Below are positions 1 through 64,000 of a stretch of DNA of 64,000 nt, in pieces. The stretch is from an uncultured Clostridia bacterium (lineage in GTDB: Bacteria; Bacillota; Clostridia; TANB77; CAG-508), in NCBI GenBank assembly GCA_949388605.1, contig CASKJV010000010.1, positions 1-64,000 on the forward strand. Direction: 5' to 3'. Numbering within the stretch: the first letter of the stretch is position 1; the number at the start of each line of letters is the position of its first letter. The position numbers were made by a program, and so were the translations under genes. Below the pieces are notes generated by a model that was not told where the DNA came from, ran no database searches, and worked only from the letters and a program-made list of their open reading frames with translations.

Positions 1-138
1 TTGAACTAGGAACTGAATATGAATAATATAATTTTGTTAATAATTCTGATATAGAGTAAGAAAAATATTATAGTAAAATTTTTATATACATGTTAATAAT
101 TTTTGAAAATGAAATTTACCCTACAAATTACAATTTAT

Positions 139-3100
139 TTAATCTATCCTAACATCATATTGATCAGAATCTAAACTCAAATTTTTATTATAATATTCAT
201 CGCCTTGAGCAAGTTTATCCTTCCAAATATTAAGGAATAGATTAATTTCTCCTTGAAATCTTTCAATTTTATCTGGATCCATATCGTTTCCTCTAGTTTT
301 AGACTCAAAATGTACAAATTCAACTGTAGGATTATAAACAATAAGTTTACCAGTATTTCTAATTTTCAAGCAAAAATCAATATCATTAAATGCCACAGCA
401 AAACCTTCATTCATAAATCCAATTTCTTCATAAATAGACTTTTTAGTCATTATACATGCAGCTGTAACAGCATTCATATTTTGAATTAGATTTTCTCTTC
501 CAAAATATCCTTGCTCATCTTTTGATAAACCTCTAAAAACATGTGCAGCAACTTGAAGACAGCCAACAATAATTCCAGCATGTTGTATTGTTTCATCTGG
601 ATAATATAATTTTACACCAACAGCTCCTACATCTTCTCTTTGGCAAAAACCTATCATTTTTTCTAACCAATCTGGAGTTAATAATTCTGTATCATTATTT
701 AATTGAATTATAAAATCTCCATCCGAATTTTTCACTCCAAAATTAATTATTTTAGAATAATTAAATCCTGTTCTATTTTTAATATCACTTGAAACAAGTT
801 CTTTTTCTCCATCTTTATTTAAAATTGTATTTTTATTATAATTTAAAATTTTTATCCTACTATCTTGTATTAATTTATTATAATATTCAAACGTTTCCTT
901 ATTTTCACTATTATTTTCAATAATAACTATTTCATAGTTTTTATAAGTTGTTTTTTCTAAAATACTTTTTACACAATTTTCTAATAAATCAATTCCATCT
1001 TTATTAGGAATTAAAATTGAAACTTTAGGATCTCCTATTACTTCATAATCTATTCTATATGTTCCAGCATTTGCACCCTCATACACTTTTCCTTTTAATC
1101 CAACTCTATCTAAATGAGCTTCTACCGCTTTTTGGCCTGCTAAAATTGCATAAGGTTTTGCATCTTGTGTCATCGAAGTCGAATTTTTATGAACTCTCCA
1201 ATGATACAATACTTTTGATATATGAACTATTTTTTTAGCTTTTTCTGTTGCTCTTAGGATAATATCAAAATCTTGTGCACCATTAAATTCAGAATTAAAT
1301 CCACCAATTTCTTTTAAAAGTTCTTTTTTAAATACACTATAATGACAAATATAATTATTTGCTCTTAATGTATCTGGAGCATAATCTGGTTTAAAATGTG
1401 GTGCAAACATAGGCTCATCTATAAAATGGAATTTATCTTCATCTGAATATATAAAGTCCACTTCATCATTTTCATTAATAACTTTTACAACCTCGTATAG
1501 CGCAGTTATATCTAGCATATCATCATGATCTAAAAGCGAAATATAATCTCCTGTTGCCATTTCAATAGCACAATTTGTATTTTCAGAAATTCCTTTATTT
1601 TCACCTAAAAATTTATATTTTATTCTTTTGTCTTTTTCAACCATTTTTTTAATTTCTTCTAATGGTTCTTCACTCCCATCTGTCAAAATTAATTCCCAGT
1701 TTTTATAAGTTTGACAATGTACTGTATATAAAAGTTCTCTAAAGAAGTCTGTATTAGTATTATATAATGGAACTACAATACTAATTTTAGGTCTTTTCTT
1801 AAATTTTGTTTTTTCTTGTAATTCAATTTCTTGATCTGTAGGTGTATTGGCTTCTATCCATTTTTCATAATCTGAAAAATGATTTTCATCTTCTTTAGGT
1901 AATTTCTTTCTTTCTATATTTTTTTCATATTTTAAATATTTTCTATGGTCTATACCTTTCCAATATTCAGCAGTTTCAGTATCTGTTAATTTAAAATATT
2001 TTTCAACTTTTCGAGCATATTTTTTTTCTGTTTGTTTTTTATCGTATTCAATTCTTCTTTTTCCACCTGGTGGCATTATTCTATCAATAAAACTAGCTCC
2101 ACTTTTAGGATTAAGTATCCAAGCTAATATTCTTATTGGTTTCGTAACCTTCCAAGACAACGAGCTTGATATACTTCTTAATTGATTTGCATAATTAACT
2201 AATTCTACATCTTTATCTTTAATAAGTTGTGTTAAATCTGCAATTCCTTTTTCATATTCTTTAATATTGTTTTCTAAATTTTCTATATGAGTATTAGCTA
2301 CACTTAATCTTTCTTCATAATTTTTCAAGACTAAATCTATTTTTCCAATATCTTTAACTGAATTAGTATGAAATTCCCATATATCTTTATTTATAATTTT
2401 TTCTTGTATTTTGCTTTCTAAATTTTCAAATATTTCTATGTATTTTTCTATATTTAATTGTTTATAAACATTATTTATGTCTTCAACATTTTTTAATTCT
2501 GTAAAATAAAATATTGCTCTATATAATATGAATTCTATTGGAACGTTTTCTTCATACCATTCTTGATCATATACATATATATCATTATTTAATTTCCTAC
2601 AATTTTGAAAAATCAAATCTAAAATACCTGTTTTTGTAAAATGTAGTTTTTGTTTTAATTGATTAGAAATTTCTATTTTATATTTATCAAAAACAGTACT
2701 ATTAGGATTTTCTAAAATTTCTAATTTATCTAATATTTCATTTTTAAAATATTTTATTTGCTTAATTACACTAGTTAATCCTTTTTCATAGTAAATATTC
2801 ATTAGTTCTTTATCAAAAGATACAGAATCTTTTAGAAATTTGCTTATAATAGTGTTGTTTTCAAATGTATCTAAGCAATTAATTTTACACTTATTTATTA
2901 TTTCAATGTTTTTTCCAATTTGATTTATGTGTTTTTGTGCCTCTTCCGAATTTGATGTTTTATAAGAATAATCATCTTTAATAACAGTTTGTATTCTATA
3001 TTCTTTTTTTCTAGTAATTCCATATCCAACATATTTTATATTTTCAAACTTTGCATTTGGGGAAATTTCTATAAAAAATGAATTTGCAAAAAACGGAAAT

Positions 3101-3714
3101 AATCTTTTATCTTCTTTTATTAAATTTTTATAAGCTTCTCTTTCTGAAAAATTTAATATTTTACCTTCATTACAATAAGTCAGAATTCTAGCATCTATAC
3201 TATCATTATCTGGCATAAAATCGTCTGTAAATATTACATTTGTTAATTTATAATCTGGTAATGGATAGTAAAATTTAAATTTCAAATTTAATTTACTTAA
3301 AATATCTTTTATTTTTACTATACTTACAATATTTTCTTTTGAATTTATAATATTTTCATAAGATGTAGCATTTTGTTCTAAATTGTCTCCTGCCCAGTAT
3401 TTCATTCCATATTTATTAGGTATTGCTAAAAGAATTTTTCCATTTTCTTTTATATTATTTTTAGAAAATTCTAAAACTTCTTCAATATCTTGTTTTGTAT
3501 TTAATTTTTCAAAAGTACCTATAAGTGTTACAAAATCAAATTTATCTCCAAAATTTTGATTTTGTAAATTATCTATTGAAATTACATTATTTGATTTCTT
3601 TTTCAGTTCTTCTGTTATTTCTTTTTCTGGCATAACTTCTAGAACTTTTTGGTCTTTTTTTATAGGATACCAACTTATAATATTCTTTTTAAATTCTGAT
3701 AAATCAATTTTCAT
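139..3714 (-). CDS. Methyltransferase-like domain fused to two family 2 glycosyltransferase domains
   Basis: This 1191-residue protein probably adds two sugars during polysaccharide assembly at the cytoplasmic membrane face. Residues 1-150 look like a weak SAM-methyltransferase fold ('KVLEVMPE' then 'VTLIGTFEKL'). Residues 455-520 are a coiled coil that ends in 'SSLSWKVTKPIR', a linker often found before glycosyltransferase domains. Residues 642-880 are a first GT2 domain ('KISIVVPLYN', 'LLDHDD', 'YSDEDK'), and residues 897-1165 a second ('KVSILIPNKDG', 'LNNDTE'). The ATG start has no overlapping upstream gene. It is the last gene of the minus-strand locus here and follows Wzt, as tandem glycosyltransferases do in ABC-exported polysaccharide clusters. 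The two GT domains are clear; the methyltransferase call is weaker. Confidence 0.85.
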   Translation of the reverse strand: MKIDLSEFKKNIISWYPIKKDQKVLEVMPEKEITEELKKKSNNVISIDNLQNQNFGDKFDFVTLIGTFEKLNTKQDIEEVLEFSKNNIKENGKILLAIPNKYGMKYWAGDNLEQNATSYENIINSKENIVSIVKIKDILSKLNLKFKFYYPLPDYKLTNVIFTDDFMPDNDSIDARILTYCNEGKILNFSEREAYKNLIKEDKRLFPFFANSFFIEISPNAKFENIKYVGYGITRKKEYRIQTVIKDDYSYKTSNSEEAQKHINQIGKNIEIINKCKINCLDTFENNTIISKFLKDSVSFDKELMNIYYEKGLTSVIKQIKYFKNEILDKLEILENPNSTVFDKYKIEISNQLKQKLHFTKTGILDLIFQNCRKLNNDIYVYDQEWYEENVPIEFILYRAIFYFTELKNVEDINNVYKQLNIEKYIEIFENLESKIQEKIINKDIWEFHTNSVKDIGKIDLVLKNYEERLSVANTHIENLENNIKEYEKGIADLTQLIKDKDVELVNYANQLRSISSSLSWKVTKPIRILAWILNPKSGASFIDRIMPPGGKRRIEYDKKQTEKKYARKVEKYFKLTDTETAEYWKGIDHRKYLKYEKNIERKKLPKEDENHFSDYEKWIEANTPTDQEIELQEKTKFKKRPKISIVVPLYNTNTDFFRELLYTVHCQTYKNWELILTDGSEEPLEEIKKMVEKDKRIKYKFLGENKGISENTNCAIEMATGDYISLLDHDDMLDITALYEVVKVINENDEVDFIYSDEDKFHFIDEPMFAPHFKPDYAPDTLRANNYICHYSVFKKELLKEIGGFNSEFNGAQDFDIILRATEKAKKIVHISKVLYHWRVHKNSTSMTQDAKPYAILAGQKAVEAHLDRVGLKGKVYEGANAGTYRIDYEVIGDPKVSILIPNKDGIDLLENCVKSILEKTTYKNYEIVIIENNSENKETFEYYNKLIQDSRIKILNYNKNTILNKDGEKELVSSDIKNRTGFNYSKIINFGVKNSDGDFIIQLNNDTELLTPDWLEKMIGFCQREDVGAVGVKLYYPDETIQHAGIIVGCLQVAAHVFRGLSKDEQGYFGRENLIQNMNAVTAACIMTKKSIYEEIGFMNEGFAVAFNDIDFCLKIRNTGKLIVYNPTVEFVHFESKTRGNDMDPDKIERFQGEINLFLNIWKDKLAQGDEYYNKNLSLDSDQYDVRID

Positions 3715-3793
3715 ATTTTATCTTCTTTAAGACCTTTCATAAATTTAGGTTACAGTTTACAGTTATGATTTATTTACTAAAAGTTAATATCTA

Positions 3794-3944
3794 AAATTAA
3801 AATAATTAAAAATTTACCGTTCCTTACTGGTCGTCTTCACTTCGTTTTGCTCCCAGCTACTGCATTAACTAACAGTAATCATTTACATTCAACTGTTAGT
3901 AAAAAACTGCGCATCACTCAAAATTTTTAAATTATTTTAATTTT
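3794..3944. repeat. Large imperfect inverted repeat enclosing a GC-richer insert
   Basis: The 322-base gap between the tandem glycosyltransferase and wzt holds an A/T-rich inverted repeat, 3794-3816 against 3921-3944, with a single extra A. It encloses about 100 bases that are clearly richer in G and C. Inside is a second inverted repeat (ACTAACAGT and ACTGTTAGT). The left arm plus the motif CCGTTCCTTRCTGGTCGTCT recurs at 5405. It looks like a small mobile or structured intergenic element. No coding sequence is seen here. Confidence 0.6.
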
Positions 3945-4036
3945 TGTAAATCTTTCTTTTCGTTATTCTAGTAAAATTAATAATTTTAGATTCTGAATTG
4001 TAAGTTTCATTTTATAATTTTATTATAGTTAATCTT

Positions 4037-5341
4037 TTATTTTAATTTAGTTACTGTAATTTTGGAATCTAATCTTACTAATCCAACTGTATTTTTAGTT
4101 GTTATTATTTCTATTAATAATGCATCATATTTTCTATTTAAAGCTTCTAATTCTCCATTTACATTATATCTTGTACAACTAAATGATAAAGTATATTTTC
4201 CTGGTGCAACTGGAACTTTTTGTACAAATTCTGCAACTGCAATATCTCCTTTTTCATAACTTCCTGTAAGTACTTTTTCTATATTTGAATTTGTTCCTGC
4301 AATATCTTTACCAGCAAAATCTTTTATTGTTACTGTAAAAATAGGATCTTTAACTTGTTCATTAAACTTAACCTTAGATTTAAAAACTATTGTATCACCA
4401 TTGTCAAAAATATTAACAGGATTTCCAGATAAATCAAAAATACCATAGTCTATAACTTCTGCTTCTTTATTTCCATAATCAACCATATTAGGATTTTGAT
4501 TAAATTTATCTTTCCAACATTCTGCATTTTCTAATGTTATTTTTTCTTTTATATCATTATCATTTATTTCATCTTTATTTTCAGTTTCAGTAATTTCTTC
4601 ATCTGGATTAATTCCAACAATAATCTTTTTGTATCTGTTTACACCATCTTTAACAGATCCATCAAAAGTTTTTCTTCCATTTTCTAAAATTATTGCTCTA
4701 TTACAATTTGTTAAAACATCATTTACATTATGTGTAACAAATATAATTGTTTTTCCTTTTTCTTTAAATTGTTCAAACTTTTTAAAACATTTTAATTGGA
4801 ATGCCATATCTCCTACAGATAAAACCTCATCAACAATTAAAATATCTGGATCTACATTTATTGCACATGCAAAAGCTAAACGAGCAAACATACCTGAAGA
4901 ATATGTTTTTACAGGTTGAGATAAATGTTCTCCTATATCTGCAAAATCAATAATTTCTTGTTCTTTTGATTTTATTTCTTCATCTGTTAATCCCATAACT
5001 TGTCCATGTTGATAAATATTCTCATATCCTGTAAGATCTGAGTTAAAAGCGGCTCCAAGTTCTAAAAGTGAACTTATTTTTCCATTTATTTCAATAGTAC
5101 CTGATGTTTGTGTTGCTACACCTGTAATCATTTTAAGTAAAGTTGATTTACCAGCGCCATTTTTTCCAAGTATTCCTAGTACTTCCCCTTTTCTTAATTC
5201 CAAATTTAAATTATCTAATGCTTTGAATGTTGAATGTTTTTCATATCCTGGTAGTATTGTTTCAAATAGTCTGTCCTTTTTGCTTTTATACATTTTATAT
5301 TCTTTTACTAAATTAGTAATTTTAATTACTGTATCACTCAT
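4037..5341 (-). CDS. wzt: Wzt-type ABC transporter ATP-binding protein with C-terminal carbohydrate-binding domain
   Basis: This is the ATPase of a polysaccharide ABC exporter; it powers transfer of a finished undecaprenyl-linked glycan across the membrane with the Wzm permease encoded at 6467. Walker A is 'GKNGAGKST' near residue 58, the signature is 'YSSGMFARLA' near 147 and Walker B is 'DILIVDEV' near 167. Residues 270-434 form an extra C-terminal domain of the Wzt_C type, which in E. coli O9a recognises the glycan end (family knowledge). The 434-residue length fits a Wzt with this domain. A GT2 gene separates it from wzm. Confidence 0.93.
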   Translation of the reverse strand: MSDTVIKITNLVKEYKMYKSKKDRLFETILPGYEKHSTFKALDNLNLELRKGEVLGILGKNGAGKSTLLKMITGVATQTSGTIEINGKISSLLELGAAFNSDLTGYENIYQHGQVMGLTDEEIKSKEQEIIDFADIGEHLSQPVKTYSSGMFARLAFACAINVDPDILIVDEVLSVGDMAFQLKCFKKFEQFKEKGKTIIFVTHNVNDVLTNCNRAIILENGRKTFDGSVKDGVNRYKKIIVGINPDEEITETENKDEINDNDIKEKITLENAECWKDKFNQNPNMVDYGNKEAEVIDYGIFDLSGNPVNIFDNGDTIVFKSKVKFNEQVKDPIFTVTIKDFAGKDIAGTNSNIEKVLTGSYEKGDIAVAEFVQKVPVAPGKYTLSFSCTRYNVNGELEALNRKYDALLIEIITTKNTVGLVRLDSKITVTKLK

Positions 5342-5404
5342 GTATTTTTCCTTTCAAATTTTTTATGTAATTCTAGTAATTTAATTTAAATAATCAAAAA
5401 ATTG

Positions 5405-5425
5405 CCGTTCCTTGCTGGTCGTCTT
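5405..5425. repeat. Second copy of the intergenic motif found at 3818
   Basis: Positions 5405-5425 match 3818-3838 with one difference (CCGTTCCTTRCTGGTCGTCT). Both copies follow an A/T-rich stretch of similar sequence, so this is the left part of the element at 3794-3944. It lies between the GT2 gene and wzt. Confidence 0.6.
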
Positions 5426-5437
5426 ATAAAGTTGAAT

Positions 5438-6400
5438 TTATTTTTTCAGTTTAAATAATGTTTTTGCTATAATTGGTAAATTTAAAATAGCAAAATTTTC
5501 CATTTTATAAACAAATCCTTCGTATTTATAAAGTTTGAAAAATAATCCCCATTTTCTAAAATTAAGATTTTTCTTCTTTTCTAGCATTTGATAATATTCT
5601 AAAGCTTCTTTGTTTAATTTTCTTACTTTATTATCTATAAATTTATCTTCATTATCTATAAAAACTTTAAAATGCTCTTTTTTTACTCTAATAAATAATT
5701 CTCTTATTTCTTCAAATGATTTTAATTCGTTAGTTTTCTTTTTAGAGCCTATTTTGTTGTTTTTATGTTGTCTATATTTTATTAGAGGTTGTTCTATATA
5801 TTCAATTTTATGTTTTTGACTTAATATTAAAGGTATCCAATAATCATGTAATACAAATTTGCTTGTATTTGGAAGTGGCAAAGCTTCTTTAATTAATTCT
5901 TTTTTTGAAAGTATTGTACAGCCTGTAACAAAATTATTTAAATACAAACTTTCAAAATTATTATATTTTTTTACTTTATTATAAAATCCTTTTAACTTCC
6001 AGTATGAACTATATATTACATTCAGATTTTCATCTACAACTTCTAAATCCGTATAAATTAAATCTGCATTTTTTTCTTCAAGATATTTAATGGATTGTTC
6101 AATTTTATTTTCTTTCCAGATATCATCTTGATCAGAAAACATATAATAATCATTTTCTACTTTATTTAGCAAAAATTCAAAATTTTTTATAACTCCTAAA
6201 TTTTTCTGTTGGCAGAAAACTATAATTCTTTTATCTTTTTCAGTATATTCTTCTAAAATTTTCTTTGTATTATCTGTTGAAGCATCATCTGAAATTAGCA
6301 ATCTAAATTCACTATAAGTTTGAGATAAAATACTATCTAATTGTTCTTTCAAATATTTTTCTCCATTATAGGTTGCAAGTAATATATCAACTTTTTTCAT
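5438..6400 (-). CDS. Family 2 glycosyltransferase, rhamnosyltransferase-like
   Basis: This inverting GT2 enzyme is 320 residues long. The N-terminus 'VDILLATYNGEKYLKEQL', the nucleotide-binding 'LLISDDASTD' and the 'FSDQDDIW' metal site are typical of the RfbF/RfbG-like subgroup. Many members of that subgroup transfer rhamnose from dTDP-rhamnose. The complete rml set in this window makes that donor, so rhamnosyl transfer is a reasonable inference. It sits between wzm and wzt, within the export module. Confidence 0.88.
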   Translation of the reverse strand: MKKVDILLATYNGEKYLKEQLDSILSQTYSEFRLLISDDASTDNTKKILEEYTEKDKRIIVFCQQKNLGVIKNFEFLLNKVENDYYMFSDQDDIWKENKIEQSIKYLEEKNADLIYTDLEVVDENLNVIYSSYWKLKGFYNKVKKYNNFESLYLNNFVTGCTILSKKELIKEALPLPNTSKFVLHDYWIPLILSQKHKIEYIEQPLIKYRQHKNNKIGSKKKTNELKSFEEIRELFIRVKKEHFKVFIDNEDKFIDNKVRKLNKEALEYYQMLEKKKNLNFRKWGLFFKLYKYEGFVYKMENFAILNLPIIAKTLFKLKK

Positions 6401-6466
6401 ATATTTTACCTTTCAAATTTGTACAATAAATTGTATATAATAATTTCTAATTAGTAAGCATAACCT

Positions 6467-7255
6467 TTATAATACATCTGCAAAATCTTTTTTAGATTTT
6501 TTAAATATTGCATTTCCCCATATAAATATAAGTATTGTAATTGTCCAAAATATAATAGTAAATAAACCATTATTATCTGTTATAATAGTAGAATTTTCCA
6601 TAAATGCTTGTCTAAATCCTTCGACTAAATAAGTAAATGGAAATGCTTTAAAAAAGTATAAAAATTTTTCTGATATCATATCTAAATTCCAAATAATTGG
6701 TGTAAACCACATACATAACTGAATAACAATATTTAGTAATTGTGCAAAATCTGGAACTAAAGTTGTAATTGCAGAAGTAAATCTAGTTAATGCAATTATG
6801 AAACAAATTAAGCAAAATAAAATATAAATTACATTAACAAAGTTTGGTATATATCCAAAAAGTGATGATACTACAATTGCTATTGCAATTAAAAATATAC
6901 CAACAAAACAAGATGATGTAAGTGAAATAACTGGAATAATGTCTATTGGAAACACAACTTTTTTTACTAAATAGCTATAATTTCTAATAGAATTACTAGC
7001 TGTTAAAATTGCATCACTACAGAATAGCCAAATAGACATTCCAGGTAAAAACCACACAACATATGGATATTTTCCACTACTCCCTGTTTTTAATATATAT
7101 TGAAATACAATTACATATGTAATCATAAATACAAATGGTTGTGCAAATCCCCATATAGCGCCCAAACCAGTATTTGCAAATCTATTTCTAAAATCATTTT
7201 TTCCAAGTTGAATTACAAGTTTTTTATTCTTAAAAAGTATTTTAAAAAATTCCAT
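6467..7255 (-). CDS. wzm: Wzm-type ABC-2 polysaccharide export permease
   Basis: This is the membrane subunit of the polysaccharide ABC exporter, with about six hydrophobic segments in 262 residues. The pattern 'RNRFANTGLGAIWGFAQP' followed by long hydrophobic helices is typical of the TagG/Wzm/RfbA permease family. I choose the ATG at 7255 (N-terminus 'MEFFKILFKNKK'), which has AAGGA seven bases upstream. A TTG at 7276 would add seven residues and also has an AAGGA-like site. Wzt is two genes downstream. A block of 140-base tandem repeats lies upstream. Confidence 0.9.
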   Translation of the reverse strand: MEFFKILFKNKKLVIQLGKNDFRNRFANTGLGAIWGFAQPFVFMITYVIVFQYILKTGSSGKYPYVVWFLPGMSIWLFCSDAILTASNSIRNYSYLVKKVVFPIDIIPVISLTSSCFVGIFLIAIAIVVSSLFGYIPNFVNVIYILFCLICFIIALTRFTSAITTLVPDFAQLLNIVIQLCMWFTPIIWNLDMISEKFLYFFKAFPFTYLVEGFRQAFMENSTIITDNNGLFTIIFWTITILIFIWGNAIFKKSKKDFADVL

Positions 7256-7357
7256 TTTTCCATCCTTTTCCACCAATTAAATTTCCTTTGCATTATATCA
7301 TTAAGCAGTTTAAATATCAATATTTTAATGTGTATTCTTTGTGAAAAAACTGAGGTT

Positions 7358-7680
7358 GTTAAAGCTTTGCTTGTTACAACCTCAGTTAGTCATACTTCAA
7401 GTTATTGAAGTATGGCTTTCATTATTAAATTGCTTGTTACAAGCTAAGTTTGTAATAATTCAATTTATTGAATTGTTACTTTCATAAAAAAGAGCCTGTT
7501 AAAGCTATGCTTGTTACAACCTCAGTTAGTCATACTTCAAGTTATTGAAGTATGGCTTTCATTATTAAATTGCTTGTTACAGGCTAAGTTTGTAATAATT
7601 CAATTTATTGAATTGTTATTTTCGTAAAAAAGAGCCTGTTAAAGCTTTGCTTGTTACACCCTCAGTTAGTCATACTTTTT
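7358..7680. repeat. 140-base tandem repeat, two full copies and a partial third
   Basis: Units begin at 7358, 7498 and 7638, with a period of 140 bases, and are nearly identical. Each unit contains perfect short palindromes: CATACTTCAA/TTGAAGTATG, and AATAATTCAA/TTGAATTGTT with one wobble. A further pairing brackets the start of each unit (AGCCTGT/ACAGGCT). The array fills most of the 457-base gap upstream of wzm. I see no open frame or known element. Confidence 0.85.
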
Positions 7681-7697
7681 ATTAAATAAATAGTAAG

Positions 7698-7732
7698 AAA
7701 AAATCCTGTTAAATCAATTAACAGGATTTTTT
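7698..7732. terminator. Intrinsic terminator after the membrane protein gene
   Basis: A perfect 15-base-pair inverted repeat (7698-7712 with 7718-7732) contains TCCTGTTAA and is flanked by six A and six T. It begins right after the stop of the minus-strand gene at 7734. It should end that transcript, so wzm is probably transcribed separately or by readthrough. Confidence 0.85.
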
Positions 7733-7733
7733 C

Positions 7734-9365
7734 TTATTCTCTTACTTTTTTAAATTTATTACAAATGAAATTTCCTAATTTATCAATTCCGTCAGCAGCA
7801 CTAGGAATAAGCATTATATAATATGGTATTACATAAATGCATTTAGTTTCCCACATAATATGGAATAAAAATCCTCCAACAAAAACTAACAATAATAAGA
7901 CATTTTTATAATCTATTGATTTATTTTTTATAGAAATTAATACTGATAATAAAGACATACCAAATACCGTAATTTCTACTACATCTAAATATTTCAAAAG
8001 TTTCATTTGTGTTTCACCATGAAATATATCTAATAAAACTCCATTATTTGAAATATATTCTATATAATCTGGATTGTTTTCTTCCAAATTTTTAAATTCT
8101 TCTGCTGGCTCTGCCCACCATAAAGTTTGAAAAGCAGGTTCTATCCATGTAGAAGCTATTTTATCTATATAGAAATCACGCATTTTATCTGGTGAATTAA
8201 GAAATTCCTTTAGTCTCTGTTTAATTATTTGTTTACTTGCTTGGTTTGTTGCTTCTGAATCAAAATTATTTTCAGGATATAACATCTCAACATTTTTTCC
8301 ATCATGATACCACCCACTATTACGTGTCTCTAGTGGTTCTTGAATTGACATTGCAACATATGCAATCATTGGTATTCCATCATTTACCTCTATACCTGAA
8401 CGATACTCTACAAATTTATAAACCAAAGGATAGCTTACACTAAACATTACTAATATTACAAGAATTGTAATTAGAGTTTTCCAATTAAATTTATTTATTA
8501 AATCCAACAATAAAGAAATAACAATTGCTATCATTACAATTTCATAATTGCTTTTTAATATAATTGATATACTTAAAGAAAAAGGAATTAATAGTATATA
8601 TCTTATTTTCCTGTTTTCATAATATTTCATCAAGAAAAATACTGCAAGTAGTGCAAAAAGTAATCCATAAATATTACCATATACTACAATACTAAAAAGT
8701 GGAATTATCAAACAAGATATTAATAATAAATTTAATATTTTATTTGTTGAATCACTTTTATAAACTTTTTTAGTAATTTTCATTATCACATAAACAATTG
8801 CCATTAAAAATAAAATATTAACTCTTTGCATTGCAATCCAAGAATAGGTGTGAATTATTCTTATTATTAATTCCATTCCTAGTACACACCCTAATTGTAA
8901 TGGATGCATATAAAAATATCCTTGTCCTTCTAAAAGTCCAAAACGATTTTTAGCAAATTCTTTTGCACAAATAAGAACTTGATTTTGGTCTGATTTTACT
9001 GGTGCTTGTACAAAGTTTATCCATGTAAAACACAAAATGCCAATTATAATTATAGATATTATTGAAGCAATTTTTAAATTTACTTTTTTTAGTAATTTAC
9101 TAATTCCCCATACAGCAAAAATAAATATAACACAATAAATTATATTTAAAAACACATTATCATTTTCATAATAGATTCCTTCATTATATTCGCCTATCCA
9201 AGCATTTTTAAAATAAGCTGTATATAGTAATGAGGCTATAAATAGGAATATTAACATTATAGTTGCTATAATTAATACAACATTTATTGAAAATCTCCCT
9301 AATCTTTTATTAAACTTTTTTTCTTCTGTTTCTATATTTTTAGAAACTTCATTATTATCTTCCAT
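7734..9365 (-). CDS. Polytopic membrane protein, GT-C glycosyltransferase-like
   Basis: The protein has 543 residues with about eleven to twelve hydrophobic segments and a soluble, charged N-terminal 25 residues. After the second or third helix it carries an exposed segment with 'FAKNRFGLLEGQGYFYMHP', which resembles the first outer loop of membrane glycosyltransferases that use polyprenyl-phosphate sugars. The segment near residues 335-430 is also outside the helices. Its place between galE and the exporter suggests glycan modification. No specific family is certain. Confidence 0.6.
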   Translation of the reverse strand: MEDNNEVSKNIETEEKKFNKRLGRFSINVVLIIATIMLIFLFIASLLYTAYFKNAWIGEYNEGIYYENDNVFLNIIYCVIFIFAVWGISKLLKKVNLKIASIISIIIIGILCFTWINFVQAPVKSDQNQVLICAKEFAKNRFGLLEGQGYFYMHPLQLGCVLGMELIIRIIHTYSWIAMQRVNILFLMAIVYVIMKITKKVYKSDSTNKILNLLLISCLIIPLFSIVVYGNIYGLLFALLAVFFLMKYYENRKIRYILLIPFSLSISIILKSNYEIVMIAIVISLLLDLINKFNWKTLITILVILVMFSVSYPLVYKFVEYRSGIEVNDGIPMIAYVAMSIQEPLETRNSGWYHDGKNVEMLYPENNFDSEATNQASKQIIKQRLKEFLNSPDKMRDFYIDKIASTWIEPAFQTLWWAEPAEEFKNLEENNPDYIEYISNNGVLLDIFHGETQMKLLKYLDVVEITVFGMSLLSVLISIKNKSIDYKNVLLLLVFVGGFLFHIMWETKCIYVIPYYIMLIPSAADGIDKLGNFICNKFKKVRE

Positions 9366-9416
9366 AATTCTCCTATGTATTTCATTTTTCGTTTTATTTA
9401 TATAACAAGAAAAACT

Positions 9417-10412
9417 TTAACCTTCTGCGTTCTCATAATTCCAAGCATCTCTGCAAATATCTTCTATTGATTTTTCTGTTTTCCAACCTAATTCTTTTAA
9501 AGCTTCAGAGGGATCAGCATAATTTTCTGCAATATCACCAGGTCTTCTATCAACAATTTGATAATTAACTTTTACATTATTAACCTTTTCAAAAGTAGTT
9601 ACAAGTTCTAAAACACTAATGCCTTTTCCTGATCCAAGATTATAAATATTTAATCCATCTGGTGCATTTTGAATAGCTTTTACATGCCCTTTTGCTAAAT
9701 CTACAACATGAATATAATCTCTTACTCCTGTTCCATCAATAGTTGGATAGTCATTTCCAAAAATATTTAATTTTTCTAATTTTCCACTTGCTACTTTCAT
9801 TATATATGGCATCAAATTATTTGGAATTCCATTTGGTTCTTCTCCAATTAATCCACTTTCATGTGCACCAACTGGATTGAAATACCTTAAAAGAGTAATA
9901 TTCCAAGAATTATCAGAAGCATATAAATCTTCTAGTATTTTCTCAATCATAGCCTTTGTTGTTCCATATGGATTAGTAGTTTCTCCTCTATTCATGTTTT
10001 CTGTACATTTTGGAGTCTTAGGCTCACCATATACAGTTGCAGAAGATGAAAACACAAATTTTTTAACATTATATTTTTTCATAACTTCTAATAAATTTAA
10101 TGTTGAAATTAAATTGTTTGAATAATACATTAATGGCTCTCTTACAGATTCTCCAACAGCTTTATAACCTGCAAAATGAATTACTGCGTCTATTTGATTT
10201 TCTTTAAATATTTCTTCTATTTTTTCTTTGTTACATAAGTCATATTTATATAATTTAAATTTTTTTCCTGTAATTTTTTCTAGTTTTTCTAATACGTCTT
10301 CTTTACTATTATATAAATTGTCTACAATAACAATTTCAAAGTTTGCTTTTGCAAGTTCTACTACTGTGTGTGAACCAATAAAACCTAATCCACCTGTTAC
10401 TAAGATTTTCAT
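9417..10412 (-). CDS. galE: UDP-glucose 4-epimerase
   Basis: This enzyme interconverts UDP-Glc and UDP-Gal (or the GlcNAc/GalNAc forms) in the cytosol and so supplies a hexose donor. It is a 331-residue extended short-chain dehydrogenase: the NAD-binding 'GGLGFIGSHTV' is at residues 7-17, the catalytic Tyr/Lys pair is in 'YGTTKAMIEK' near residue 150, and 'RYFNPVGAH' is the usual GalE motif. Length is normal. It lies between the nonulosonate genes and a membrane protein, all in one direction. Substrate preference cannot be read from the sequence. Confidence 0.95.
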   Translation of the reverse strand: MKILVTGGLGFIGSHTVVELAKANFEIVIVDNLYNSKEDVLEKLEKITGKKFKLYKYDLCNKEKIEEIFKENQIDAVIHFAGYKAVGESVREPLMYYSNNLISTLNLLEVMKKYNVKKFVFSSSATVYGEPKTPKCTENMNRGETTNPYGTTKAMIEKILEDLYASDNSWNITLLRYFNPVGAHESGLIGEEPNGIPNNLMPYIMKVASGKLEKLNIFGNDYPTIDGTGVRDYIHVVDLAKGHVKAIQNAPDGLNIYNLGSGKGISVLELVTTFEKVNNVKVNYQIVDRRPGDIAENYADPSEALKELGWKTEKSIEDICRDAWNYENAEG

Positions 10413-10471
10413 TCTTAACTCTAGTCCTTTCTGTTTATTAGTTATATGATATTAATTAAATTATTAATTAT

Positions 10472-11542
10472 TTATTCAAACATTTCAGTTTTTAATATTG
10501 TATCATCTTCAATATCTATTTTAGATTTTTTTCCAATTATTTTATCTATTTCTGTTGGAGAAATCCCTGTACCTGGTCTTTTATATGTAAGCATTTCTTT
10601 AGTTACTATATCTCCTCTATTAATTTTACCTAATGATACAATTGATCTTCTAGCATTACTTCTTGCTTTCAACTCTGTATCTAAACATTTTAGATCATAA
10701 CTTCCTCTTAGCTTTTCAATAAATTCTATACCTTTAATAATTTTTTCTGCATCTTCTGGATTCATTGCATGATAATGATCATTTCCTTTTAGTGTTTTAT
10801 CTAATGTATAGTGTTTTTCAACAACAATTGCTCCTAAGTTGTATGCTGTTTTTACTACATCATAGCTTTCATCTGGTTTTGTATGATCTGAATACCCAAT
10901 AATAACATCTGGATATTTTCTTTTTAAAGTAGCAATTTTATTTAAATTTGCATGATCATATGGTGTAGGATATTCTAAAACACAATGTAATAATATTAAT
11001 GGTTTATCATTATTTTTTCTAATAGTTTCAATAGCTTTATCAATTTCATCTTCATTTGAAGCACCTATTGACAATAACATAGGTTTATTTTTCTTTGCTT
11101 GATACTCTATAAATGGTAAATTACTTAAATCAGATGAAGAAATTTTATAAACATTCATCAATTCATTTAAATAATCTGCTGATTCAAAATCGAATGCTGT
11201 TGACAAAAATTCTATATTTGAACTTTTACAATATTCACTTAATTCTTTATATTCATTATATCCAAAAGAATCAAATTTTTTAAATAGTTCATGTTGTGAT
11301 TTTGTTGGTTCTTCTGTAATATCCCAATAATATGGTGAATCTTTTGCAGCAAGTGTTTCTGCTTTATATGTTTGAAATTTTACTGCGTGAATTCCTGCTT
11401 TCTTTGCTTCATTTATCATCAATTTTGCTGCTTCCATAGGAGATATTTTCATTTTCTTAGCTATATCATAATAATTTACTCCTATCTCTGCAATTAATAC
11501 AAATTTTCCATTTAACGCTCTTTCAATAATAACACTTTCCAT
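10472..11542 (-). CDS. neuB: Nonulosonic acid synthase (N-acetylneuraminate synthase family)
   Basis: NeuB-type enzymes condense phosphoenolpyruvate with an N-acetylated hexosamine to give sialic, legionaminic or pseudaminic acid. Of 356 residues, about 1-280 are the TIM barrel ('LIAEIGVNYY', 'VKFQTYKAETLA', 'LLHCVLEYPTP', 'IIGYSDHT', 'VEKHYTLD'). Residues 295-354 are the SAF/antifreeze-like domain ('ARSNARRSIV', 'YKRPGTGISP'). It lies 12 bases downstream of the NeuA-PseG fusion gene. Which of the three acids is made is undecided; the PseG-like partner and the missing NeuC argue against plain Neu5Ac. Confidence 0.9.
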   Translation of the reverse strand: MESVIIERALNGKFVLIAEIGVNYYDIAKKMKISPMEAAKLMINEAKKAGIHAVKFQTYKAETLAAKDSPYYWDITEEPTKSQHELFKKFDSFGYNEYKELSEYCKSSNIEFLSTAFDFESADYLNELMNVYKISSSDLSNLPFIEYQAKKNKPMLLSIGASNEDEIDKAIETIRKNNDKPLILLHCVLEYPTPYDHANLNKIATLKRKYPDVIIGYSDHTKPDESYDVVKTAYNLGAIVVEKHYTLDKTLKGNDHYHAMNPEDAEKIIKGIEFIEKLRGSYDLKCLDTELKARSNARRSIVSLGKINRGDIVTKEMLTYKRPGTGISPTEIDKIIGKKSKIDIEDDTILKTEMFE

Positions 11543-11554
11543 TTCTATTTACTC

Positions 11555-13171
11555 CTATTCTCCTAAAATAATCTTTATTTCATTTTTTAATCCATGTTTT
11601 AGTTCATTTTTTAACATTAATTCTCTCATTTCACTTCTTATATATGGTACTTTTATTAACCATTCTATAGTATTTTTAATAGTTTCTTCTGATACATCTA
11701 TTCCAAGACCTAAATTTAAAAATCCATTATCTATCTGAGCAAAGTTATGTAATTTTTCTCTTTCATTTTGGGCTAGTACAATAGATGGTACTCCTAATAC
11801 AGCTAGTTCATATATAGTTCTTCCTTGTGAAGTTAAAGCTAAATCCGCTTTTTTCATATGTTCACTAATATTTTTGACATCTTTAAAGACTGTTATATTT
11901 TTTTCTTCTATACTAATAATTTGATCTGCATGTTCATATCCTATACCTAATATAAATGTAAATTTAACATCAGAATTATTCATATTTTTTGCTACATTAT
12001 AAACTTTTTGAGTTAAATTTGCAGGATCTGTTCCTCCAAATAAAACCAAAATGTCATTTACTTTATTTGAGAATTCTTTTGGGGTATTAATTAAAAATTC
12101 ATCTCTTAGTGAAACATAATTTTGGCCACTATAAATATTAGAACCACCAGTTTCATCATATAAGGCATTTATAACTGCATCAGCATAAAATGTTCCTTCT
12201 CCCATATCTTCAATTGTTACTACTCTATTAGCTAATTTTTTTAAATTTTGAATATACTCAGAAGTTGTATCTAAACAATCATTTACAATAATATCTGGTT
12301 TATATTTTTCTAAAAAATTATAAAAATCTTTATCATTTTTTATAGTAGTATATTTTAAATTACTACTTTTTATTTTATTCAGACCTTCTTCGTAATTCTC
12401 ATTAGTTACTAATATTACATCATGTTCTGTTAAATTATATGCTAAATTTAAACAATGATATATATGTCCCATTCCTAAAGCTTTATAGCCATCACATCTT
12501 AATACAATTTTTTTCCTTTTTAACATACTTTCACAAACAACCCAATCACTTATTGTATCAATATCTGTTGCTTCACCTTCTGGAATTTCATATACAGAAA
12601 TTGTTTGTCCCATTCTACTATTTTCTTTTACAAATTTTCTTCTCGTAATCAAGAAAGCCCCAGCTTCTAAATAATTTGCAGGTAATTGCTGTCTATTTAA
12701 TCTTTTTTCATATAATGGATAAAAACCATTTTCATTTTTTCCCCAAGATAAATGTGGTTGATTTGTTGCACTAATAAATGTATCATATTTACTATTACAA
12801 AAAACTTCAATAGCTTTATTTAATGTTTCACTTTTTAGTAATGGAGATGTTGCTTGTAATGTAATAACAATATCATACTTTTTATTATTTTTTTCTTCCA
12901 TTCTAACAGTTGCATCATAAATAACAGGATCAAGTGTCACTGTATCTCCTGATAGTTCAGCTGCTCTTTCTATAATTTCAGCACCATAAAATTTTGATAT
13001 ATTTGATATTTCTTCATCATCTGTTGTTACAACAATATCTGTAATAGCATTACATTTCTTTGCATTCTCTATTGAATAAGCAATTAATGGTTTATTATTC
13101 ATTAATCGTATATTTTTTCTTGGTATTCCTTTGGAGCCTCCTCTTGCAGGAATTACTGCTAATATTTCCAT
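11555..13171 (-). CDS. Bifunctional CMP-nonulosonate cytidylyltransferase / PseG-like UDP-sugar hydrolase
   Basis: Residues 1-225 are an acylneuraminate cytidylyltransferase ('IPARGGSKGIPRKNIR', 'TTDDEEI', 'LQATSPLL'), which activates the nonulosonate as a CMP sugar. Residues 228-538 resemble PseG, the hydrolase that removes UDP from a 2,4-diacetamido sugar in pseudaminate synthesis: 'GMGHIYHCLNLA' matches the GxGH motif with the catalytic His, followed by 'LVLFGGTDPAN' and 'GRTIYELAVLGVPSI' of the GT-B-like fold. A single gene carries the step before NeuB and the step after it. Length is the sum of the two families, so this is a true fusion. Confidence 0.88.
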   Translation of the reverse strand: MEILAVIPARGGSKGIPRKNIRLMNNKPLIAYSIENAKKCNAITDIVVTTDDEEISNISKFYGAEIIERAAELSGDTVTLDPVIYDATVRMEEKNNKKYDIVITLQATSPLLKSETLNKAIEVFCNSKYDTFISATNQPHLSWGKNENGFYPLYEKRLNRQQLPANYLEAGAFLITRRKFVKENSRMGQTISVYEIPEGEATDIDTISDWVVCESMLKRKKIVLRCDGYKALGMGHIYHCLNLAYNLTEHDVILVTNENYEEGLNKIKSSNLKYTTIKNDKDFYNFLEKYKPDIIVNDCLDTTSEYIQNLKKLANRVVTIEDMGEGTFYADAVINALYDETGGSNIYSGQNYVSLRDEFLINTPKEFSNKVNDILVLFGGTDPANLTQKVYNVAKNMNNSDVKFTFILGIGYEHADQIISIEEKNITVFKDVKNISEHMKKADLALTSQGRTIYELAVLGVPSIVLAQNEREKLHNFAQIDNGFLNLGLGIDVSEETIKNTIEWLIKVPYIRSEMRELMLKNELKHGLKNEIKIILGE

Positions 13172-13200
13172 TATTTAACCTCCATTTTCATTAATATATA

Positions 13201-14328
13201 TTAATTTTTTAGTATATTCTTTATATGATTTTCCATTATTTTATAATACATTTGCATGTTAAAAAATGCTGTTTTATAAATAGAAAAATCATTTTTTATT
13301 AACATATTAAATGCATCTTCTAATTGTTCTAATATGTATGGATTATTTTTATAAACTCCAATTTTTAATATTTTTCTTTCAAAAAGCCTATAAATTTTAC
13401 CAAAAATACTTTTATCAAATATTTTTGTTGCATTATCTTCATATGCTGTTATAGTAGTTAAACCTAATGCTTGATTAACACCTGCTCCTCTTCCATCTTC
13501 TTCTATTAAAATTGAAATATTACGATTACTTAAGTTATATATATGAGCATGAACACGATATCCTATATGTAAATCACAATCATCATAAACTGAAAATCCA
13601 TCTACTGAATTAGATATATTTACTATTTTAATACCAATTTCCTCAAGTTTTTGTTTTAAATTTTTATGTATTTCATCGTTTTTTTCAATTCGATGGAATA
13701 CAAAGGAAATATTTGCTTGTGTAAATTTTTGTTTTACATATTCTACCACTTTTAAAGCCTGTTCAAAATTTTTTATATTAGCTGGATCTGATATACATAT
13801 TTTTTTTATTGGCATACTAATATTTTCTCTAATTTCAGATTTATCAATATATTCTAAATTATACCATGCTGGACATCCTGTCATAATAGCATTATTAATT
13901 CCATTTGCTCTTAAAGCTCTAACAGAATACCAATCTCTACAAGTTAAATATCCAGAATCTTTTATAATTCTATTAAATAACTTTTTAGTACTTTCGCTAA
14001 ATTTATATTCTTCATAAATATATTTATTGCTTGTATTTTTTCCATACCATCCCAAGCCAATAGCAACAATTTTAGTTGTAATTCTATCTAAGTCATCAAC
14101 CAATGGTATTGTTTCTGGATATACATTTGGTAAATATGCTGGCCCCCCTGCCAAAATTAGTGCATCACTTTTGTTAATTTCTTTAAGATCATTTTCCAGA
14201 TTTTTTCTTCTTTCATAAATGATAATTTCACAATCTGGATATACATTTTTTAATAGTTGTATAGTTCTATCCACAATTAAAAAATCACCCGCATTAACAT
14301 ATGCTCCTGATAATATTGAAAATTTCAT
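13201..14328 (-). CDS. Polysaccharide pyruvyl transferase family protein
   Basis: This 375-residue protein is likely to add pyruvate ketals from phosphoenolpyruvate to a sugar, though the family also includes other activities. 'NAGDFLIVDRTI' at the N-terminus, 'ALILAGGPAYLPNVYP' and the later 'DLHIGYRVHAHIYNL' are the conserved blocks of the pyruvyl transferase domain. The stop codon of the acetyltransferase upstream nearly touches its ATG at 14328, so the two are co-translated. A cytosolic decoration step is inferred. Confidence 0.82.
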   Translation of the reverse strand: MKFSILSGAYVNAGDFLIVDRTIQLLKNVYPDCEIIIYERRKNLENDLKEINKSDALILAGGPAYLPNVYPETIPLVDDLDRITTKIVAIGLGWYGKNTSNKYIYEEYKFSESTKKLFNRIIKDSGYLTCRDWYSVRALRANGINNAIMTGCPAWYNLEYIDKSEIRENISMPIKKICISDPANIKNFEQALKVVEYVKQKFTQANISFVFHRIEKNDEIHKNLKQKLEEIGIKIVNISNSVDGFSVYDDCDLHIGYRVHAHIYNLSNRNISILIEEDGRGAGVNQALGLTTITAYEDNATKIFDKSIFGKIYRLFERKILKIGVYKNNPYILEQLEDAFNMLIKNDFSIYKTAFFNMQMYYKIMENHIKNILKN

Positions 14329-14329
14329 T

Positions 14330-14983
14330 CTATTTTCTTTCTCCTTCTTTTTTCATTTCTTCTAAATATCGAATATCATCATTTGTTATTGGTTTTTGAA
14401 ATAACTTTATTGCTTTTTTTAATTTTTCGTCTTCTAATTCCCACCATTTTAACTTAATAAGTTTATCTGATATTTCTTTTTCAAATCTAGTTTTAAGTAC
14501 TTTTGCTGGAACTCCTGCTACAATAGTGTATGGTTCTACATCCTTGGTTACAACTGCTCCTGCACCTATAATAGCTCCATCTCCTATTGTTACTCCAGAT
14601 AAAATAATTGCTCCACACCCAATCCAAACATCATTACCAATATTAGTTATTGGATGTTTCAACATTATATCTTCTTCTACTATATCAAATTGTTTTCTAT
14701 ATGTAAATGCATGTGTTGAGATAAAATCCATAGGATGTGAAACCGCTCCAATTATCACATCAAATGATATAGAACAATATGCTCCTATTTTACTATCTCT
14801 TATTTTTGAATATCTTCCAATCGATGTTCTTTTTCCTATCTCACTATACATAATAGAAGAATGATGTGCCAAATTACAATATTCAGAAATATCGCTTTCT
14901 ATAATTTCTACTTCATTAGCAATAACACAATGTTTTTCTTCATATACATTCTTTCGAAACTTGTTTATTATTCTTTTAAACAT
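14330..14983 (-). CDS. Left-handed beta-helix (hexapeptide) O-acetyltransferase
   Basis: This CatB/Vat-like acetyl-CoA-dependent acyltransferase of 217 residues probably acetylates a sugar of the repeat unit. Hexapeptide turns run from about residue 25 to 165 ('[17 protein letters not shown]', '[17 protein letters not shown]'), with the usual '[16 protein letters not shown]' end. The catalytic His is probably the one in '[11 protein letters not shown]'. It overlaps the flippase gene by eight bases upstream and abuts the pyruvyl transferase downstream. Confidence 0.88.
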
Positions 14984-16523
14984 TTTTTTGTTCCTTTCTT
15001 AATTTACTAATTATATATTGCCTTTCTTCCTTTTTTAAAATAATGAAAAAATTAATAGCAAATATAATAGTAGCATCTATTGCACAAATAATAATAAATT
15101 CTATCCATCCATTTATATTGGTAATATTTTTTATGAAAAATGAAATAAAAACTGAACATGCTATAACAAAAATATTTAATATCATATCTTTATAAAACGT
15201 ATATATTGGAACACCTATGCATTTTGCCGCATATGGCATTAATATAACAATATTTCTTATAATAACTAGTACCACACTAACTCCTGCAATAGCAATTAGA
15301 CCTAAAGAAGTATTTTTTACAATCACAAATGTTAAAAGAGAACTAATTAAGCCTGTTAAAATTACTGTAATAGAAGAAACTTTCAATTTATTAAATACAG
15401 TAAAAATATTTGACATTACATTTGATACTGCACTAATAAAACATCCTCCTATAGATATTATTCCTATCATATACATATACGATATTGTTTCCTGTGTTTC
15501 CCCTGGCAACCATAACCTATAAAACACATCTGAAAATGCTATTAAAATTCCATAAATTACACTATGAAAAACTAATAATATTCTAATAGAATTTCTTATT
15601 TTATTTAACATATAATTCTTATCTTCTTTTTCCTTAGCATATGAAATTGTAAGTTGTGGCATAAATGCATTAGTGATTGTAGAAGTTAGTGAAACTATGT
15701 AATTTGGAATTAATTTTACCAAAGATAATATTCCCATAGCACTTGCATCAATTAAAATATTAGATAATAATAAATCTAATTCTGTTAATGCAATTGAACC
15801 TACTCTGCTAATTGTATTCCATATTCCTGATGTAATTAAATCTTTAATATACCTTTTTTCAAAAAGAGTTTTCTTTACTTCTACTTCTGGTATTAATTTC
15901 TTTTTATACCTTATATTTATAACCAAATTATATAACGAATAAATAGTAGTAGATACTCCAACAAATAAAACATATGGTGGAAAAAACTTATAACAGCCTA
16001 CTAATATAACTGCTTTTATTATATACCCCTCTATGCTTCTTCTAGCTGATAAATCAACTCTATTAGTAGCAAATGTTGAAATTGAAAATACATTTGACAT
16101 TAATTCTATAAAGAAATTAATAAATAATAATGCCCAAAGCATTTTAATATCATGTATTCCATTAACTGGTACATCAACTATATATTGCATAAAAATAACT
16201 ATTAATGTCATTGGTATTGTTAATACTAAACAAATTAAAATATTTGCAAATAATACAGATGAAAAATACTTACTCGCTGATTCGTAATCTTTTTGTTCTA
16301 TTTTTATTGTAATAAATCTACTTGCCATTGAATTAATTGCAATTGTTATTAAAGATGCATATGTAACAAAATTATTTCCTAATGCTACAAATCCATAAAT
16401 TTCTTTTCCTACATTTTCAACTATATATGGAGTTAAGAAAAAATTAATTAAAAAGTTTACTGCAAAAGCTATACAATTAGCTATAATATTTATGGCTAAT
16501 CTTCTATTACTATTACTCACCAC
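14976..16523 (-). CDS. Wzx-like polysaccharide flippase
   Basis: A 515-residue MATE/MVF-superfamily membrane protein with about 14 helices. It is expected to flip undecaprenyl-linked repeat units to the outer face for polymerisation. '[25 protein letters not shown]' is the typical first two helices of the polysaccharide-transport family. It overlaps the sialyltransferase-like gene by 11 bases and the acetyltransferase by eight. Its presence with an EpsG-like polymerase points to a Wzx/Wzy pathway alongside the Wzm/Wzt exporter. Confidence 0.9.
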
Positions 16524-17529
16524 TATTTTCTCCTATTCTATATTTTTCCACAAAATCATACCCTAATTTTATTTTTTCTTCACAAAAATTTATTCCATCA
16601 ATTGATGTAGAAAATGCAGTTATACATCTTTTTATGGAAATATTGTTCACAAAATTTAAAATTTCTATTGGGTAAGTTCTTTTTAAAATAACACTATCAT
16701 TAAATATTTTTTTATAATCTATCTCGTCTCTTGGATGTGGTTTTATTATTAGATTTTTGCCCTCAAACTTTTTTAAAATATATTTATACATTTCTATTTG
16801 TTGTTCTTCATCATTTAAAAATCCATCTTTATATAGTGGTTGCGTGATTAACAAAATAGCATCTCCATTTATTTTTTCAAATTCATTTTCATAAAATATT
16901 TCTAAAATTTTTCTTCTATCTATTTCTTGTAATTTAGAAAAAAGTTCTACTCTAGAATTTACAACAAATTTCTTATTTATAAATAAATCAATTCCATCTT
17001 TGTCATTTATTTCAATGCTTTTTACATATTTAGATTTTCCAAATACGCAATCAATTGTATCAAAATAAATTTTTAAAATTTCTTTTATATTATAATTAAA
17101 ATTATAATGTTTTTCTATATTTTTATAAGTATCCAAGCCATCTTCTATCAAATTATATTTACATTTATTAAGTCTTAAATACAATCCTATAATGGAGTGA
17201 TCATTAAACATATAAATATCTTTATTTTCTAAATACTTAAGATTATAGTTTTTTCGAAGATACTTTTTAATATTTCTTTTTACATCTAAAAAGTTCTTTC
17301 CACCAGGTAATTTTGTTATTTCTTCTGCATCTTTATAATCAAATATGTATATATTTTCAAATATATTACTTTTCAATAATCTTTCATATAATGTATCTAT
17401 GTTTTGTAATGTAACATATAATACAATATCATTTTTATTTGTATTTTTTTCTTCTAAATTCTTTAGCAATGTAATTAACAAATGATATTCTGTATGACAT
17501 ATATATATTTTTTTTGAATACATTTTCAT
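16513..17529 (-). CDS. Sialyltransferase-like protein (GT52 / polysialyltransferase type)
   Basis: The protein has 338 residues. The start 'KIYICHTEYHLLITLLKNL' and the later 'LLITQPLYKDGFL' followed by 'NLIIKPHPRDEIDY' fit bacterial GT-B sialyltransferases, whose His-Pro motif binds the CMP donor (family knowledge). The neuB and neuA-like genes of the same operon would supply a CMP-nonulosonate. It overlaps the flippase gene. The exact family (GT52 or the alpha-2,8-polysialyltransferase group) is not settled by reading alone. Confidence 0.72.
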   Translation of the reverse strand: MKMYSKKIYICHTEYHLLITLLKNLEEKNTNKNDIVLYVTLQNIDTLYERLLKSNIFENIYIFDYKDAEEITKLPGGKNFLDVKRNIKKYLRKNYNLKYLENKDIYMFNDHSIIGLYLRLNKCKYNLIEDGLDTYKNIEKHYNFNYNIKEILKIYFDTIDCVFGKSKYVKSIEINDKDGIDLFINKKFVVNSRVELFSKLQEIDRRKILEIFYENEFEKINGDAILLITQPLYKDGFLNDEEQQIEMYKYILKKFEGKNLIIKPHPRDEIDYKKIFNDSVILKRTYPIEILNFVNNISIKRCITAFSTSIDGINFCEEKIKLGYDFVEKYRIGENSGE

Positions 17530-17573
17530 TATTACCTCTCAAAATTTATATAATTTCTTATTTACTATTTCGT

Positions 17574-18506
17574 TTAAGAAAAAAGCAAAAATAACAAATA
17601 TTTTATTTTGGTACTCTTTCGTACATCTAAATTTAGAAATTTATGATAATTTTTCTTAAATTTTCTTAATAATTCTTTTTGTTCTATTTTTGAATTTGCA
17701 ACATATTTTTTTATTAAATTATAATATTCAATTAATCTATATGCATATAATTCTAATGTTTTATCATATAAATCAATTTGATTTTTATTTTTAAAAAATT
17801 TTAATCTTTCTTCTAATGCTTGTATATAGTCTAATCTTCTTAAACTAAATTTACTTCCCATTATACTTTCTTGATTATATCTATAATAATATAATTTTTT
17901 ATTTGTAACAGCAATTCTATTATTAGAATTCCAATATAATTTATAAGTTGTAAATTCATCTTCATGTATTTTTCCTTTTGGAAATCTAATATCCTTAAAT
18001 AAACTTGTTTTATATAATTTATTCCAAACAATTACAGTTTTTATATAACTTTCTTCATTATAAATCCTATTAATCATTTCTTTATTATTAAAAATGAATT
18101 CTTCTTTTTCATCATTAATTATTTCAATTTTATCGTCATAAAACTTCACAAAATCACATTCAGCAATATATGCATCATTTTTTTTACACAAAGTACATAA
18201 ATATTCTATAAAACACTTATCAATATAATCATCAGAATCTATAAATGCAATATATTTCCCAGTAGCAACATCTATTCCAACATTTCTAGCATCACTTAAT
18301 CCACCATTTTCTTTATGTATAACTTTTATTCTACTATCAACTTCAGCATATTCATCACATATCTTTCCACAATTATCAGGTGAGCCATCATCAACAAGTA
18401 TTATTTCTAGATTATTATAAGTTTGATTTATAATACTATCAATACACTTTCTCAAATAATTTTCAACATTATATATTGGCACAACTACGGAAATTAAATC
18501 TTCTAT
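17574..18506 (-). CDS. Family 2 glycosyltransferase, probable ATA start
   Basis: This GT2 enzyme has the usual N-terminal half ('YNNLEIILVDDGSPDN', 'FIDSDDYID'). The first legal start, GTG at 18482, gives 'MPIYNVENY' and cuts off the first beta strand. Reading upstream restores 'EDLISVVVPIYN', which needs a start at the ATA codon at 18504-18506; a TAA is directly upstream of it and AAAGG lies about eight bases before. The neighbouring gene at 18542 has an ATG exactly at the corresponding position ('MNELISIIIP'). So either ATA is used or ATG has mutated. Acceptor and donor are unknown. Confidence 0.8.
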   Translation of the reverse strand: MEDLISVVVPIYNVENYLRKCIDSIINQTYNNLEIILVDDGSPDNCGKICDEYAEVDSRIKVIHKENGGLSDARNVGIDVATGKYIAFIDSDDYIDKCFIEYLCTLCKKNDAYIAECDFVKFYDDKIEIINDEKEEFIFNNKEMINRIYNEESYIKTVIVWNKLYKTSLFKDIRFPKGKIHEDEFTTYKLYWNSNNRIAVTNKKLYYYRYNQESIMGSKFSLRRLDYIQALEERLKFFKNKNQIDLYDKTLELYAYRLIEYYNLIKKYVANSKIEQKELLRKFKKNYHKFLNLDVRKSTKIKYLLFLLFS

Positions 18507-18541
18507 TTATCTTACCTTTTACCCTTTCTTTTATAATTTTG

Positions 18542-19519
18542 TTAATTATATAAATTTCTGTTTTTAAAATAATTCATTTTTCCATATATAATAGGAAAAT
18601 ATGAAATTATAAATAGTTTTAGTTTTCTTTTAATCCCATAAAAATTTGTTTTCATTGCTTTTCTAAAGCATTTTTTTCTAATTTTTAAAGTTTTTTTCTT
18701 TATATTATTAAACTCATTTTTATCGGTATTATAACAATAAGAATAATATATCATAACATACTGTAAATAATCAAATATAACTCCATTTCTTGTATTATTT
18801 TCATCTATATATGGAATGATTTTTTCTAACGCTAATATCATCGAAACATATTTATTTTTCTTAAATACATTAGTTGCACTACTTCCTCTTTGAACATAGT
18901 TATATAAAAATACATCCTTATCAAAATATACTTTAGAAATGTTTTCATGAATTTCAGTTAAAAATAATAAATCTTCTAATACAGAAACATTTTCGTCAAA
19001 TCTTACATTTTTAATACATTCTGTTTTTATTAATTTATTTACTAAATAACCACAATATAAATTTTTATCGAATAATCCACTTAAATATTCTTTATTATTA
19101 AAAATCTTTTTGCATTCTTTAGATATATTATTGGGAATTTTATTTGTTCCTAAAATTATATTATAATTACAGATTGAAATATCATAATCATCGTGTTTTA
19201 TATTTTCATATAATTTTTCAAACATATCTATTTCAATATAATCGTCTGCATCAATAAAACCAATATATTTTCCAGTAGCCTTTTCTATACCTTTATTTCG
19301 TGCACTTGATACACCACCATTTTCTTTATGTATAACCGTTATTCTATTATCTTTTAAAGCATAATCATCACAAATCTTTCCAGAATCATCTGTAGAGCCA
19401 TCATTAATAATAATTATTTCTAAATTAGAATAAGTTTGATTTAAAACACTTTCTATACATTTTGGTAAATATTCTTCTGAATTATATACTGGTATTATTA
19501 TACTTATTAATTCATTCAT
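18542..19519 (-). CDS. Family 2 glycosyltransferase
   Basis: A 325-residue GT2 enzyme with 'LISIIIPVYNSEEYLPKC', 'EIIIINDGSTDDSG', 'ENGGVSSARNKG' and 'FIDADDYIE' (metal-binding DxD). I choose the ATG at 19519, which has GGAG six bases upstream; the ATG at 19531 has no ribosome site and overlaps the preceding stop. It resembles the neighbouring GT2 genes at 17574 and 20565 in its first 110 residues, consistent with local duplication and divergence. Confidence 0.9.
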   Translation of the reverse strand: MNELISIIIPVYNSEEYLPKCIESVLNQTYSNLEIIIINDGSTDDSGKICDDYALKDNRITVIHKENGGVSSARNKGIEKATGKYIGFIDADDYIEIDMFEKLYENIKHDDYDISICNYNIILGTNKIPNNISKECKKIFNNKEYLSGLFDKNLYCGYLVNKLIKTECIKNVRFDENVSVLEDLLFLTEIHENISKVYFDKDVFLYNYVQRGSSATNVFKKNKYVSMILALEKIIPYIDENNTRNGVIFDYLQYVMIYYSYCYNTDKNEFNNIKKKTLKIRKKCFRKAMKTNFYGIKRKLKLFIISYFPIIYGKMNYFKNRNLYN

Positions 19520-19530
19520 TTCTATCTCCA

Positions 19531-20430
19531 TTAATTATTATCTATTTTCATAATAATTTGATTTTTATATTTTTCATCTTCTAATATTTCAACTATGTTT
19601 CCACCTTCAACTTCATTAGTATACTTTCCAGTAACTTTAACTTTTTCTAATGCTCCCATTTTCATCCATTCATATTCAATATCTATATGCCCAATATCTA
19701 AAGCTTGATATCCGTTTTGAGCTAAATCATAAGATAAAACTGTTGCTGTTAATCCTAATGCAATTAAAATTAGTTTGTCCTTTTTTAATTTTAATGACTT
19801 TTCTAATATTTCGTCATATTTTTCAAAAGCATCTTTACTTGGACATAATATTCTTTCTATTTTTCTGGCATTATCAAACAAATCATTTCTAACTCCTAGT
19901 CTGCTTTCACTGCCCTCTATAATTACAATTTCTCTATCATTCCAAATTTCTTTTAGTTTTTCAAAAATCTTTGGAGAATTACTTCTGTCTATATATCTCA
20001 TATATGGTCTAGTAATAAAAGCATTGTAATATTGTTTATCATTTCTAATTATCTTATATTTTTTTCTCCATAAAACAAGTTCTTTTTTCCAAAATAATTT
20101 TTCATCTGATTTTACATTTTTCAAATCGTTATATGTATAAATTGGAGTTATTCCAATTAAAATGTTATTACAGTCTGAATTTACTATTTCCTTTAACCTT
20201 TGAGATAATTGCTCATTGGCTTTTTGAAAATCAACATCAACGGCATTAAGCATTTTTATCTCGCTATCACCAAATCTTGCAATTGAACATTTATCATCAA
20301 TTATTTTTTGTATAGTATCTTCATCAGAAGCAATTTTAGGAAATTTGCTTGTTTTAATTATAAGAAAATATGCTACTTCTGCAACTAAATTCTTTATTTT
20401 CTTTGAAAAACTTATATTTTTTTTATTCAT
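19531..20430 (-). CDS. GT-D fold glycosyltransferase (DUF1792 type)
   Basis: The protein has 299 residues. 'CSIARFGDSEIKML', 'IVIIEGSESRLGVRND', 'LILIALGLTATVLSYDLA' and 'ALDIGHIDIEYEWM' are the conserved blocks of the GT-D domain first described in streptococcal serine-rich adhesin glycosylation (family knowledge). Here it lies among GT2 genes of a polysaccharide locus, so a role as a hexosyltransferase for the repeat unit is inferred. A short hydrophobic segment is present near residues 14-26. Confidence 0.85.
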   Translation of the reverse strand: MNKKNISFSKKIKNLVAEVAYFLIIKTSKFPKIASDEDTIQKIIDDKCSIARFGDSEIKMLNAVDVDFQKANEQLSQRLKEIVNSDCNNILIGITPIYTYNDLKNVKSDEKLFWKKELVLWRKKYKIIRNDKQYYNAFITRPYMRYIDRSNSPKIFEKLKEIWNDREIVIIEGSESRLGVRNDLFDNARKIERILCPSKDAFEKYDEILEKSLKLKKDKLILIALGLTATVLSYDLAQNGYQALDIGHIDIEYEWMKMGALEKVKVTGKYTNEVEGGNIVEILEDEKYKNQIIMKIDNN

Positions 20431-20444
20431 TTTTTCTCCTAAAT

Positions 20445-20555
20445 TTAAATTTTATCTATTACCCCACCATGTCCTAATATATGTACAATAATTATCATTG
20501 TCATTGCTAAAATTCTAAGTAAATCTATTCCATAATTTCTTGAATCTTTTTCCAT
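20445..20555 (-). pseudogene. Truncated acyltransferase 3 (OafA-like) remnant
   Basis: This 36-codon frame begins at an ATG with GGAG nine bases upstream. Its product contains 'RNYGIDLLRILAMTMIII' and 'HILGHGG', which is the first transmembrane helix and catalytic-His region of acyltransferase family 3 enzymes. It then stops at TAA, whereas full enzymes have about 350 residues. The rest is not present before the next gene. It is best read as the stub left by a deletion during shuffling of the locus; translation may still occur. Confidence 0.75.
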
Positions 20556-20564
20556 TATTTACTC

Positions 20565-21506
20565 CTAATATAACATTAATGAATAATTGATTTTCTTTAT
20601 AAGAATTTTAAAATCAAATCCATCATAAAACTTTATATTTCTAATAATATCTCTTTTTTTTAATTCTTCTTTATATTTTTTTCTTTCATTTTTATCTAAT
20701 TTTCTATAACTTTCAAACATTGCAGTAGAAATATATTCTAGGCAATAATCTTTAGTTTTATCAGAAATGTTTCCTATATTATTTAATTCTTTGCAGATTA
20801 TATCATAATGATATAATTTATCATAAACTTTTTTTACTTCTTTTTCTTTGGAAGTATTAGTCATTATGCTATTTTCTCTTATTAAGTATTTATAATATGT
20901 AGTATTTATAAAGCCAACTTTTTTAGCTCTTAATATTACATTTATCATTGTTCCAAAGTCTTCATGTACTCTACTTTTGGGAAATTTGAAATCATTTTCT
21001 TTCCAAAAACTTTTTTTTACACAATAAGACCATGCTGTTTCTATACATATTTTTTTCTTTCTCAATTCACAAAAAGCTTCTTGTCCTGTTAGAACTTTTT
21101 CTGATAAATTTTCCTTTTCTAATACCTTATTTTTTTCATTAATTGTAACTTTAGGAATTCTAATTAATTCTAAATCTTTTTCGTTTTCTATTTTAGAATT
21201 AATTTCTTCTAAAAAATTTTCATCAATATAATCGTCAGAATCTACAAATATTAAATATTCTCCTGTTGCTCTTTCAATTCCATAATTTCTTGCATCACTT
21301 AGTCCACCATTTTCTTTAATAAAACTTTTAAAATTATCTATATTTGTTTTTACATATTTATCAACTATTATTTGTGAATTATCTGTTGAGCCATCATTAA
21401 TAATTATTACCTCAAAATTCCTAAATGTTTGCTTTTCAATACTACTTAAGCATTTATCTATATATTTTTCAACATTGTAAACTGGAACAATTATACTAAA
21501 CTTCAT
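20565..21506 (-). CDS. Family 2 glycosyltransferase
   Basis: A 313-residue GT2 enzyme: 'FSIIVPVYNVEKYIDKCL', 'FEVIIINDGSTDNSQ', 'ENGGLSDARNYG' and 'FVDSDDYID'. It overlaps the downstream half of the split membrane gene by 11 bases, which implies translational coupling. The C-terminal third is lysine-rich and shows no further domain. Donor and acceptor are unknown. Confidence 0.9.
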   Translation of the reverse strand: MKFSIIVPVYNVEKYIDKCLSSIEKQTFRNFEVIIINDGSTDNSQIIVDKYVKTNIDNFKSFIKENGGLSDARNYGIERATGEYLIFVDSDDYIDENFLEEINSKIENEKDLELIRIPKVTINEKNKVLEKENLSEKVLTGQEAFCELRKKKICIETAWSYCVKKSFWKENDFKFPKSRVHEDFGTMINVILRAKKVGFINTTYYKYLIRENSIMTNTSKEKEVKKVYDKLYHYDIICKELNNIGNISDKTKDYCLEYISTAMFESYRKLDKNERKKYKEELKKRDIIRNIKFYDGFDFKILIKKINYSLMLY

Positions 21507-22257
21507 AATTCACCTCATCTTGATATTTATAAATAATATAGTTTTCCGTTTTTCCTAAAACATTAAAATTATAATTTTCCATTAATTCACTTAATATTGT
21601 TTCTCTTTTAAAAACAACATAATTAACACCATTTTCTTTACAATCATCAACAACTGCTTTTACATTTCCTTGTTCCATTTTTAAAACAATAGGTTCTGAA
21701 TCATACCCCTCTGTCATTCTCATAACTCGCATAAATATTGAAGCATCATATTGTCTTATATATGGCACAAGTGTTGGTGGCATAAGTGCCCATTTGTTAT
21801 CACATTCATCAGCTTTTATTATCATTGTAACATCTAAAGCTTCCTGAGGTAACTTATACCAATTAGTTGCTAATTGATAGTTTTCTTCTCTAAATACACA
21901 TTTTCCACTTAAAATAATTATAACTATTACTGATAATCCAATTATTATTTTTTCTGCTTTCTTATTATTTTCCAGAATTATTCTTGTTCCCACATATGCA
22001 ATTAATACTCCTATAGGTAAAATCCAAAACATTCTCCAATAGACACCATCATCAATGAATTTTATAATTACTTTATAAAATATAGGGTTAAAAATTAATA
22101 ATAAAATTATTAAAGAATACCAAACATAATCAGTTAGTTCACTATTTTTCTCTTTTTTATAAATATAAAGTAGTGATATAAAAAACAATGCCATATATGC
22201 ACCAATTCCAACATATTCTGCAAATGATTGTTTTATTATATTAATTGCTTCTATCAT
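21496..22257 (-). CDS. C-terminal half of a split DUF6077-like membrane protein
   Basis: The product has 253 residues: four hydrophobic segments (about residues 15-120) and a soluble C-terminal 100 residues with 'VKAVVDDCKENGVNYVVFK'. Its ATG is placed directly after the TAA of the preceding frame at 22258-22260, in the same phase, so the two frames would be one protein of about 598 residues without that stop. A strong AGGGGG site seven bases before the ATG could allow independent or re-initiated translation. Function is unknown; these proteins occur in glycan clusters. Confidence 0.7.
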   Translation of the reverse strand: MIEAINIIKQSFAEYVGIGAYMALFFISLLYIYKKEKNSELTDYVWYSLIILLLIFNPIFYKVIIKFIDDGVYWRMFWILPIGVLIAYVGTRIILENNKKAEKIIIGLSVIVIIILSGKCVFREENYQLATNWYKLPQEALDVTMIIKADECDNKWALMPPTLVPYIRQYDASIFMRVMRMTEGYDSEPIVLKMEQGNVKAVVDDCKENGVNYVVFKRETILSELMENYNFNVLGKTENYIIYKYQDEVNYEV

Positions 22258-23292
22258 TTATATCCCCCTTAATATTAAATATATTACTCCACAAACAACA
22301 TATGGTAAACATGTAATTGCATATTTCCATAAATAGCTTATTTGTCTATTCTTTATTGTAGAAATTAACGCTGAAGTAGCAATTATTAAAGATCCCAATA
22401 CAACACTCATTGATGTAACCAAACAACTTGATAAAACAACTATAAACATCATTATCATTTGTGTAAGTTTCATATTTTCTTCACTACTTACTAAATACCA
22501 ATACCATATTGCTGGTATCATTATGTTAGCGAGCACAGCCTTTCCTTGCCACATTCTAAATAATGCAAATGTAAAATTAGTACGATTTGAGTAATTACCA
22601 AAAATGTATATTATATTCATAAGTAGCAAAAAAATACATATTGCTTTTTTATCTTTCTTAAATAGCTTTTGAGCAATTAAAAAATATATCATATACATTA
22701 AACTAATCAAAACAACTGGCAGTATAGTATGAGCTGTAGTACTAGGATCCAAGCCAAGCTCTTGTGATAATGTTGCTATATATGTTGAAAATGGAGAAAG
22801 TACATATCTAGGTTGCCATCCTCCTAATAAATTTCCTCTTGATGGGTGATGCATATTTATTTTATCTGTATAAATCGTAGTAGTAGCTCCTGCTACATAT
22901 ATAGCATCATCATCATCTATATGCATATATCTAAAAACAACAAATAATTGTAATCCTATTAATATAAATACTAATATTGATAATAGTGGTAATTTTTTTA
23001 ATTGTTTAAGGTTATATATAATAAATTCTTTAACTCTTTTTACATTTAATATTATTGAAATAAGTGGTATAATAAAAATAAGAATACGCCATATATTTAA
23101 AAGGTTTGAAAAACTTATTTCTAAAAACGTAGATGGTACTGTTATTAATTCAAATAAGGCAAATTCAATAATATATCCAGAAACCAATGCTAATATAGCA
23201 CTATTTTTATTTTCCTTACAAAAATATGTATATATTAATCCCATAAAAAATGGAATTAAAAACATATATAATAAAAATTTTAAAATTATCAT
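22258..23292 (-). CDS. N-terminal half of a split DUF6077-like membrane protein
   Basis: The product has 344 residues with about nine hydrophobic segments. The outside loop 'HIDDDDAIYVAGATT' followed by 'WQPRYVLSPFSTYIATLSQ' is the conserved block of DUF6077-type polytopic proteins. It ends at an in-frame TAA immediately followed by the ATG of 21496-22257. Family members are single proteins of similar combined length to my knowledge, so a recent nonsense change is likely. It overlaps the upstream gene by four bases. Confidence 0.7.
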   Translation of the reverse strand: MIILKFLLYMFLIPFFMGLIYTYFCKENKNSAILALVSGYIIEFALFELITVPSTFLEISFSNLLNIWRILIFIIPLISIILNVKRVKEFIIYNLKQLKKLPLLSILVFILIGLQLFVVFRYMHIDDDDAIYVAGATTTIYTDKINMHHPSRGNLLGGWQPRYVLSPFSTYIATLSQELGLDPSTTAHTILPVVLISLMYMIYFLIAQKLFKKDKKAICIFLLLMNIIYIFGNYSNRTNFTFALFRMWQGKAVLANIMIPAIWYWYLVSSEENMKLTQMIMMFIVVLSSCLVTSMSVVLGSLIIATSALISTIKNRQISYLWKYAITCLPYVVCGVIYLILRGI

Positions 23293-24119
23293 TTAAAACT
23301 CCTTCTAATTTGTTCTTGATATAGTACGCAATAAACATTATATAATAATTTATTATTTGTATTTTTTATAATATTTCTAAATGGATATAAAATATTAATT
23401 GCTATTTTCATAAGTGTTTTATACTTTATATTTAATTTGCAATAAGCCTTTCTAAATCCAAAATATTTAATAAGATAATCTTGATAATTAGTAATATGCC
23501 TAATATTTCTTTCACCATCATAAATATATTTTACTTTCTCTTCATTAAGATATTTACAACAAATATAATTTCCTATAGCTGCATTTATTTCTTTTTTTAC
23601 TGAATTTCTTTTTACAGCTACTTCTTGAAAATCAATTACAGTTTCACAACTATTTGCTATTTTAAAACAAATAATATATCCTGAAAATTCTTTTGTTTCT
23701 TTGTCCCAAACTCCAATATAACTTCTACCTTTATCATTCTTATGTCCTTTTATGAACTCTTCTTTACTAATAATTGTTCTATATTTAATAGGATAATCAA
23801 GCATACTATCACTATAAACTTCATACATTTCATTTAAATATTCATTAGGATTAATTATCTTTAAATCGAAATTTTTAATTCCTTTATTTATAACATATCT
23901 TCTTTTTGATTTTAATAAAGACACATCAAATTCATCGTCTTTTAAACAATACCACCATTCAGTTTCATAACCACAATCAAAATCACTTGTCCATCTAGCG
24001 AATAACGTTTTTTTATCTTTCCATTTTTTTAAATTTTCTATGCAAGTTTCATTTTTATCTTCATGAGGCATTCTGGTAGTTATTAAACCATGATTATATA
24101 CCTTCCATTCTTCTTCCAT
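23289..24119 (-). CDS. GNAT/FemAB-like acyl- or aminoacyltransferase of unknown target
   Basis: A 276-residue soluble protein. The middle ('GRSYIGVWDKETKEFSGYII') and the C-terminal part ('IRHITNYQDYLIKYFGFRKAYC') resemble a GNAT-superfamily fold. Such proteins occur in capsule loci and may acylate an amino sugar, but the target is unknown. I choose the ATG at 24119, which has GAGGGG before it; the longer frame from 24245 would overlap the polymerase gene and has no ribosome site. Confidence 0.6.
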   Translation of the reverse strand: MEEEWKVYNHGLITTRMPHEDKNETCIENLKKWKDKKTLFARWTSDFDCGYETEWWYCLKDDEFDVSLLKSKRRYVINKGIKNFDLKIINPNEYLNEMYEVYSDSMLDYPIKYRTIISKEEFIKGHKNDKGRSYIGVWDKETKEFSGYIICFKIANSCETVIDFQEVAVKRNSVKKEINAAIGNYICCKYLNEEKVKYIYDGERNIRHITNYQDYLIKYFGFRKAYCKLNIKYKTLMKIAINILYPFRNIIKNTNNKLLYNVYCVLYQEQIRRSFK

Positions 24120-24139
24120 ATTATCCCCTCTCAACATCC

Positions 24140-25312
24140 TTATTTTAATAATATAGTTTGATAAGGAAAAACCCCGTTTGAATTTAATATAAGATACATT
24201 ACTACAAAGTAAAAAATGTACCATGATATTATAATAATTTTCCATATTTTCTCATTATTTAATTTAACATATAAGTTTTTACAACAATTTTGAACTTTTA
24301 CAGGTAATTTAGATAGATATTTATTATCTAATTTATTATTAAAATTAATTTTTAAAATCAATGGAATTGCAATAATTTGAAAAATTCCAAAATACAACGC
24401 AAGTCTATCTATAGTTGATATAAAACACCCTAATAATTGAATTGGTATTTGCATATATAGAATTCTAAATAAGATTTCATATCTTGAATCTAATTTTAAA
24501 ATTTCTTTTTTATTAATTGTTAAAATAACTAAAATTGGAATAACATATAATAAAAAAGTAAGACTAATTTCTGGAACAAGTTCAAGATATTCAGAATAAA
24601 TACCTGTAATATTTATTATAAATTTAATTATTTTATAAGCTGGATATATAAGTATAGGTGACAAAACAATTAATATATAATAAATTTTATTTATTTTTCT
24701 TGAATTAATTTTATAATTTAACAAATATAAAAATATCATAATATATGCTGTTTTATGAAACATTCCTGCAATTACGGTAAATATTAGATACTTTATTGGT
24801 TTCTTATCTAATATATTTCTAAAGTTCCAAAATACAATTGCAACAGCCATCATTTGTCTAACTAAACTAAGAGATACCAAATAGTATGTCATACAAAATA
24901 TAAACATAGCAAGTGGAACTGAAATTTTATCTTTAAAATATTTAATTCCAGAAAATATAAATCCTACAAAAATTAACGAATATACTGCAAAAACTGGAAT
25001 TGAATTATTAAATATATCTAAAAATCCTCCTATATAAGTGGCAAGTACAAATAATGGTTCTCTAGAATAATATGTGAACAATAATTTGATTGATTTTTTT
25101 TCCATAATTATTTTATATGCTTTATAGTATTCACCATAATCTATTCCTACATTATATCTTAATGCAGCAATTAATACTAAAGGAAGAATTATACCTAATA
25201 TTAGTAATCCATTTATAAGTTTATTATTTTCATTATCTTTTCTTTGGTATATTATAGAAAAAATAATCGTTATTAAAAATGTTATTCCATATAAAGTTCC
25301 TGTAAAAAACAT
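24140..25312 (-). CDS. EpsG-family polysaccharide polymerase (Wzy-like)
   Basis: A 390-residue membrane protein with about ten helices. 'LIAALRYNVGIDYGEYYKAY' after the second helix is the hallmark of the EpsG family, thought to polymerise flipped repeat units outside the membrane. It is followed by 'FRNILDKKPIKYLIFTVIAGMFHKTAYIM', also typical. It pairs functionally with the Wzx-like flippase at 14976. Confidence 0.85.
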   Translation of the reverse strand: MFFTGTLYGITFLITIIFSIIYQRKDNENNKLINGLLILGIILPLVLIAALRYNVGIDYGEYYKAYKIIMEKKSIKLLFTYYSREPLFVLATYIGGFLDIFNNSIPVFAVYSLIFVGFIFSGIKYFKDKISVPLAMFIFCMTYYLVSLSLVRQMMAVAIVFWNFRNILDKKPIKYLIFTVIAGMFHKTAYIMIFLYLLNYKINSRKINKIYYILIVLSPILIYPAYKIIKFIINITGIYSEYLELVPEISLTFLLYVIPILVILTINKKEILKLDSRYEILFRILYMQIPIQLLGCFISTIDRLALYFGIFQIIAIPLILKINFNNKLDNKYLSKLPVKVQNCCKNLYVKLNNEKIWKIIIISWYIFYFVVMYLILNSNGVFPYQTILLK

Positions 25313-25321
25313 TCTTTCTCC

Positions 25322-26296
25322 TTATCTTATTTTTTGAATTATTTTCTTTATACTAATTAAAAGTTTTAATCCTAATAAAAATCTTTTTTTAGCAAAATAT
25401 ATAACTATTTTCTGATATTTAGTTAAATATTTACAAGCTTCATTTTCATATATTTCTGGATATACTTTTTCACTATTTTCAATAAATTCTATAATTTGCT
25501 TATTTTTTTCTTTTCTATTTAAAAGATCAATTATTCCAGAATATAAATATTCTCTTACAAAAATCGCCTCTACTTCTTTTGGAAATTCTTTTTTTAATTC
25601 TTTTTCTACTAACCCAAAACCTATTTTAGCATTTCTTTCCGCCAATTCTAAGTTTTGATTAATTAATGAATTTTCATTTAAAATATAATGATATAATGGC
25701 TTTTCTAGATAAAATATCTTATTACATTTTGATAATGCAGTTTTATTAAAAACCATATCTTCATTTACATTTAAATTGGGAAATTTAATATTATTTAACT
25801 TTATAGTATCTAATAAATAAACTTTTCCCCAAGTGCTTCCTTTAGTATATATAAGAGCATCACTTTTATTCACAAATCCATTTTCACCTTTTAATAAACT
25901 TTTTTGTAATAAATTTGTTTTTTTAAGTTTATAATAATAATCAAAAATAATACAATCAATATCATTATTTTCTATAATATTATTTAATTCTTCAAATGTA
26001 TTAGGTTCTATATAATCATCTATATCTAGAAAAGTAATATATTTTCCTGTTGCAGTTTGTATTCCTTTATTTCTTGTCTCACCTGCTCCAGAATTTTGTT
26101 CATTAGATAATAATTTTATTAGTAATTTTGATTTTTTAATATATGTATTTAATTCTTTATAAGAATTATCTGTTGATTTATCATCAATTATAATTATCTC
26201 AAAATCTTTATATGTTTGATTTTCCAAAGATTCCATACATTTATTTATATGTTCTGAAGCATTATAACATGGTATTATAATCGAAAATTTTGGCAT
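25322..26296 (-). CDS. Family 2 glycosyltransferase
   Basis: A 324-residue GT2 enzyme with 'FSIIIPCYNASEHINKCM', 'FEIIIIDDKSTDNSY', 'NSGAGETRNKGIQ' and the metal site 'FLDIDDYIE'. The C-terminal 100 residues are basic and partly hydrophobic, as in enzymes that attach to the membrane. It lies between the EpsG-like polymerase and another GT2 gene, with short spacers. Specificity is unknown. Confidence 0.9.
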   Translation of the reverse strand: MPKFSIIIPCYNASEHINKCMESLENQTYKDFEIIIIDDKSTDNSYKELNTYIKKSKLLIKLLSNEQNSGAGETRNKGIQTATGKYITFLDIDDYIEPNTFEELNNIIENNDIDCIIFDYYYKLKKTNLLQKSLLKGENGFVNKSDALIYTKGSTWGKVYLLDTIKLNNIKFPNLNVNEDMVFNKTALSKCNKIFYLEKPLYHYILNENSLINQNLELAERNAKIGFGLVEKELKKEFPKEVEAIFVREYLYSGIIDLLNRKEKNKQIIEFIENSEKVYPEIYENEACKYLTKYQKIVIYFAKKRFLLGLKLLISIKKIIQKIR

Positions 26297-26311
26297 ACTT
26301 TACTCCTAACA

Positions 26312-27133
26312 TTAATTTTGTTTTCTTGCAAATTTTTTAAATATAAATGCTCTAAGCTTATTTGGCATTAAAACTTGAAGAATTAATCTTAGTAATACAT
26401 TATATATAAACTTAGGAAATGTTATTATTTTATTTTTTAACATAAATTTTTGTAAACTCGCTTCACTTTTAAAATAACTTAATCCACCTCTTCGCTTATA
26501 CATTTCTTGTCCAACTCTAACTTTAACAAGAGTATCTGATAGGTTTCTAAATTTACAATTTGCTAAATACATTCTAAGCCATAAATAATAATCTTCATTA
26601 TAATGCCATTCTACATAATTTCCTACTTTTAAAACTTCTTCTTTTTTAAACATTACAGTCATATGATTTAATGGACATCTAGATTTTATGTACTGTTTTA
26701 TATCTTCGTTTTCCAATGGAACATCTCTTACTCCAACAACATTAGTTGTATCATCAATAAATTCCTCTATAAATCCACCAACTATGCTTAATTTTTCGTC
26801 TTGTTCAAATTCCTTTAATTGCTTTTCAAATCTATCTGGAACACATATATCATCAGAATCCATTCTCGCAACTAACTCATATGTACACTCTTCTAGTCCA
26901 ATTCTTAATGCATTTCCCAGTCCAGTATTTTCTTTTTGTCTGATTACTTTAAAAAATTTATACTTTTTTTCATAATCTTTTATAAGATTTTCCATATCTT
27001 CATCTATAGGTCCATCTTCTACAATAACTATTTCATTAGGTTTTACAGTTTGATTTATTACACTATCTATTGCCAATTTCAAAAATTCTTTTTTATCATT
27101 TTTATAAACTGACATTAAAACAGAAAACTCCAT
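26312..27133 (-). CDS. Family 2 glycosyltransferase, AmsE-like
   Basis: A 273-residue GT2 enzyme. 'FSVLMSVYKNDKKEFLKLAIDS', 'EIVIVEDGP', 'GLGNALRIGLEEC' and 'ARMDSDDICVPDR' are the blocks of the AmsE/WcaA-like subgroup, which usually transfers galactose or a similar sugar in exopolysaccharide assembly (family knowledge). It directly follows the phosphoglycosyl transferase, so it may add the second sugar; that is inference from order. Confidence 0.88.
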   Translation of the reverse strand: MEFSVLMSVYKNDKKEFLKLAIDSVINQTVKPNEIVIVEDGPIDEDMENLIKDYEKKYKFFKVIRQKENTGLGNALRIGLEECTYELVARMDSDDICVPDRFEKQLKEFEQDEKLSIVGGFIEEFIDDTTNVVGVRDVPLENEDIKQYIKSRCPLNHMTVMFKKEEVLKVGNYVEWHYNEDYYLWLRMYLANCKFRNLSDTLVKVRVGQEMYKRRGGLSYFKSEASLQKFMLKNKIITFPKFIYNVLLRLILQVLMPNKLRAFIFKKFARKQN

Positions 27134-27241
27134 TTCATTTCCTTTCTTTTGTCTAATTTAGAATGTTAATTTTCTATATCCTTACAATTTTAAGCTAGAT
27201 AAAATTTTTCCTAGAATATAGTACTATATCTTTGATAAATT

Positions 27242-27934
27242 TTACTTCTCATTCTGAACTTTTTCGATTAACATTAAAGCTTCTTTTCGTTTTTCATTAT
27301 ATTCATCTTGTGTTATTTTCTCAGTACGTAATAAATAATCACCAAAATCTTCTGCTGTATCCATTCCTTCTTGAGAGACATCTTCACGTACAAATACTTT
27401 TTTTACTGTTAAAAAACAAATTTTTAAATCATTAAGAAATGTTATATTTTCTACATATTCTAAGTCATATTTTATTTTATCTTCCCATGATATTGCATTT
27501 CTTCCATTTACTTGAGCAAGACCTGTTAAACCTTGTCTTACAGAGTGTCTTTTATTTTGTTCATCACTCATAAAAACCATATCTCTAACTAACTGTGGTC
27601 TAGGTCCAACTAAACTCATATCACCTTTTAAAATATTAAATAATTCTGGCAATTCATCTAAACTTGTACTTCTTAATATTTTTCCAAATTTAGTTAATCT
27701 TTCTGAGTCTGGTAATAATTTGCCATTTTCATCTTTTTTGTTATTCATACTTCTAAATTTATATAATTTAAAAATCTTTCCATCTTTTCCTGGTCTATAT
27801 TGTTTAAAAAGAACTGGACTTCCTAGTTTTACTCTTACCATAATTGATAGAATTAGTAATATTGGAGATAAAACAATTAATCCTACAAGACTAATTATTA
27901 TATCTAATAATCTTTTTATATATTTTTTATACAT
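27242..27934 (-). CDS. Undecaprenyl-phosphate phosphoglycosyl transferase (PglC/WbaP C-domain type)
   Basis: This enzyme starts the repeat unit by placing a sugar phosphate on undecaprenyl phosphate. Of 230 residues, 10-35 form the re-entrant membrane helix ('LLDIIISLVGLIVLSPIL'), then come 'GSPVLFKQYRPGKDGKIFKLYKFRSM', the Asp-Glu pair in 'STSLDELPELFNILKGDMSLVGPRP' and 'PGLTGLAQ'-like 'RQGLTGLAQVNGR'. The short form lacks the N-terminal four-helix domain, like PglC. The nearby PglF- and PglE-like genes suggest its substrate is a UDP-4-amino-type sugar such as diacetylbacillosamine. Confidence 0.93.
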   Translation of the reverse strand: MYKKYIKRLLDIIISLVGLIVLSPILLILSIMVRVKLGSPVLFKQYRPGKDGKIFKLYKFRSMNNKKDENGKLLPDSERLTKFGKILRSTSLDELPELFNILKGDMSLVGPRPQLVRDMVFMSDEQNKRHSVRQGLTGLAQVNGRNAISWEDKIKYDLEYVENITFLNDLKICFLTVKKVFVREDVSQEGMDTAEDFGDYLLRTEKITQDEYNEKRKEALMLIEKVQNEK

Positions 27935-28098
27935 TATTTACTCCTGTAATTTTTTAATAAATTAATATTACTTTTGTTAAATATTGCAAAACTCTTATAT
28001 AGTAAATATAATCTTTACAATATTTAAAATTAATAAAAATTATAATATCTTCACTAGCATAGTATATAATTTTTATATAAATAATATATTTTATATAA

Positions 28099-29229
28099 TT
28101 AATTTTTGAATAATTTTTTTATAATATTTATAACTCTTTCAATATCGTCATTTGTCATTTTTGTGTCTGAAGGTAAGCAAACTCCTCTATTAAACAAATC
28201 TTCACCTACACTTATTTTTTTATCATCTTTTTTAATAAAATCATATTTTTCAAAAATTGGTTGTAAATGCATTGGTTTCCAAACTGGTCTTGATTCTATA
28301 TTTTCTTTTTCTAAAGTTTCTATAATATCTAATGGTTTTATTTTAGAATCTTCTTTTAATGTCATTGTTGAAAGCCAATAATTAGAACGTTCTTCTTCTC
28401 CTTCTGGCATCATTTCTATTTCTTCTATACTCTCAAATGCTTTTTTATATGTGTCAAAAATTTCTTTCTTCTTTGCTATTCTTTCTTCTAAAACTTTTAT
28501 TTGCCCTCTTCCAATACCTGCTAAAACATTGCTCATTCTATAATTATAGCCAATTTCTGAATGTTGATAATGTCTTGCTGGGTCTTTGCTCTGTGTTGAC
28601 CAAAATCTAGCTTTTTCAGTTATTGATTTATCATTTGATACAAGCATTCCTCCACCTGTTGTTGTTATTATTTTGTTTCCATTAAATGAAAGAGCTCCAC
28701 ACTTACCATATGTTCCTAAAAATTTTCCTTTATATATTGTTCCAAGCCCCTCTGCTGCATCTTCTAATATTGGAACATTGTGTTTTTCACATATTTCTAC
28801 TATTTCTTCCATATTAGCTGCTCTTCCATATAAATGAACTACAATTACAGCTTTTGGAGTGTATTTTTCAAATGCTTTTTCTAATGCTTTTGGACACATA
28901 TTCCAAGTTGCATACTCGGAATCTATAAATACTGGTGTTGCATTCTCATATATTATTGGATTTACACTTGCTGAAAATGTTAGATCTGATACAAATACTA
29001 CATCATCTTTCTTTACTCCTAGTGCTTTTAATCCTAAATGTATACTTGAAGTTCCACTTGCTAATGCAACACTTGATTCTACATTTAAATATTCTCTTAC
29101 AGATTCTTCAAATTTATTTATATTTTCTCCAACTGTTGATAACCAATTTGTATCAAAAGCTTCTTTTACGTATTTTTCTTCATATTTTTCATTAGACATA
29201 TGTGGTGATGCTAAATAAATCTTTTTCAT
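28099..29229 (-). CDS. DegT/DnrJ/EryC1 (PglE-like) sugar aminotransferase
   Basis: This PLP enzyme transfers an amino group to a 4-keto UDP sugar. Of 376 residues, 'GTSSIHLGLKALGVKKDD', 'VHLYGRAANMEEI', 'EDAAEGLGT' and the PLP-binding Lys in 'ALSFNGNKIITTTGGGM' are all present. The start 'KIYLASPHMS' is typical of the pilin/Pgl-glycosylation subgroup. I choose the ATG at 29229 with AAGGAG ten bases upstream; the ATG at 29265 has no such site. It lies between the dehydratase and the phosphoglycosyl transferase, completing a dehydratase-aminotransferase pair. Confidence 0.92.
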   Translation of the reverse strand: MKKIYLASPHMSNEKYEEKYVKEAFDTNWLSTVGENINKFEESVREYLNVESSVALASGTSSIHLGLKALGVKKDDVVFVSDLTFSASVNPIIYENATPVFIDSEYATWNMCPKALEKAFEKYTPKAVIVVHLYGRAANMEEIVEICEKHNVPILEDAAEGLGTIYKGKFLGTYGKCGALSFNGNKIITTTGGGMLVSNDKSITEKARFWSTQSKDPARHYQHSEIGYNYRMSNVLAGIGRGQIKVLEERIAKKKEIFDTYKKAFESIEEIEMMPEGEEERSNYWLSTMTLKEDSKIKPLDIIETLEKENIESRPVWKPMHLQPIFEKYDFIKKDDKKISVGEDLFNRGVCLPSDTKMTNDDIERVINIIKKLFKN

Positions 29230-29305
29230 TTTGATATTTCTCCTTTTAATTTCAGTTGCCATCAAACTTAAATATATATTTTTCCAAATATTCTATTTTT
29301 TAAAA

Positions 29306-31198
29306 TTATTCCATCTCTTTATTTATTTCTTCTGGTTCATGGAATGTTGGAATAACTTCTTTCATAGTATCTTTTATATCTCCTATTGTAACTTCTTTTT
29401 TTTCTAATACTTTGCTAAAAGCTTCCATTTTCTGACTTATATCTTCCATAGTTATATCCATTGGTTCTGCAACAAATATTTTATTGTGTGCTGTTTTTTC
29501 TAATCCTTCTTCTCCCATTAAAAGTTCTTCATATAGTTTTTCTCCCGGTCTTAATCCAGTTATTTCTATTTTTATATCTTCATTTGGAATTAATCCTGAT
29601 AATTTTATTAAACTTACTGCTAAATCATATATTTTCACTGGTTCTCCCATATCTAGCACGAATATTTCTCCACCATTTGCATAAGTCATTGCTTGAAGCA
29701 CAAGTTCTACAGCTTCTGGAATTGTCATAAAAAATCTTGTTATATCTTTATGTGTTACTGTAACAGGTCCACCTTCTGCAATTTGCTTTTTAAATAAAGG
29801 TACAACTGATCCATTACTTCCTAAAACATTTCCAAAACGTACTGCAGCAAATTCGGTTTCACTTACTTTATTTTTAGCTTGTACTATCATTTCACACATT
29901 CTTTTTGTTGCACCCATAATATTAGTAGGATTTACAGCTTTATCTGTTGATATTAAAATAAATCTTTTTACTTTATATTTATCACAAGCATTTACTACAT
30001 TATAAGTTCCAAAAACATTATTTTTTATTGCTTCTAATGGACTGTTTTCCATTAATGGTACATGTTTATGTGCAGCAGCATGAAAGACTAAATATGGATT
30101 ATACTTTTCAAAAATTTGTTCCAAACGCTTTTTGTCTCTTATACTTGCAATTATTGCATCTATTTTCATTTTTGGATATTTTGCTTTTAGTTCTAATTCT
30201 ATATCATATAAATTATTTTCATAAATATCTACAATTACTAGTCTTTCTGGCTTATATTTTATAATTTGTCTACAAAGTTCTGAACCAATAGACCCTCCTC
30301 CTCCAGTTACTAGCACAACTTTATCTTTTATTAAAGATTCTATATTTTGATTATCAAGTTTTATTGGATCTCTTCCTAAAATATCTTCAATTTCAACATC
30401 TCTTAAATTATCAAATAATTTTTTATCTTTTATTATTTCCCTCATTCCTGGAAGTATTCTAACTTTAGCATTTGTTTGTTGACAGATATTTAAAATTTGT
30501 TTTTTATTTTCATTATCAATTCTAGCAATAGAAAAGAAAATTAGATCTATTTTATTTTCTTTACATATTTTTACAATATCATTTCTATTTCCTAGTATTT
30601 TTACACCAGAAACAGTATACCCAAGTCTTTTTTTATTATCATCAATTATTCCAATTATGTTATAAACCTCTGACATATTAGAATGAATATTTTTTATAAT
30701 TTCATGTGCTGCATTTCCAGCTCCTATTATTAGTAATCTTTTGGCATTGTCGTCTGTCTTTGTAATAACCCCTCTATTAACTACATCAAATACAAGTATA
30801 TATCTTACAATAATTCTATATGAAACCATCATAATTCCTATAAAAATACCTGCTAATATATTTAGTTTTATAGAAGCTACATCTAATTTTAAAATAAAAT
30901 CTATTATTGACACTATTAACGAAGAAATTATAGATAAAATTATATAAGTTATATAATCTTTTCCTTCTTCATATCTAATTATATTTTTATATCTTTTTGT
31001 TATATGGAATACAATTTGATAAACTACTATTGAAATTGCAATTGTTCTTAGTAACTTTTTTACATAGTATAATGGTAACTTAATAACAGCATCTGTTATT
31101 AAAATCGTTCCTAAATAATAAGCAAATGCTATACAAAAAATATCTAATACCATTAAAATTATATTTCTATATTTACTAAATCTTTTTATTCTTTCCAA
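29306..31198 (-). CDS. Membrane-anchored NDP-sugar 4,6-dehydratase (CapD/PglF type)
   Basis: This enzyme makes a 4-keto-6-deoxy UDP sugar, usually from UDP-GlcNAc. Of 630 residues, the first 150 hold four to five helices. Residues 150-270 are a first nucleotide-binding fold ('LLIIGAGNAAHEIIKNI'). The catalytic domain follows from residue 300 ('VVLVTGGGGSIGSELCRQI', 'HAAAHKHVPLMENSP', 'LISTDKAVNPTNIMGATKRMCE'). Translation begins at TTG (31198) with GAGG eight bases upstream. It is the first gene after a promoter-like site and may head the long minus-strand operon. Confidence 0.93.
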   Translation of the reverse strand: MERIKRFSKYRNIILMVLDIFCIAFAYYLGTILITDAVIKLPLYYVKKLLRTIAISIVVYQIVFHITKRYKNIIRYEEGKDYITYIILSIISSLIVSIIDFILKLDVASIKLNILAGIFIGIMMVSYRIIVRYILVFDVVNRGVITKTDDNAKRLLIIGAGNAAHEIIKNIHSNMSEVYNIIGIIDDNKKRLGYTVSGVKILGNRNDIVKICKENKIDLIFFSIARIDNENKKQILNICQQTNAKVRILPGMREIIKDKKLFDNLRDVEIEDILGRDPIKLDNQNIESLIKDKVVLVTGGGGSIGSELCRQIIKYKPERLVIVDIYENNLYDIELELKAKYPKMKIDAIIASIRDKKRLEQIFEKYNPYLVFHAAAHKHVPLMENSPLEAIKNNVFGTYNVVNACDKYKVKRFILISTDKAVNPTNIMGATKRMCEMIVQAKNKVSETEFAAVRFGNVLGSNGSVVPLFKKQIAEGGPVTVTHKDITRFFMTIPEAVELVLQAMTYANGGEIFVLDMGEPVKIYDLAVSLIKLSGLIPNEDIKIEITGLRPGEKLYEELLMGEEGLEKTAHNKIFVAEPMDITMEDISQKMEAFSKVLEKKEVTIGDIKDTMKEVIPTFHEPEEINKEME

Positions 31199-31235
31199 TG
31201 TTAAAACCTCTTTTATATTTATTAATGCTTTTCAC

Positions 31236-31264
31236 ATTCTATCATTATATAGCATTTTTTTCAA
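31236..31264 (-). promoter_or_regulatory. Sigma-A-like promoter upstream of the dehydratase operon
   Basis: On the minus strand TTGAAA, a 17-base spacer and TAGAAT lie about 40 bases before the TTG start of the dehydratase gene. A TATAAT also lies inside the spacer. It may drive the long polysaccharide operon. Start site not known. Confidence 0.5.
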
Positions 31265-31402
31265 CACAAACAGACTGTATTTTTTATTTTTTTACATTGT
31301 TTAGATTAAAAGAACAAAAGAGGCACATTTAAAATTTTATATCATTTTAGTAACGTTATGTGCCTCGTCTTTGTTCGTGCGCCGATTTTGTTATACAAAA
31401 TC

Positions 31403-31464
31403 GTGTGCAAATTTTGCCGAAGGCTTTATATTATAGGAATTGCGGAGCAATTTCCTATAATATA
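31403..31464. repeat. Palindromic intergenic element, copy 1
   Basis: The 320-base gap between rmlB and the dehydratase gene contains GTGTGCAAA, then a C-rich spacer, then a hairpin of about 17 pairs (31427-31464) with loop GGA. A second element with the same layout and partly the same sequence is at 53936-54000. A small palindrome (CGATTTTG/CAAAATCG, 31383-31403) precedes it. GAGGCACAT/ATGTGCCTC forms another hairpin further along the gap (31319-31367). Confidence 0.55.
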
Positions 31465-31468
31465 AAAA

Positions 31469-31496
31469 AGTGATGACATTTTAATTTGCCATCACT
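31469..31496 (-). terminator. Terminator of the rml operon
   Basis: On the minus strand a stem AGTGATG/CATCACT with a 14-base loop is followed by six T. It lies 23 bases after the rmlB stop, so it should end the rmlDACB transcript. Confidence 0.7.
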
Positions 31497-31518
31497 CTAA
31501 ATTTTATATTATTTTAAA

Positions 31519-32490
31519 CTATTTCATCAAATATTCTGGATGTGCAATATACCAATCAATTGTTTTAACAATTCCGTCTTTAAACATTGTTTTAGGTTCC
31601 CAACCAAATTCATTTTTTAATTTTGTAGGATCAATTGCATATCTGTAATCATGTCCTTTTCTATCTTCAACATGAGAGATTAAAGATTCTGGTTTACCAA
31701 GTCTTTCTAATATTAATTTAACTATTTCAATATTTCTTTTTTCGTTGTGCCCACCAATATTATATCTTTCACCTTTTTTACCTTGATGTAAAATTATATC
31801 TATTGCTTCACAGTGATCTTCTACAAATAACCAATCTCTAATATTTAATCCTTCACCATAAACAGGTAATGGTTTATCTTGAAGAGCTAGAGAAATCATA
31901 TGTGGTATTAATTTTTCATGATGTTGATATGGTCCATAATTATTTGAGCAATTTGTAACACTTACATTCATTTTAAAAGTTTCTGCATATGCAAATGCTA
32001 TTAAATCTGATGATGCTTTTGATGCTGAATATGGACTGTTTGGTTGAATTGGAGATGTTTCTGTAAAATATCCTGTTTCTCCAAGTGTTCCATAAACTTC
32101 ATCTGTTGAAACATGTACAAATTTATTTGTGCTTCCTTCTCCCCAGAATTGTTTTGCTGCTTCTAATAATGTATGTGTTCCAATTACATTTGTTTGTGTA
32201 AATATAAATGGATTTTTAATACTATTATCAACATGAGATTCTGCTGCAAAATGAACTATTGCGTCTATATCGTATTTTTTGTATGTTTCCATTACAAAAT
32301 CAAAATCACAAATATCTCCTTGTACAAATGTTATTTTGTCTTTTATTGAATCTAAATTGTGTATATTTCCTGCATATGTTAATTTATCAAATACAATTAT
32401 ATTGTATTTTCCTTCATATTTTTTTACCATTAATTCTGCAAAGTTTGCACCTATAAAACCTGCAGCTCCTGTTACTAATATATTTTTCAT
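31519..32490 (-). CDS. rmlB: dTDP-glucose 4,6-dehydratase
   Basis: RmlB performs the second step of dTDP-L-rhamnose synthesis, giving dTDP-4-keto-6-deoxyglucose. In 323 residues: 'VTGAAGFIGANFAELMV', 'HFAAESHVDNSI', 'STDEVYG' and the catalytic 'YSASKASSDLIA', then 'NCSNNYGPYQ'. I choose the ATG at 32490, with GGAGG five bases upstream, not the TTG at 32502. It is the last of four rml genes in order D, A, C, B, and a terminator follows. Confidence 0.96.
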   Translation of the reverse strand: MKNILVTGAAGFIGANFAELMVKKYEGKYNIIVFDKLTYAGNIHNLDSIKDKITFVQGDICDFDFVMETYKKYDIDAIVHFAAESHVDNSIKNPFIFTQTNVIGTHTLLEAAKQFWGEGSTNKFVHVSTDEVYGTLGETGYFTETSPIQPNSPYSASKASSDLIAFAYAETFKMNVSVTNCSNNYGPYQHHEKLIPHMISLALQDKPLPVYGEGLNIRDWLFVEDHCEAIDIILHQGKKGERYNIGGHNEKRNIEIVKLILERLGKPESLISHVEDRKGHDYRYAIDPTKLKNEFGWEPKTMFKDGIVKTIDWYIAHPEYLMK

Positions 32491-32641
32491 TTTTTCCTCC
32501 AATATTCAAAAACTAAACTTCGTCTAAGGTCGTTAGCTTCGTTCCAAAAGCAGTCACATATAAACATATGCTCCTTTACTTTTTTTCACTTAATCTGCCT
32601 ACTTATACTTGTTTATTTTCCGAATCTAATAAATATTTATA

Positions 32642-33226
32642 TTATTTTAAATTTTTAAATAAATCTGTACTCTTTAATTCTTCTAAAGTTGGCCATAAAC
32701 CATCTTTTTCAGAAGTTAAATATTCTTCTGGTTTCATTCCTGGAACTTCTGGCCATACAATACCTATTTCTGGATCATCCCATTTTAATCCGCCTTCTGC
32801 ACTATAATTGTATACATCATCACATTTATAACTAAACTCTGCTTCTTCTGATAATACTAAAAATCCATGTGCAAATCCTCTTGGTACAAAAAACATTTTT
32901 TTATTTTCTTCAGAAAGAATAACTCCTTCCCATTTACCATAAGTTTTGCTTCCTGGTCTTAAATCAACTGCAACATCAAATACTTCACCCTTTATACATC
33001 TAACAAGTTTGGCTTGAGTATTTTCTTTTTGGAAATGTAATCCTCTTAAAACACCTTTTTTTGATTTTGATTGATTATCTTGTACAAATTCGTTTGTAAT
33101 TCCTATTTCAGCAAAACCTGGTTTACTGTAGGTTTCCATAAAATAACCTCTGCTATCTCCAAAAACTGCTGGTTCAATTATATAAACTCCTTCTATAGAA
33201 GTATCTATTCTTTTAAATTTTCCCAT
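32642..33226 (-). CDS. rmlC: dTDP-4-dehydrorhamnose 3,5-epimerase
   Basis: RmlC epimerises the 4-keto sugar at C3 and C5, the third step of dTDP-L-rhamnose synthesis. The 194-residue cupin carries 'EPAVFGDSRGYFMETY', 'FVQDNQSKSKKGVLRGLHFQ' with the catalytic His, and 'FVPRGFAHGFLVLSE'. Length is typical. It lies between rmlA and rmlB. Confidence 0.96.
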   Translation of the reverse strand: MGKFKRIDTSIEGVYIIEPAVFGDSRGYFMETYSKPGFAEIGITNEFVQDNQSKSKKGVLRGLHFQKENTQAKLVRCIKGEVFDVAVDLRPGSKTYGKWEGVILSEENKKMFFVPRGFAHGFLVLSEEAEFSYKCDDVYNYSAEGGLKWDDPEIGIVWPEVPGMKPEEYLTSEKDGLWPTLEELKSTDLFKNLK

Positions 33227-33376
33227 TTTTTTCTTCCTTTCAAAATATTCGTTTAATTTGTATCAAAAATATATATTTTTTTCAAGTATAATAATTCTAA
33301 CTTACTTATCAAACATACGTATGAATGTCCATTAATGTATTAGCAATTAGTCACAATATTTTTGACTTAATAAAAA

Positions 33377-33463
33377 ATTGGTATTTAGGCTAGGCAAAAT
33401 TTATTTGAAAGGCAAAGACGCATACAAGTTGTATGTAACTGCGTTTCAAATAAATTTTAACGA
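33377..33463. repeat. Long inverted repeat between rmlA and rmlC
   Basis: The arms AAAATTTATTTGAAA and TTTCAAATAAATTTT pair perfectly and enclose a region with a second pairing (CGCA/TGCG, and ATACAA/TTGTAT inside). It could be a structured spacer or a small inserted element. It lacks a clear T run in either direction, so a terminator role is not assigned. Confidence 0.55.
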
Positions 33464-33487
33464 CGCATAAATTCAATTCTTTATTAA

Positions 33488-34405
33488 CTAATTTGCATTA
33501 AATAAATCACCTTCAAAAATTTCCTTATATTGTTTGTAATCTTGTTCTGCAATTCTTTTTAAATATTTTCCGTATTCTGTTTTTTTGTATTTTTCTGCTT
33601 CTACCATAAGTGCTTCTTTTGAAATCCATTCATTTCTGTATGCAATTTCTTCTAAGCAAGCTATTTGTGTTCCTTGTCTTAATTCTATTGCTTTTACATA
33701 ATCAGATGCATCTGATAGTCTATCTGCTGATCCTGTATCAAACCAAGCATATCCATTTCCTAAAGGAATTACTTGTAGTTTTCCTTTTTCCATATACACT
33801 TTGTTAACATCTGTTATTTCTAGTTCTCCTCTTTCTGAAGGCTCAATAGATTTAGCAATTTTAACAACTTCATTATCATAAAAGTAAATTCCTGGTACTG
33901 CAAAATGTGATTTTGGATTTTCTGGTTTTTCTTCTATAGATAAAGCTTTTCCTGTTTTATCTATTTCAACAACTCCATATGATGTTGGATCTGCAACTTG
34001 ATATCCAAATATAATTCCGCCTTCTTTTAAATTACTTGCTGCTTTTAACACTCTTTCTACTCTTGACCCATATATCATATTATCACCTAGTATTAATGCT
34101 ACATTATCGTTTCCAATAAAGTCTTCACCAAGTATAAAAGCATCTGCTAATCCTACTGGTTTTTCTTGCACTTTATATTCTAATTTCATTCCAAATCTAG
34201 AACCATCACCTAATAAATTTTTAAATGCTGGTAAATGCACTGGTGTAGAAATTATTAAAACTTCTCTAATTCCAGACATCATTAATGTTGATAATGGATA
34301 ATAAATCATTGGTTTATCATATACTGGTAACATTTGTTTTGAAACTGCTAATGTTACAGGATATAATCTTGTGGCACTACCACCTGCTAAAATAATACCT
34401 TTCAT
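33488..34405 (-). CDS. rmlA: Glucose-1-phosphate thymidylyltransferase
   Basis: RmlA makes dTDP-glucose from dTTP and glucose-1-phosphate, the first step of the rhamnose pathway. The 305-residue protein has 'KGIILAGGSATRLYPVT', 'SKQMLPVYDKPMIYYPLS' and 'LILGDNMIYG'. I choose the ATG at 34405, which has AAAGGA about ten bases upstream and matches the family N-terminus; the longer frame from 34462 adds 19 unrelated residues. It sits downstream of rmlD. Confidence 0.96.
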   Translation of the reverse strand: MKGIILAGGSATRLYPVTLAVSKQMLPVYDKPMIYYPLSTLMMSGIREVLIISTPVHLPAFKNLLGDGSRFGMKLEYKVQEKPVGLADAFILGEDFIGNDNVALILGDNMIYGSRVERVLKAASNLKEGGIIFGYQVADPTSYGVVEIDKTGKALSIEEKPENPKSHFAVPGIYFYDNEVVKIAKSIEPSERGELEITDVNKVYMEKGKLQVIPLGNGYAWFDTGSADRLSDASDYVKAIELRQGTQIACLEEIAYRNEWISKEALMVEAEKYKKTEYGKYLKRIAEQDYKQYKEIFEGDLFNAN

Positions 34406-34428
34406 TATTTTAATTCCTTTCCTCGCTT

Positions 34429-34530
34429 CGCTCGTCATCCGCACTTCAACGATTTTTTTCAAAAATCCTTAGACCGCTGCGACAACGTGCAAGATTTTAT
34501 TTTGTACCCGCACGCTCGTCATCCGCACTT
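34429..34530. repeat. 18-base direct repeat in the rmlD-rmlA spacer
   Basis: CGCTCGTCATCCGCACTT occurs at 34429-34446 and again at 34513-34530. The 66 bases between them are GC-richer than the surroundings. The overall look (CTTCG, CGTC, GCACTT words) recalls the motif at 3818 and 5405. Confidence 0.6.
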
Positions 34531-34548
34531 ACAAGCAAAACATATTTT

Positions 34549-35409
34549 TTATTTTAATTCTTCTTTTAAATAATCTTTTAATGCATCTTCCCATTTAGCT
34601 GGTATAATTCCTGCACTTTTTAATTTCTCTTTTGATAACATACTATTTTTTGGTCTATCTGTAGATGCTGGATTTAAAACTTTATATTCTTCAGATGTAA
34701 CTGGATTTACTACTGTACTTTTTCCTGCAATTTCAAATATTTTTTTAGTAAATTCATACCAAGTTGTAAATCCTTCATTTGTTGAATGATATACTCCATA
34801 CTCTGGTTGTTTTTCCATTATTTCTTCAATAATTTTGCATAATGTTGTTGTTGATGTTGGACTTCCATGTTGATCACATACAACATTTAAACTGTCATGA
34901 TTTTCAGAAAGTTTTAACATTGTTTTTACAAAGTTTTTTCCACCTAATCCATAAAGCCATGCTGTTCTTAAAATATAATATTTTTCAGCTTTAGCTGCAT
35001 TTTCTTCTCCAATTAATTTTGTTTTTCCATAAGCACTTATTGGCCCTGGTTCCATATCTTCAGTATATATTTTATCTATGTCTAATTTTCCATCAAAAAC
35101 ATAATCTGTACTAATATGAATAAATATGCTGTCATTTTCTTTTGCAGCTGCTGAAATATTTTCAACTGCTAAACCATTTACAGTATTTGCTAAGTCATAA
35201 TTTACTTCACATCCATCAACATTTGTATAAGCAGCACAGTTTATAACATAATCTGGATTTATTTCTTTAGCTTTTATAAGTACTGCTTGTCTATCTGTAA
35301 TATCTAAAGTTTCTATTGTTGTTCCTGTAACTTCATATTTTTTTTCTAATCTTTCTTTTAGTTCTCCACCAAGCATTCCATCTGCTCCAATTAATAAAAC
35401 TTTTTTCAT
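34549..35409 (-). CDS. rmlD: dTDP-4-dehydrorhamnose reductase
   Basis: RmlD does the last, NAD(P)H-dependent reduction to dTDP-L-rhamnose. In 286 residues: 'VLLIGADGMLGGELKERL', 'NCAAYTNVDGCE', 'STDYVFDG', the catalytic 'YGKTKLIGEE' and 'RTAWLYGLGGKNFVKTML'. It is the first gene of rmlDACB and is preceded by a strong promoter. It normally forms a complex with the other Rml enzymes only functionally, in the cytosol. Confidence 0.96.
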   Translation of the reverse strand: MKKVLLIGADGMLGGELKERLEKKYEVTGTTIETLDITDRQAVLIKAKEINPDYVINCAAYTNVDGCEVNYDLANTVNGLAVENISAAAKENDSIFIHISTDYVFDGKLDIDKIYTEDMEPGPISAYGKTKLIGEENAAKAEKYYILRTAWLYGLGGKNFVKTMLKLSENHDSLNVVCDQHGSPTSTTTLCKIIEEIMEKQPEYGVYHSTNEGFTTWYEFTKKIFEIAGKSTVVNPVTSEEYKVLNPASTDRPKNSMLSKEKLKSAGIIPAKWEDALKDYLKEELK

Positions 35410-35573
35410 TTCTTACCTTCCTCTACTTTTATTTGTTCTTTTTTTTAATATATTAAATATTCTTTGACAATTTCTAATGTTAAACAATAGCTTAAGCTAT
35501 AAGTTTATTCAAATATTATATAAATACAATCTTTGACATTCTTACATTTTTTGCCATTATTTAAACCATTTCA

Positions 35574-35601
35574 ATTATATCATAGCAATTTCTTTTGTCA
35601 A
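35574..35601 (-). promoter_or_regulatory. Sigma-A promoter of the rml operon
   Basis: On the minus strand TTGACA, a 16-base spacer and TATAAT form a near-consensus promoter 165 bases before rmlD. The rest of the 312-base gap (35410-35721) is plain A/T-rich sequence in which I see no gene or further structure. Confidence 0.8.
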
Positions 35602-35721
35602 AGCTTTTTACAAGCATTTCACACTTTACACAAAATGTTCACAATTGCTATATATAGTAGTTTTTTAAATTATTATCCCTTTAAATCATTAAATTAAATA
35701 TTATATACTTTTGTTTCAGTT

Positions 35722-37137
35722 TTATAAAAATATTATTGGATTTACTGTTATTCCTCCTATTAGTGTAAAAATACATAAGAAAAACAATAATGTCTTTTTA
35801 TAATTTTCATCATGAAATATCAAAAATAAGAATGATAACAAACATGCTTCAACCATAAATAAGTTTAAAAACATTCTTGTAGCAAATATTTCTGGATATC
35901 CTATAAATCCTACAATAATCATTAAAACTATAGATACTCTGATTGCACCTGAAATAGAAAATAATTTTTTATCAATATTTTTTAACATATAAAAAATTAT
36001 ATATACATTAGCTAAATTAACTGCTGCTATACTTCTTGAAAGTAATACATTAGAGAATAATGTCATTTTTTCTAATATTGTCGGAAAACCAGACATACAA
36101 AATACTGTTTCTAAAACTGCAACCAATGTAACTGGTAATAAAAATTTCGCATTATCATCATTTTTAAACATATAATATAAAGCTAATAACATTGGAAGTG
36201 GAAATGCAGATATAAAACTACCATATAATGCGTTCTCCCCTATATCATTAAATGGTAAAAGCATATTGTATAAATAAGTATATAACAAAGATAAGCCTTT
36301 AGTTTCACTTTCAATAATATCGTTATAAGAAAATGGTATAAAGGTTCTACAAATTATTGCTCCTATAACAGACACAATAATAGTTAAAATTCCTATAAAT
36401 AGTGTTTTTCTATCTTTTATTTTTTCTTTATTTTTTATTAAAATCCAAATAATTAAAGCTATAAATACATATGCAAATGATATTGCATATCCTTCAAATG
36501 TAAATGCATATGCAATAATACTTGCCATAATCCCTAGGCATAACATACACTTATAGCTATTTTTTTGCTCTTTAAAAAATTGGTTTATAAGTACAACAAT
36601 AAGTTGTCCAATAATTAATGAGTCAATTTTATCAAAGTTCCATTGTACAGCACCTGAAAAAACTACTACAATTGTTCCAATTATTGAAGAACTCATACTT
36701 TGATCTGTGATTATATTAAATAATTCATAACTTACTAACAATAGACCATAAAATTTAATATTCCACCATAAAGATAATACTGTGTTAGTATTTAAAATCC
36801 ATTCTTTTATTTCTATTTGATTTTGAAAGAAACCAATAATTGTAGACACAACTATCATTATTAATGAAAGTTTAAATCTATTTTCTACTATTATTGTATA
36901 TAATTTTTTAAAACCAATTACAAAATGAAGTCCAATAAAAGCAATTATTCCAAAAATGGTTATACATCTTGCTAACGACATACTATTTCCTGACTTTATA
37001 AAAATATATTCCATAATAATTGCTAATATAATAGAAATTAATCCTAAAATTAAAATTTTCTTTTTCTCTTTAGTATCTAAAGTTTCACATTTTTTTGTTA
37101 TATTATCTATATCCTTTTTATTTTTCTTATTTCCCAT
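35722..37137 (-). CDS. Polytopic membrane protein of unknown function
   Basis: The 471-residue protein has a charged N-terminal 25 residues and about 12-13 hydrophobic segments. 'VLSLWWNIKFYGLLLVSYELFNIIT' resembles part of large clostridial membrane proteins found next to glycan clusters, which I recall as DUF7657-like. It ends abruptly at 'GGITVNPIIFL'; relatives, as I recall them, continue past a similar 'VNP' word, so C-terminal truncation is possible. No catalytic motif is visible. It lies upstream of the rml promoter. Confidence 0.55.
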   Translation of the reverse strand: MGNKKNKKDIDNITKKCETLDTKEKKKILILGLISIILAIIMEYIFIKSGNSMSLARCITIFGIIAFIGLHFVIGFKKLYTIIVENRFKLSLIMIVVSTIIGFFQNQIEIKEWILNTNTVLSLWWNIKFYGLLLVSYELFNIITDQSMSSSIIGTIVVVFSGAVQWNFDKIDSLIIGQLIVVLINQFFKEQKNSYKCMLCLGIMASIIAYAFTFEGYAISFAYVFIALIIWILIKNKEKIKDRKTLFIGILTIIVSVIGAIICRTFIPFSYNDIIESETKGLSLLYTYLYNMLLPFNDIGENALYGSFISAFPLPMLLALYYMFKNDDNAKFLLPVTLVAVLETVFCMSGFPTILEKMTLFSNVLLSRSIAAVNLANVYIIFYMLKNIDKKLFSISGAIRVSIVLMIIVGFIGYPEIFATRMFLNLFMVEACLLSFLFLIFHDENYKKTLLFFLCIFTLIGGITVNPIIFL

Positions 37138-37334
37138 TTTTATACCCTTTCAAAATCTAGAACAAAAGTAAAAAAATAAAACTTATTGCCAATATTAACA
37201 TCATTACTTTATATAACTTTTTAACTATATTTTTTTACCACGCATAACTTATCTTATAAATATTAGAAAGTCCTTATGGACTTTTCTAATATTTAATATC
37301 TATTAAAGTAATATTTTTAACTCTTTCGAATACT

Positions 37335-38609
37335 TTATTTTTTATTATATGGTCTATTCTCTTGTTTTTCTCTTGCTATTCCTAAATTATTTGAAGGAAC
37401 ATCTTTTGTTATTGTAGAACCTGCAGCAATTAAAACATCATCACCTAAAGTTACTGGTGCTACTAAATTAACATTTGAACCAATAAAAGCTCTATCTCCT
37501 ATTACTGTTTTATTTTTATTTTTTCCATCATAATTACATGTAATAGCACCACATCCTACATTACAATCTTCTCCAATTTCTGTATCTCCTAAATAAATAA
37601 AATGAGGTATTTTTGTTCTATTACCAACTTTTACATTTTTTAATTCTACGCAATTTCCTACTTTTACATTATCACCAATAATACATCCTTCTCTTATGTA
37701 AGCATTTGGCCCAATTTCGCAATTACTTCCTATTATAGTTCCACTTTTTATAGTAGTATTTGGATGAATTACTGTATCTACTCCAATTATTACATTATCA
37801 TGAATATATATTGAATTTGCATCTTCTACTGTAACACCATTTCGCATATGTTCAGCATTTATTCTCATTCTTAAAACTCTTGTTAAAAGTTCTAACTGTG
37901 CTCTATCATTTACTCCTAATATTTCTGTATTATCTTCAACAATAACAGCACCTGTTTTTAATCCTTTATCATTCATTATTTTTATAACATCTGTTAAATA
38001 ATATTCTCCTTGTGCATTATTAGGTTTTATATATTCTAGAGATGATAATAATTCTTCTATATCAAAACAATATATACCAGAGTTTATTTCTTTTATTTCT
38101 TTTTCGTACATATTTGCATCTTTTTCTTCTACAATTGCTTTAATATTTCCACCTTCATCACGAATAATTCTTCCATATCCTGTAGGGTTTTCATATATAG
38201 CTGTTAAAAGAGTAGCATATTCTTTATTTTTGTAGCTTTTTGTTATTAAATTTTCTAAAGTTTCTTTTCTAATGATTGGAACATCTCCATAAAGAATAAC
38301 AACTTTTCCTTTTTTTCCTTGTAAATATTTTTTTGCTTGCATTACAGCATGGCCAGTTCCTAATAGCTCATCTTGATATGCATATTTTACTGTATCTCCT
38401 AGTACAGCTTCTACTTGTTCTCTTAAATGTCCAACAACAGCAACCACTTCATCTGAACCAACTTGTTTTGCAAGTTCTGTAACTCTTTTTACTAATTCTT
38501 TATCATATATTTTATGAACTAATTTAGATTTTTCTGACTTCATACGAGTTCCTTTTCCTGCAGCCATAATAACAGTCATTACATATTTATCTTCACCATC
38601 AATAATCAT
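37335..38609 (-). CDS. glmU: Bifunctional UDP-N-acetylglucosamine pyrophosphorylase / glucosamine-1-phosphate acetyltransferase
   Basis: GlmU acetylates glucosamine-1-phosphate and couples it to UTP to give UDP-GlcNAc for peptidoglycan and for the polysaccharide locus. Residues 10-235 are the nucleotidyltransferase ('MAAGKGTRMKSEKSKLVH', 'LLGTGHAVMQA', 'LYGDVPII'). Residues 255-424 are the beta-helix acetyltransferase ('HFIYLGDTEIGEDCNVG', 'AITCNYDGKNKNKTVIGD', 'FIGSNVNLVAPV'). The ATG at 38609 has AAAGG upstream. At 424 residues it is somewhat shorter than the E. coli enzyme but contains all blocks. Confidence 0.95.
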   Translation of the reverse strand: MIIDGEDKYVMTVIMAAGKGTRMKSEKSKLVHKIYDKELVKRVTELAKQVGSDEVVAVVGHLREQVEAVLGDTVKYAYQDELLGTGHAVMQAKKYLQGKKGKVVILYGDVPIIRKETLENLITKSYKNKEYATLLTAIYENPTGYGRIIRDEGGNIKAIVEEKDANMYEKEIKEINSGIYCFDIEELLSSLEYIKPNNAQGEYYLTDVIKIMNDKGLKTGAVIVEDNTEILGVNDRAQLELLTRVLRMRINAEHMRNGVTVEDANSIYIHDNVIIGVDTVIHPNTTIKSGTIIGSNCEIGPNAYIREGCIIGDNVKVGNCVELKNVKVGNRTKIPHFIYLGDTEIGEDCNVGCGAITCNYDGKNKNKTVIGDRAFIGSNVNLVAPVTLGDDVLIAAGSTITKDVPSNNLGIAREKQENRPYNKK

Positions 38610-38814
38610 AAGATCACCTTTCTAAAACACCTATACTTGTTTTAATTAATTTTCATAATATATTATATTCTGACTCTTTTTATAAAGTTTAAATCATTTT
38701 ATTATATTATAATAATTTAGTCAATTAAGTAAAAATATTTTATTAATTGATTTACTAATAACACTAGTATAACATTAAAAATATATATATTTTTACTCCT
38801 TACTATAATTATCA

Positions 38815-39408
38815 CTATTTATTAACTCTTGTAATAGAAAGTCCATCACCTATTTCCAAAATTTCTGTTTCTAAACTTGGATTTTCTGTTATTTCTTTTA
38901 TATATTCTCTTAAATGTCTTACTGCTGTTCTTTGTTTATGTTTATTATAATCACTCATAACATACCCTTTATATAAAACATTATCTGCTAATATTAATCC
39001 ACCATTTTTTATTAGTCTTATTCCTTCTTCTAAAAATATTGAATATTTACTTTTGGCAGCATCTATAAATACTATATCGTATTCATTATCTAAAGTAGGT
39101 AAAATTTCGACAGCATTTCCTATCATAATATTTATTCTATTATCTACACCTATTTTTTTCACATTTATTATCGCTTCTTTGACTCTTTCTTCATCTAGCT
39201 CAATTGTATCTATAATACAATTTTCATTAGTATAGATTGCAAAACAAGATGCTGAGTATCCTACTGCAGTTCCTATTTCTAATATTCTAATAGGATTTTC
39301 CTTTTTAAGAATTTCTTTTATTTTTTCTAAAGTATCATCCATTATTATTGGAATATGATTTTCTAAAGCTCTTTTCTTTACTATTTCAAATTCTTCTTGA
39401 TTAAACAT
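38815..39408 (-). CDS. trmR: TrmR-like tRNA 5-hydroxyuridine methyltransferase (O-methyltransferase family 3)
   Basis: A 197-residue class I SAM-dependent methyltransferase. The SAM site is 'ILEIGTAVGYSASCFA', followed by 'IDTIELDEER' and 'IVFIDAAKSKY', as in YrrM/TrmR of Bacillus, which methylates wobble ho5U in tRNA (family knowledge). The N-terminal 'ALENHIPIIMDDT' also fits. It is not in an obvious operon. Confidence 0.82.
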   Translation of the reverse strand: MFNQEEFEIVKKRALENHIPIIMDDTLEKIKEILKKENPIRILEIGTAVGYSASCFAIYTNENCIIDTIELDEERVKEAIINVKKIGVDNRINIMIGNAVEILPTLDNEYDIVFIDAAKSKYSIFLEEGIRLIKNGGLILADNVLYKGYVMSDYNKHKQRTAVRHLREYIKEITENPSLETEILEIGDGLSITRVNK

Positions 39409-39701
39409 TTTATTTCCTCTTCTATTTTATAAAATTATATTACTTTTTATATCATAAAACTACAATGTTTTCAATTCCAAATATTATAAAATTTAGTTAA
39501 ATAAATATATCATTTCCTTAATTTATAATTACTTAATTCTAATGGTATTTTTCAAATTAATAATTATAAAATTATAGTTTGGAAATTTTAATTTTCTCCC
39601 GACTATAATTTATTTATTACTATTTATTCTTGTTTAATATTAAGTTTTATAATTTGGGGTTATTCTATAGTTTTTACTATAATAAAGCTAAAATATCTGA
39701 T
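39409..39701. other. A/T-rich intergenic region with no recognised feature
   Basis: The gap between the divergent trmR-like gene and the small plus-strand gene at 39776 is 367 bases, nearly all A and T. Apart from the promoter at 39702 I see no frame, hairpin with a T run or known RNA motif. Confidence 0.6.
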
Positions 39702-39730
39702 TTGATTTTTATGTAAACATATGCTATAAT
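39702..39730 (+). promoter_or_regulatory. Sigma-A promoter of the small orphan gene
   Basis: TTGATT, a 17-base spacer and TATAAT lie 45 bases before the ATG at 39776. The spacer contains TTTTTATGTAAA, which also occurs in the spacer of the promoter at 45757. Confidence 0.78.
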
Positions 39731-39775
39731 ATATTTCGTAACTCAATAATAAGATTGTTTTATGGAGGAAAATAT

Positions 39776-40096
39776 ATGCAAAATGTATTATTTTCAATTA
39801 TTCGGGATTCTATTGGAGAAGAAGTAGATATTATTGACCGCACTTTAATTACTGAAGTAATTAAGCATGAGAACAAAGTCTTGGCTTTGCCATCCAATTT
39901 GGATGTCCTTAGGGACATATCTTTTTTTAGCAATAACCAGGATGAATATCATTTTGTACAGTCTGGCGAATATTTATCATTCCGCAATTTGAACCTTAAT
40001 AAACCATTTGTAGCTTATACAAAATTTCCTATAGGAGTTTGCCCTTTTAATGAAGGTTCTCTTCATCAAATTGTAGCATACAAACCTGTACAGTAA
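39776..40096 (+). CDS. Uncharacterised 106-residue protein
   Basis: I do not recognise this protein. It is soluble, has no signal peptide and one Cys, and includes 'SIIRDSIGEEVDIIDRTLI' and 'FRNLNLNKPFVAYTKFPIG'. The ATG at 39776 is favoured by GGAGG eight bases upstream. It has its own promoter and terminator, so it is a free-standing unit lying opposite its neighbours. Codons CGG and CGC appear where neighbouring genes use AGA, which hints at a different origin or expression class. Confidence 0.75.
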   Translation: MQNVLFSIIRDSIGEEVDIIDRTLITEVIKHENKVLALPSNLDVLRDISFFSNNQDEYHFVQSGEYLSFRNLNLNKPFVAYTKFPIGVCPFNEGSLHQIVAYKPVQ

Positions 40097-40125
40097 AATA
40101 CGATATTTCTATACTCTATAAATTT

Positions 40126-40154
40126 AAAACCGCACCCAAAATGGATGCGGTTTT
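40126..40154. terminator. Terminator shared by the orphan gene and typA
   Basis: The stem AAAACCGCA/TGCGGTTTT, plus CC/GG, has a five-base loop and is followed by TATTTTATATTTTT. It lies 30 bases past the plus-strand stop and downstream of the convergent typA gene, so it can serve both. Confidence 0.85.
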
Positions 40155-40239
40155 ATTTTATATTTTTGTATAAAGTATATAATATAATTTTTACTTTATA
40201 CATTTCTTTATTTTTTGCAAACTTAAATATAACAAACTA

Positions 40240-42060
40240 TTAATTAGCATTTTGTCTTGCTGCTCTTTCTCTATCTTTATTATTTAAAATTTTCTTTCTT
40301 AATCTAACACTTTTTGGAGTAACTTCAACTAACTCATCATCTTGAATAAATTCAATAGCTTTTTCTAAACTCATTTGAATTGGTGGAACTAGACGTAATG
40401 CCTCATCTGAACCAGAAGCTCTAGTATTGGTTAAATGTTTTTCTTTACATACATTAATAGCTAAATCTTCACTTCTAGAATTTAATCCGACTATCATGCC
40501 TTCATAAACTTCAACACCTGGTCCTATAAACAAATCTCCTTTATCTTGTGCATTATATAAACCATAAGTAATTGATTTTCCATTTTCAAAAGCTACAATT
40601 GTTCCTCTAACTCTTGATTGTATATCTCCTTTATATGGCTCATAACAATCAAATATATGGTTCATTGTTCCTTCACCTTTTGTGTCTGTTAAAAATTCTG
40701 TTCTATATCCAATAATTCCTCTTGCTGGAATTTTGAATTCTATCTTTGTATGTCCTGCTTCTGCTGGTTCCATATTAAGCATTTCAGCTTTTCTTCTTCC
40801 TAATTTTTCTATAACATTTCCAACACAGTCATCTGGAACATTAACAACTAATCTTTCCATTGGTTCATTTTTTACACCATCAATATCTTTAAATATAACT
40901 TTTGGTCTAGAAACTAAAAGTTCAAATCCCTCTCTTCTCATATTTTCAATAAGAACAGATAAATGTAGTTCTCCTCTACCTGAAACTTCAAAAGAATCTG
41001 GTGTCTCTGTTTCTTTTACCCTTAAACTAACATTTCTATCTAATTCTTTAAATAGTCTATCTCTAATATGTCTTGATGTAATAAATTGTCCTTCTTTTCC
41101 AGCAAATGGTCCGTTATTAACACTAAATGTCATGGATACTGTTGGTTCATCAATATCTACAAATGGTATTTTTTCAGGATGTTCATAATCACAAATTGTA
41201 TCTCCTATGTTGATATCTGCAACACCAGATAATGCAACTATATCTCCTGCATCTGCATGTTCAACTTCAGTTCTTTTTAATCCATCATATACATAAAGTT
41301 TTGCAACTCTTGCATTTAATATCTTGTCTTCAGATTTGCAAATTGCAACTGGCATATTTAAATCTATTGCTCCTCTTTCAACTCTACCTATAGAAATTCT
41401 ACCAATATAATCATCATAATCTATATTAGAAACTAGCATTTGCATTGTACCATCCATATCACAATCTGGTGCATCTATTTCATTTATTATTGTTTCAAAT
41501 AAACATTCTAAGTTTTCACCTGGCTTATCTAAGTCTAAAGTAGCTGTTCCTTGTTTTCCAGAAGCATATACAACTGGAAATTCTAATTGATCATCATCAG
41601 CTCCAAGCTCTATAAATAAATCTAAAACTTTATCTACAACTTTTAATGGTTGTGCTCCAGGTCTATCTATTTTATTTATAACAACTATTGGTTTTAATTT
41701 TAGTGCTAAAGATTTCTTTAAAACTTCTCTTGTTTGAGGCATTGCACCTTCAAAAGCATCTACTAGTAAAACAACACCATCAACCATTTTTAAAACACGT
41801 TCAACTTCTCCACCGAAATCTGCATGTCCTGGTGTGTCTACTATATTTATTTTAATATCCTTATAATGAACAGCTGTATTTTTGGAAAGAATTGTAATTC
41901 CTCTTTCTTTTTCTAAATCGTTAGAGTCCATAACTCTTTCTGCAACTTGCTCATTAGCTCTAAATATACCACTTTGTCTAAGCATTGCATCTACTAAAGT
42001 AGTTTTTCCATGGTCAACGTGTGCGATTATTGCTACATTTCTAATTTTTTGGTTATTCAT
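40240..42060 (-). CDS. typA: Ribosome-associated GTPase TypA/BipA
   Basis: This translational GTPase of the EF-G class binds the ribosome and helps large-subunit assembly and stress adaptation. In 606 residues: G1 '[15 protein letters not shown]' near residue 13, switch '[10 protein letters not shown]', G3 '[16 protein letters not shown]', G4 'NKIDRPGA', then the BipA C-terminal domain '[18 protein letters not shown]' and 'EALRLVPP'. Length is normal. It has its own near-consensus promoter. Confidence 0.97.
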
Positions 42061-42123
42061 TTTTTATTTACCCCTTTTATTTAAACTTTTAAATTTACAT
42101 AATCTTTTCTTTTTAACCATAAT

Positions 42124-42152
42124 ATTATATATCTACTAACTTTTTTTGTCAA
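42124..42152 (-). promoter_or_regulatory. Sigma-A promoter of typA
   Basis: On the minus strand TTGACA, a 17-base spacer and TATAAT lie about 64 bases before the typA start. Confidence 0.82.
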
Positions 42153-42240
42153 TGTTTCTATCGTAAAATATATCTCAGTTTATATTTCACTACTATAATT
42201 TGATTCTCATTAATTAATACTACTTATACTAATCTAATAG

Positions 42241-42272
42241 AAAACTCCCCTTTATCATTTGATAAAGGGGAG
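42241..42272 (-). terminator. Terminator of the Bax-inhibitor gene
   Basis: A perfect 12-pair stem (CTCCCCTTTATC/GATAAAGGGGAG) with a four-base loop is followed, on the minus strand, by TTTT. It lies 60 bases after the stop codon at 42332. Confidence 0.85.
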
Positions 42273-42331
42273 CGAATCTACAAAACTTAAACTCTGCTAT
42301 AATCTTATTTTTTCAATTTCAATCCTGTCTA

Positions 42332-42973
42332 TTAATCCTTTTTTCCCATTATTTCTAAAATTCTAATAAACAGGTTTATAATATCCAAATAAAGATCTGC
42401 ACATATCTTCACTGCATTGTTAACTGTTTTGTCCTGGTTCTGTGCAACAGCCCAGTCAAATCCAATGTAGCCACAGAATATTAACGCAACAATTGAGTCC
42501 CAAATTGTTGGCATATATATTCCGAACAGCATACTGAGAACTTCAATAATTATTACTGTTAAAAGGCTTATAAACAGCATCTTTCCCATTGACAAAAATA
42601 CTTCCGGTTTTAGCATGGATAAAAACATCATAACTGCAGTAACTATTGCTGTAATAATGCATACATTAAGAATCAGCCCCGGCTCATATGCCACTAAAGC
42701 AATACTTAATAACATGCCTACAGGTAATACAATAAAATTGTACCCGATGAATGTTGTAATGGCATTATTGCTGGACTTATTTATAATAATGCCAATAACC
42801 GCCATTACAAAGTAACCAATAATTACTGCAACCGGATTCATTGCCAAGAAAAACTCTGATAAAAAAGTACACATCAGCGCATTAACAATGAACCCCCACA
42901 ATAATGTTCCTCCTATAACCAGATTATAGGTCCGGGTTGACAGTTGAGTTTTTTTCTGTTCTTCGATTCTCAT
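42332..42973 (-). CDS. Bax inhibitor-1 family membrane protein
   Basis: The 213-residue protein has seven hydrophobic segments and the family signature near its end ('YIGFDWAVAQNQDK', with 'ALNLYLDFINLF'-like 'ICADLYLDIINLFIRIL'). Bacterial members such as YetJ act as pH-sensitive calcium leak channels; no function is proven for most. I choose the ATG at 42973, which has AGGAGG before it. Codon choice (CTG, CCG, CGG, GCC) is richer in G and C than in adjoining genes, and it forms a separate unit with its own promoter and terminator. Confidence 0.88.
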   Translation of the reverse strand: MRIEEQKKTQLSTRTYNLVIGGTLLWGFIVNALMCTFLSEFFLAMNPVAVIIGYFVMAVIGIIINKSSNNAITTFIGYNFIVLPVGMLLSIALVAYEPGLILNVCIITAIVTAVMMFLSMLKPEVFLSMGKMLFISLLTVIIIEVLSMLFGIYMPTIWDSIVALIFCGYIGFDWAVAQNQDKTVNNAVKICADLYLDIINLFIRILEIMGKKD

Positions 42974-43035
42974 ATTATTCCTCCTGATAAACAAAAGTTG
43001 TATTGGCGTGAGTTAGACTCACAAGCTACATATAT

Positions 43036-43064
43036 ATTATAGCATAATTAGCATTATTTGTAAA
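43036..43064 (-). promoter_or_regulatory. Sigma-A promoter of the Bax-inhibitor gene
   Basis: On the minus strand TTTACA, a 17-base spacer and TATAAT precede the gene by about 63 bases. The leader contains GTGAGTCTAACTCAC, a short palindrome. Confidence 0.75.
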
Positions 43065-43213
43065 TATAGCTATATATTCCTTCATCTTATGCCTAATTAC
43101 AAATAGTACTTTTTTTGATATAGTTAATTGTGACTAATAAAATTAAATTTATATTAACAATGTAAAAAATGAAATACAATGATATTTAATATTAAATATC
43201 ATTGTATTTCATT

Positions 43214-43825
43214 TTATATTTCAGTATTTGATAAAATCAAAATTTGCTCTTTAAGTAACCTACTAACTTTTTCTTCTTCTTCCTTATCAGCTTTTTTATT
43301 AGCAAATTCAGATAAATCTAGAGGTTTTCCATAAATAATTGCATTTTTAGTAAAAGGTTTTGCAGAACCTACAATTCCAATAGGAACTATTTGTGCTCCT
43401 GTTTTTAATGCCATATAAGCCGCACCATTTTTTATTGTTCCCTCATTTTTTTCAAATCCATTTCTAGTTCCTTCAGGAAATAGCCCTACACATCCACCTT
43501 TTTTTAAAGTTTTTAATGCTGTTTTTAATGGAGCAATATCTTTTGAATCTCTTTTTACATAAATTCCTTCAAAAATTACCCCTAAAATTGCAAAAAATGG
43601 ATTTTTTCTTAATTCTTCTTTAGCCATAAATCTCATATGTCTTCCTGCTGTTGCAACAATTAATGGTGGATCTAAATATGTTCTGTGATTTCCACAAAAC
43701 AATACTGCTCCATCAGTTGGAACATTTTCTTTCCCAATAATTTTTACTCTATATACGATTTTACAATATGTATATATGCATCCTTTAACAAATACTCTAC
43801 CTATCTTTTTAAAAAATTCTTTCAT
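43214..43825 (-). CDS. plsC: 1-acyl-sn-glycerol-3-phosphate acyltransferase
   Basis: PlsC adds the second acyl chain to lysophosphatidate in membrane lipid synthesis. In 203 residues: catalytic 'NHRTYLDPPLI' (HxxxxD) near residue 47, 'FEGIYVKRDSKD' and 'LFPEGTRNGFEKN' near residue 115. One hydrophobic N-terminal helix suggests membrane association. It follows cmk on the minus strand, an arrangement common in clostridia. Confidence 0.93.
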   Translation of the reverse strand: MKEFFKKIGRVFVKGCIYTYCKIVYRVKIIGKENVPTDGAVLFCGNHRTYLDPPLIVATAGRHMRFMAKEELRKNPFFAILGVIFEGIYVKRDSKDIAPLKTALKTLKKGGCVGLFPEGTRNGFEKNEGTIKNGAAYMALKTGAQIVPIGIVGSAKPFTKNAIIYGKPLDLSEFANKKADKEEEEKVSRLLKEQILILSNTEI

Positions 43826-43983
43826 TGTTTATATTTATAAATCCTAAAATTTATATCTCCTTTTTATATATTTAACTTTTATAATTATTTTCTAAAATAA
43901 TATAAAAGTTATTTTTATATTTTCAAAATATTACTTTACAATTAATAGTAAACTATATAATACATTATTTTAATTTTATAAGA

Positions 43984-44652
43984 TTATTTTCTTTTTTCAT
44001 TTACAATTTTTACAATTTCTTCTACAACTTTTTCAATTACCATATGAGTAGTATCAAGATAAATTGCGTCTTCTGCTTGTTTTAATGGAGCAACCGGACT
44101 TGTTTTATCGTTATTATCTCTAAATTTTATATTTTCTAAAATTTCTTCATAACTCATTTCTATACCTTTTTGATCATTTTGTTTTAATCTACGATTAGCT
44201 CTTTCTTCTGCGCTCGCATCTAAATATATTTTTACATCTGCATTAGGAAATACATTTGTACCAATATCTCTACCTTCCATTATTATATTATCATTTTTAC
44301 CCATTTCTCTTTGAAGTTCTACCATACGTTCTCTAACAATAGGTATATGTGAAACTTGTGAAACAATTTCATTAACTTCTTTTTCTCTTATCATATCTGA
44401 AACATCTTCACTATTTAGATAAAATTTATCAACGTCATTTATATTAGCTTGTTCTATTTTTATATTTTTTAGCATTTCTGATATTTTATCTAACTCATCT
44501 AATTTTATATTATTTCTTATCATATATAAACTAGCACATCTATACATAGCACCTGTATCTATATTTATTAAATTTAATTTTTTTCCAACTAACTTGGTTA
44601 TTGTTCCTTTACCACTACCAGCTGGTCCATCTATTGCAACTATAAATGACAT
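43984..44652 (-). CDS. cmk: Cytidylate kinase
   Basis: Cmk phosphorylates CMP and dCMP with ATP. In 222 residues: the P-loop 'AIDGPAGSGKGTITK', 'INIDTGAMYRC', 'EGRDIGTNVFPNADVKIYL' and the lid 'RANRRLKQ'. I choose the ATG at 44652, with GGAGG five bases upstream, not the frame start at 44664. It is upstream of plsC. Confidence 0.96.
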   Translation of the reverse strand: MSFIVAIDGPAGSGKGTITKLVGKKLNLINIDTGAMYRCASLYMIRNNIKLDELDKISEMLKNIKIEQANINDVDKFYLNSEDVSDMIREKEVNEIVSQVSHIPIVRERMVELQREMGKNDNIIMEGRDIGTNVFPNADVKIYLDASAEERANRRLKQNDQKGIEMSYEEILENIKFRDNNDKTSPVAPLKQAEDAIYLDTTHMVIEKVVEEIVKIVNEKRK

Positions 44653-44776
44653 TTTTTCCTCCAAATTAAAAAATATATTTAAATTTATTATACTTGTTCT
44701 ATATATTTTTTCTGCACTTATTACTAAACTAATAACGCATATGCACTGGTTTTATTTTGTAAAATCATATACATAT

Positions 44777-45640
44777 TTACTTATTATTTTCTTTATTATA
44801 ATTTACACCTTTTACAACAATTTCCATTCTAAGAACATTCATTGCTGTTAAATTTTCAATTTCCCTTGTTATTTTCTTTTTTAGCATTCCCATAGTTTCA
44901 TTAATATTGTATCCGAATTCTATTATAACTTCTATATAAATGTAGATTCCATCATCAAATCCTTCATGTTTTTTTATTATTGTTCTATATATTTTATTAA
45001 CACCTTTTGTTTTATCTGCAACACAGTCAATTATTTGTTTAAAAACTGTATCTGAAATTTTAAAATTTCCCATATAACTAAATGTTGGTCTTATTATTGA
45101 TTTTTCAGAAATATATGGAGCTTTTCCTTTTCCTGTTGATTTAAAAATTTGAAGTGGATCTAACAAATACCCAGAAAAATCTTTTTTTATAGCAAAAGTT
45201 GGGACTGGTATAACATGTTTACCTTGAGTAACTCTTACATTTCTTGCTGTTGCCATTTCCTCCTCTGTTGCAACATCTGTTATGTATATGGTTTCAGAAA
45301 TTGGCGGAAATCCTAAATTACTTGCAATTCTACGAACCATTTCATCTGATGTTCCAAGTATTAATATACTTTCTGGTTTTTTCTTTTTTACTACATTTTG
45401 AATTTCTTTTTTTCTTTCTTCATTTTGAAATAATGCATTTCTTACAGTTTCTATTTTTGTAGGAGCTTTTTTGGCAGAAATTCCAGCTAAAACTTCATTT
45501 CCACTAATTAAAAGTCCATCATCTATTATATAATTAATTCCTTTTTCATTAGCAACCATTTGGGCTCTATAACTTTTTCCTGTTCCAGATGGTCCAACAA
45601 AAGCATATACCTTTATTTTATGCATATTATCAAATAACAT
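44777..45640 (-). CDS. P-loop ATPase fused to an Asp23/Gls24-like domain
   Basis: A 287-residue protein of unknown role found in clostridia. The N-terminus is a nucleotide-binding domain: Walker A 'FVGPSGTGKSYRAQM' near residue 16 and a kinase-like fold to about residue 110. 'RNVRVTQGKHVIPVPTFAIKKDFSGYLLDP' is a conserved linker. Residues 175-285 ('SYMGNFKISDTVFKQIIDCV', ending 'LTAMNVLRMEIVVKGVNY') look like the Asp23/Gls24 envelope-stress fold. The ATG has AGGAG upstream. It precedes cmk and plsC. Confidence 0.75.
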   Translation of the reverse strand: MLFDNMHKIKVYAFVGPSGTGKSYRAQMVANEKGINYIIDDGLLISGNEVLAGISAKKAPTKIETVRNALFQNEERKKEIQNVVKKKKPESILILGTSDEMVRRIASNLGFPPISETIYITDVATEEEMATARNVRVTQGKHVIPVPTFAIKKDFSGYLLDPLQIFKSTGKGKAPYISEKSIIRPTFSYMGNFKISDTVFKQIIDCVADKTKGVNKIYRTIIKKHEGFDDGIYIYIEVIIEFGYNINETMGMLKKKITREIENLTAMNVLRMEIVVKGVNYNKENNK

Positions 45641-45756
45641 AATAATCTCCTATATAATTTCTATGTTTGCAATTATATCATTTATATATTTTTTTCACAA
45701 GATAATTTAATTTTTTTATATATTAAACATATTTTATTACTTTTTCCAAAATTAAT

Positions 45757-45785
45757 TTGATGTTTTTATGTAAATATAGTATAAT
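45757..45785 (+). promoter_or_regulatory. Sigma-A promoter of the SpoIIID-like gene
   Basis: TTGATG, a 17-base spacer and TATAAT lie about 45 bases before the ATG at 45830. The spacer shares TTTTTATGTAAA with the promoter at 39702. Confidence 0.8.
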
Positions 45786-45829
45786 GTAATATATAAAAAA
45801 GTGTTTTTATTTTATGTAGGGACAAAAAT

Positions 45830-46063
45830 ATGGCAAAAATCAATTCTGACACTGTTAATGATGTAGTTAACTACTTTATTGAAAATGATTCCACTTCTCG
45901 GAAAACTGCAAAACATTTTGATATTTCTCACACCACAGTTCTAAGATATTTGCGGGTAATCTGTCCTAATAAAGAATCCGATAAAATATTGGCTTATAAT
46001 AAACTTGAATATCGGTTCGGAGGACGTGAAAACAAAGTTGTTCCCAAAAAGGTGATTGGTTAA
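45830..46063 (+). CDS. SpoIIID-like helix-turn-helix regulator
   Basis: This 77-residue DNA-binding protein has a helix-turn-helix at about residues 20-45 ('SRKTAKHFDISHTTVLRYL'). Its C-terminal 'LAYNKLEYRFGGRENKVVPK' matches the 'YHKSIRHLRGGEATKKKY' kind of tail of SpoIIID, the mother-cell sporulation regulator. The N-terminus is shorter and diverged from classical SpoIIID. Start has AGGGA upstream. It is alone, with its own promoter and terminator, and uses CGG codons unlike neighbours. Whether it is the organism's SpoIIID or a paralogue cannot be decided here. Confidence 0.75.
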   Translation: MAKINSDTVNDVVNYFIENDSTSRKTAKHFDISHTTVLRYLRVICPNKESDKILAYNKLEYRFGGRENKVVPKKVIG

Positions 46064-46084
46064 ATCATTTAAAAAATTTTTACA

Positions 46085-46118
46085 AAAAACCAGCATAGGT
46101 CACACTATGCTGGTTTTT
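46085..46118. terminator. Terminator between the SpoIIID-like gene and the SipW operon
   Basis: A 14-pair perfect stem (AAAAACCAGCATAG/CTATGCTGGTTTTT) has a six-base loop. It lies 21 bases past the plus-strand stop and 11 bases past the last minus-strand stop, so it serves both convergent units. Confidence 0.88.
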
Positions 46119-46129
46119 CTTATATTATA

Positions 46130-46291
46130 CTAATTTTTATTATTTATATTATTAGAGATATTCTTATTGTCATCTATTGTTAAAGAAAAAGCATTTAAAG
46201 TATATTTATAATTATATTTTGCATAAGTTTTTATCGAAAAAACTATTACAATAATTAAAATTAGTATAAGTATCTTTTTAATTATTTTCAT
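46130..46291 (-). CDS. Small secreted TasA-like peptide (53 residues)
   Basis: This short frame has GAGGTG seven bases before its ATG and follows the preceding gene by 11 bases. The product is a signal peptide ('KKILILILIIVIVFSIKTYA') followed by 'KYNYKYTLNAFSLTID'. The signal-peptide end plus a Tyr/aromatic stretch resembles the start of TasA/CalY-type proteins processed by SipW. It is the last gene of the operon and ends almost at the terminator. Function is unknown. Confidence 0.65.
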   Translation of the reverse strand: MKIIKKILILILIIVIVFSIKTYAKYNYKYTLNAFSLTIDDNKNISNNINNKN

Positions 46292-46302
46292 AACTATTCA
46301 CC

Positions 46303-46518
46303 TCATTTATATATAACTCTTGCATTAAATTTCCATCTTGCAAGTCCACTTTCTATCTTTGTTTCTATATCACCTAAATATGTATTCTTTAAAACATAAA
46401 ACTTTTCTCCACTTCTAAAACTAGTAGTAAAAATTAGTAATATTAAAACAATTAAAATTAGTAATTTAATAATTAACTTTTTATTTAAAAATTTATTTTC
46501 TTTATTAATATTTTTCAT
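46303..46518 (-). CDS. Small membrane or secreted protein of the SipW operon (71 residues)
   Basis: The product has a charged N-terminus, one hydrophobic helix at residues 15-33, and a short tail with 'GLARWKFNARV'. The 'ARWxF' word also occurs in the 194-residue gene at 47907 ('ASIARWSFN'), so this looks like a much shortened TasA-like protein. It may be processed by the SipW peptidase encoded two genes upstream. No homologue can be named. Confidence 0.65.
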   Translation of the reverse strand: MKNINKENKFLNKKLIIKLLILIVLILLIFTTSFRSGEKFYVLKNTYLGDIETKIESGLARWKFNARVIYK

Positions 46519-46594
46519 TTTTATTTTTCCTTTTACATATGTATTTAAGTTTTTTATAAGGATTTACCTATAAACCTTCATTATTTCAAATACT

Positions 46595-47107
46595 CTAGTT
46601 ATTTATTTGTTCAATATTTACTATTATTTCAATATCATCTAAATTTCCAACTAATTCATTTTTGTCTTCCCACGAAACTACTAATTTATAAGTCTTCTCA
46701 AATTCAATGTTTTTATTAATACATATTTTCTCACTTATATCTCCCCCATTTAAAAGTTTCTCTTCATTTTCACAATCATATAATTCATATTTTATTGGAA
46801 AATTGCTATTTGAATTTTTTATTTCTATAGAAAAATTTAAATCAACTTCTGTAATTATTTTTTCTTTTGATTGATTTATAATATAATTTTTCACTTTAAA
46901 ATAATATTCTTTATTTTCAGAATCTTTATCCATTTTTGCTATTACTGTATCTTGAAGTTTTTCAACTACAATTATTGGTCTTGCAATTGTTCCATTTACA
47001 AAAATCTTATTTAATATTCCATTATATTGAGCTACTGAATAGTTCTGTATAAATAGCAAAATTACTAAAGTACTAAGCAATATTTTTAATATCAGTGTCT
47101 TTTTCAA
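46595..47107 (-). CDS. Secreted TasA-like protein (170 residues)
   Basis: A signal peptide ('ILLSTLVILLFIQNYSVAQYN') is followed by a predicted beta-rich region with many Asn and Glu. 'NGTIARPIIVVEK' takes the place of the 'ARW' block of the paralogues. Its start overlaps the signal peptidase gene by 35 bases, so it is tightly linked to it. Export and cleavage by the adjacent SipW are inferred, as with TasA in Bacillus biofilms. Confidence 0.65.
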   Translation of the reverse strand: MKKTLILKILLSTLVILLFIQNYSVAQYNGILNKIFVNGTIARPIIVVEKLQDTVIAKMDKDSENKEYYFKVKNYIINQSKEKIITEVDLNFSIEIKNSNSNFPIKYELYDCENEEKLLNGGDISEKICINKNIEFEKTYKLVVSWEDKNELVGNLDDIEIIVNIEQINN

Positions 47108-47582
47108 TATACTTTCCCTCCTTCTTACAGATTATAAAATTTAAACTTATAAACAAAATTATATATATTATTACTAATGGTTTTAATAAATACATTGTGA
47201 AAAATCCTAAAATTTTAGAGTGATATATAACCTTTCCTTTTATATTATAATTTGAATTTTTTTCATCTATTATATTATTGCTATCTCCCTTAGTAATAAT
47301 ATTTTTTTCATTAATATCTATTATTCTATGTGTTATGTAACAATTATTTTTATCTTTATATGTTATAATATCACCTTTTTCATAATTTTCACTTTCTGAT
47401 ATAATTATTAATTCTCCTATTTTAATATTTGGTTCCATACTACCACTAATTACTACTAAAAAAGACTTTCCAAATATCTTTATTAAATCATCTTTCATTA
47501 TAAATTTTGAATAAAATATATTTAATAAGATTATTATTATAAAAATAATTATGAAATTATATATTATATTTTTTATTTTCAT
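47073..47582 (-). CDS. sipW: ER-type signal peptidase I (SipW-like)
   Basis: A membrane protease of 169 residues with helices at about 5-24 and 130-152. 'VVISGSMEPNIKIGELIII' carries the catalytic Ser, and 'YITHRIIDI' has His where ordinary bacterial signal peptidases have Lys, the mark of the SipW/eukaryotic type. 'ITKGDSNN' is the third block. Its neighbours are TasA-like proteins, the known substrates of SipW. The length is usual for this subtype. Confidence 0.88.
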   Translation of the reverse strand: MKIKNIIYNFIIIFIIIILLNIFYSKFIMKDDLIKIFGKSFLVVISGSMEPNIKIGELIIISESENYEKGDIITYKDKNNCYITHRIIDINEKNIITKGDSNNIIDEKNSNYNIKGKVIYHSKILGFFTMYLLKPLVIIYIILFISLNFIICKKEGKYIEKDTDIKNIA

Positions 47583-47685
47583 TTATCCTCCAAAAAAACA
47601 AATGTGGATAATATATAAGTCTGTAAAAGCCAAAATTTTACTTAATTCTCCACGTATTTATTATGTATAACTTTCTATTATATAA

Positions 47686-47815
47686 AAACCTTCTGCTAAA
47701 AATAATTAATATAGCTACTTTATATAAGTTTTATTTTTTATTTCTAATTTTCAATTTATTATTTAATACATTTTATTATTCTTAGCAGAGGGTTTTATTA
47801 AATAATCCCCTCTGT
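47686..47815 (-). promoter_or_regulatory. Alternative hairpins between the TasA-like gene and sipW
   Basis: On the minus strand CAGAGGG (about 47814) can pair with CCCTCTG (about 47790). The latter, as part of CCCTCTGCTAAGAAT, can also pair with ATTTTTAGCAGAAGG (about 47700-47688), which is followed by TTTTT. The two pairings exclude each other, so this may be an attenuator or a long-loop terminator controlling readthrough into sipW. The rest of the 324-base gap shows nothing else. Confidence 0.45.
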
Positions 47816-47906
47816 TTTTTAATATATAAAGTTTTATAGGATTTTATTGGTAATAATTATCTTTTGTATTTATAGAAAGGTAACTTAATTAATAAGCCAA
47901 AGCTTG

Positions 47907-48491
47907 TTAATTTATTTGAGCTTGTCTACCAATTATTTGTATATCAAACCCACAGTCTAAAGATGTAATATCTTCATCTACATTTAATGAAGCATCTTCG
48001 CTATCTATTAAAGTCTCATCATTTTCATTAAATGGCCAATTCCAATGAACAGCTACTATTCTTTTCTGATTATTTTTTTCAACTGGAATTATTCCTTTTA
48101 GATATTCTGTTGCTATTTCACTAAAAGAACTTTTTTCTTCTGTTACATTAATATTTCCATTTTCATCTTTTGTTTCTGCATAAAATTTCATGTTTCTTGG
48201 AATATTTTTTTCATTATTAACTTTTATTTCATATTCAACTGCAACTTCAGAGTCTGTAGCATCAACTTCAATTTCAAATTGACCGTTAGAGCCTGGAGCA
48301 ATTTTTTCATTTGATAAGTTAATATTAGTTTCCATATTTTTTGAATTAAAAGACCATCTAGCAATACTTGCTTGTGCTACTCCTGCATTAATAGCTTTAT
48401 AGTATCTAGCAAAAGTATATCCTGCTAAAAACATACTTGAAATTAGAGTTATACAAACCAATACTCCAATTACTCTTTTTTTATTTTTCAC
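47907..48491 (-). CDS. TasA/camelysin-like secreted protein (194 residues)
   Basis: A signal peptide ('VLVCITLISSMFLAGYTFA') is followed by 'RYYKAINAGVAQASIARWSFN', which matches the N-terminal pattern of TasA/CalY proteins cleaved by SipW, and a beta-sandwich-like body ('IAPGSNGQFEIEVDATDSEVAVEY'). It is probably a cell-surface or matrix protein. It leads the operon; sipW and three shorter relatives follow. A GC-richer leader lies upstream. Confidence 0.78.
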   Translation of the reverse strand: MKNKKRVIGVLVCITLISSMFLAGYTFARYYKAINAGVAQASIARWSFNSKNMETNINLSNEKIAPGSNGQFEIEVDATDSEVAVEYEIKVNNEKNIPRNMKFYAETKDENGNINVTEEKSSFSEIATEYLKGIIPVEKNNQKRIVAVHWNWPFNENDETLIDSEDASLNVDEDITSLDCGFDIQIIGRQAQIN

Positions 48492-48579
48492 AAAACCTCC
48501 TTATATAAAATTTAAGTTAAATATTAAAACTATATTTTTTTAAAATTTTATGATTATTAGTTTAGGGGCATAAAACAAA

Positions 48580-48720
48580 CTATCACATGAATTAAATTTT
48601 TAGACAAATTTTCCGTGCTTGGGGGCGCAACAAAAAAACATATAATTTTATTATTTAATTTTTATTTTTTGGAAATCGATAAATATCAGAACGATATTTA
48701 TGTTTTAGATTATTAAAATA
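48580..48720 (-). promoter_or_regulatory. Unidentified GC-rich leader upstream of the TasA-like gene
   Basis: Within otherwise A/T sequence, GTTGCGCCCCCAAGCACGG (minus strand, near 48635-48617) and AAACATAAATATCGTTCTGA with the palindrome AAATATC/GATATTT (near 48700-48680) stand out, and GCCCC recurs near 48567. Placed 130-220 bases before the gene start, it could be an untranslated leader with RNA structure. It matches no riboswitch class I can recall. Confidence 0.3.
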
Positions 48721-48814
48721 CAGTTAAAATATTTAACTTGTTGTGAATTATAGCACCATATTTTTTATTTGTAAATACTTTTTTCAATTTTTTTTATTTT
48801 TTTATAAAAAAGTA

Positions 48815-48843
48815 TTGACTTTTGTTAACATAAGTAGTATACT
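48815..48843 (+). promoter_or_regulatory. Sigma-A promoter of the mini-ORF array
   Basis: TTGACT, a 17-base spacer and TATACT are followed about 60 bases later by AGGAGGG and the first ATG (48906). A small stem GGGC/GCCC (48856-48865) lies near the expected 5' end. Confidence 0.8.
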
Positions 48844-48905
48844 AATAATTGTAAGGGGCACAGCCCTATAACAGACCAATATATACAACAAGGAGGGATT
48901 ACAAT

Positions 48906-48956
48906 ATGAGCAGAGGTCCAAATTCAAATGGTTCTTTGAAAATTAAATTAAATTAA
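48906..48956 (+). CDS. Mini-gene 1: 16-residue peptide
   Basis: The frame encodes MSRGPNSNGSLKIKLN and has AGGAGGG nine bases upstream. Its last codons lie in a perfect four-fold repeat of the pentamer AATTA (48940-48960). Removing one pentamer would extend the frame by 13 basic residues (YAARRRKAFGGKL) to a TGA that overlaps the ATG of mini-gene 2, so its length could vary between cells. Function is unknown. Confidence 0.6.
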   Translation: MSRGPNSNGSLKIKLN

Positions 48957-48996
48957 ATTACGCAGCGCGCCGGCGGAAGGCGTTCGGAGGTAAACT

Positions 48997-49023
48997 ATGA
49001 ATAATATTCGGGATCAGACGTAA
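48997..49023 (+). CDS. Mini-gene 2: octapeptide MNNIRDQT
   Basis: An eight-codon frame with GGAGG (48986-48990) six bases upstream, preceded by a very GC-rich stretch. The last five codons and the following bases are the same as in mini-genes 4 and 5 (CGGGATCAGACGTAAG). Confidence 0.65.
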   Translation: MNNIRDQT

Positions 49024-49111
49024 GCATTTCAAAAAAAAATGATTGTGGCGCAATGGCGCCGGCTTATCTGAATTTATCGGCGAATGCCAAATATCTCAAG
49101 GAGGTAAATCC

Positions 49112-49138
49112 ATGTGGCGGATTAGAGATCAGACGTAA
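49112..49138 (+). CDS. Mini-gene 3: octapeptide MWRIRDQT
   Basis: An eight-codon frame with AAGGAGG eight bases upstream. Arg-3 is CGG and Arg-5 is AGA, the reverse of mini-genes 4 and 5 (AGA, CGG). Such double synonymous swaps favour conservation of the peptide over the RNA. Confidence 0.68.
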   Translation: MWRIRDQT

Positions 49139-49203
49139 GAATTTCTAAAAAAAGAAAATTTTTATAATTTAGCGACGCCCCACCAGCCAGAGAGCAGGTT
49201 TAA

Positions 49204-49266
49204 ATGGACGCTGAAGGTAGAAAACAAACTAAAATATCGCATCGGATTGCGAGGAGAATGCCATGA
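49204..49266 (+). CDS. Possible 20-residue basic peptide overlapping mini-gene 4
   Basis: The frame would encode MDAEGRKQTKISHRIARRMP, and its TGA overlaps the ATG of mini-gene 4 (ATGA). The two T/C differences between copies A and B are both silent here (Ala GCT/GCC, His CAT/CAC). The only ribosome-site candidate is a weak GCAGG. Tentative. Confidence 0.3.
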   Translation: MDAEGRKQTKISHRIARRMP

Positions 49267-49289
49267 TTAGAATTCGGGATCAGACGTAA
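49263..49289 (+). CDS. Mini-gene 4: octapeptide MIRIRDQT
   Basis: An eight-codon frame with GAGGAG five to six bases upstream; a five-pair stem (TCGCA/TGCGA) ends right at the ribosome site and could hide it. It lies in copy A of the 150-base duplication. Confidence 0.68.
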   Translation: MIRIRDQT

Positions 49290-49353
49290 GTATTTCAATA
49301 AAAAGAAAATTTTTATTATTTAGCGACGCCCACCAGCCAGAGAGCAGGTTTAA

Positions 49354-49416
49354 ATGGACGCCGAAGGTAGAAAACAAACTAAAATATCGCACCGGATTGC
49401 GAGGAGAATGCCATGA
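49354..49416 (+). CDS. Possible 20-residue basic peptide overlapping mini-gene 5
   Basis: Same peptide as the frame at 49204, with two silent differences, and the same ATGA overlap with the following mini-gene. Tentative, since it lacks a strong ribosome site. Confidence 0.3.
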   Translation: MDAEGRKQTKISHRIARRMP

Positions 49417-49439
49417 TTAGAATTCGGGATCAGACGTAA
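49413..49439 (+). CDS. Mini-gene 5: octapeptide MIRIRDQT
   Basis: Same sequence as mini-gene 4, in copy B of the duplication, with the same ribosome site and leader stem. Confidence 0.68.
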   Translation: MIRIRDQT

Positions 49440-49463
49440 GTATTTTGTGATATCGGCGAGAAT

Positions 49464-49565
49464 ATGGATTATATGCGCGAATATGCGAGAATATGGGCGG
49501 AGAAACCGCCAAATTTAAAAACCGGAAAACGCACCAGCTTTGGGCGTACAAGGAGAGCAAAATGA
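49464..49565 (+). CDS. Possible 33-residue basic peptide overlapping mini-gene 6
   Basis: This frame from an ATG at 49464 ends with KRTSFGRTRRAK and a TGA that overlaps the ATG of mini-gene 6 (ATGA). GGCGAG lies three to eight bases upstream, a weak ribosome site. It would parallel the basic frames before mini-genes 4 and 5. Tentative. Confidence 0.3.
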   Translation: MDYMREYARIWAEKPPNLKTGKRTSFGRTRRAK

Positions 49566-49591
49566 ATAGAATACGGGATAGAACCAAATAA
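49562..49591 (+). CDS. Mini-gene 6: nonapeptide MNRIRDRTK
   Basis: The last and most diverged member, with AAGGAGAG seven bases upstream. It uses ATA for Ile, AGA at position 7 and ends ACC AAA TAA, so nucleotide identity to the others is lower while the M-x-R-I-R-D-x-T pattern holds. A terminator follows 12 bases later. Confidence 0.68.
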   Translation: MNRIRDRTK

Positions 49592-49603
49592 TTTGAATTT
49601 GTA

Positions 49604-49628
49604 AAAAGGATGCTTTTAGCATCCTTTT
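49604..49628. terminator. Terminator shared by the mini-gene array and glgP
   Basis: An 11-pair stem AAAAGGATGCT/AGCATCCTTTT with loop TTT is followed by CTTTTTTATTT on the plus strand and TTTTTAC on the minus strand. It separates the two convergent units. Confidence 0.9.
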
Positions 49629-49645
49629 CTTTTTTATTTATATAA

Positions 49646-52207
49646 TTATTTTGTAATCCATTTTACTAAATTTAGATTTTCTGCATCCATTAGCATTTCA
49701 TGTTTTGGCATAACTCTAAAAGTATATCCAAAATTTCCACCAGATTTTAAATCTATTACTGCTTCATAATTATATTTATGTTCTTCTTTATTTTCAGAAA
49801 TTTTATTCATTGTACAAGTATACACATTTCTAACAGTTCCATTATCTAAAAATTGTCCAAAATAAACTTGTATATCTGTATTTTCTTCATCTATATTTGG
49901 AAGATATACTTCACAGTTAACTGTAATTTGTGTTCCAGCAACTAACTTAGCATTATCTACATTTCTATCTTGTGTAATTACTATTTTATCCCAATTTTCT
50001 TTAATATTACTTTTCCATTTTGTAAATTGCCCTACTTTTTCTAAATCATCAAAATGAGCTCTTTTTAAATCACAAAGTGGCATATATAGATTTCTTACAT
50101 AATCTGTAACCATTCTAGCTGTACTATATTTTCCACCAGTAGTCCTAATAGAATTCTTCATATAAGTTAACCATTCTTTAGAAACTCCATTATTATTTTG
50201 ATTATAATATGCAGGAATAATTTTATTTTCTAATGTATGATATAAACTATTGCTATCAGCTTTATCTTGTTCTTCATATGAATTATATTGAGCATTTGTA
50301 CCAATAGTCCATCCGTTAGTTCCATCGTATCCTTCACACCACCAACCATCTAATACACTAAAGTTTATAACTCCATTTACTGATGCTTTTTCACCTGATG
50401 TACCAGAAGCTTCCATTGGTCTTCTTGGATTATTTAACCAAACATCAACACCACTAATTAAATATCTTGATATTCCTATGTTATAATTTTCAAGTATGAA
50501 AATTTTTCCTTTAAATTGTGGCATTAATGAAATTTCATGAATATATTTTATTAAATCTTGACCTTCTTTATCTGCTGGATGAGCTTTTCCTGCAAATACT
50601 AATTGAACAGGTCTTTTTTCATCATTTAATATTTGTGTAAGTCTTGCTATATCTTTAAAAATTAAAGTTGCTCTCTTATATGTAGCGAATCTTCTTGCAA
50701 ATCCAATAGTTAAAGCTTTTGGATTTAATTTATTAACAACTTCTGCAATTTCATCATAACCAATTCCACTATTAACATATCTTTCTGTGATATTTTGTTT
50801 TAATAGTCTCATTAATTTTTCTTTTCTTACAATATGTTCAGCCCATAATCTATCATCTGGTATATTATTTATTTTTTCCCATGTTGAATCAAGCTCAATT
50901 TTGTCTTGCCAATATGGTGGTAAATATTCATTAAATAATTCTTTTATATTTGGTGCAAGCCATGAACAAGTATGAATTCCATTTGTTACATAAGTAATTG
51001 GTGATTCATCTTCTGCAATATTTGGCCAAACATCACTGAATAATTCTCTAGAAACTTCACCATGTAATTTACTTACACCATTCTTTTTCCCTGCAACTTT
51101 TAAAGCAAGAATTCCCATATTAAATCCAGGCTCTAATTCATCTCCTGGCATTCCCATTTTCAAAAATTCTTCTTTTGTAATTCCAAGTGTATCCCAGAAA
51201 CCATTAAAATATTTTTCAACTAACCATAAGTCAAATATATCATTTCCTGCTGGAACTGGAGTATGAGTGGTAAAGACTGTTTTTACTGTAGCTATTTCTC
51301 TTGCCATTTCAAAAGAAACTTGTTTTTCTTTCATAATATTTTTTATTAATTCTAATATTAAGAATGATGAATGTCCTTCATTCATATGGTATACAGATGG
51401 TTCATATCCTAATGTTTTTAGAAGTTTTACTCCTGCCATACCTAAAACGATTTCTTGACGAATTCTCATTTCTTTATCTCCACCATATAAGCGAAGTGTA
51501 ATTCCTCTAAAATCTTCATCATTTTTTTCTATATCAGAGTCCATTAAATATAATTTTATTCTACCAACATTTATTTGCCATACTTTTAAATAAAGAGTTC
51601 TATTATCCATTGGAATATCAATTATTACATCATCCCCTACATTATCTTTAACAGTAGTAATTGGTAAATTATATAAATCTATATTATGATATTCTGAACA
51701 TTGTTCTCCACGAGAATTAATTTTTTGATGAAAATATCCATTTTTATATAATAATCCAACAGCAACAAAAGGTAATCCTAAATCACTAGCTGATTTTAAA
51801 TGATCACCAGATAAAATACCTAATCCACCTGAATAAATTGGTAAAATTTCATCTAAACCATATTCAGCTGAAAAATATGCAATTAAATCATTTTTATTAT
51901 TTGGGTAATTTTTATTAAACCAAGTATCTGTGCTGTTAATATAATTTTCATAATTATTAGCTATAATATCATATTCTTTTAAAAATTTTTGATCATTAGT
52001 AATTTCTTCTATTTTTTCTTGGCTAATCATTTTTAGAAATTTAACTGGATTCTTTTCGCTAGCTTCCCATAAATCGTTGTCTATTGATTCAAATAATCTT
52101 AAAAATTCAGTATTCCATGACCACCATAAATTATTAGCAATTTCTGAAAGCTTTGCTATTCTAGTTGGAAGTTGTGGAACAACTGTTACTCTATTGAATA
52201 TATACAT
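49646..52207 (-). CDS. glgP: Alpha-glucan (glycogen/maltodextrin) phosphorylase
   Basis: This PLP enzyme releases glucose-1-phosphate from storage glucan. The 853-residue form begins with a DUF3417-type N-terminal part ('LSEIANNLWWSWNTEFLRLF'), followed by 'AYFSAEYGLDEILPIYSGGLGILSGDHLKSA', typical of the TIGR02094-like subfamily. The PLP lysine lies in 'GTSGEKASVNGVINFS' near residue 606. The last 110 residues form a small beta domain ('EVYLPNIDEENTDIQVYFGQ'). It is a single gene. Confidence 0.94.
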   Translation of the reverse strand: MYIFNRVTVVPQLPTRIAKLSEIANNLWWSWNTEFLRLFESIDNDLWEASEKNPVKFLKMISQEKIEEITNDQKFLKEYDIIANNYENYINSTDTWFNKNYPNNKNDLIAYFSAEYGLDEILPIYSGGLGILSGDHLKSASDLGLPFVAVGLLYKNGYFHQKINSRGEQCSEYHNIDLYNLPITTVKDNVGDDVIIDIPMDNRTLYLKVWQINVGRIKLYLMDSDIEKNDEDFRGITLRLYGGDKEMRIRQEIVLGMAGVKLLKTLGYEPSVYHMNEGHSSFLILELIKNIMKEKQVSFEMAREIATVKTVFTTHTPVPAGNDIFDLWLVEKYFNGFWDTLGITKEEFLKMGMPGDELEPGFNMGILALKVAGKKNGVSKLHGEVSRELFSDVWPNIAEDESPITYVTNGIHTCSWLAPNIKELFNEYLPPYWQDKIELDSTWEKINNIPDDRLWAEHIVRKEKLMRLLKQNITERYVNSGIGYDEIAEVVNKLNPKALTIGFARRFATYKRATLIFKDIARLTQILNDEKRPVQLVFAGKAHPADKEGQDLIKYIHEISLMPQFKGKIFILENYNIGISRYLISGVDVWLNNPRRPMEASGTSGEKASVNGVINFSVLDGWWCEGYDGTNGWTIGTNAQYNSYEEQDKADSNSLYHTLENKIIPAYYNQNNNGVSKEWLTYMKNSIRTTGGKYSTARMVTDYVRNLYMPLCDLKRAHFDDLEKVGQFTKWKSNIKENWDKIVITQDRNVDNAKLVAGTQITVNCEVYLPNIDEENTDIQVYFGQFLDNGTVRNVYTCTMNKISENKEEHKYNYEAVIDLKSGGNFGYTFRVMPKHEMLMDAENLNLVKWITK

Positions 52208-52403
52208 TATATATTCCTCCTTCGTATTCTTAAAAATTTAATTCTTCTGTTATCATACTAATAATTATCTATTAAAATACATTTTTTGTCAATTCTTTTC
52301 TTATATAACAAAAATTATTTTTTTATTACTTTTTTGTAACATTACAGCTTATTTTTTTTATTTATAATATAATTAATTATATTATTGGAGGAATTTATTT
52401 ATT

Positions 52404-53909
52404 ATGAAATTAAATAATAGAAAAAATATATTACTTTGTAATAAAGCTTTATATGCTGAACAATTGCATTGTTATGCTTCATTATGTGAGTGTTATGAAG
52501 CTTTAGCTGATCATTTAGGAAAAAATGCTACATCAGAAGATGTTCAAAAACGATATGCACCATATTTAACTTTAGCTTCTAAAGGAGATTTAAGTTTTTT
52601 GGATAAAGAAAATAATTATATTATATCTGAGAATTATCAAGGTGCTAAATTTCAAAATAGTGAAGCAAAAATTTTTAAAAGATATGCAAACCAAGTAAAA
52701 AAACTTTATCAATTTAAAACAGGTGCTTCAATACTTGCACAATCAATAAATAATGATGGTCTTCCTTCTCAAGATGTTATAAATAATTATCAAGAGTATA
52801 TGAGAAAGACTTCATCTGTAACAAGAAAATTTGATAAAGAAATATCTGAGCATTCACCAACTTATATAGGTCATTCTTATTATTTAAATACCAAACAAGC
52901 AATCTCAACTATAAGAAATATTGATTCTACACATTTAGATGGATTACCTGTATCGATGGAATTTGCTCCAAGCCAATTTGGTGCTGATATATCTGGGACA
53001 ATAACAATTACTGAACTCATGAATTATATACAACAAGGTTCTCGTTTTATGGATACAAAAGAAGAACGTATTGAATATTCTAAAAAACCTAATCCAATTA
53101 CTGAAACTGGATATAAATTCTTAGCCAAAAATTCAAAAGGAGCTGCTTTATCACTTGCTGCAATTGTTGCTCTTGGTACAATAACAGGAGTTGGTAGTCA
53201 AATAAAGAAAGCTCATGATTATAATAATTTATCAGTTGATACATTAAATGAAAATGATTATGAATCAGATCTATCTGAAGAAACTATTAATTCAATTCAT
53301 AATATAGAAAAACTAATAAACGAAGCTCAAAATCAAGATACAATACCTAATAAAGATCAATTGTATAAAATTGGCACAAGTATTGATAATATTTTTGATG
53401 ATATTTTACAGGAAAAAATTGAACCTTCTTTTTTAGAAGCACATCCTGATGCAAAAGATATAAAAATCGAACATCAATATGATTATGAAAATTCTCAGGA
53501 TTTACACAAATCAATTACTATAACTTATACAGATGCTAATGGATTATCACAAAATGAGAATATAACTCGTTTCAATTCAGTAAATCTTTTAGCAAATAAT
53601 GATTTAGATAAAGTTTTTGATAAAGAATATAATACAGATCAATCATATGACAAAATATCTAATATTTTTTCTGCTAATGGTTCAAAAACTTATATTGATA
53701 ATAGTAAAGATGTAAAAGAACTTTTAGATGAATATAGTGATACTCTTGATTTTATAAAACATTTAGCAGTTATTCATCTTGATTACAAAGATGGTTCATT
53801 AATGGGAATTATTTCTTCTTCAATAAAATCAGATTTTCCAGAAGAAAAAGAAGCTACTGAAACAACAGATATTAATGAGAAAGATCTTGATGATGACGAT
53901 GCAAGATAG
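52404..53909 (+). CDS. Uncharacterised single-pass membrane protein (501 residues)
   Basis: I do not recognise this protein. The ATG has GGAGG 12 bases upstream. Residues 1-240 are soluble and probably helical, with Cys, His and Tyr near the start ('ALYAEQLHCYASLCECYEALADHL'). Residues 245-266 form one membrane helix ('KGAALSLAAIVALGTITGVGS'). Residues 270-501 are acidic, ending in a run of Asp and Glu. There is no signal peptide, so the N-terminal half should be cytosolic and the acidic part outside, or the reverse. It stands alone on the plus strand. Confidence 0.75.
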   Translation: MKLNNRKNILLCNKALYAEQLHCYASLCECYEALADHLGKNATSEDVQKRYAPYLTLASKGDLSFLDKENNYIISENYQGAKFQNSEAKIFKRYANQVKKLYQFKTGASILAQSINNDGLPSQDVINNYQEYMRKTSSVTRKFDKEISEHSPTYIGHSYYLNTKQAISTIRNIDSTHLDGLPVSMEFAPSQFGADISGTITITELMNYIQQGSRFMDTKEERIEYSKKPNPITETGYKFLAKNSKGAALSLAAIVALGTITGVGSQIKKAHDYNNLSVDTLNENDYESDLSEETINSIHNIEKLINEAQNQDTIPNKDQLYKIGTSIDNIFDDILQEKIEPSFLEAHPDAKDIKIEHQYDYENSQDLHKSITITYTDANGLSQNENITRFNSVNLLANNDLDKVFDKEYNTDQSYDKISNIFSANGSKTYIDNSKDVKELLDEYSDTLDFIKHLAVIHLDYKDGSLMGIISSSIKSDFPEEKEATETTDINEKDLDDDDAR

Positions 53910-53935
53910 CAAACTCAAACAATAATATCAAAATT

Positions 53936-54000
53936 GTGTGCAAAAATTAGCGAAGCTTTTATTTAGTAGGAAAGTGCTCTGCACTTCCTACTAAATAAAA
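53936..54000. repeat. Palindromic intergenic element, copy 2
   Basis: GTGTGCAAA, then GCGAAGC, then a hairpin of about 20 pairs with one bulge (53957-54000, loop TCT). It shares layout and the words GTGTGCAAA, GCGAAG and TAGGA with the element at 31403-31464. The hairpin ends immediately before a terminator. Confidence 0.55.
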
Positions 54001-54039
54001 AAGGAATGTTCTCTGTATTAAACAGAAGACATTCCTTTT
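53998..54039. terminator. Bidirectional terminator between the 501-residue gene and cdd
   Basis: The stem AAAGGAATGT/ACATTCCTTT, extended by CTGT/ACAG, encloses ATTAA and is flanked by A and T runs. It lies between two convergent genes. Confidence 0.8.
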
Positions 54040-54081
54040 ACTTTGTTCTTAATTCTTCTTTTTTTATAATATATTTATTTT

Positions 54082-54474
54082 TTATAAAGAAAATCCATGT
54101 GGAAATAATTCTTCAATTGTATATTCTTCCACTTTTTTATCATACACTGTATATATTTTAAAATCTTTATTAACAAATTCGCTCATAAATTGTCTACAAT
54201 ATCCACAAGGTAAACATCTTTCAGGGTCTTTATCTTTTGGACCTCCTATTATAACTATATGACTAAATTCTCTCTCTCCTTCAGAAATAGCTTTTGCAAA
54301 TGCTGTTCTTTCTGCACAGATACTTTGAATTCCCCCATTTTCAATATTACATCCATAATATATTTTATTATTTTTACACTTTAAAGCTACTCCTACAGTA
54401 TATTCAGTATATTTTGCATATGCTCGTGTTCTTGCATCAGTTGCTAACATAATTTCATCTCTTAAATTAATCAT
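54082..54474 (-). CDS. cdd: Cytidine deaminase
   Basis: Cdd converts cytidine and deoxycytidine to the uridine forms in pyrimidine salvage. The 130-residue tetrameric-type enzyme has the zinc and catalytic motifs 'NGGIQSICAERTAFAKA' (Cys-Ala-Glu) and 'RCLPCGYCRQFMSEF' (PCxxC). The ATG has a GGAGG-like site. Length is typical. Confidence 0.96.
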   Translation of the reverse strand: MINLRDEIMLATDARTRAYAKYTEYTVGVALKCKNNKIYYGCNIENGGIQSICAERTAFAKAISEGEREFSHIVIIGGPKDKDPERCLPCGYCRQFMSEFVNKDFKIYTVYDKKVEEYTIEELFPHGFSL

Positions 54475-54542
54475 ATTGTACCTCCTTTTTGTTACATAAC
54501 ATAATTAATGTTCTTACATAATCTACAATAATATATGCTATT

Positions 54543-55187
54543 TTATTTATATTTTTTAATGTTTATTAATAATTTTCCGCTTCTCGTTTCTTTCTCTATA
54601 TTATAAAAAACGAATTTTCCTTTTCCTCGTATTGTTATTATATCATTTATATTAATCTTTTTTGAAGCTTTAAATTCGTTAATTGAATTTAAAAATACTC
54701 TTCCTTCTTCTATAATTTCTATAGCCCTTGTTCTTGAACATCTTGAAAGCTCTGCAACAAAATTATCTAATCTCATAGATGAAATTATTATATTTAAATT
54801 TTCAAATTGATTTTCTATTTTTTCTATATTGTTTATATTCTCAATTGTAATATTTGATTTTCTAAATCTTGTTAAATCTTGTAAGCCTTCCTTCAAATAC
54901 TTAGAAACTTCAACTAGCGAAACAATATCTGCCCCATTATTAGTAACTAATATGTCACCAAATTTTTCTCTTTTTATTCCTAATTTCATTATTCCACTTA
55001 AAAATTCTCTATGTTCATAATTAATATTATTAGGTAATTTTATTCTTATGACTTCTAAAATTTTACTATGATTTTTTTCTACCATCTCTTTAGAAAACTT
55101 TTCTGGATAAAATATTATAACATTTCTATCTGCATTCTCTCTTCCACCAAAAATTATCCAATTAGTAATTTTTTCTTGAATAAGCAT
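54543..55187 (-). CDS. ylmH: YlmH-like S4-domain RNA-binding protein, main part (frameshifted gene)
   Basis: YlmH binds stalled ribosomal complexes and contributes to translation rescue in Bacillus (family knowledge). This 214-residue frame has 'IIFGGRENADRNVIIFYPE', 'FLSGIMKLGIKREKFGDIL' and an S4 domain at about residues 137-200 ('SMRLDNFVAELSRCSRTRAIEIIEEGRVFLN'). It lacks the first 50 or so residues of the family, and its ATG has no ribosome site. Those residues are encoded just upstream in another phase (55162-55338), separated by one extra A in the AAAA at 55187-55190. The true product, if the shift is real, would need frameshifting. Confidence 0.82.
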   Translation of the reverse strand: MLIQEKITNWIIFGGRENADRNVIIFYPEKFSKEMVEKNHSKILEVIRIKLPNNINYEHREFLSGIMKLGIKREKFGDILVTNNGADIVSLVEVSKYLKEGLQDLTRFRKSNITIENINNIEKIENQFENLNIIISSMRLDNFVAELSRCSRTRAIEIIEEGRVFLNSINEFKASKKININDIITIRGKGKFVFYNIEKETRSGKLLINIKKYK

Positions 55188-55338
55188 TTTCTTTATAATT
55201 GCTATTCCGAGCTATATCCAAAAAATCTGTATATGTAATTTTATTTCTAGCTTTACAAAACTCATATTTATCAATTACTTTTGCTATTAATAATTTGTTT
55301 TCATTATCTTTATATTTGTCTCTTGATTGTTCAAACAT
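55162..55338 (-). pseudogene. Out-of-frame N-terminus of ylmH
   Basis: A 58-codon frame beginning at an ATG inside the end of dxs, with AGGAAG upstream. It encodes 'LLIAKVIDKYEFCKARNKITYTDFLD', which matches the N-terminal region of YlmH including the 'TDFLD' word. It runs out of phase with the rest at the AAAA tract near 55188. Joined with the downstream frame it would give about 265 residues, close to the family length. Confidence 0.78.
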
Positions 55339-57164
55339 TCTACAATACTTCCTACATCTAATCCATATTTTTGTTCTATTTCATTTACAGCTCCATGTTT
55401 TACAAATTCATCAGGATATGCAAATTTATGTAAATTAATGTCTATTCTATTTTCAAAAAGCAATTTTTCTATTTTATCTCCTAAACCTCCCTCAACAGTT
55501 CCATCTTCTATTGTAACTATATTTTCTGCTTCTCCAATATTATGCAATATTGTATCTGTATCCAATGGTTTTAAAAATCTTGCATTAATTACTGTTACAC
55601 TTTTTCCACATTTTTTTAATTCTTCTGATACATGCATAGCTTTTGAAACCATTTTTCCAATTGCTATAATTACAATATCTTTTCCTTTTTCTAAAACTTC
55701 TGCTTTACCATACTCTATTTTACTATGATTTTCAAATGTAATTTCTTCTGTTCCTCTAGGATATCTTATTAATACTGGTTTATTTAAGTTTACAGCAAAT
55801 TCTAACATATCTTCTAACTCTTTAAAGTCTTTTGGTGCTATAATATTAAAATTTGGAATTGTATTAGTAAATGACATATCTAATAATCCTTGATGAGTTT
55901 CTCCATCATTTCCTACAATTCCAGCTCTATCAGCACAAATAACAACTGGTAAATTCTGGATTGCTACATCGTGAACTAATTGGTCATATGCTCTTTGAAT
56001 AAATGAAGAATATAATGGTACTACTGGTACTAATCCTGTTTTTGCCATTCCTGCTGCCAATCCCACAGCATGTTGTTCTGCTATTCCAACATCAAAAAAT
56101 CTATTTGGATATTTTTTTGCGAACTCTGTAAGACCTGTTCCATCAGTCATTGCTGCTGTTATTGCAACTACATTTTTGTTTTCTTTTGCTATTTCAACTA
56201 ATTTTGTACCAAAAACTTTTGAATAATCTTTTTTTCCTTTACTTATTTTTTCTCCTGTTTGTATATTAAATTTAGAAGTACTGTGAAATTTATCTGGATT
56301 TAATTCTGCTGGTTTATATCCTTTTCCCTTTTTTGTTAAAACATGAACTAAAATTGGTCCTTCTTGTTCTCTACATATTTTTAATATATCTTCCAATTTT
56401 TCAATATTGTGTCCATCTACTGGTCCTAAATATCTAAATCCAATATCTTCAAAATACATTTTTGGAATTACTAATTGTTTGATTCCTCTTTTTGTTCTTT
56501 GAACTAATTTTATGATTTTCTTTCCAAATGGAAGTTTTCCTATAATCTTTTTCCCTTTTAAACTAGTATTTACATATAAATTTTTAGTTCTTAATTTAGA
56601 AAGCAACATTGATATTCCACCAACATTTTTAGATATGCTCATTTCATTATCATTTAAAATAACGATCATATTAGTATTACTGCTTCCTACATCATTCAAA
56701 GCCTCTAAAGCCATACCACCTGTTAAGGCTCCATCTCCTATAACAGCAATAATTTTACTATTTTCTCCTTTTATATCTCTAGCTCTTGCCATACCTAAAG
56801 CAATTGATATTGAAGTACTACTATGACCTGTATTAAAATTGTCATAAACACTTTCAGTAGTTTTTGGAAATCCTGCAATTCCCCCCATCTTTCTTAATGA
56901 AGCTAATTTATCCTTTCTTCCTGTTAAAATTTTATGTACATAAGTTTGATGTCCTACATCCCAAATAATTTTATCAAGTGGTGTATTAAATACAGAATGA
57001 AGAGCAATTGTAAGTTCTGTTACTCCCAAATTAGAAGCAAGATGTCCTCCTGTTTCTGATACTGTATCTATTATTTTTTCTCTTATTTCACTTGCTAAAA
57101 TTTTTTTATCTTCGATATTTAATTGTTTTAAATCTTCTGGATAATTAACATTTTCTAAAATCAT
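55287..57164 (-). CDS. dxs: 1-deoxy-D-xylulose-5-phosphate synthase
   Basis: Dxs condenses pyruvate and glyceraldehyde-3-phosphate, the first step of the MEP isoprenoid pathway, which also feeds undecaprenyl carrier for glycan assembly. In 625 residues: 'HLASNLGVTELTIALHSVF', 'DVGHQTYVHKILTGR', the thiamine-diphosphate site 'VIGDGALTGGMALEALND' near residue 143, 'DVGIAEQHAVGLAAGMA' with the catalytic Glu, and 'ADRAGIVGNDGETHQG'. Length is normal. It overlaps the start of ylmH by 52 bases. Confidence 0.97.
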   Translation of the reverse strand: MILENVNYPEDLKQLNIEDKKILASEIREKIIDTVSETGGHLASNLGVTELTIALHSVFNTPLDKIIWDVGHQTYVHKILTGRKDKLASLRKMGGIAGFPKTTESVYDNFNTGHSSTSISIALGMARARDIKGENSKIIAVIGDGALTGGMALEALNDVGSSNTNMIVILNDNEMSISKNVGGISMLLSKLRTKNLYVNTSLKGKKIIGKLPFGKKIIKLVQRTKRGIKQLVIPKMYFEDIGFRYLGPVDGHNIEKLEDILKICREQEGPILVHVLTKKGKGYKPAELNPDKFHSTSKFNIQTGEKISKGKKDYSKVFGTKLVEIAKENKNVVAITAAMTDGTGLTEFAKKYPNRFFDVGIAEQHAVGLAAGMAKTGLVPVVPLYSSFIQRAYDQLVHDVAIQNLPVVICADRAGIVGNDGETHQGLLDMSFTNTIPNFNIIAPKDFKELEDMLEFAVNLNKPVLIRYPRGTEEITFENHSKIEYGKAEVLEKGKDIVIIAIGKMVSKAMHVSEELKKCGKSVTVINARFLKPLDTDTILHNIGEAENIVTIEDGTVEGGLGDKIEKLLFENRIDINLHKFAYPDEFVKHGAVNEIEQKYGLDVGSIVECLNNQETNIKIMKTNY

Positions 57165-57228
57165 AATTCAACTTCCTTTTTGTAATAAATTAAGGATTAA
57201 TAAAACAAAGTCCCTAATTAATCATTTT

Positions 57229-58956
57229 TTATAATATCTTTTTAATTTCTTCATGTCTTTTAACTTTTCCTGTTGTTGTTTTTATCATTTCTTCATCTGT
57301 TACTATAATATCCCTAATATGTTTATATGGTGGCATATTGTGATTTATATCTGAAATATATTTTTTCATATGTTTATATATTTCGTCTTTTTGCACATAT
57401 CCTATAATATCTTTTATTACATCTTTATCATAAACAATTTTTGCACATACATCTAAATCACCATCTTTAGTTGGTCTTCCATAAACCATACTTTCTTTAA
57501 CTCCTGGAATATGGTCTATTAAAATTTCTAATTCTTCTGGAAAAATATTTTTTCCATTTTTCTGTACTATTACATTTTTCTTTCTTCCTGTTATATATAA
57601 GTATCCATTTTCAAGATATCCTAAATCTCCTGTATGGAACCATTCTCCCGTAAATACTTCTTCTGTAGCAGTATTGTTTTGATAATATCCTAACATTATA
57701 CTTGAACCTTTTACTACAATTTCTCCAATTCCTTTTTCATCTTTATCTTCGATTTTTAATTCTATTGAAGGTAAAGGTTTTCCTACAGAACCGATTTTTA
57801 TTGCATGATCACTTTCAACACTAATTACTGGAGATGTTTCTGTTAATCCATAGCCTTGATATACTTGCAAACCTAATCCAGATAAATTTTTGGCAAGAGA
57901 TTCATCCATTGCTGCTGCACCACTTACAATTAATCTAATGTTTCCGCCAAGTGCTTCATGTATTTCATTAAAAACTTTTCTTTTTACTTTTATATGAACT
58001 TTATCTAAAACATCTGTAAATTTCATCATATTGTTAACAAGTTTTATTTTTCCTTGTTTTTCAATATTTTTCATTATTCTTTTATATATACTTTCTAATA
58101 TTAAAGGAACACATACTAACACTGTTGGTTTATATTCACAAAGATTTTGTTGAATATATTTTAATCCATCACAAAAACACATAAATCCACCAATAAATAC
58201 AACTACATGATTTATTGTTGACTGAAATGTATGATGAAATGGAAGAAGTGCAAGCATACCATCATTTTCATCAAATTTAATAATCTTACATAAATCCATA
58301 ACATTTGTACAAACATTTTTTTGAGAAAGCATTACAGCTTTAGAAATTGATGTTGTTCCAGATGTAAATAGCATAATAGTCATTTTTTCTGAATCTATTT
58401 TACTATCTAAAAAACTTCTATCACCTTTTTCTAATAATTGATTTCCTTTTTCAATTAATTTTTTATAAGAAATAAATCCATCTGTATCTTCTTCTAAATC
58501 AAAGCATATATATAATTCTATTGAAGACAATTTTTCATCTCTTATTTTTTTCATTACATCTAAATATTTTTCTTCAAAAAATATAGCTTTTGCTTTGCTA
58601 CGTTCAGCTAAAGATATAATTTCATTGTCTGGTAAAGATTTATCTAAAGGAACTATAATCTTATCACCTGTTGTAACAGCATAATACGCAACATTCCATT
58701 CATATCTATCTTTTGCAATTAAAGCAACATTTTCATCATTTTTAATTCCTAAATTATTTAAAGCAGTTCCAATGCAATCAATTTCATGCTTAAATTCTTT
58801 ATAAGACATTGTATTAAATTCTACTTTTTCACCTTTTTTATACATTCTTTTCTTAAATTTGAATGCTGGTCTATCTCCATATAATTCTACTGTTTGATTT
58901 AACAAGTCCTTAAAATCAGTAATTTTTCTTACATTTTTATAATAGATTTCTTTCAT
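57229..58956 (-). CDS. AMP-forming long-chain acyl-CoA ligase
   Basis: An ANL-superfamily enzyme of 575 residues that should adenylate a fatty acid and attach it to CoA or a carrier. The AMP motif is 'LFTSGTTSISKAVMLS' (Ser in place of the usual Gly). Also present are 'VYQGYGLTETSPVISVE' and 'WFHTGDLGYLENGYLYITGRKKN'; the last block ends with the catalytic Lys in 'TTGKVKR'. I choose the ATG at 58956, with GGAGG upstream, not the TTG at 58968. Substrate is not known. Confidence 0.9.
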   Translation of the reverse strand: MKEIYYKNVRKITDFKDLLNQTVELYGDRPAFKFKKRMYKKGEKVEFNTMSYKEFKHEIDCIGTALNNLGIKNDENVALIAKDRYEWNVAYYAVTTGDKIIVPLDKSLPDNEIISLAERSKAKAIFFEEKYLDVMKKIRDEKLSSIELYICFDLEEDTDGFISYKKLIEKGNQLLEKGDRSFLDSKIDSEKMTIMLFTSGTTSISKAVMLSQKNVCTNVMDLCKIIKFDENDGMLALLPFHHTFQSTINHVVVFIGGFMCFCDGLKYIQQNLCEYKPTVLVCVPLILESIYKRIMKNIEKQGKIKLVNNMMKFTDVLDKVHIKVKRKVFNEIHEALGGNIRLIVSGAAAMDESLAKNLSGLGLQVYQGYGLTETSPVISVESDHAIKIGSVGKPLPSIELKIEDKDEKGIGEIVVKGSSIMLGYYQNNTATEEVFTGEWFHTGDLGYLENGYLYITGRKKNVIVQKNGKNIFPEELEILIDHIPGVKESMVYGRPTKDGDLDVCAKIVYDKDVIKDIIGYVQKDEIYKHMKKYISDINHNMPPYKHIRDIIVTDEEMIKTTTGKVKRHEEIKKIL

Positions 58957-59014
58957 ATATTCCTCCAAATTTTTACATATATTTTATTATATACTCTAAC
59001 TTCAATTTTTTCTA

Positions 59015-59515
59015 TTAGAATAAGTAGTCAGTTTTTAATTTATCTTTACAATCCAAATAGACTTCATTCTCAATCCATTGTTTTTTTGCTTCTAGGTTGT
59101 TTCTAACTTCTGTAGCACTTATAGGTATAATTTTTCTTTCATTGTCTACACGTCTATCTATAACATTCATATATTCAGAAACACTTTTGCCATATTTTTC
59201 GCTACTATAAAAATGTGTTGGTTTCTCTTCTTCAAGAATATTAGTTAAATATTTCATTTGAATATTTACACTTTCTTCATCCAGTCCATATTGAGCTGGT
59301 GGGTTATGTGCAAATTTTATCTGAACATTAGGATATTTTCGCTTTATCCATTCTGCTCTTCTTTCAGTTGGAATATCTATAATATCTGTATCATAAACAA
59401 CTACAATTACTTTATCCATTTCTTCCAAAGCTGTTTCTATTAAATATTCATGCCCTTTATGAAACGGAGCAAATTTTCCAATTGTAAAACCGATTTTCTT
59501 ATTTTTATTATTCAT
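59015..59515 (-). CDS. NadR/NMNAT-like nucleotidyltransferase
   Basis: A 166-residue cytidylyl/adenylyltransferase-fold enzyme. 'GFTIGKFAPFHKGHEYLIE' is the HxGH nucleotide-binding motif and 'IPISATEVRNNL' the second one (ISxTxxR). This layout is typical of NadR-type NMN adenylyltransferases that work in NAD salvage, without the kinase domain. I choose the ATG at 59515 with AAGGA about nine bases upstream, not the TTG at 59521. Confidence 0.8.
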   Translation of the reverse strand: MNNKNKKIGFTIGKFAPFHKGHEYLIETALEEMDKVIVVVYDTDIIDIPTERRAEWIKRKYPNVQIKFAHNPPAQYGLDEESVNIQMKYLTNILEEEKPTHFYSSEKYGKSVSEYMNVIDRRVDNERKIIPISATEVRNNLEAKKQWIENEVYLDCKDKLKTDYLF

Positions 59516-59630
59516 TTTCAATTCCTTATATATTACTTAAATATCTTTTCATTATTTAATTAAATTTTTAATATGATTTCCATGTCTTAAATTATTTTCT
59601 AGTAGATGAACATACGTAAAAAATTGCTCA

Positions 59631-60926
59631 TTATTCATATCTTAAAGCATCAATTGGATTCATCTTAGCAGCTTTATTTGCAGGATAGTATCCAAAAAAT
59701 ACACCAATTGACATAGAAAATACTAATGATACAATAATTCCTGATATTGATGGTTGTGCTGGATATCCTAATAATTTAGATGCACCTATTCCTCCACTTA
59801 CACCTAAAATCACACCAAAAATTCCTCCAATTAAGCAGATTATCATAGCTTCTACAATAAATTGTGTTCTTATAAATGAATTTTTAGCACCTAAAGCTTT
59901 TCTGGTTCCAATTTCTCTTGTTCTTTCTGTAATAGAAACTAACATTATATTCATAACTCCTATTCCTCCAACAATTAATGCTATTCCTGCAACAATTGAT
60001 ATTGCTAATGTAATTGTTGAAAGCATATCTGTTAACATTGATACCATTGACCCCATAGTAACAGTTTTTATTTCATAATTTCTGTTACTTCTATAATATG
60101 GTTCAAAAAAGTTTTCAACTTTTTTAGCTAATAAATCTGAGTCTATACCAACAGAAGTTATAATTTGAAAATATTCATATCCATCTGCTTCATAATTAAG
60201 TTTCATTGCGGTTTTTAATGGTACATATAAATTAGTAGCTACATCATCTCCAGACATATTCATCCCCATCATATACATATCTTGGTTTTCATAAACACCT
60301 ATAATTGTATAATTTTGAAGTTTGGAATTTATATTAACTTCTATTTCACTTCCTATAGCTTTATCTGTATTTCCATCAAATAATTTATTTACTAATTTAT
60401 CTGAAACAATTGTTACATTTTTCATTTCTGTATAATCAGATTCAGAAAACATCTTTCCGCTAATCAGATTTAATTCATTTGTAATAAAATACCCCACACT
60501 GTTTCCAGATAAACTAATATTAGCTGATTTATTTCCTTTTACAGCTGTTCCATTTCCTACAGAATATTGTATATTTATAGCATATATTTCATTACTAAAT
60601 TTTTGAGTCATTTCTTTAATCATAGTATCTGTTATGTAATCATTTTCTGTTATTTCTGTACTATTTGAAACTTTTCCAAATTTTACACCATCTATTTTTG
60701 AACTTTCTTCTTCATCTATACTTTTAGGATTTAACATTACATATACATCATTGGCTCCCATTGATTGCATATTTTCAGAAACTGAAAGTGTTAGTGAATC
60801 ACCAACTGTAATAATTGCAATAACAGATCCAATTCCTATTATAATTCCTAACATAGTAAGCAAAGCTCTCATTTTATTTGAAAGAAGGCTATTTATGGCT
60901 AATATAATATTTTCCCATAAAAGCAT
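59631..60926 (-). CDS. MacB-type ABC transporter permease (FtsX-like)
   Basis: A 431-residue membrane subunit. It has one N-terminal helix ('LLTMLGIIIGIGSVIAIITVG' preceded by 'NKMRA'), a large outside MacB core domain (about residues 45-280), then three helices with the FtsX signature 'LVSITERTREIGTRKALGA' and the end 'YPANKAAKMNPIDALRYE'. Its start overlaps the stop of the ATPase gene by one base (ATGA type). Together with the next two genes it forms a three-part exporter for peptides or small molecules. Confidence 0.92.
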   Translation of the reverse strand: MLLWENIILAINSLLSNKMRALLTMLGIIIGIGSVIAIITVGDSLTLSVSENMQSMGANDVYVMLNPKSIDEEESSKIDGVKFGKVSNSTEITENDYITDTMIKEMTQKFSNEIYAINIQYSVGNGTAVKGNKSANISLSGNSVGYFITNELNLISGKMFSESDYTEMKNVTIVSDKLVNKLFDGNTDKAIGSEIEVNINSKLQNYTIIGVYENQDMYMMGMNMSGDDVATNLYVPLKTAMKLNYEADGYEYFQIITSVGIDSDLLAKKVENFFEPYYRSNRNYEIKTVTMGSMVSMLTDMLSTITLAISIVAGIALIVGGIGVMNIMLVSITERTREIGTRKALGAKNSFIRTQFIVEAMIICLIGGIFGVILGVSGGIGASKLLGYPAQPSISGIIVSLVFSMSIGVFFGYYPANKAAKMNPIDALRYE

Positions 60927-61885
60927 TATTTTTCGCCTCCTTCTTTTTTTATTTTTTTATCTATTTTTTCTTTTTGATTATTCTTTTTTGAATTTTTCCT
61001 TTTCTTCTTGTTATTAGTTTTTACTTGTGATTTTGTACCGTTATTATCTTCTTCTAGTGTTGTATTTTCATTGTCTGGTTGTATTTTTTCTTCAATTGTT
61101 TTTATATCATTTTTGTTTAATTTTGATTTTTCTTCTAACTTAGCTTCTTCATCGTTTATACTTCTATTTTTAGCAATGTTTTTATCTTTATTTTTTAAAT
61201 TATTTTTTACACTAATAATTTTTCCATCTCTAATTGAAATAATTCTATCTGTTTCTCCTGCTAATTCATTTGAGTGAGTAATTAAAACTATAGTTTTCTT
61301 TTTTTCTTTATTTAGTTTATGAAATAAATCCATAACTAATCTTCCTGTTTTTGAATCTAAAGCACCTGTTGGTTCATCAGCCAAGATAATTGCTGGATCA
61401 TTTGCCATTGCTCTTGCTATAGCAACTCTCTGTTTTTGCCCTCCAGATAATTCTTCTGGTAAATGTTTGGCTCTATCTCCCATTTCAACTAATTCTAATA
61501 ATTCTTTTGATCTTTTTAGCCTTGTACTTCTTTCTATTCCTGCATAAAGCATAGGTAACTCGATATTTTTTAATGCATTAGTTTTTGATATTAAATTATA
61601 TGTTTGAAAAACAAATCCTATTTTTTGATTTCTTATATCTGATAATTCTGCTTCTTTAGCTTCACCAACATCAATTCCATCTAAAATATATTTACCTGAA
61701 GTTGGTCTATCTAAAACTCCTATTGTATTCATTAATGTTGACTTACCAGATCCTGAAGGTCCAACAATAGAAACAAATTCACCTTCTTCTACCTCAAGAG
61801 AAATTCCATGCAGAATTTCTAATTCATTTGGCTCACCAACATAAAACTTTTTAACTATATTTTCTAATTTTATAATTGAACTCAT
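60926..61885 (-). CDS. MacB-type ABC transporter ATPase with a long charged tail
   Basis: Residues 1-225 are a standard LolD/MacB-type ATPase: Walker A 'GPSGSGKSTLMNT', signature 'LSGGQKQRVAIARAMA', Walker B 'ILADEPTGAL' and switch 'ITHSNELA'. Residues 230-319 are an unusual tail made almost only of Lys, Glu, Asp and Asn and ending 'KIKKEGGEK'. No family role is known to me for the tail; most relatives end near residue 230. It lies between the adaptor and permease genes. Confidence 0.92.
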   Translation of the reverse strand: MSSIIKLENIVKKFYVGEPNELEILHGISLEVEEGEFVSIVGPSGSGKSTLMNTIGVLDRPTSGKYILDGIDVGEAKEAELSDIRNQKIGFVFQTYNLISKTNALKNIELPMLYAGIERSTRLKRSKELLELVEMGDRAKHLPEELSGGQKQRVAIARAMANDPAIILADEPTGALDSKTGRLVMDLFHKLNKEKKKTIVLITHSNELAGETDRIISIRDGKIISVKNNLKNKDKNIAKNRSINDEEAKLEEKSKLNKNDIKTIEEKIQPDNENTTLEEDNNGTKSQVKTNNKKKRKNSKKNNQKEKIDKKIKKEGGEK

Positions 61886-61900
61886 ATTTATTGTCCCTTT

Positions 61901-63595
61901 CTAAATTCCTGCATCTGCTCCCATCATTTCTATTAAAGATTCTATAGAATTTCCAGACTCAACTTTTGGTAAAACAATTTTCATACCAGCTTTTATTTTA
62001 TCTGATTTTATTTGTGTATAATAAGTTCCTTCTATACCTATTTCTACTTCTAATTCTTCCTTATTTTCTCCTGTCTCATCTTTAGCAATTTCTATATAAT
62101 GTGTTCCATCTTCTTTTTCATATATTGCATTATATGGCACTGTCCACACATTTTCTTCCATCTCTGTTATAATGCTTAATTTTGCATTCATTCCTAGACG
62201 TAATCTATCATTTTGAGAATCTAATGATATTTCTATTTTATATGTTGCATTAGAACTATTAGCCATTGTAGACATGCCTGTTAATTCGTTAGAATTATTA
62301 GTAGCACTAGTAGCAACATATGTAATTCTTCCCTCTAATTCTTCATCTCTTGTAGCATCAGTTTTTATTAACACTTTCATTCCAACTTCTATATCTGGTA
62401 TATCATATTCATCAATTTCTGCTTCAATAATAAATTCTTCTGTTCCTTCTATTGTTGCAATAGTACTTCCTGTATAAATATCACCTTTTTTTACGTTTAT
62501 ATTTGTAACTGTACCATTTACTGTTGATTTCACTATACCATTTTCTATTTGTTCTTTATAAGCATTTATTTGAGTAGCAGTAGCTAATGAATTTGATTGT
62601 ACTGCTAATTTTGAGTTTTCTACATTATCTTTCATTGAAGCAATAGCACTATCTGCACTTGATATTGTAGCATTATAAGCAGTTACCATTTTATCATATG
62701 TACTTTTTAATTGACTTACAGTTGAATCAATAGTTGCTTTTTGATTTTGTAAACCTGCAATTTCACTTACTAATGCATTATATTGATTTTGAATTGGTGC
62801 AAAAGAAGCATTTATTCCCTCATATACTGATTTTGTTTTTAAGTATTCACTTTCAGCAGTATTAAGAACAACTTTTAATTGTGTAGCTTCTTGTTCCAAT
62901 GCACCAATATTTTGAAATCTATCATCATCTGGTGTAATTGAATTTATTTCAGCCACTTTGGCATTGTAATTATTAGTTGCTTGATTAAAAGACAATTCTT
63001 TTGCTTCATATTCTGATTTAATTGTAGAATAATTTTTCAAATTTTGTTGATATGTAGGTTCAAGTTGATTTTTTAAATTTTGTTTTTCATTCAAACTTGC
63101 ATTTATATTATTTAATTGATTTACAGCATTATCATAAGCTGATTTTGCAGAATTAACATCTTCTTGACTACTAGCTACTTGTGTATTTTTATTTTCGATT
63201 GCATCATTTAAACTTCTTTGTGCTGATTGAAGTCCTATATTAGCTTGTGTTTGGCTTGTATTTTGAGTAGCTTGAGCTATATTTAAATTTTCTTGTATAT
63301 TTGATATATCAAAAGTGCAAATTATATCTCCTGCATTTATTTTATCTCCTTTTTTTACATTTACAGAAAGTATTTCTGAGCCTGTAAGTGTTGAAATTAC
63401 ATTTTTAGTATTTGTGGAATTTATAACACCTGTAGCACTTACAGTTTTAGCAACTGTTCTTTTCTCTATTTCTTCCAGCTCATATTGTACTACCTCTTCT
63501 TGTTTATTAGTATTATTATTAAAAATAACAATCCCTATAATAACTATTATTACTAATATAATAATTTTTTTCTTTGTAACTTTTAATTTCTTCAT
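61901..63595 (-). CDS. MacA/HlyD-type membrane fusion protein
   Basis: The 564-residue adaptor has one N-terminal helix (about 8-26). The lipoyl half 'TGSEILSVNVKKGDKINAGDIICTFD' is followed by a very long Gln/Asn/Ala-rich coiled coil (about residues 105-345), the second lipoyl half 'GTVTNINVKKGDIYTGSTIATIEG' and beta-barrel domains. In a one-membrane cell it would reach through the wall from the MacB-like permease. It is the first gene of the three-gene operon. Confidence 0.9.
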   Translation of the reverse strand: MKKLKVTKKKIIILVIIVIIGIVIFNNNTNKQEEVVQYELEEIEKRTVAKTVSATGVINSTNTKNVISTLTGSEILSVNVKKGDKINAGDIICTFDISNIQENLNIAQATQNTSQTQANIGLQSAQRSLNDAIENKNTQVASSQEDVNSAKSAYDNAVNQLNNINASLNEKQNLKNQLEPTYQQNLKNYSTIKSEYEAKELSFNQATNNYNAKVAEINSITPDDDRFQNIGALEQEATQLKVVLNTAESEYLKTKSVYEGINASFAPIQNQYNALVSEIAGLQNQKATIDSTVSQLKSTYDKMVTAYNATISSADSAIASMKDNVENSKLAVQSNSLATATQINAYKEQIENGIVKSTVNGTVTNINVKKGDIYTGSTIATIEGTEEFIIEAEIDEYDIPDIEVGMKVLIKTDATRDEELEGRITYVATSATNNSNELTGMSTMANSSNATYKIEISLDSQNDRLRLGMNAKLSIITEMEENVWTVPYNAIYEKEDGTHYIEIAKDETGENKEELEVEIGIEGTYYTQIKSDKIKAGMKIVLPKVESGNSIESLIEMMGADAGI

Positions 63596-63634
63596 AAAAA
63601 ATTCTTCTCCTTTTTATCCTAAGAATTATATCAC

Positions 63635-63677
63635 AAAAAACCCAAATTGTTAAGTTTTAATTTAACAATTTGGGTTA
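63635..63677 (-). terminator. Terminator of spoIVA
   Basis: On the minus strand a 15-pair stem (AACCCAAATTGTTAA/TTAACAATTTGGGTT) with an eight-base loop is followed by six T. It lies 15 bases after the spoIVA stop. Confidence 0.85.
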
Positions 63678-63691
63678 CTTTTACAATTATT

Positions 63692-64000
63692 TTATAATAT
63701 TATACAAATTAATCCACCACTACCTTCATTAACAATTCTTTCTAATGTTTCTTGAAGTTTCATTTGAGCCTCTTCTGGCATTTTATACAATTTATTTTGT
63801 AATCCTTCATTAATTAATTCATGTAAACTTTTTCCAAATATATTAGAATTCCAAATTTCTTTTGGATCACTTTCAAAACCTGAAAGTAAATATTTTACTA
63901 AATCCTCTGATTGTTTTTCACTTCCTACAATAGGAGAAATCTCTGTTTCCGTATTTATTTTTATCATATGAATTGATGGTGCTTTAGCTTTTAATTTTAC
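63692..64000 (-). CDS. spoIVA: Stage IV sporulation protein A, C-terminal part (runs off the window)
   Basis: SpoIVA is the ATPase that polymerises on the forespore surface as the base of the spore coat. Only about 103 C-terminal residues are in the window. 'KAPSIHMIKINTETEISPIVG', 'EKQSEDLVKYLLSGFESDP', 'NIFGKSLHELINEGLQNKL' and the final 'NEGSGGLICIIL' match the very conserved SpoIVA end, which carries the membrane-anchoring tail. The frame is open to the last base, so the ATG at 63967 is internal. Confidence 0.93.
   Translation of the reverse strand, partial: VKLKAKAPSIHMIKINTETEISPIVGSEKQSEDLVKYLLSGFESDPKEIWNSNIFGKSLHELINEGLQNKLYKMPEEAQMKLQETLERIVNEGSGGLICIIL

Follow-up and report, generated by a model that had tools for sequence, protein, structure and literature searches.

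Stand-alone arrays of Shine-Dalgarno-led minigenes with a shared Arg-(Asp/Gly) peptide core in one bacterial order

Layout of the array in the window

The window, by which we mean the whole 64-kb stretch of DNA that was analysed, contains at positions 48815-49628 a promoter-like site, six mini-ORFs each led by a Shine-Dalgarno (SD) site, and a terminator, with no ordinary gene inside. The original prediction had described a promoter, six SD-led mini-ORFs and a terminator 12 bases after the last of them, with no ordinary gene, and every one of these elements lies where it was placed, so that the observation itself is confirmed. The features are as follows.

48815..48843, + strand: promoter-like site TTGACT-17 bp-TATACT, 10 of 12 consensus positions
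48906..48956, + strand: mini-ORF 1, MSRGPNSNGSLKIKLN; SD AAGGAGGG at 48890-48897
48997..49023, + strand: mini-ORF 2, MNNIRDQT; SD GGAGG at 48986; codon 5 is CGG
49112..49138, + strand: mini-ORF 3, MWRIRDQT; SD AAGGAGG at 49098; codon 3 is CGG, codon 5 is AGA
49179..49295, + strand: 117-nt repeat, copy 1 (spacer and mini-ORF 4)
49263..49289, + strand: mini-ORF 4, MIRIRDQT; SD GAGGAG at 49251; codon 3 is AGA, codon 5 is CGG
49329..49445, + strand: 117-nt repeat, copy 2 (spacer and mini-ORF 5), 98% identity to copy 1
49413..49439, + strand: mini-ORF 5, MIRIRDQT; DNA identical to that of mini-ORF 4
49562..49591, + strand: mini-ORF 6, MNRIRDRTK; SD AAGGAG at 49550; one CGG (codon 5) and two AGA
49604..49628, + strand: intrinsic terminator with an 11-pair stem and then a U-rich tail, beginning 12 bases past the last stop

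Five of the six mini-ORFs encode 8-9 amino acids. The spacers between them had been called GC-rich, and they do have a G+C content of 0.43 against 0.25 for the whole window. Likewise borne out is the exchange of Arg codons between members, MWRIRDQT using CGG and then AGA, and MIRIRDQT using AGA and then CGG. Mini-ORF 1 (MSRGPNSNGSLKIKLN) is without CGG and has RGPN in place of the peptide core R-[DG]-x-[PT] described below. The neighbours of the array are a glycogen phosphorylase, a signal-peptidase-like cluster (sub-threshold Pfam) and proteins without Pfam match.

The promoter-like site is unremarkable by itself, since shuffling the letters of the 160 nt upstream gave one as good in 46 of 300 trials. 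The clustering of mini-ORFs is far beyond chance: among 2000 dinucleotide shuffles, four SD-led ORFs of 5-20 aa appeared once and five never, against the six observed. These six are the only such ORFs on the + strand of the window; its - strand has 15, dispersed, never more than two within 800 bp. A wider scan, covering 464 kb of the window genome (the window plus 20 stretches of 20 kb, from a 2.1-Mb assembly), found no further cluster of at least three outside ORFs of at least 90 aa, and one cluster of two. Such a scan would overlook some arrays, as it did the array of genome G326 described below, because ORFs of at least 90 aa are masked on either strand.

Related arrays and their distribution

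Our sample of the order of uncultivated Clostridia to which the window genome (G000) belongs comprised 526 genomes (G000-G525), with pattern coverage that varied per genome; arrays with another spacing would escape these patterns. Five stand-alone arrays were found in total, all within this one order, each without an ordinary gene and each holding two to six mini-ORFs of 8-37 residues. The four beyond the window are as follows.

G067 array: MTRGHPKKKETCKKS, MIRIRDQT, MAVKSRFRTRDRPV, MNYNPRDGPL
G326 array: a 37-aa ORF with NRGTT, then MHRIRDQTS
G395 array: MNRPRDHPKDEGTLIKFFSENS, MNRPRDSPKEG
G007 array: MMKRKKFKARDSPT, MVRARDSPSNR

The original prediction had proposed a search of other genomes and was to be given up if none had the array; since these four exist in the same order, it survives on that point.

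The arrays came to light through patterns of decreasing strictness. M-x-x-I-R-D-Q-T-stop matched the window genome and, among 95 other members of the order, only G067, from a different family. A looser pattern, run on 385 genomes of the order, matched 3 and gave no control matches, while an Ile-free pattern matched 8 of 385 with eight control matches and gave one new array, that of G395; its five other new matches were rejected, beginning or lying in ORFs of 106 to 422 aa. The pattern M-x-R-x-R-D-x-[TP] matched two of 22 genomes of the G395 genus, both already known, and two of 36 genomes of the G067 family, namely G067 and one genome with Ser replacing the second Arg. Among 390 genomes of the window's own family it matched six, with one control match, and yielded the fifth array, that of G007, a member of the window's own genus.

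Little besides the mini-ORFs is common to the five loci. Genes beside the arrays, named by eye, are unrelated: prfA (G067), lexA (G326), rubrerythrin (G395) and ssb (G007). DNA matches between arrays are short only, the longest good one being 17 nt and lying within a mini-ORF, and a search of 56 relatives with the window array DNA brought up nothing extended, the best match outside G000 being 31 nt (E 7.5e-5). The promoters of three of the five arrays are good: G067 and G326 have 12 of 12 consensus positions (each with 17-bp spacing) and G395 has 11 of 12, scores equalled by 0, 0 and 1 of 300 letter shuffles, respectively; the G007 array has no recognisable promoter. By script, terminators begin 7-25 nt past the last stop in four of the five arrays, and in the G007 array there is, by eye, a terminator-like hairpin.

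Neither a genome-contig scan nor a class sample revealed arrays outside the order. The contig scan gave 11 matches, comprising the G067 array, the G326 array and nine others, of which eight lie within an open frame of at least 100 codons and none has a second core-bearing mini-ORF within 700 nt, a test that does recover the neighbouring mini-ORFs when applied to the arrays of the window, of G067 and of G326. The class sample (391 genomes, 373 outside the order and 18 inside), scanned with a CGGGAT-centred pattern, gave matches in 19 genomes with four control matches; all 20 matches outside G000 lie inside an open frame of at least 100 codons, with no independent second mini-ORF carrying the core within 700 nt of any of them. 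Also discarded was MWMRIRFRW in L136, which is out of frame within a small Cys-rich gene. An origin from phages or plasmids was set aside: eight phage records (E 0.06-0.8) and one plasmid record (E 0.7) each matched about 5% of the query, and three scans of viral sequences gave 0, 7 and 0 matches, all seven reading I-S-D-Q-T, without the Arg, and six of the seven lying inside a longer open frame.

Constraints on peptide and codons

All distinct mini-ORFs but one (14 of 15, or 15 of 16 counting the duplicate) contain the core R-[DG]-x-[PT]; the exception, MSRGPNSNGS, reads RGPN. Between 1 and 9 residues separate the core Arg from the initial Met, and the stretch past the core is 0 to 23 residues long. 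Because the searches had selected some ORFs by motif, the core was evaluated in the six mini-ORFs in which no fetching pattern demanded it; five have it, for a P of 1.3e-12 (host-ORF background, 26 in 116268 residues), a value that is indicative only since G, P and T were admitted as alternatives once the data had been seen. The MIRIRDQT gene of G067 differs from that of the window by five synonymous differences and no amino-acid difference. The original prediction that the peptide is what is conserved thus holds for the amino-acid pattern, with the correction that the conserved part is the core and not the octapeptide. It needs a further amendment, in that there is a signal at the synonymous level also, consisting of one CGG per R-D mini-ORF and an enrichment of rare codons.

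Exactly one CGG is found in each of the 12 distinct R-D mini-ORFs. CGG makes up 12 of the 26 Arg codons of these mini-ORFs against 45 of 3496 (1.3%) in 328 ORFs of G000 (Fisher P 8e-16), and given 12 CGG among 26, a distribution of one to each has a permutation P of 0.0005. It encodes the Arg before Asp in nine R-D mini-ORFs and an upstream Arg in the other three, where the Arg before Asp is AGA; it stands at codon 3 or 5 in nine of the 12, at codon 6 in two and at codon 10 in one. The three R-G mini-ORFs are without CGG, which is also absent from the first mini-ORF of the window, G067 and G326 arrays. In the 18-19 kb around each of the other arrays, CGG accounts for 1 of 146 Arg codons in G395, 1 of 123 in G326 and 0 of 172 in G067, and it is commoner near the G007 array (7 of 138, 5%). 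Since G000 host ORFs have 45 CGG and the surroundings of the G007 array have seven, either CGG is decoded somehow or some of those ORFs are spurious.

Rare codons in general are enriched over all 15 mini-ORFs (P 0.0002, the floor of 5000 samples), with G000 usage applied to every array. Taken one by one, 12 of the 15 fall below 0.05 and 14 below 0.08, MSRGPNSNGS having no rare-codon bias (P 0.45). The enrichment extends to arrays with AT-rich spacers (G+C 0.30 in G067 and 0.28 in G007), and the core Asp codon is GAT in all 12 R-D mini-ORFs. Both of these observations speak against a generally foreign origin of the codons.

No Arg(CCG) tRNA is among 34 typed tRNAs of G000, whose Arg anticodons are TCT, ACG and CCT only; this set, obtained by scoring 150 of 161 candidates, is incomplete, because an Ala tRNA and Ile(GAT) tRNA are missing from it as well. 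When 23 genomes of the order were scanned with a fixed pattern for Arg(CCG) tRNA, a single match came up, and ARAGORN did not recognise it as a tRNA; the structural component of that pattern recovers 19 of 30 distinct G000 tRNAs and two of three Arg tRNAs. CGG is unassigned in Mycoplasma capricolum and reassigned in other low-G+C bacteria (PMC8629427).

Possible roles of the arrays

The array is conserved and lies outside every family tested, while its building blocks (minigenes, arrest cores and leaderless peptides) are already known. Comparable stand-alone tandem minigene arrays were not found in the open-access papers searched, nor was anything relevant under the word IRDQT. Such short genes escape annotation. 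If the family is kept at the level of amino acids and codons, it would represent either a new means of controlling how much translation a cell can carry out, or leaderless hydrophilic signal peptides of a class not recognised before, and the arrays allow a direct test of a nearly unused codon put to use in a low-G+C genome.

Because constraints on amino acids and codons occur together, the act of translation seems to be what matters. Our preferred reading, to which we give a probability of roughly 40%, is that the minigenes of this stand-alone array are prone to stalling or drop-off and serve as a translation decoy. The promoter would give a short transcript with two to six strong ribosome-binding sites, and a ribosome would initiate at each site and polymerise a few residues before meeting an inefficient stretch. 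In the R-D minigenes this stretch would be CGG, nearly unused and with no cognate tRNA found in the incomplete set; in nearly all minigenes it would be the core Arg-(Asp/Gly)-x-(Pro/Thr), which is SecM/RAPP-like. The ribosome would then pause, or the short peptidyl-tRNA would be lost, and the transcript would end directly past the final minigene. What the unit yields would be an event, with ribosomes and tRNA tied up, rather than a protein, and copy number would set the strength of the decoy.

We favour a decoy because the core resembles arrest cores and because drop-off at hungry codons has a precedent in short ORFs. Arrest cores of the form (R/Q/H)-(A/G/D)-(P/G/S)-(P/G) are given in one study, with RDGP among the motifs chosen (PMC10987492); in another, the Arg is described as irreplaceable, Gly as tolerated and Asp as partly so (PMC12992588), and a minimal RxPP is reported as enough for arrest (PMC10951233). 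The likeness to these RAPP/SecM-type (RQH) arrest peptides lies in the core Arg-(Gly/Asp)-x-Pro, with RDGP occurring exactly in MNYNPRDGPL. As regards drop-off, PMC8012679 connects minigenes with drop-off and tRNA shortage, and titles in its reference list refer to NGG codons and to hungry codons close to the start; according to PMC10192219, drop-off early in an ORF is favoured when the A site holds a hungry codon. The R-D mini-ORFs are, like lambda bar and other hungry-codon minigenes (PMC8012679), very short SD-led ORFs with a rare codon near the start, for which drop-off is expected. The mini-ORFs of the arrays as a whole differ in being longer (8-37 residues), tandem in twos to sixes, chromosomal and furnished with a conserved core, and drop-off from them is predicted.

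Several features count against stalling. Residues preceding the arrest core matter, and the majority of the E. coli and B. subtilis RAPP-like sequences that were assayed did not stall ribosomes (PMC10987492); here only 1-9 residues stand between Met and core, which would tell against arrest. Position 4 is Thr, replacing Pro, in 7 of 14 cores, and a strict fit to the published motif is confined to four, RDGP in one ORF and RDSP in three, with RDHP, RGHP, RDRP, RDQT, RDRT, RGTT and RGPN not fitting strictly. The absence of CGG from the first mini-ORFs of three arrays would weigh against stalling that depends on it, as would the CGG codons present in host ORFs and around the G007 array and the three that stand at codon 6 or 10. 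The plain promoter of the window, the lack of a recognisable one in G007 and the missing rare-codon bias of MSRGPNSNGS also count against the decoy. An arrest-peptide role appears to be disfavoured further by the organisation of the unit, for the copies are in tandem, no regulated downstream gene lies within it, and, unlike the arrangement of an arrest-peptide uORF, the terminator ends the unit and the next gene in the window and in G067 is convergent.

A more pointed version, in which dedicated, badly translated transcripts combine CGG with an arrest-like core and either titrate ribosomes or tRNA or detect a foreign tRNA that reads CGG, such as one brought by a phage, is possible though somewhat doubtful. 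Were the transcript purely a sensor, its minigenes reporting charged Arg tRNA or such a foreign tRNA through stalled ribosomes that alter the fate of transcript or terminator, the rare CGG and the terminator 7-25 nt past the last stop in four of five arrays would both make sense; read-through would be left without an obvious target, because the gene beyond the terminator runs the opposite way in the window and in G067, and we consider this quite improbable. The prospect is equally slim that a structured RNA is the product and the ORFs arise incidentally from an RNA motif conserved around CGGGAUNNN(A/C)C. The G+C-rich spacers of the window would suit such an RNA, as would the folding of the 775-nt RNA, which beats 20 shuffles (z -2.4), and the DNA of the core, CGGGATNNN(A/C)C in 9 of 12 R-D mini-ORFs. 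The spacers are dissimilar between arrays, however, and the array DNA has only short matches in the 56 relatives; there is no common hairpin around the SD or the core, and a hairpin sequestering the SD, sought as a feature common to the mini-ORFs, was not seen. The core begins with AGA GAT in three R-D mini-ORFs, and no mini-ORF lacks its start, SD, frame or stop, which argues for translation over a by-product. Rfam gave no gathering-score match in the window and two weak sub-threshold matches on 48450-49700.

Peptides as products, in both forms considered, would leave the one-CGG rule unexplained. Seven-residue precursors exist, as in microcin C, and among RiPPs multi-copy precursors with a fixed core are common. 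The mini-ORFs might on this precedent be very short RiPP or otherwise functional peptide precursors, matured by enzymes encoded elsewhere. Yet a uniform leader is lacking, the C-termini differ, and no maturation gene was recognised by eye beside the arrays in ORF lists or sequence. The microcin C precursor MccA has a seven-codon gene and a C-terminal Asn; just one of the 15 distinct mini-ORFs ends in Asn, and no modification gene was recognised nearby. We regard a precursor role as very unlikely.

Unlikely, if less so, are leaderless signalling peptides, that is, hydrophilic ligands of an intracellular receptor, acting directly or after trimming, with tandem copies raising the dose. The amino acids are kept while codons vary, and the core resembles PhrC ERGMT and PhrA ARNQT as these pentapeptides are given in PMC3601965 (compare R-(D/G)-x-(T/P)). 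Octapeptide length and the absent leader fit the LCP class, whose ORFs measure about 24 bp, have a ribosome site and encode about eight residues (PMC10518010): five of the six mini-ORFs in the window have 8-9 aa, a ribosome site and no leader, several elsewhere being longer, and by inspection none of the 15 distinct mini-ORFs has a hydrophobic leader. LCPs are described there as highly hydrophobic and encoded beside a RopB-type receptor, whereas the peptides here contain Arg and Asp, are hydrophilic by inspection and come in tandem; no RopB/Rgg-type receptor was recognised adjacent to any of the five arrays. An untrimmed ligand would be hard to reconcile with tails that vary in length either side of the core. 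The arrays also differ from Phr/Rap systems in being without a secretion leader, and Rap was not found in the stretches searched: tblastn with a Rap protein gave nothing at E 1 in 464 kb of G000 and seven other stretches.

Between the three functions originally put forward, a peptide signal, a modified peptide and translation-titrating minigenes, we lean to titrating minigenes; none of the three is proved, and the original interpretation is partly supported. A TPR_12 search of the five array genomes, made with the adjacent TPR receptors (250-500 aa) of Rap-Phr/RRNPP systems in mind, found no such receptor beside an array; it returned one protein per genome, each on a contig other than that of the array and, by eye, with N-terminal membrane segments. 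Four of these five proteins precede a dipicolinate-synthase-like gene.

Minus-strand cluster beside the array

A three-gene cluster lies beside the array of six mini-ORFs:

46595-48491 of the window, minus strand: three-gene cluster

One product is signal-peptidase-like, matching Pfam S24 and S26, both below the curated cut-offs; the other two look secreted and have no Pfam match. Judged by eye, the cluster is SipW/TasA-like. It is oriented divergently from the array, with ~320 bp between them, and a regulatory link between the two is possible.

CGG codons and arginine tRNA

No Arg(CCG) tRNA was found among the 34 typed tRNAs of the same genome, an incomplete set. The CGG codon is still present there, occurring 45 times in 328 ORFs (464 kb).

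Neighbourhoods in other stretches

In L136, a stretch where MWMRIRFRW reads out of frame inside a small gene, that gene has its own ribosome site and, downstream, a hairpin and T run:

10190-10315 of L136, plus strand: small Gly/Cys-rich protein gene, protein start MPENRGCGCGCGFGFGG

A dipicolinate-synthase-like gene (named by eye) directly follows a TPR protein, membrane-type by eye, in stretches L141, L142, L144 and L145, which come from four of the five genomes with arrays; L143, from the fifth, shows a different gene next to its TPR protein.
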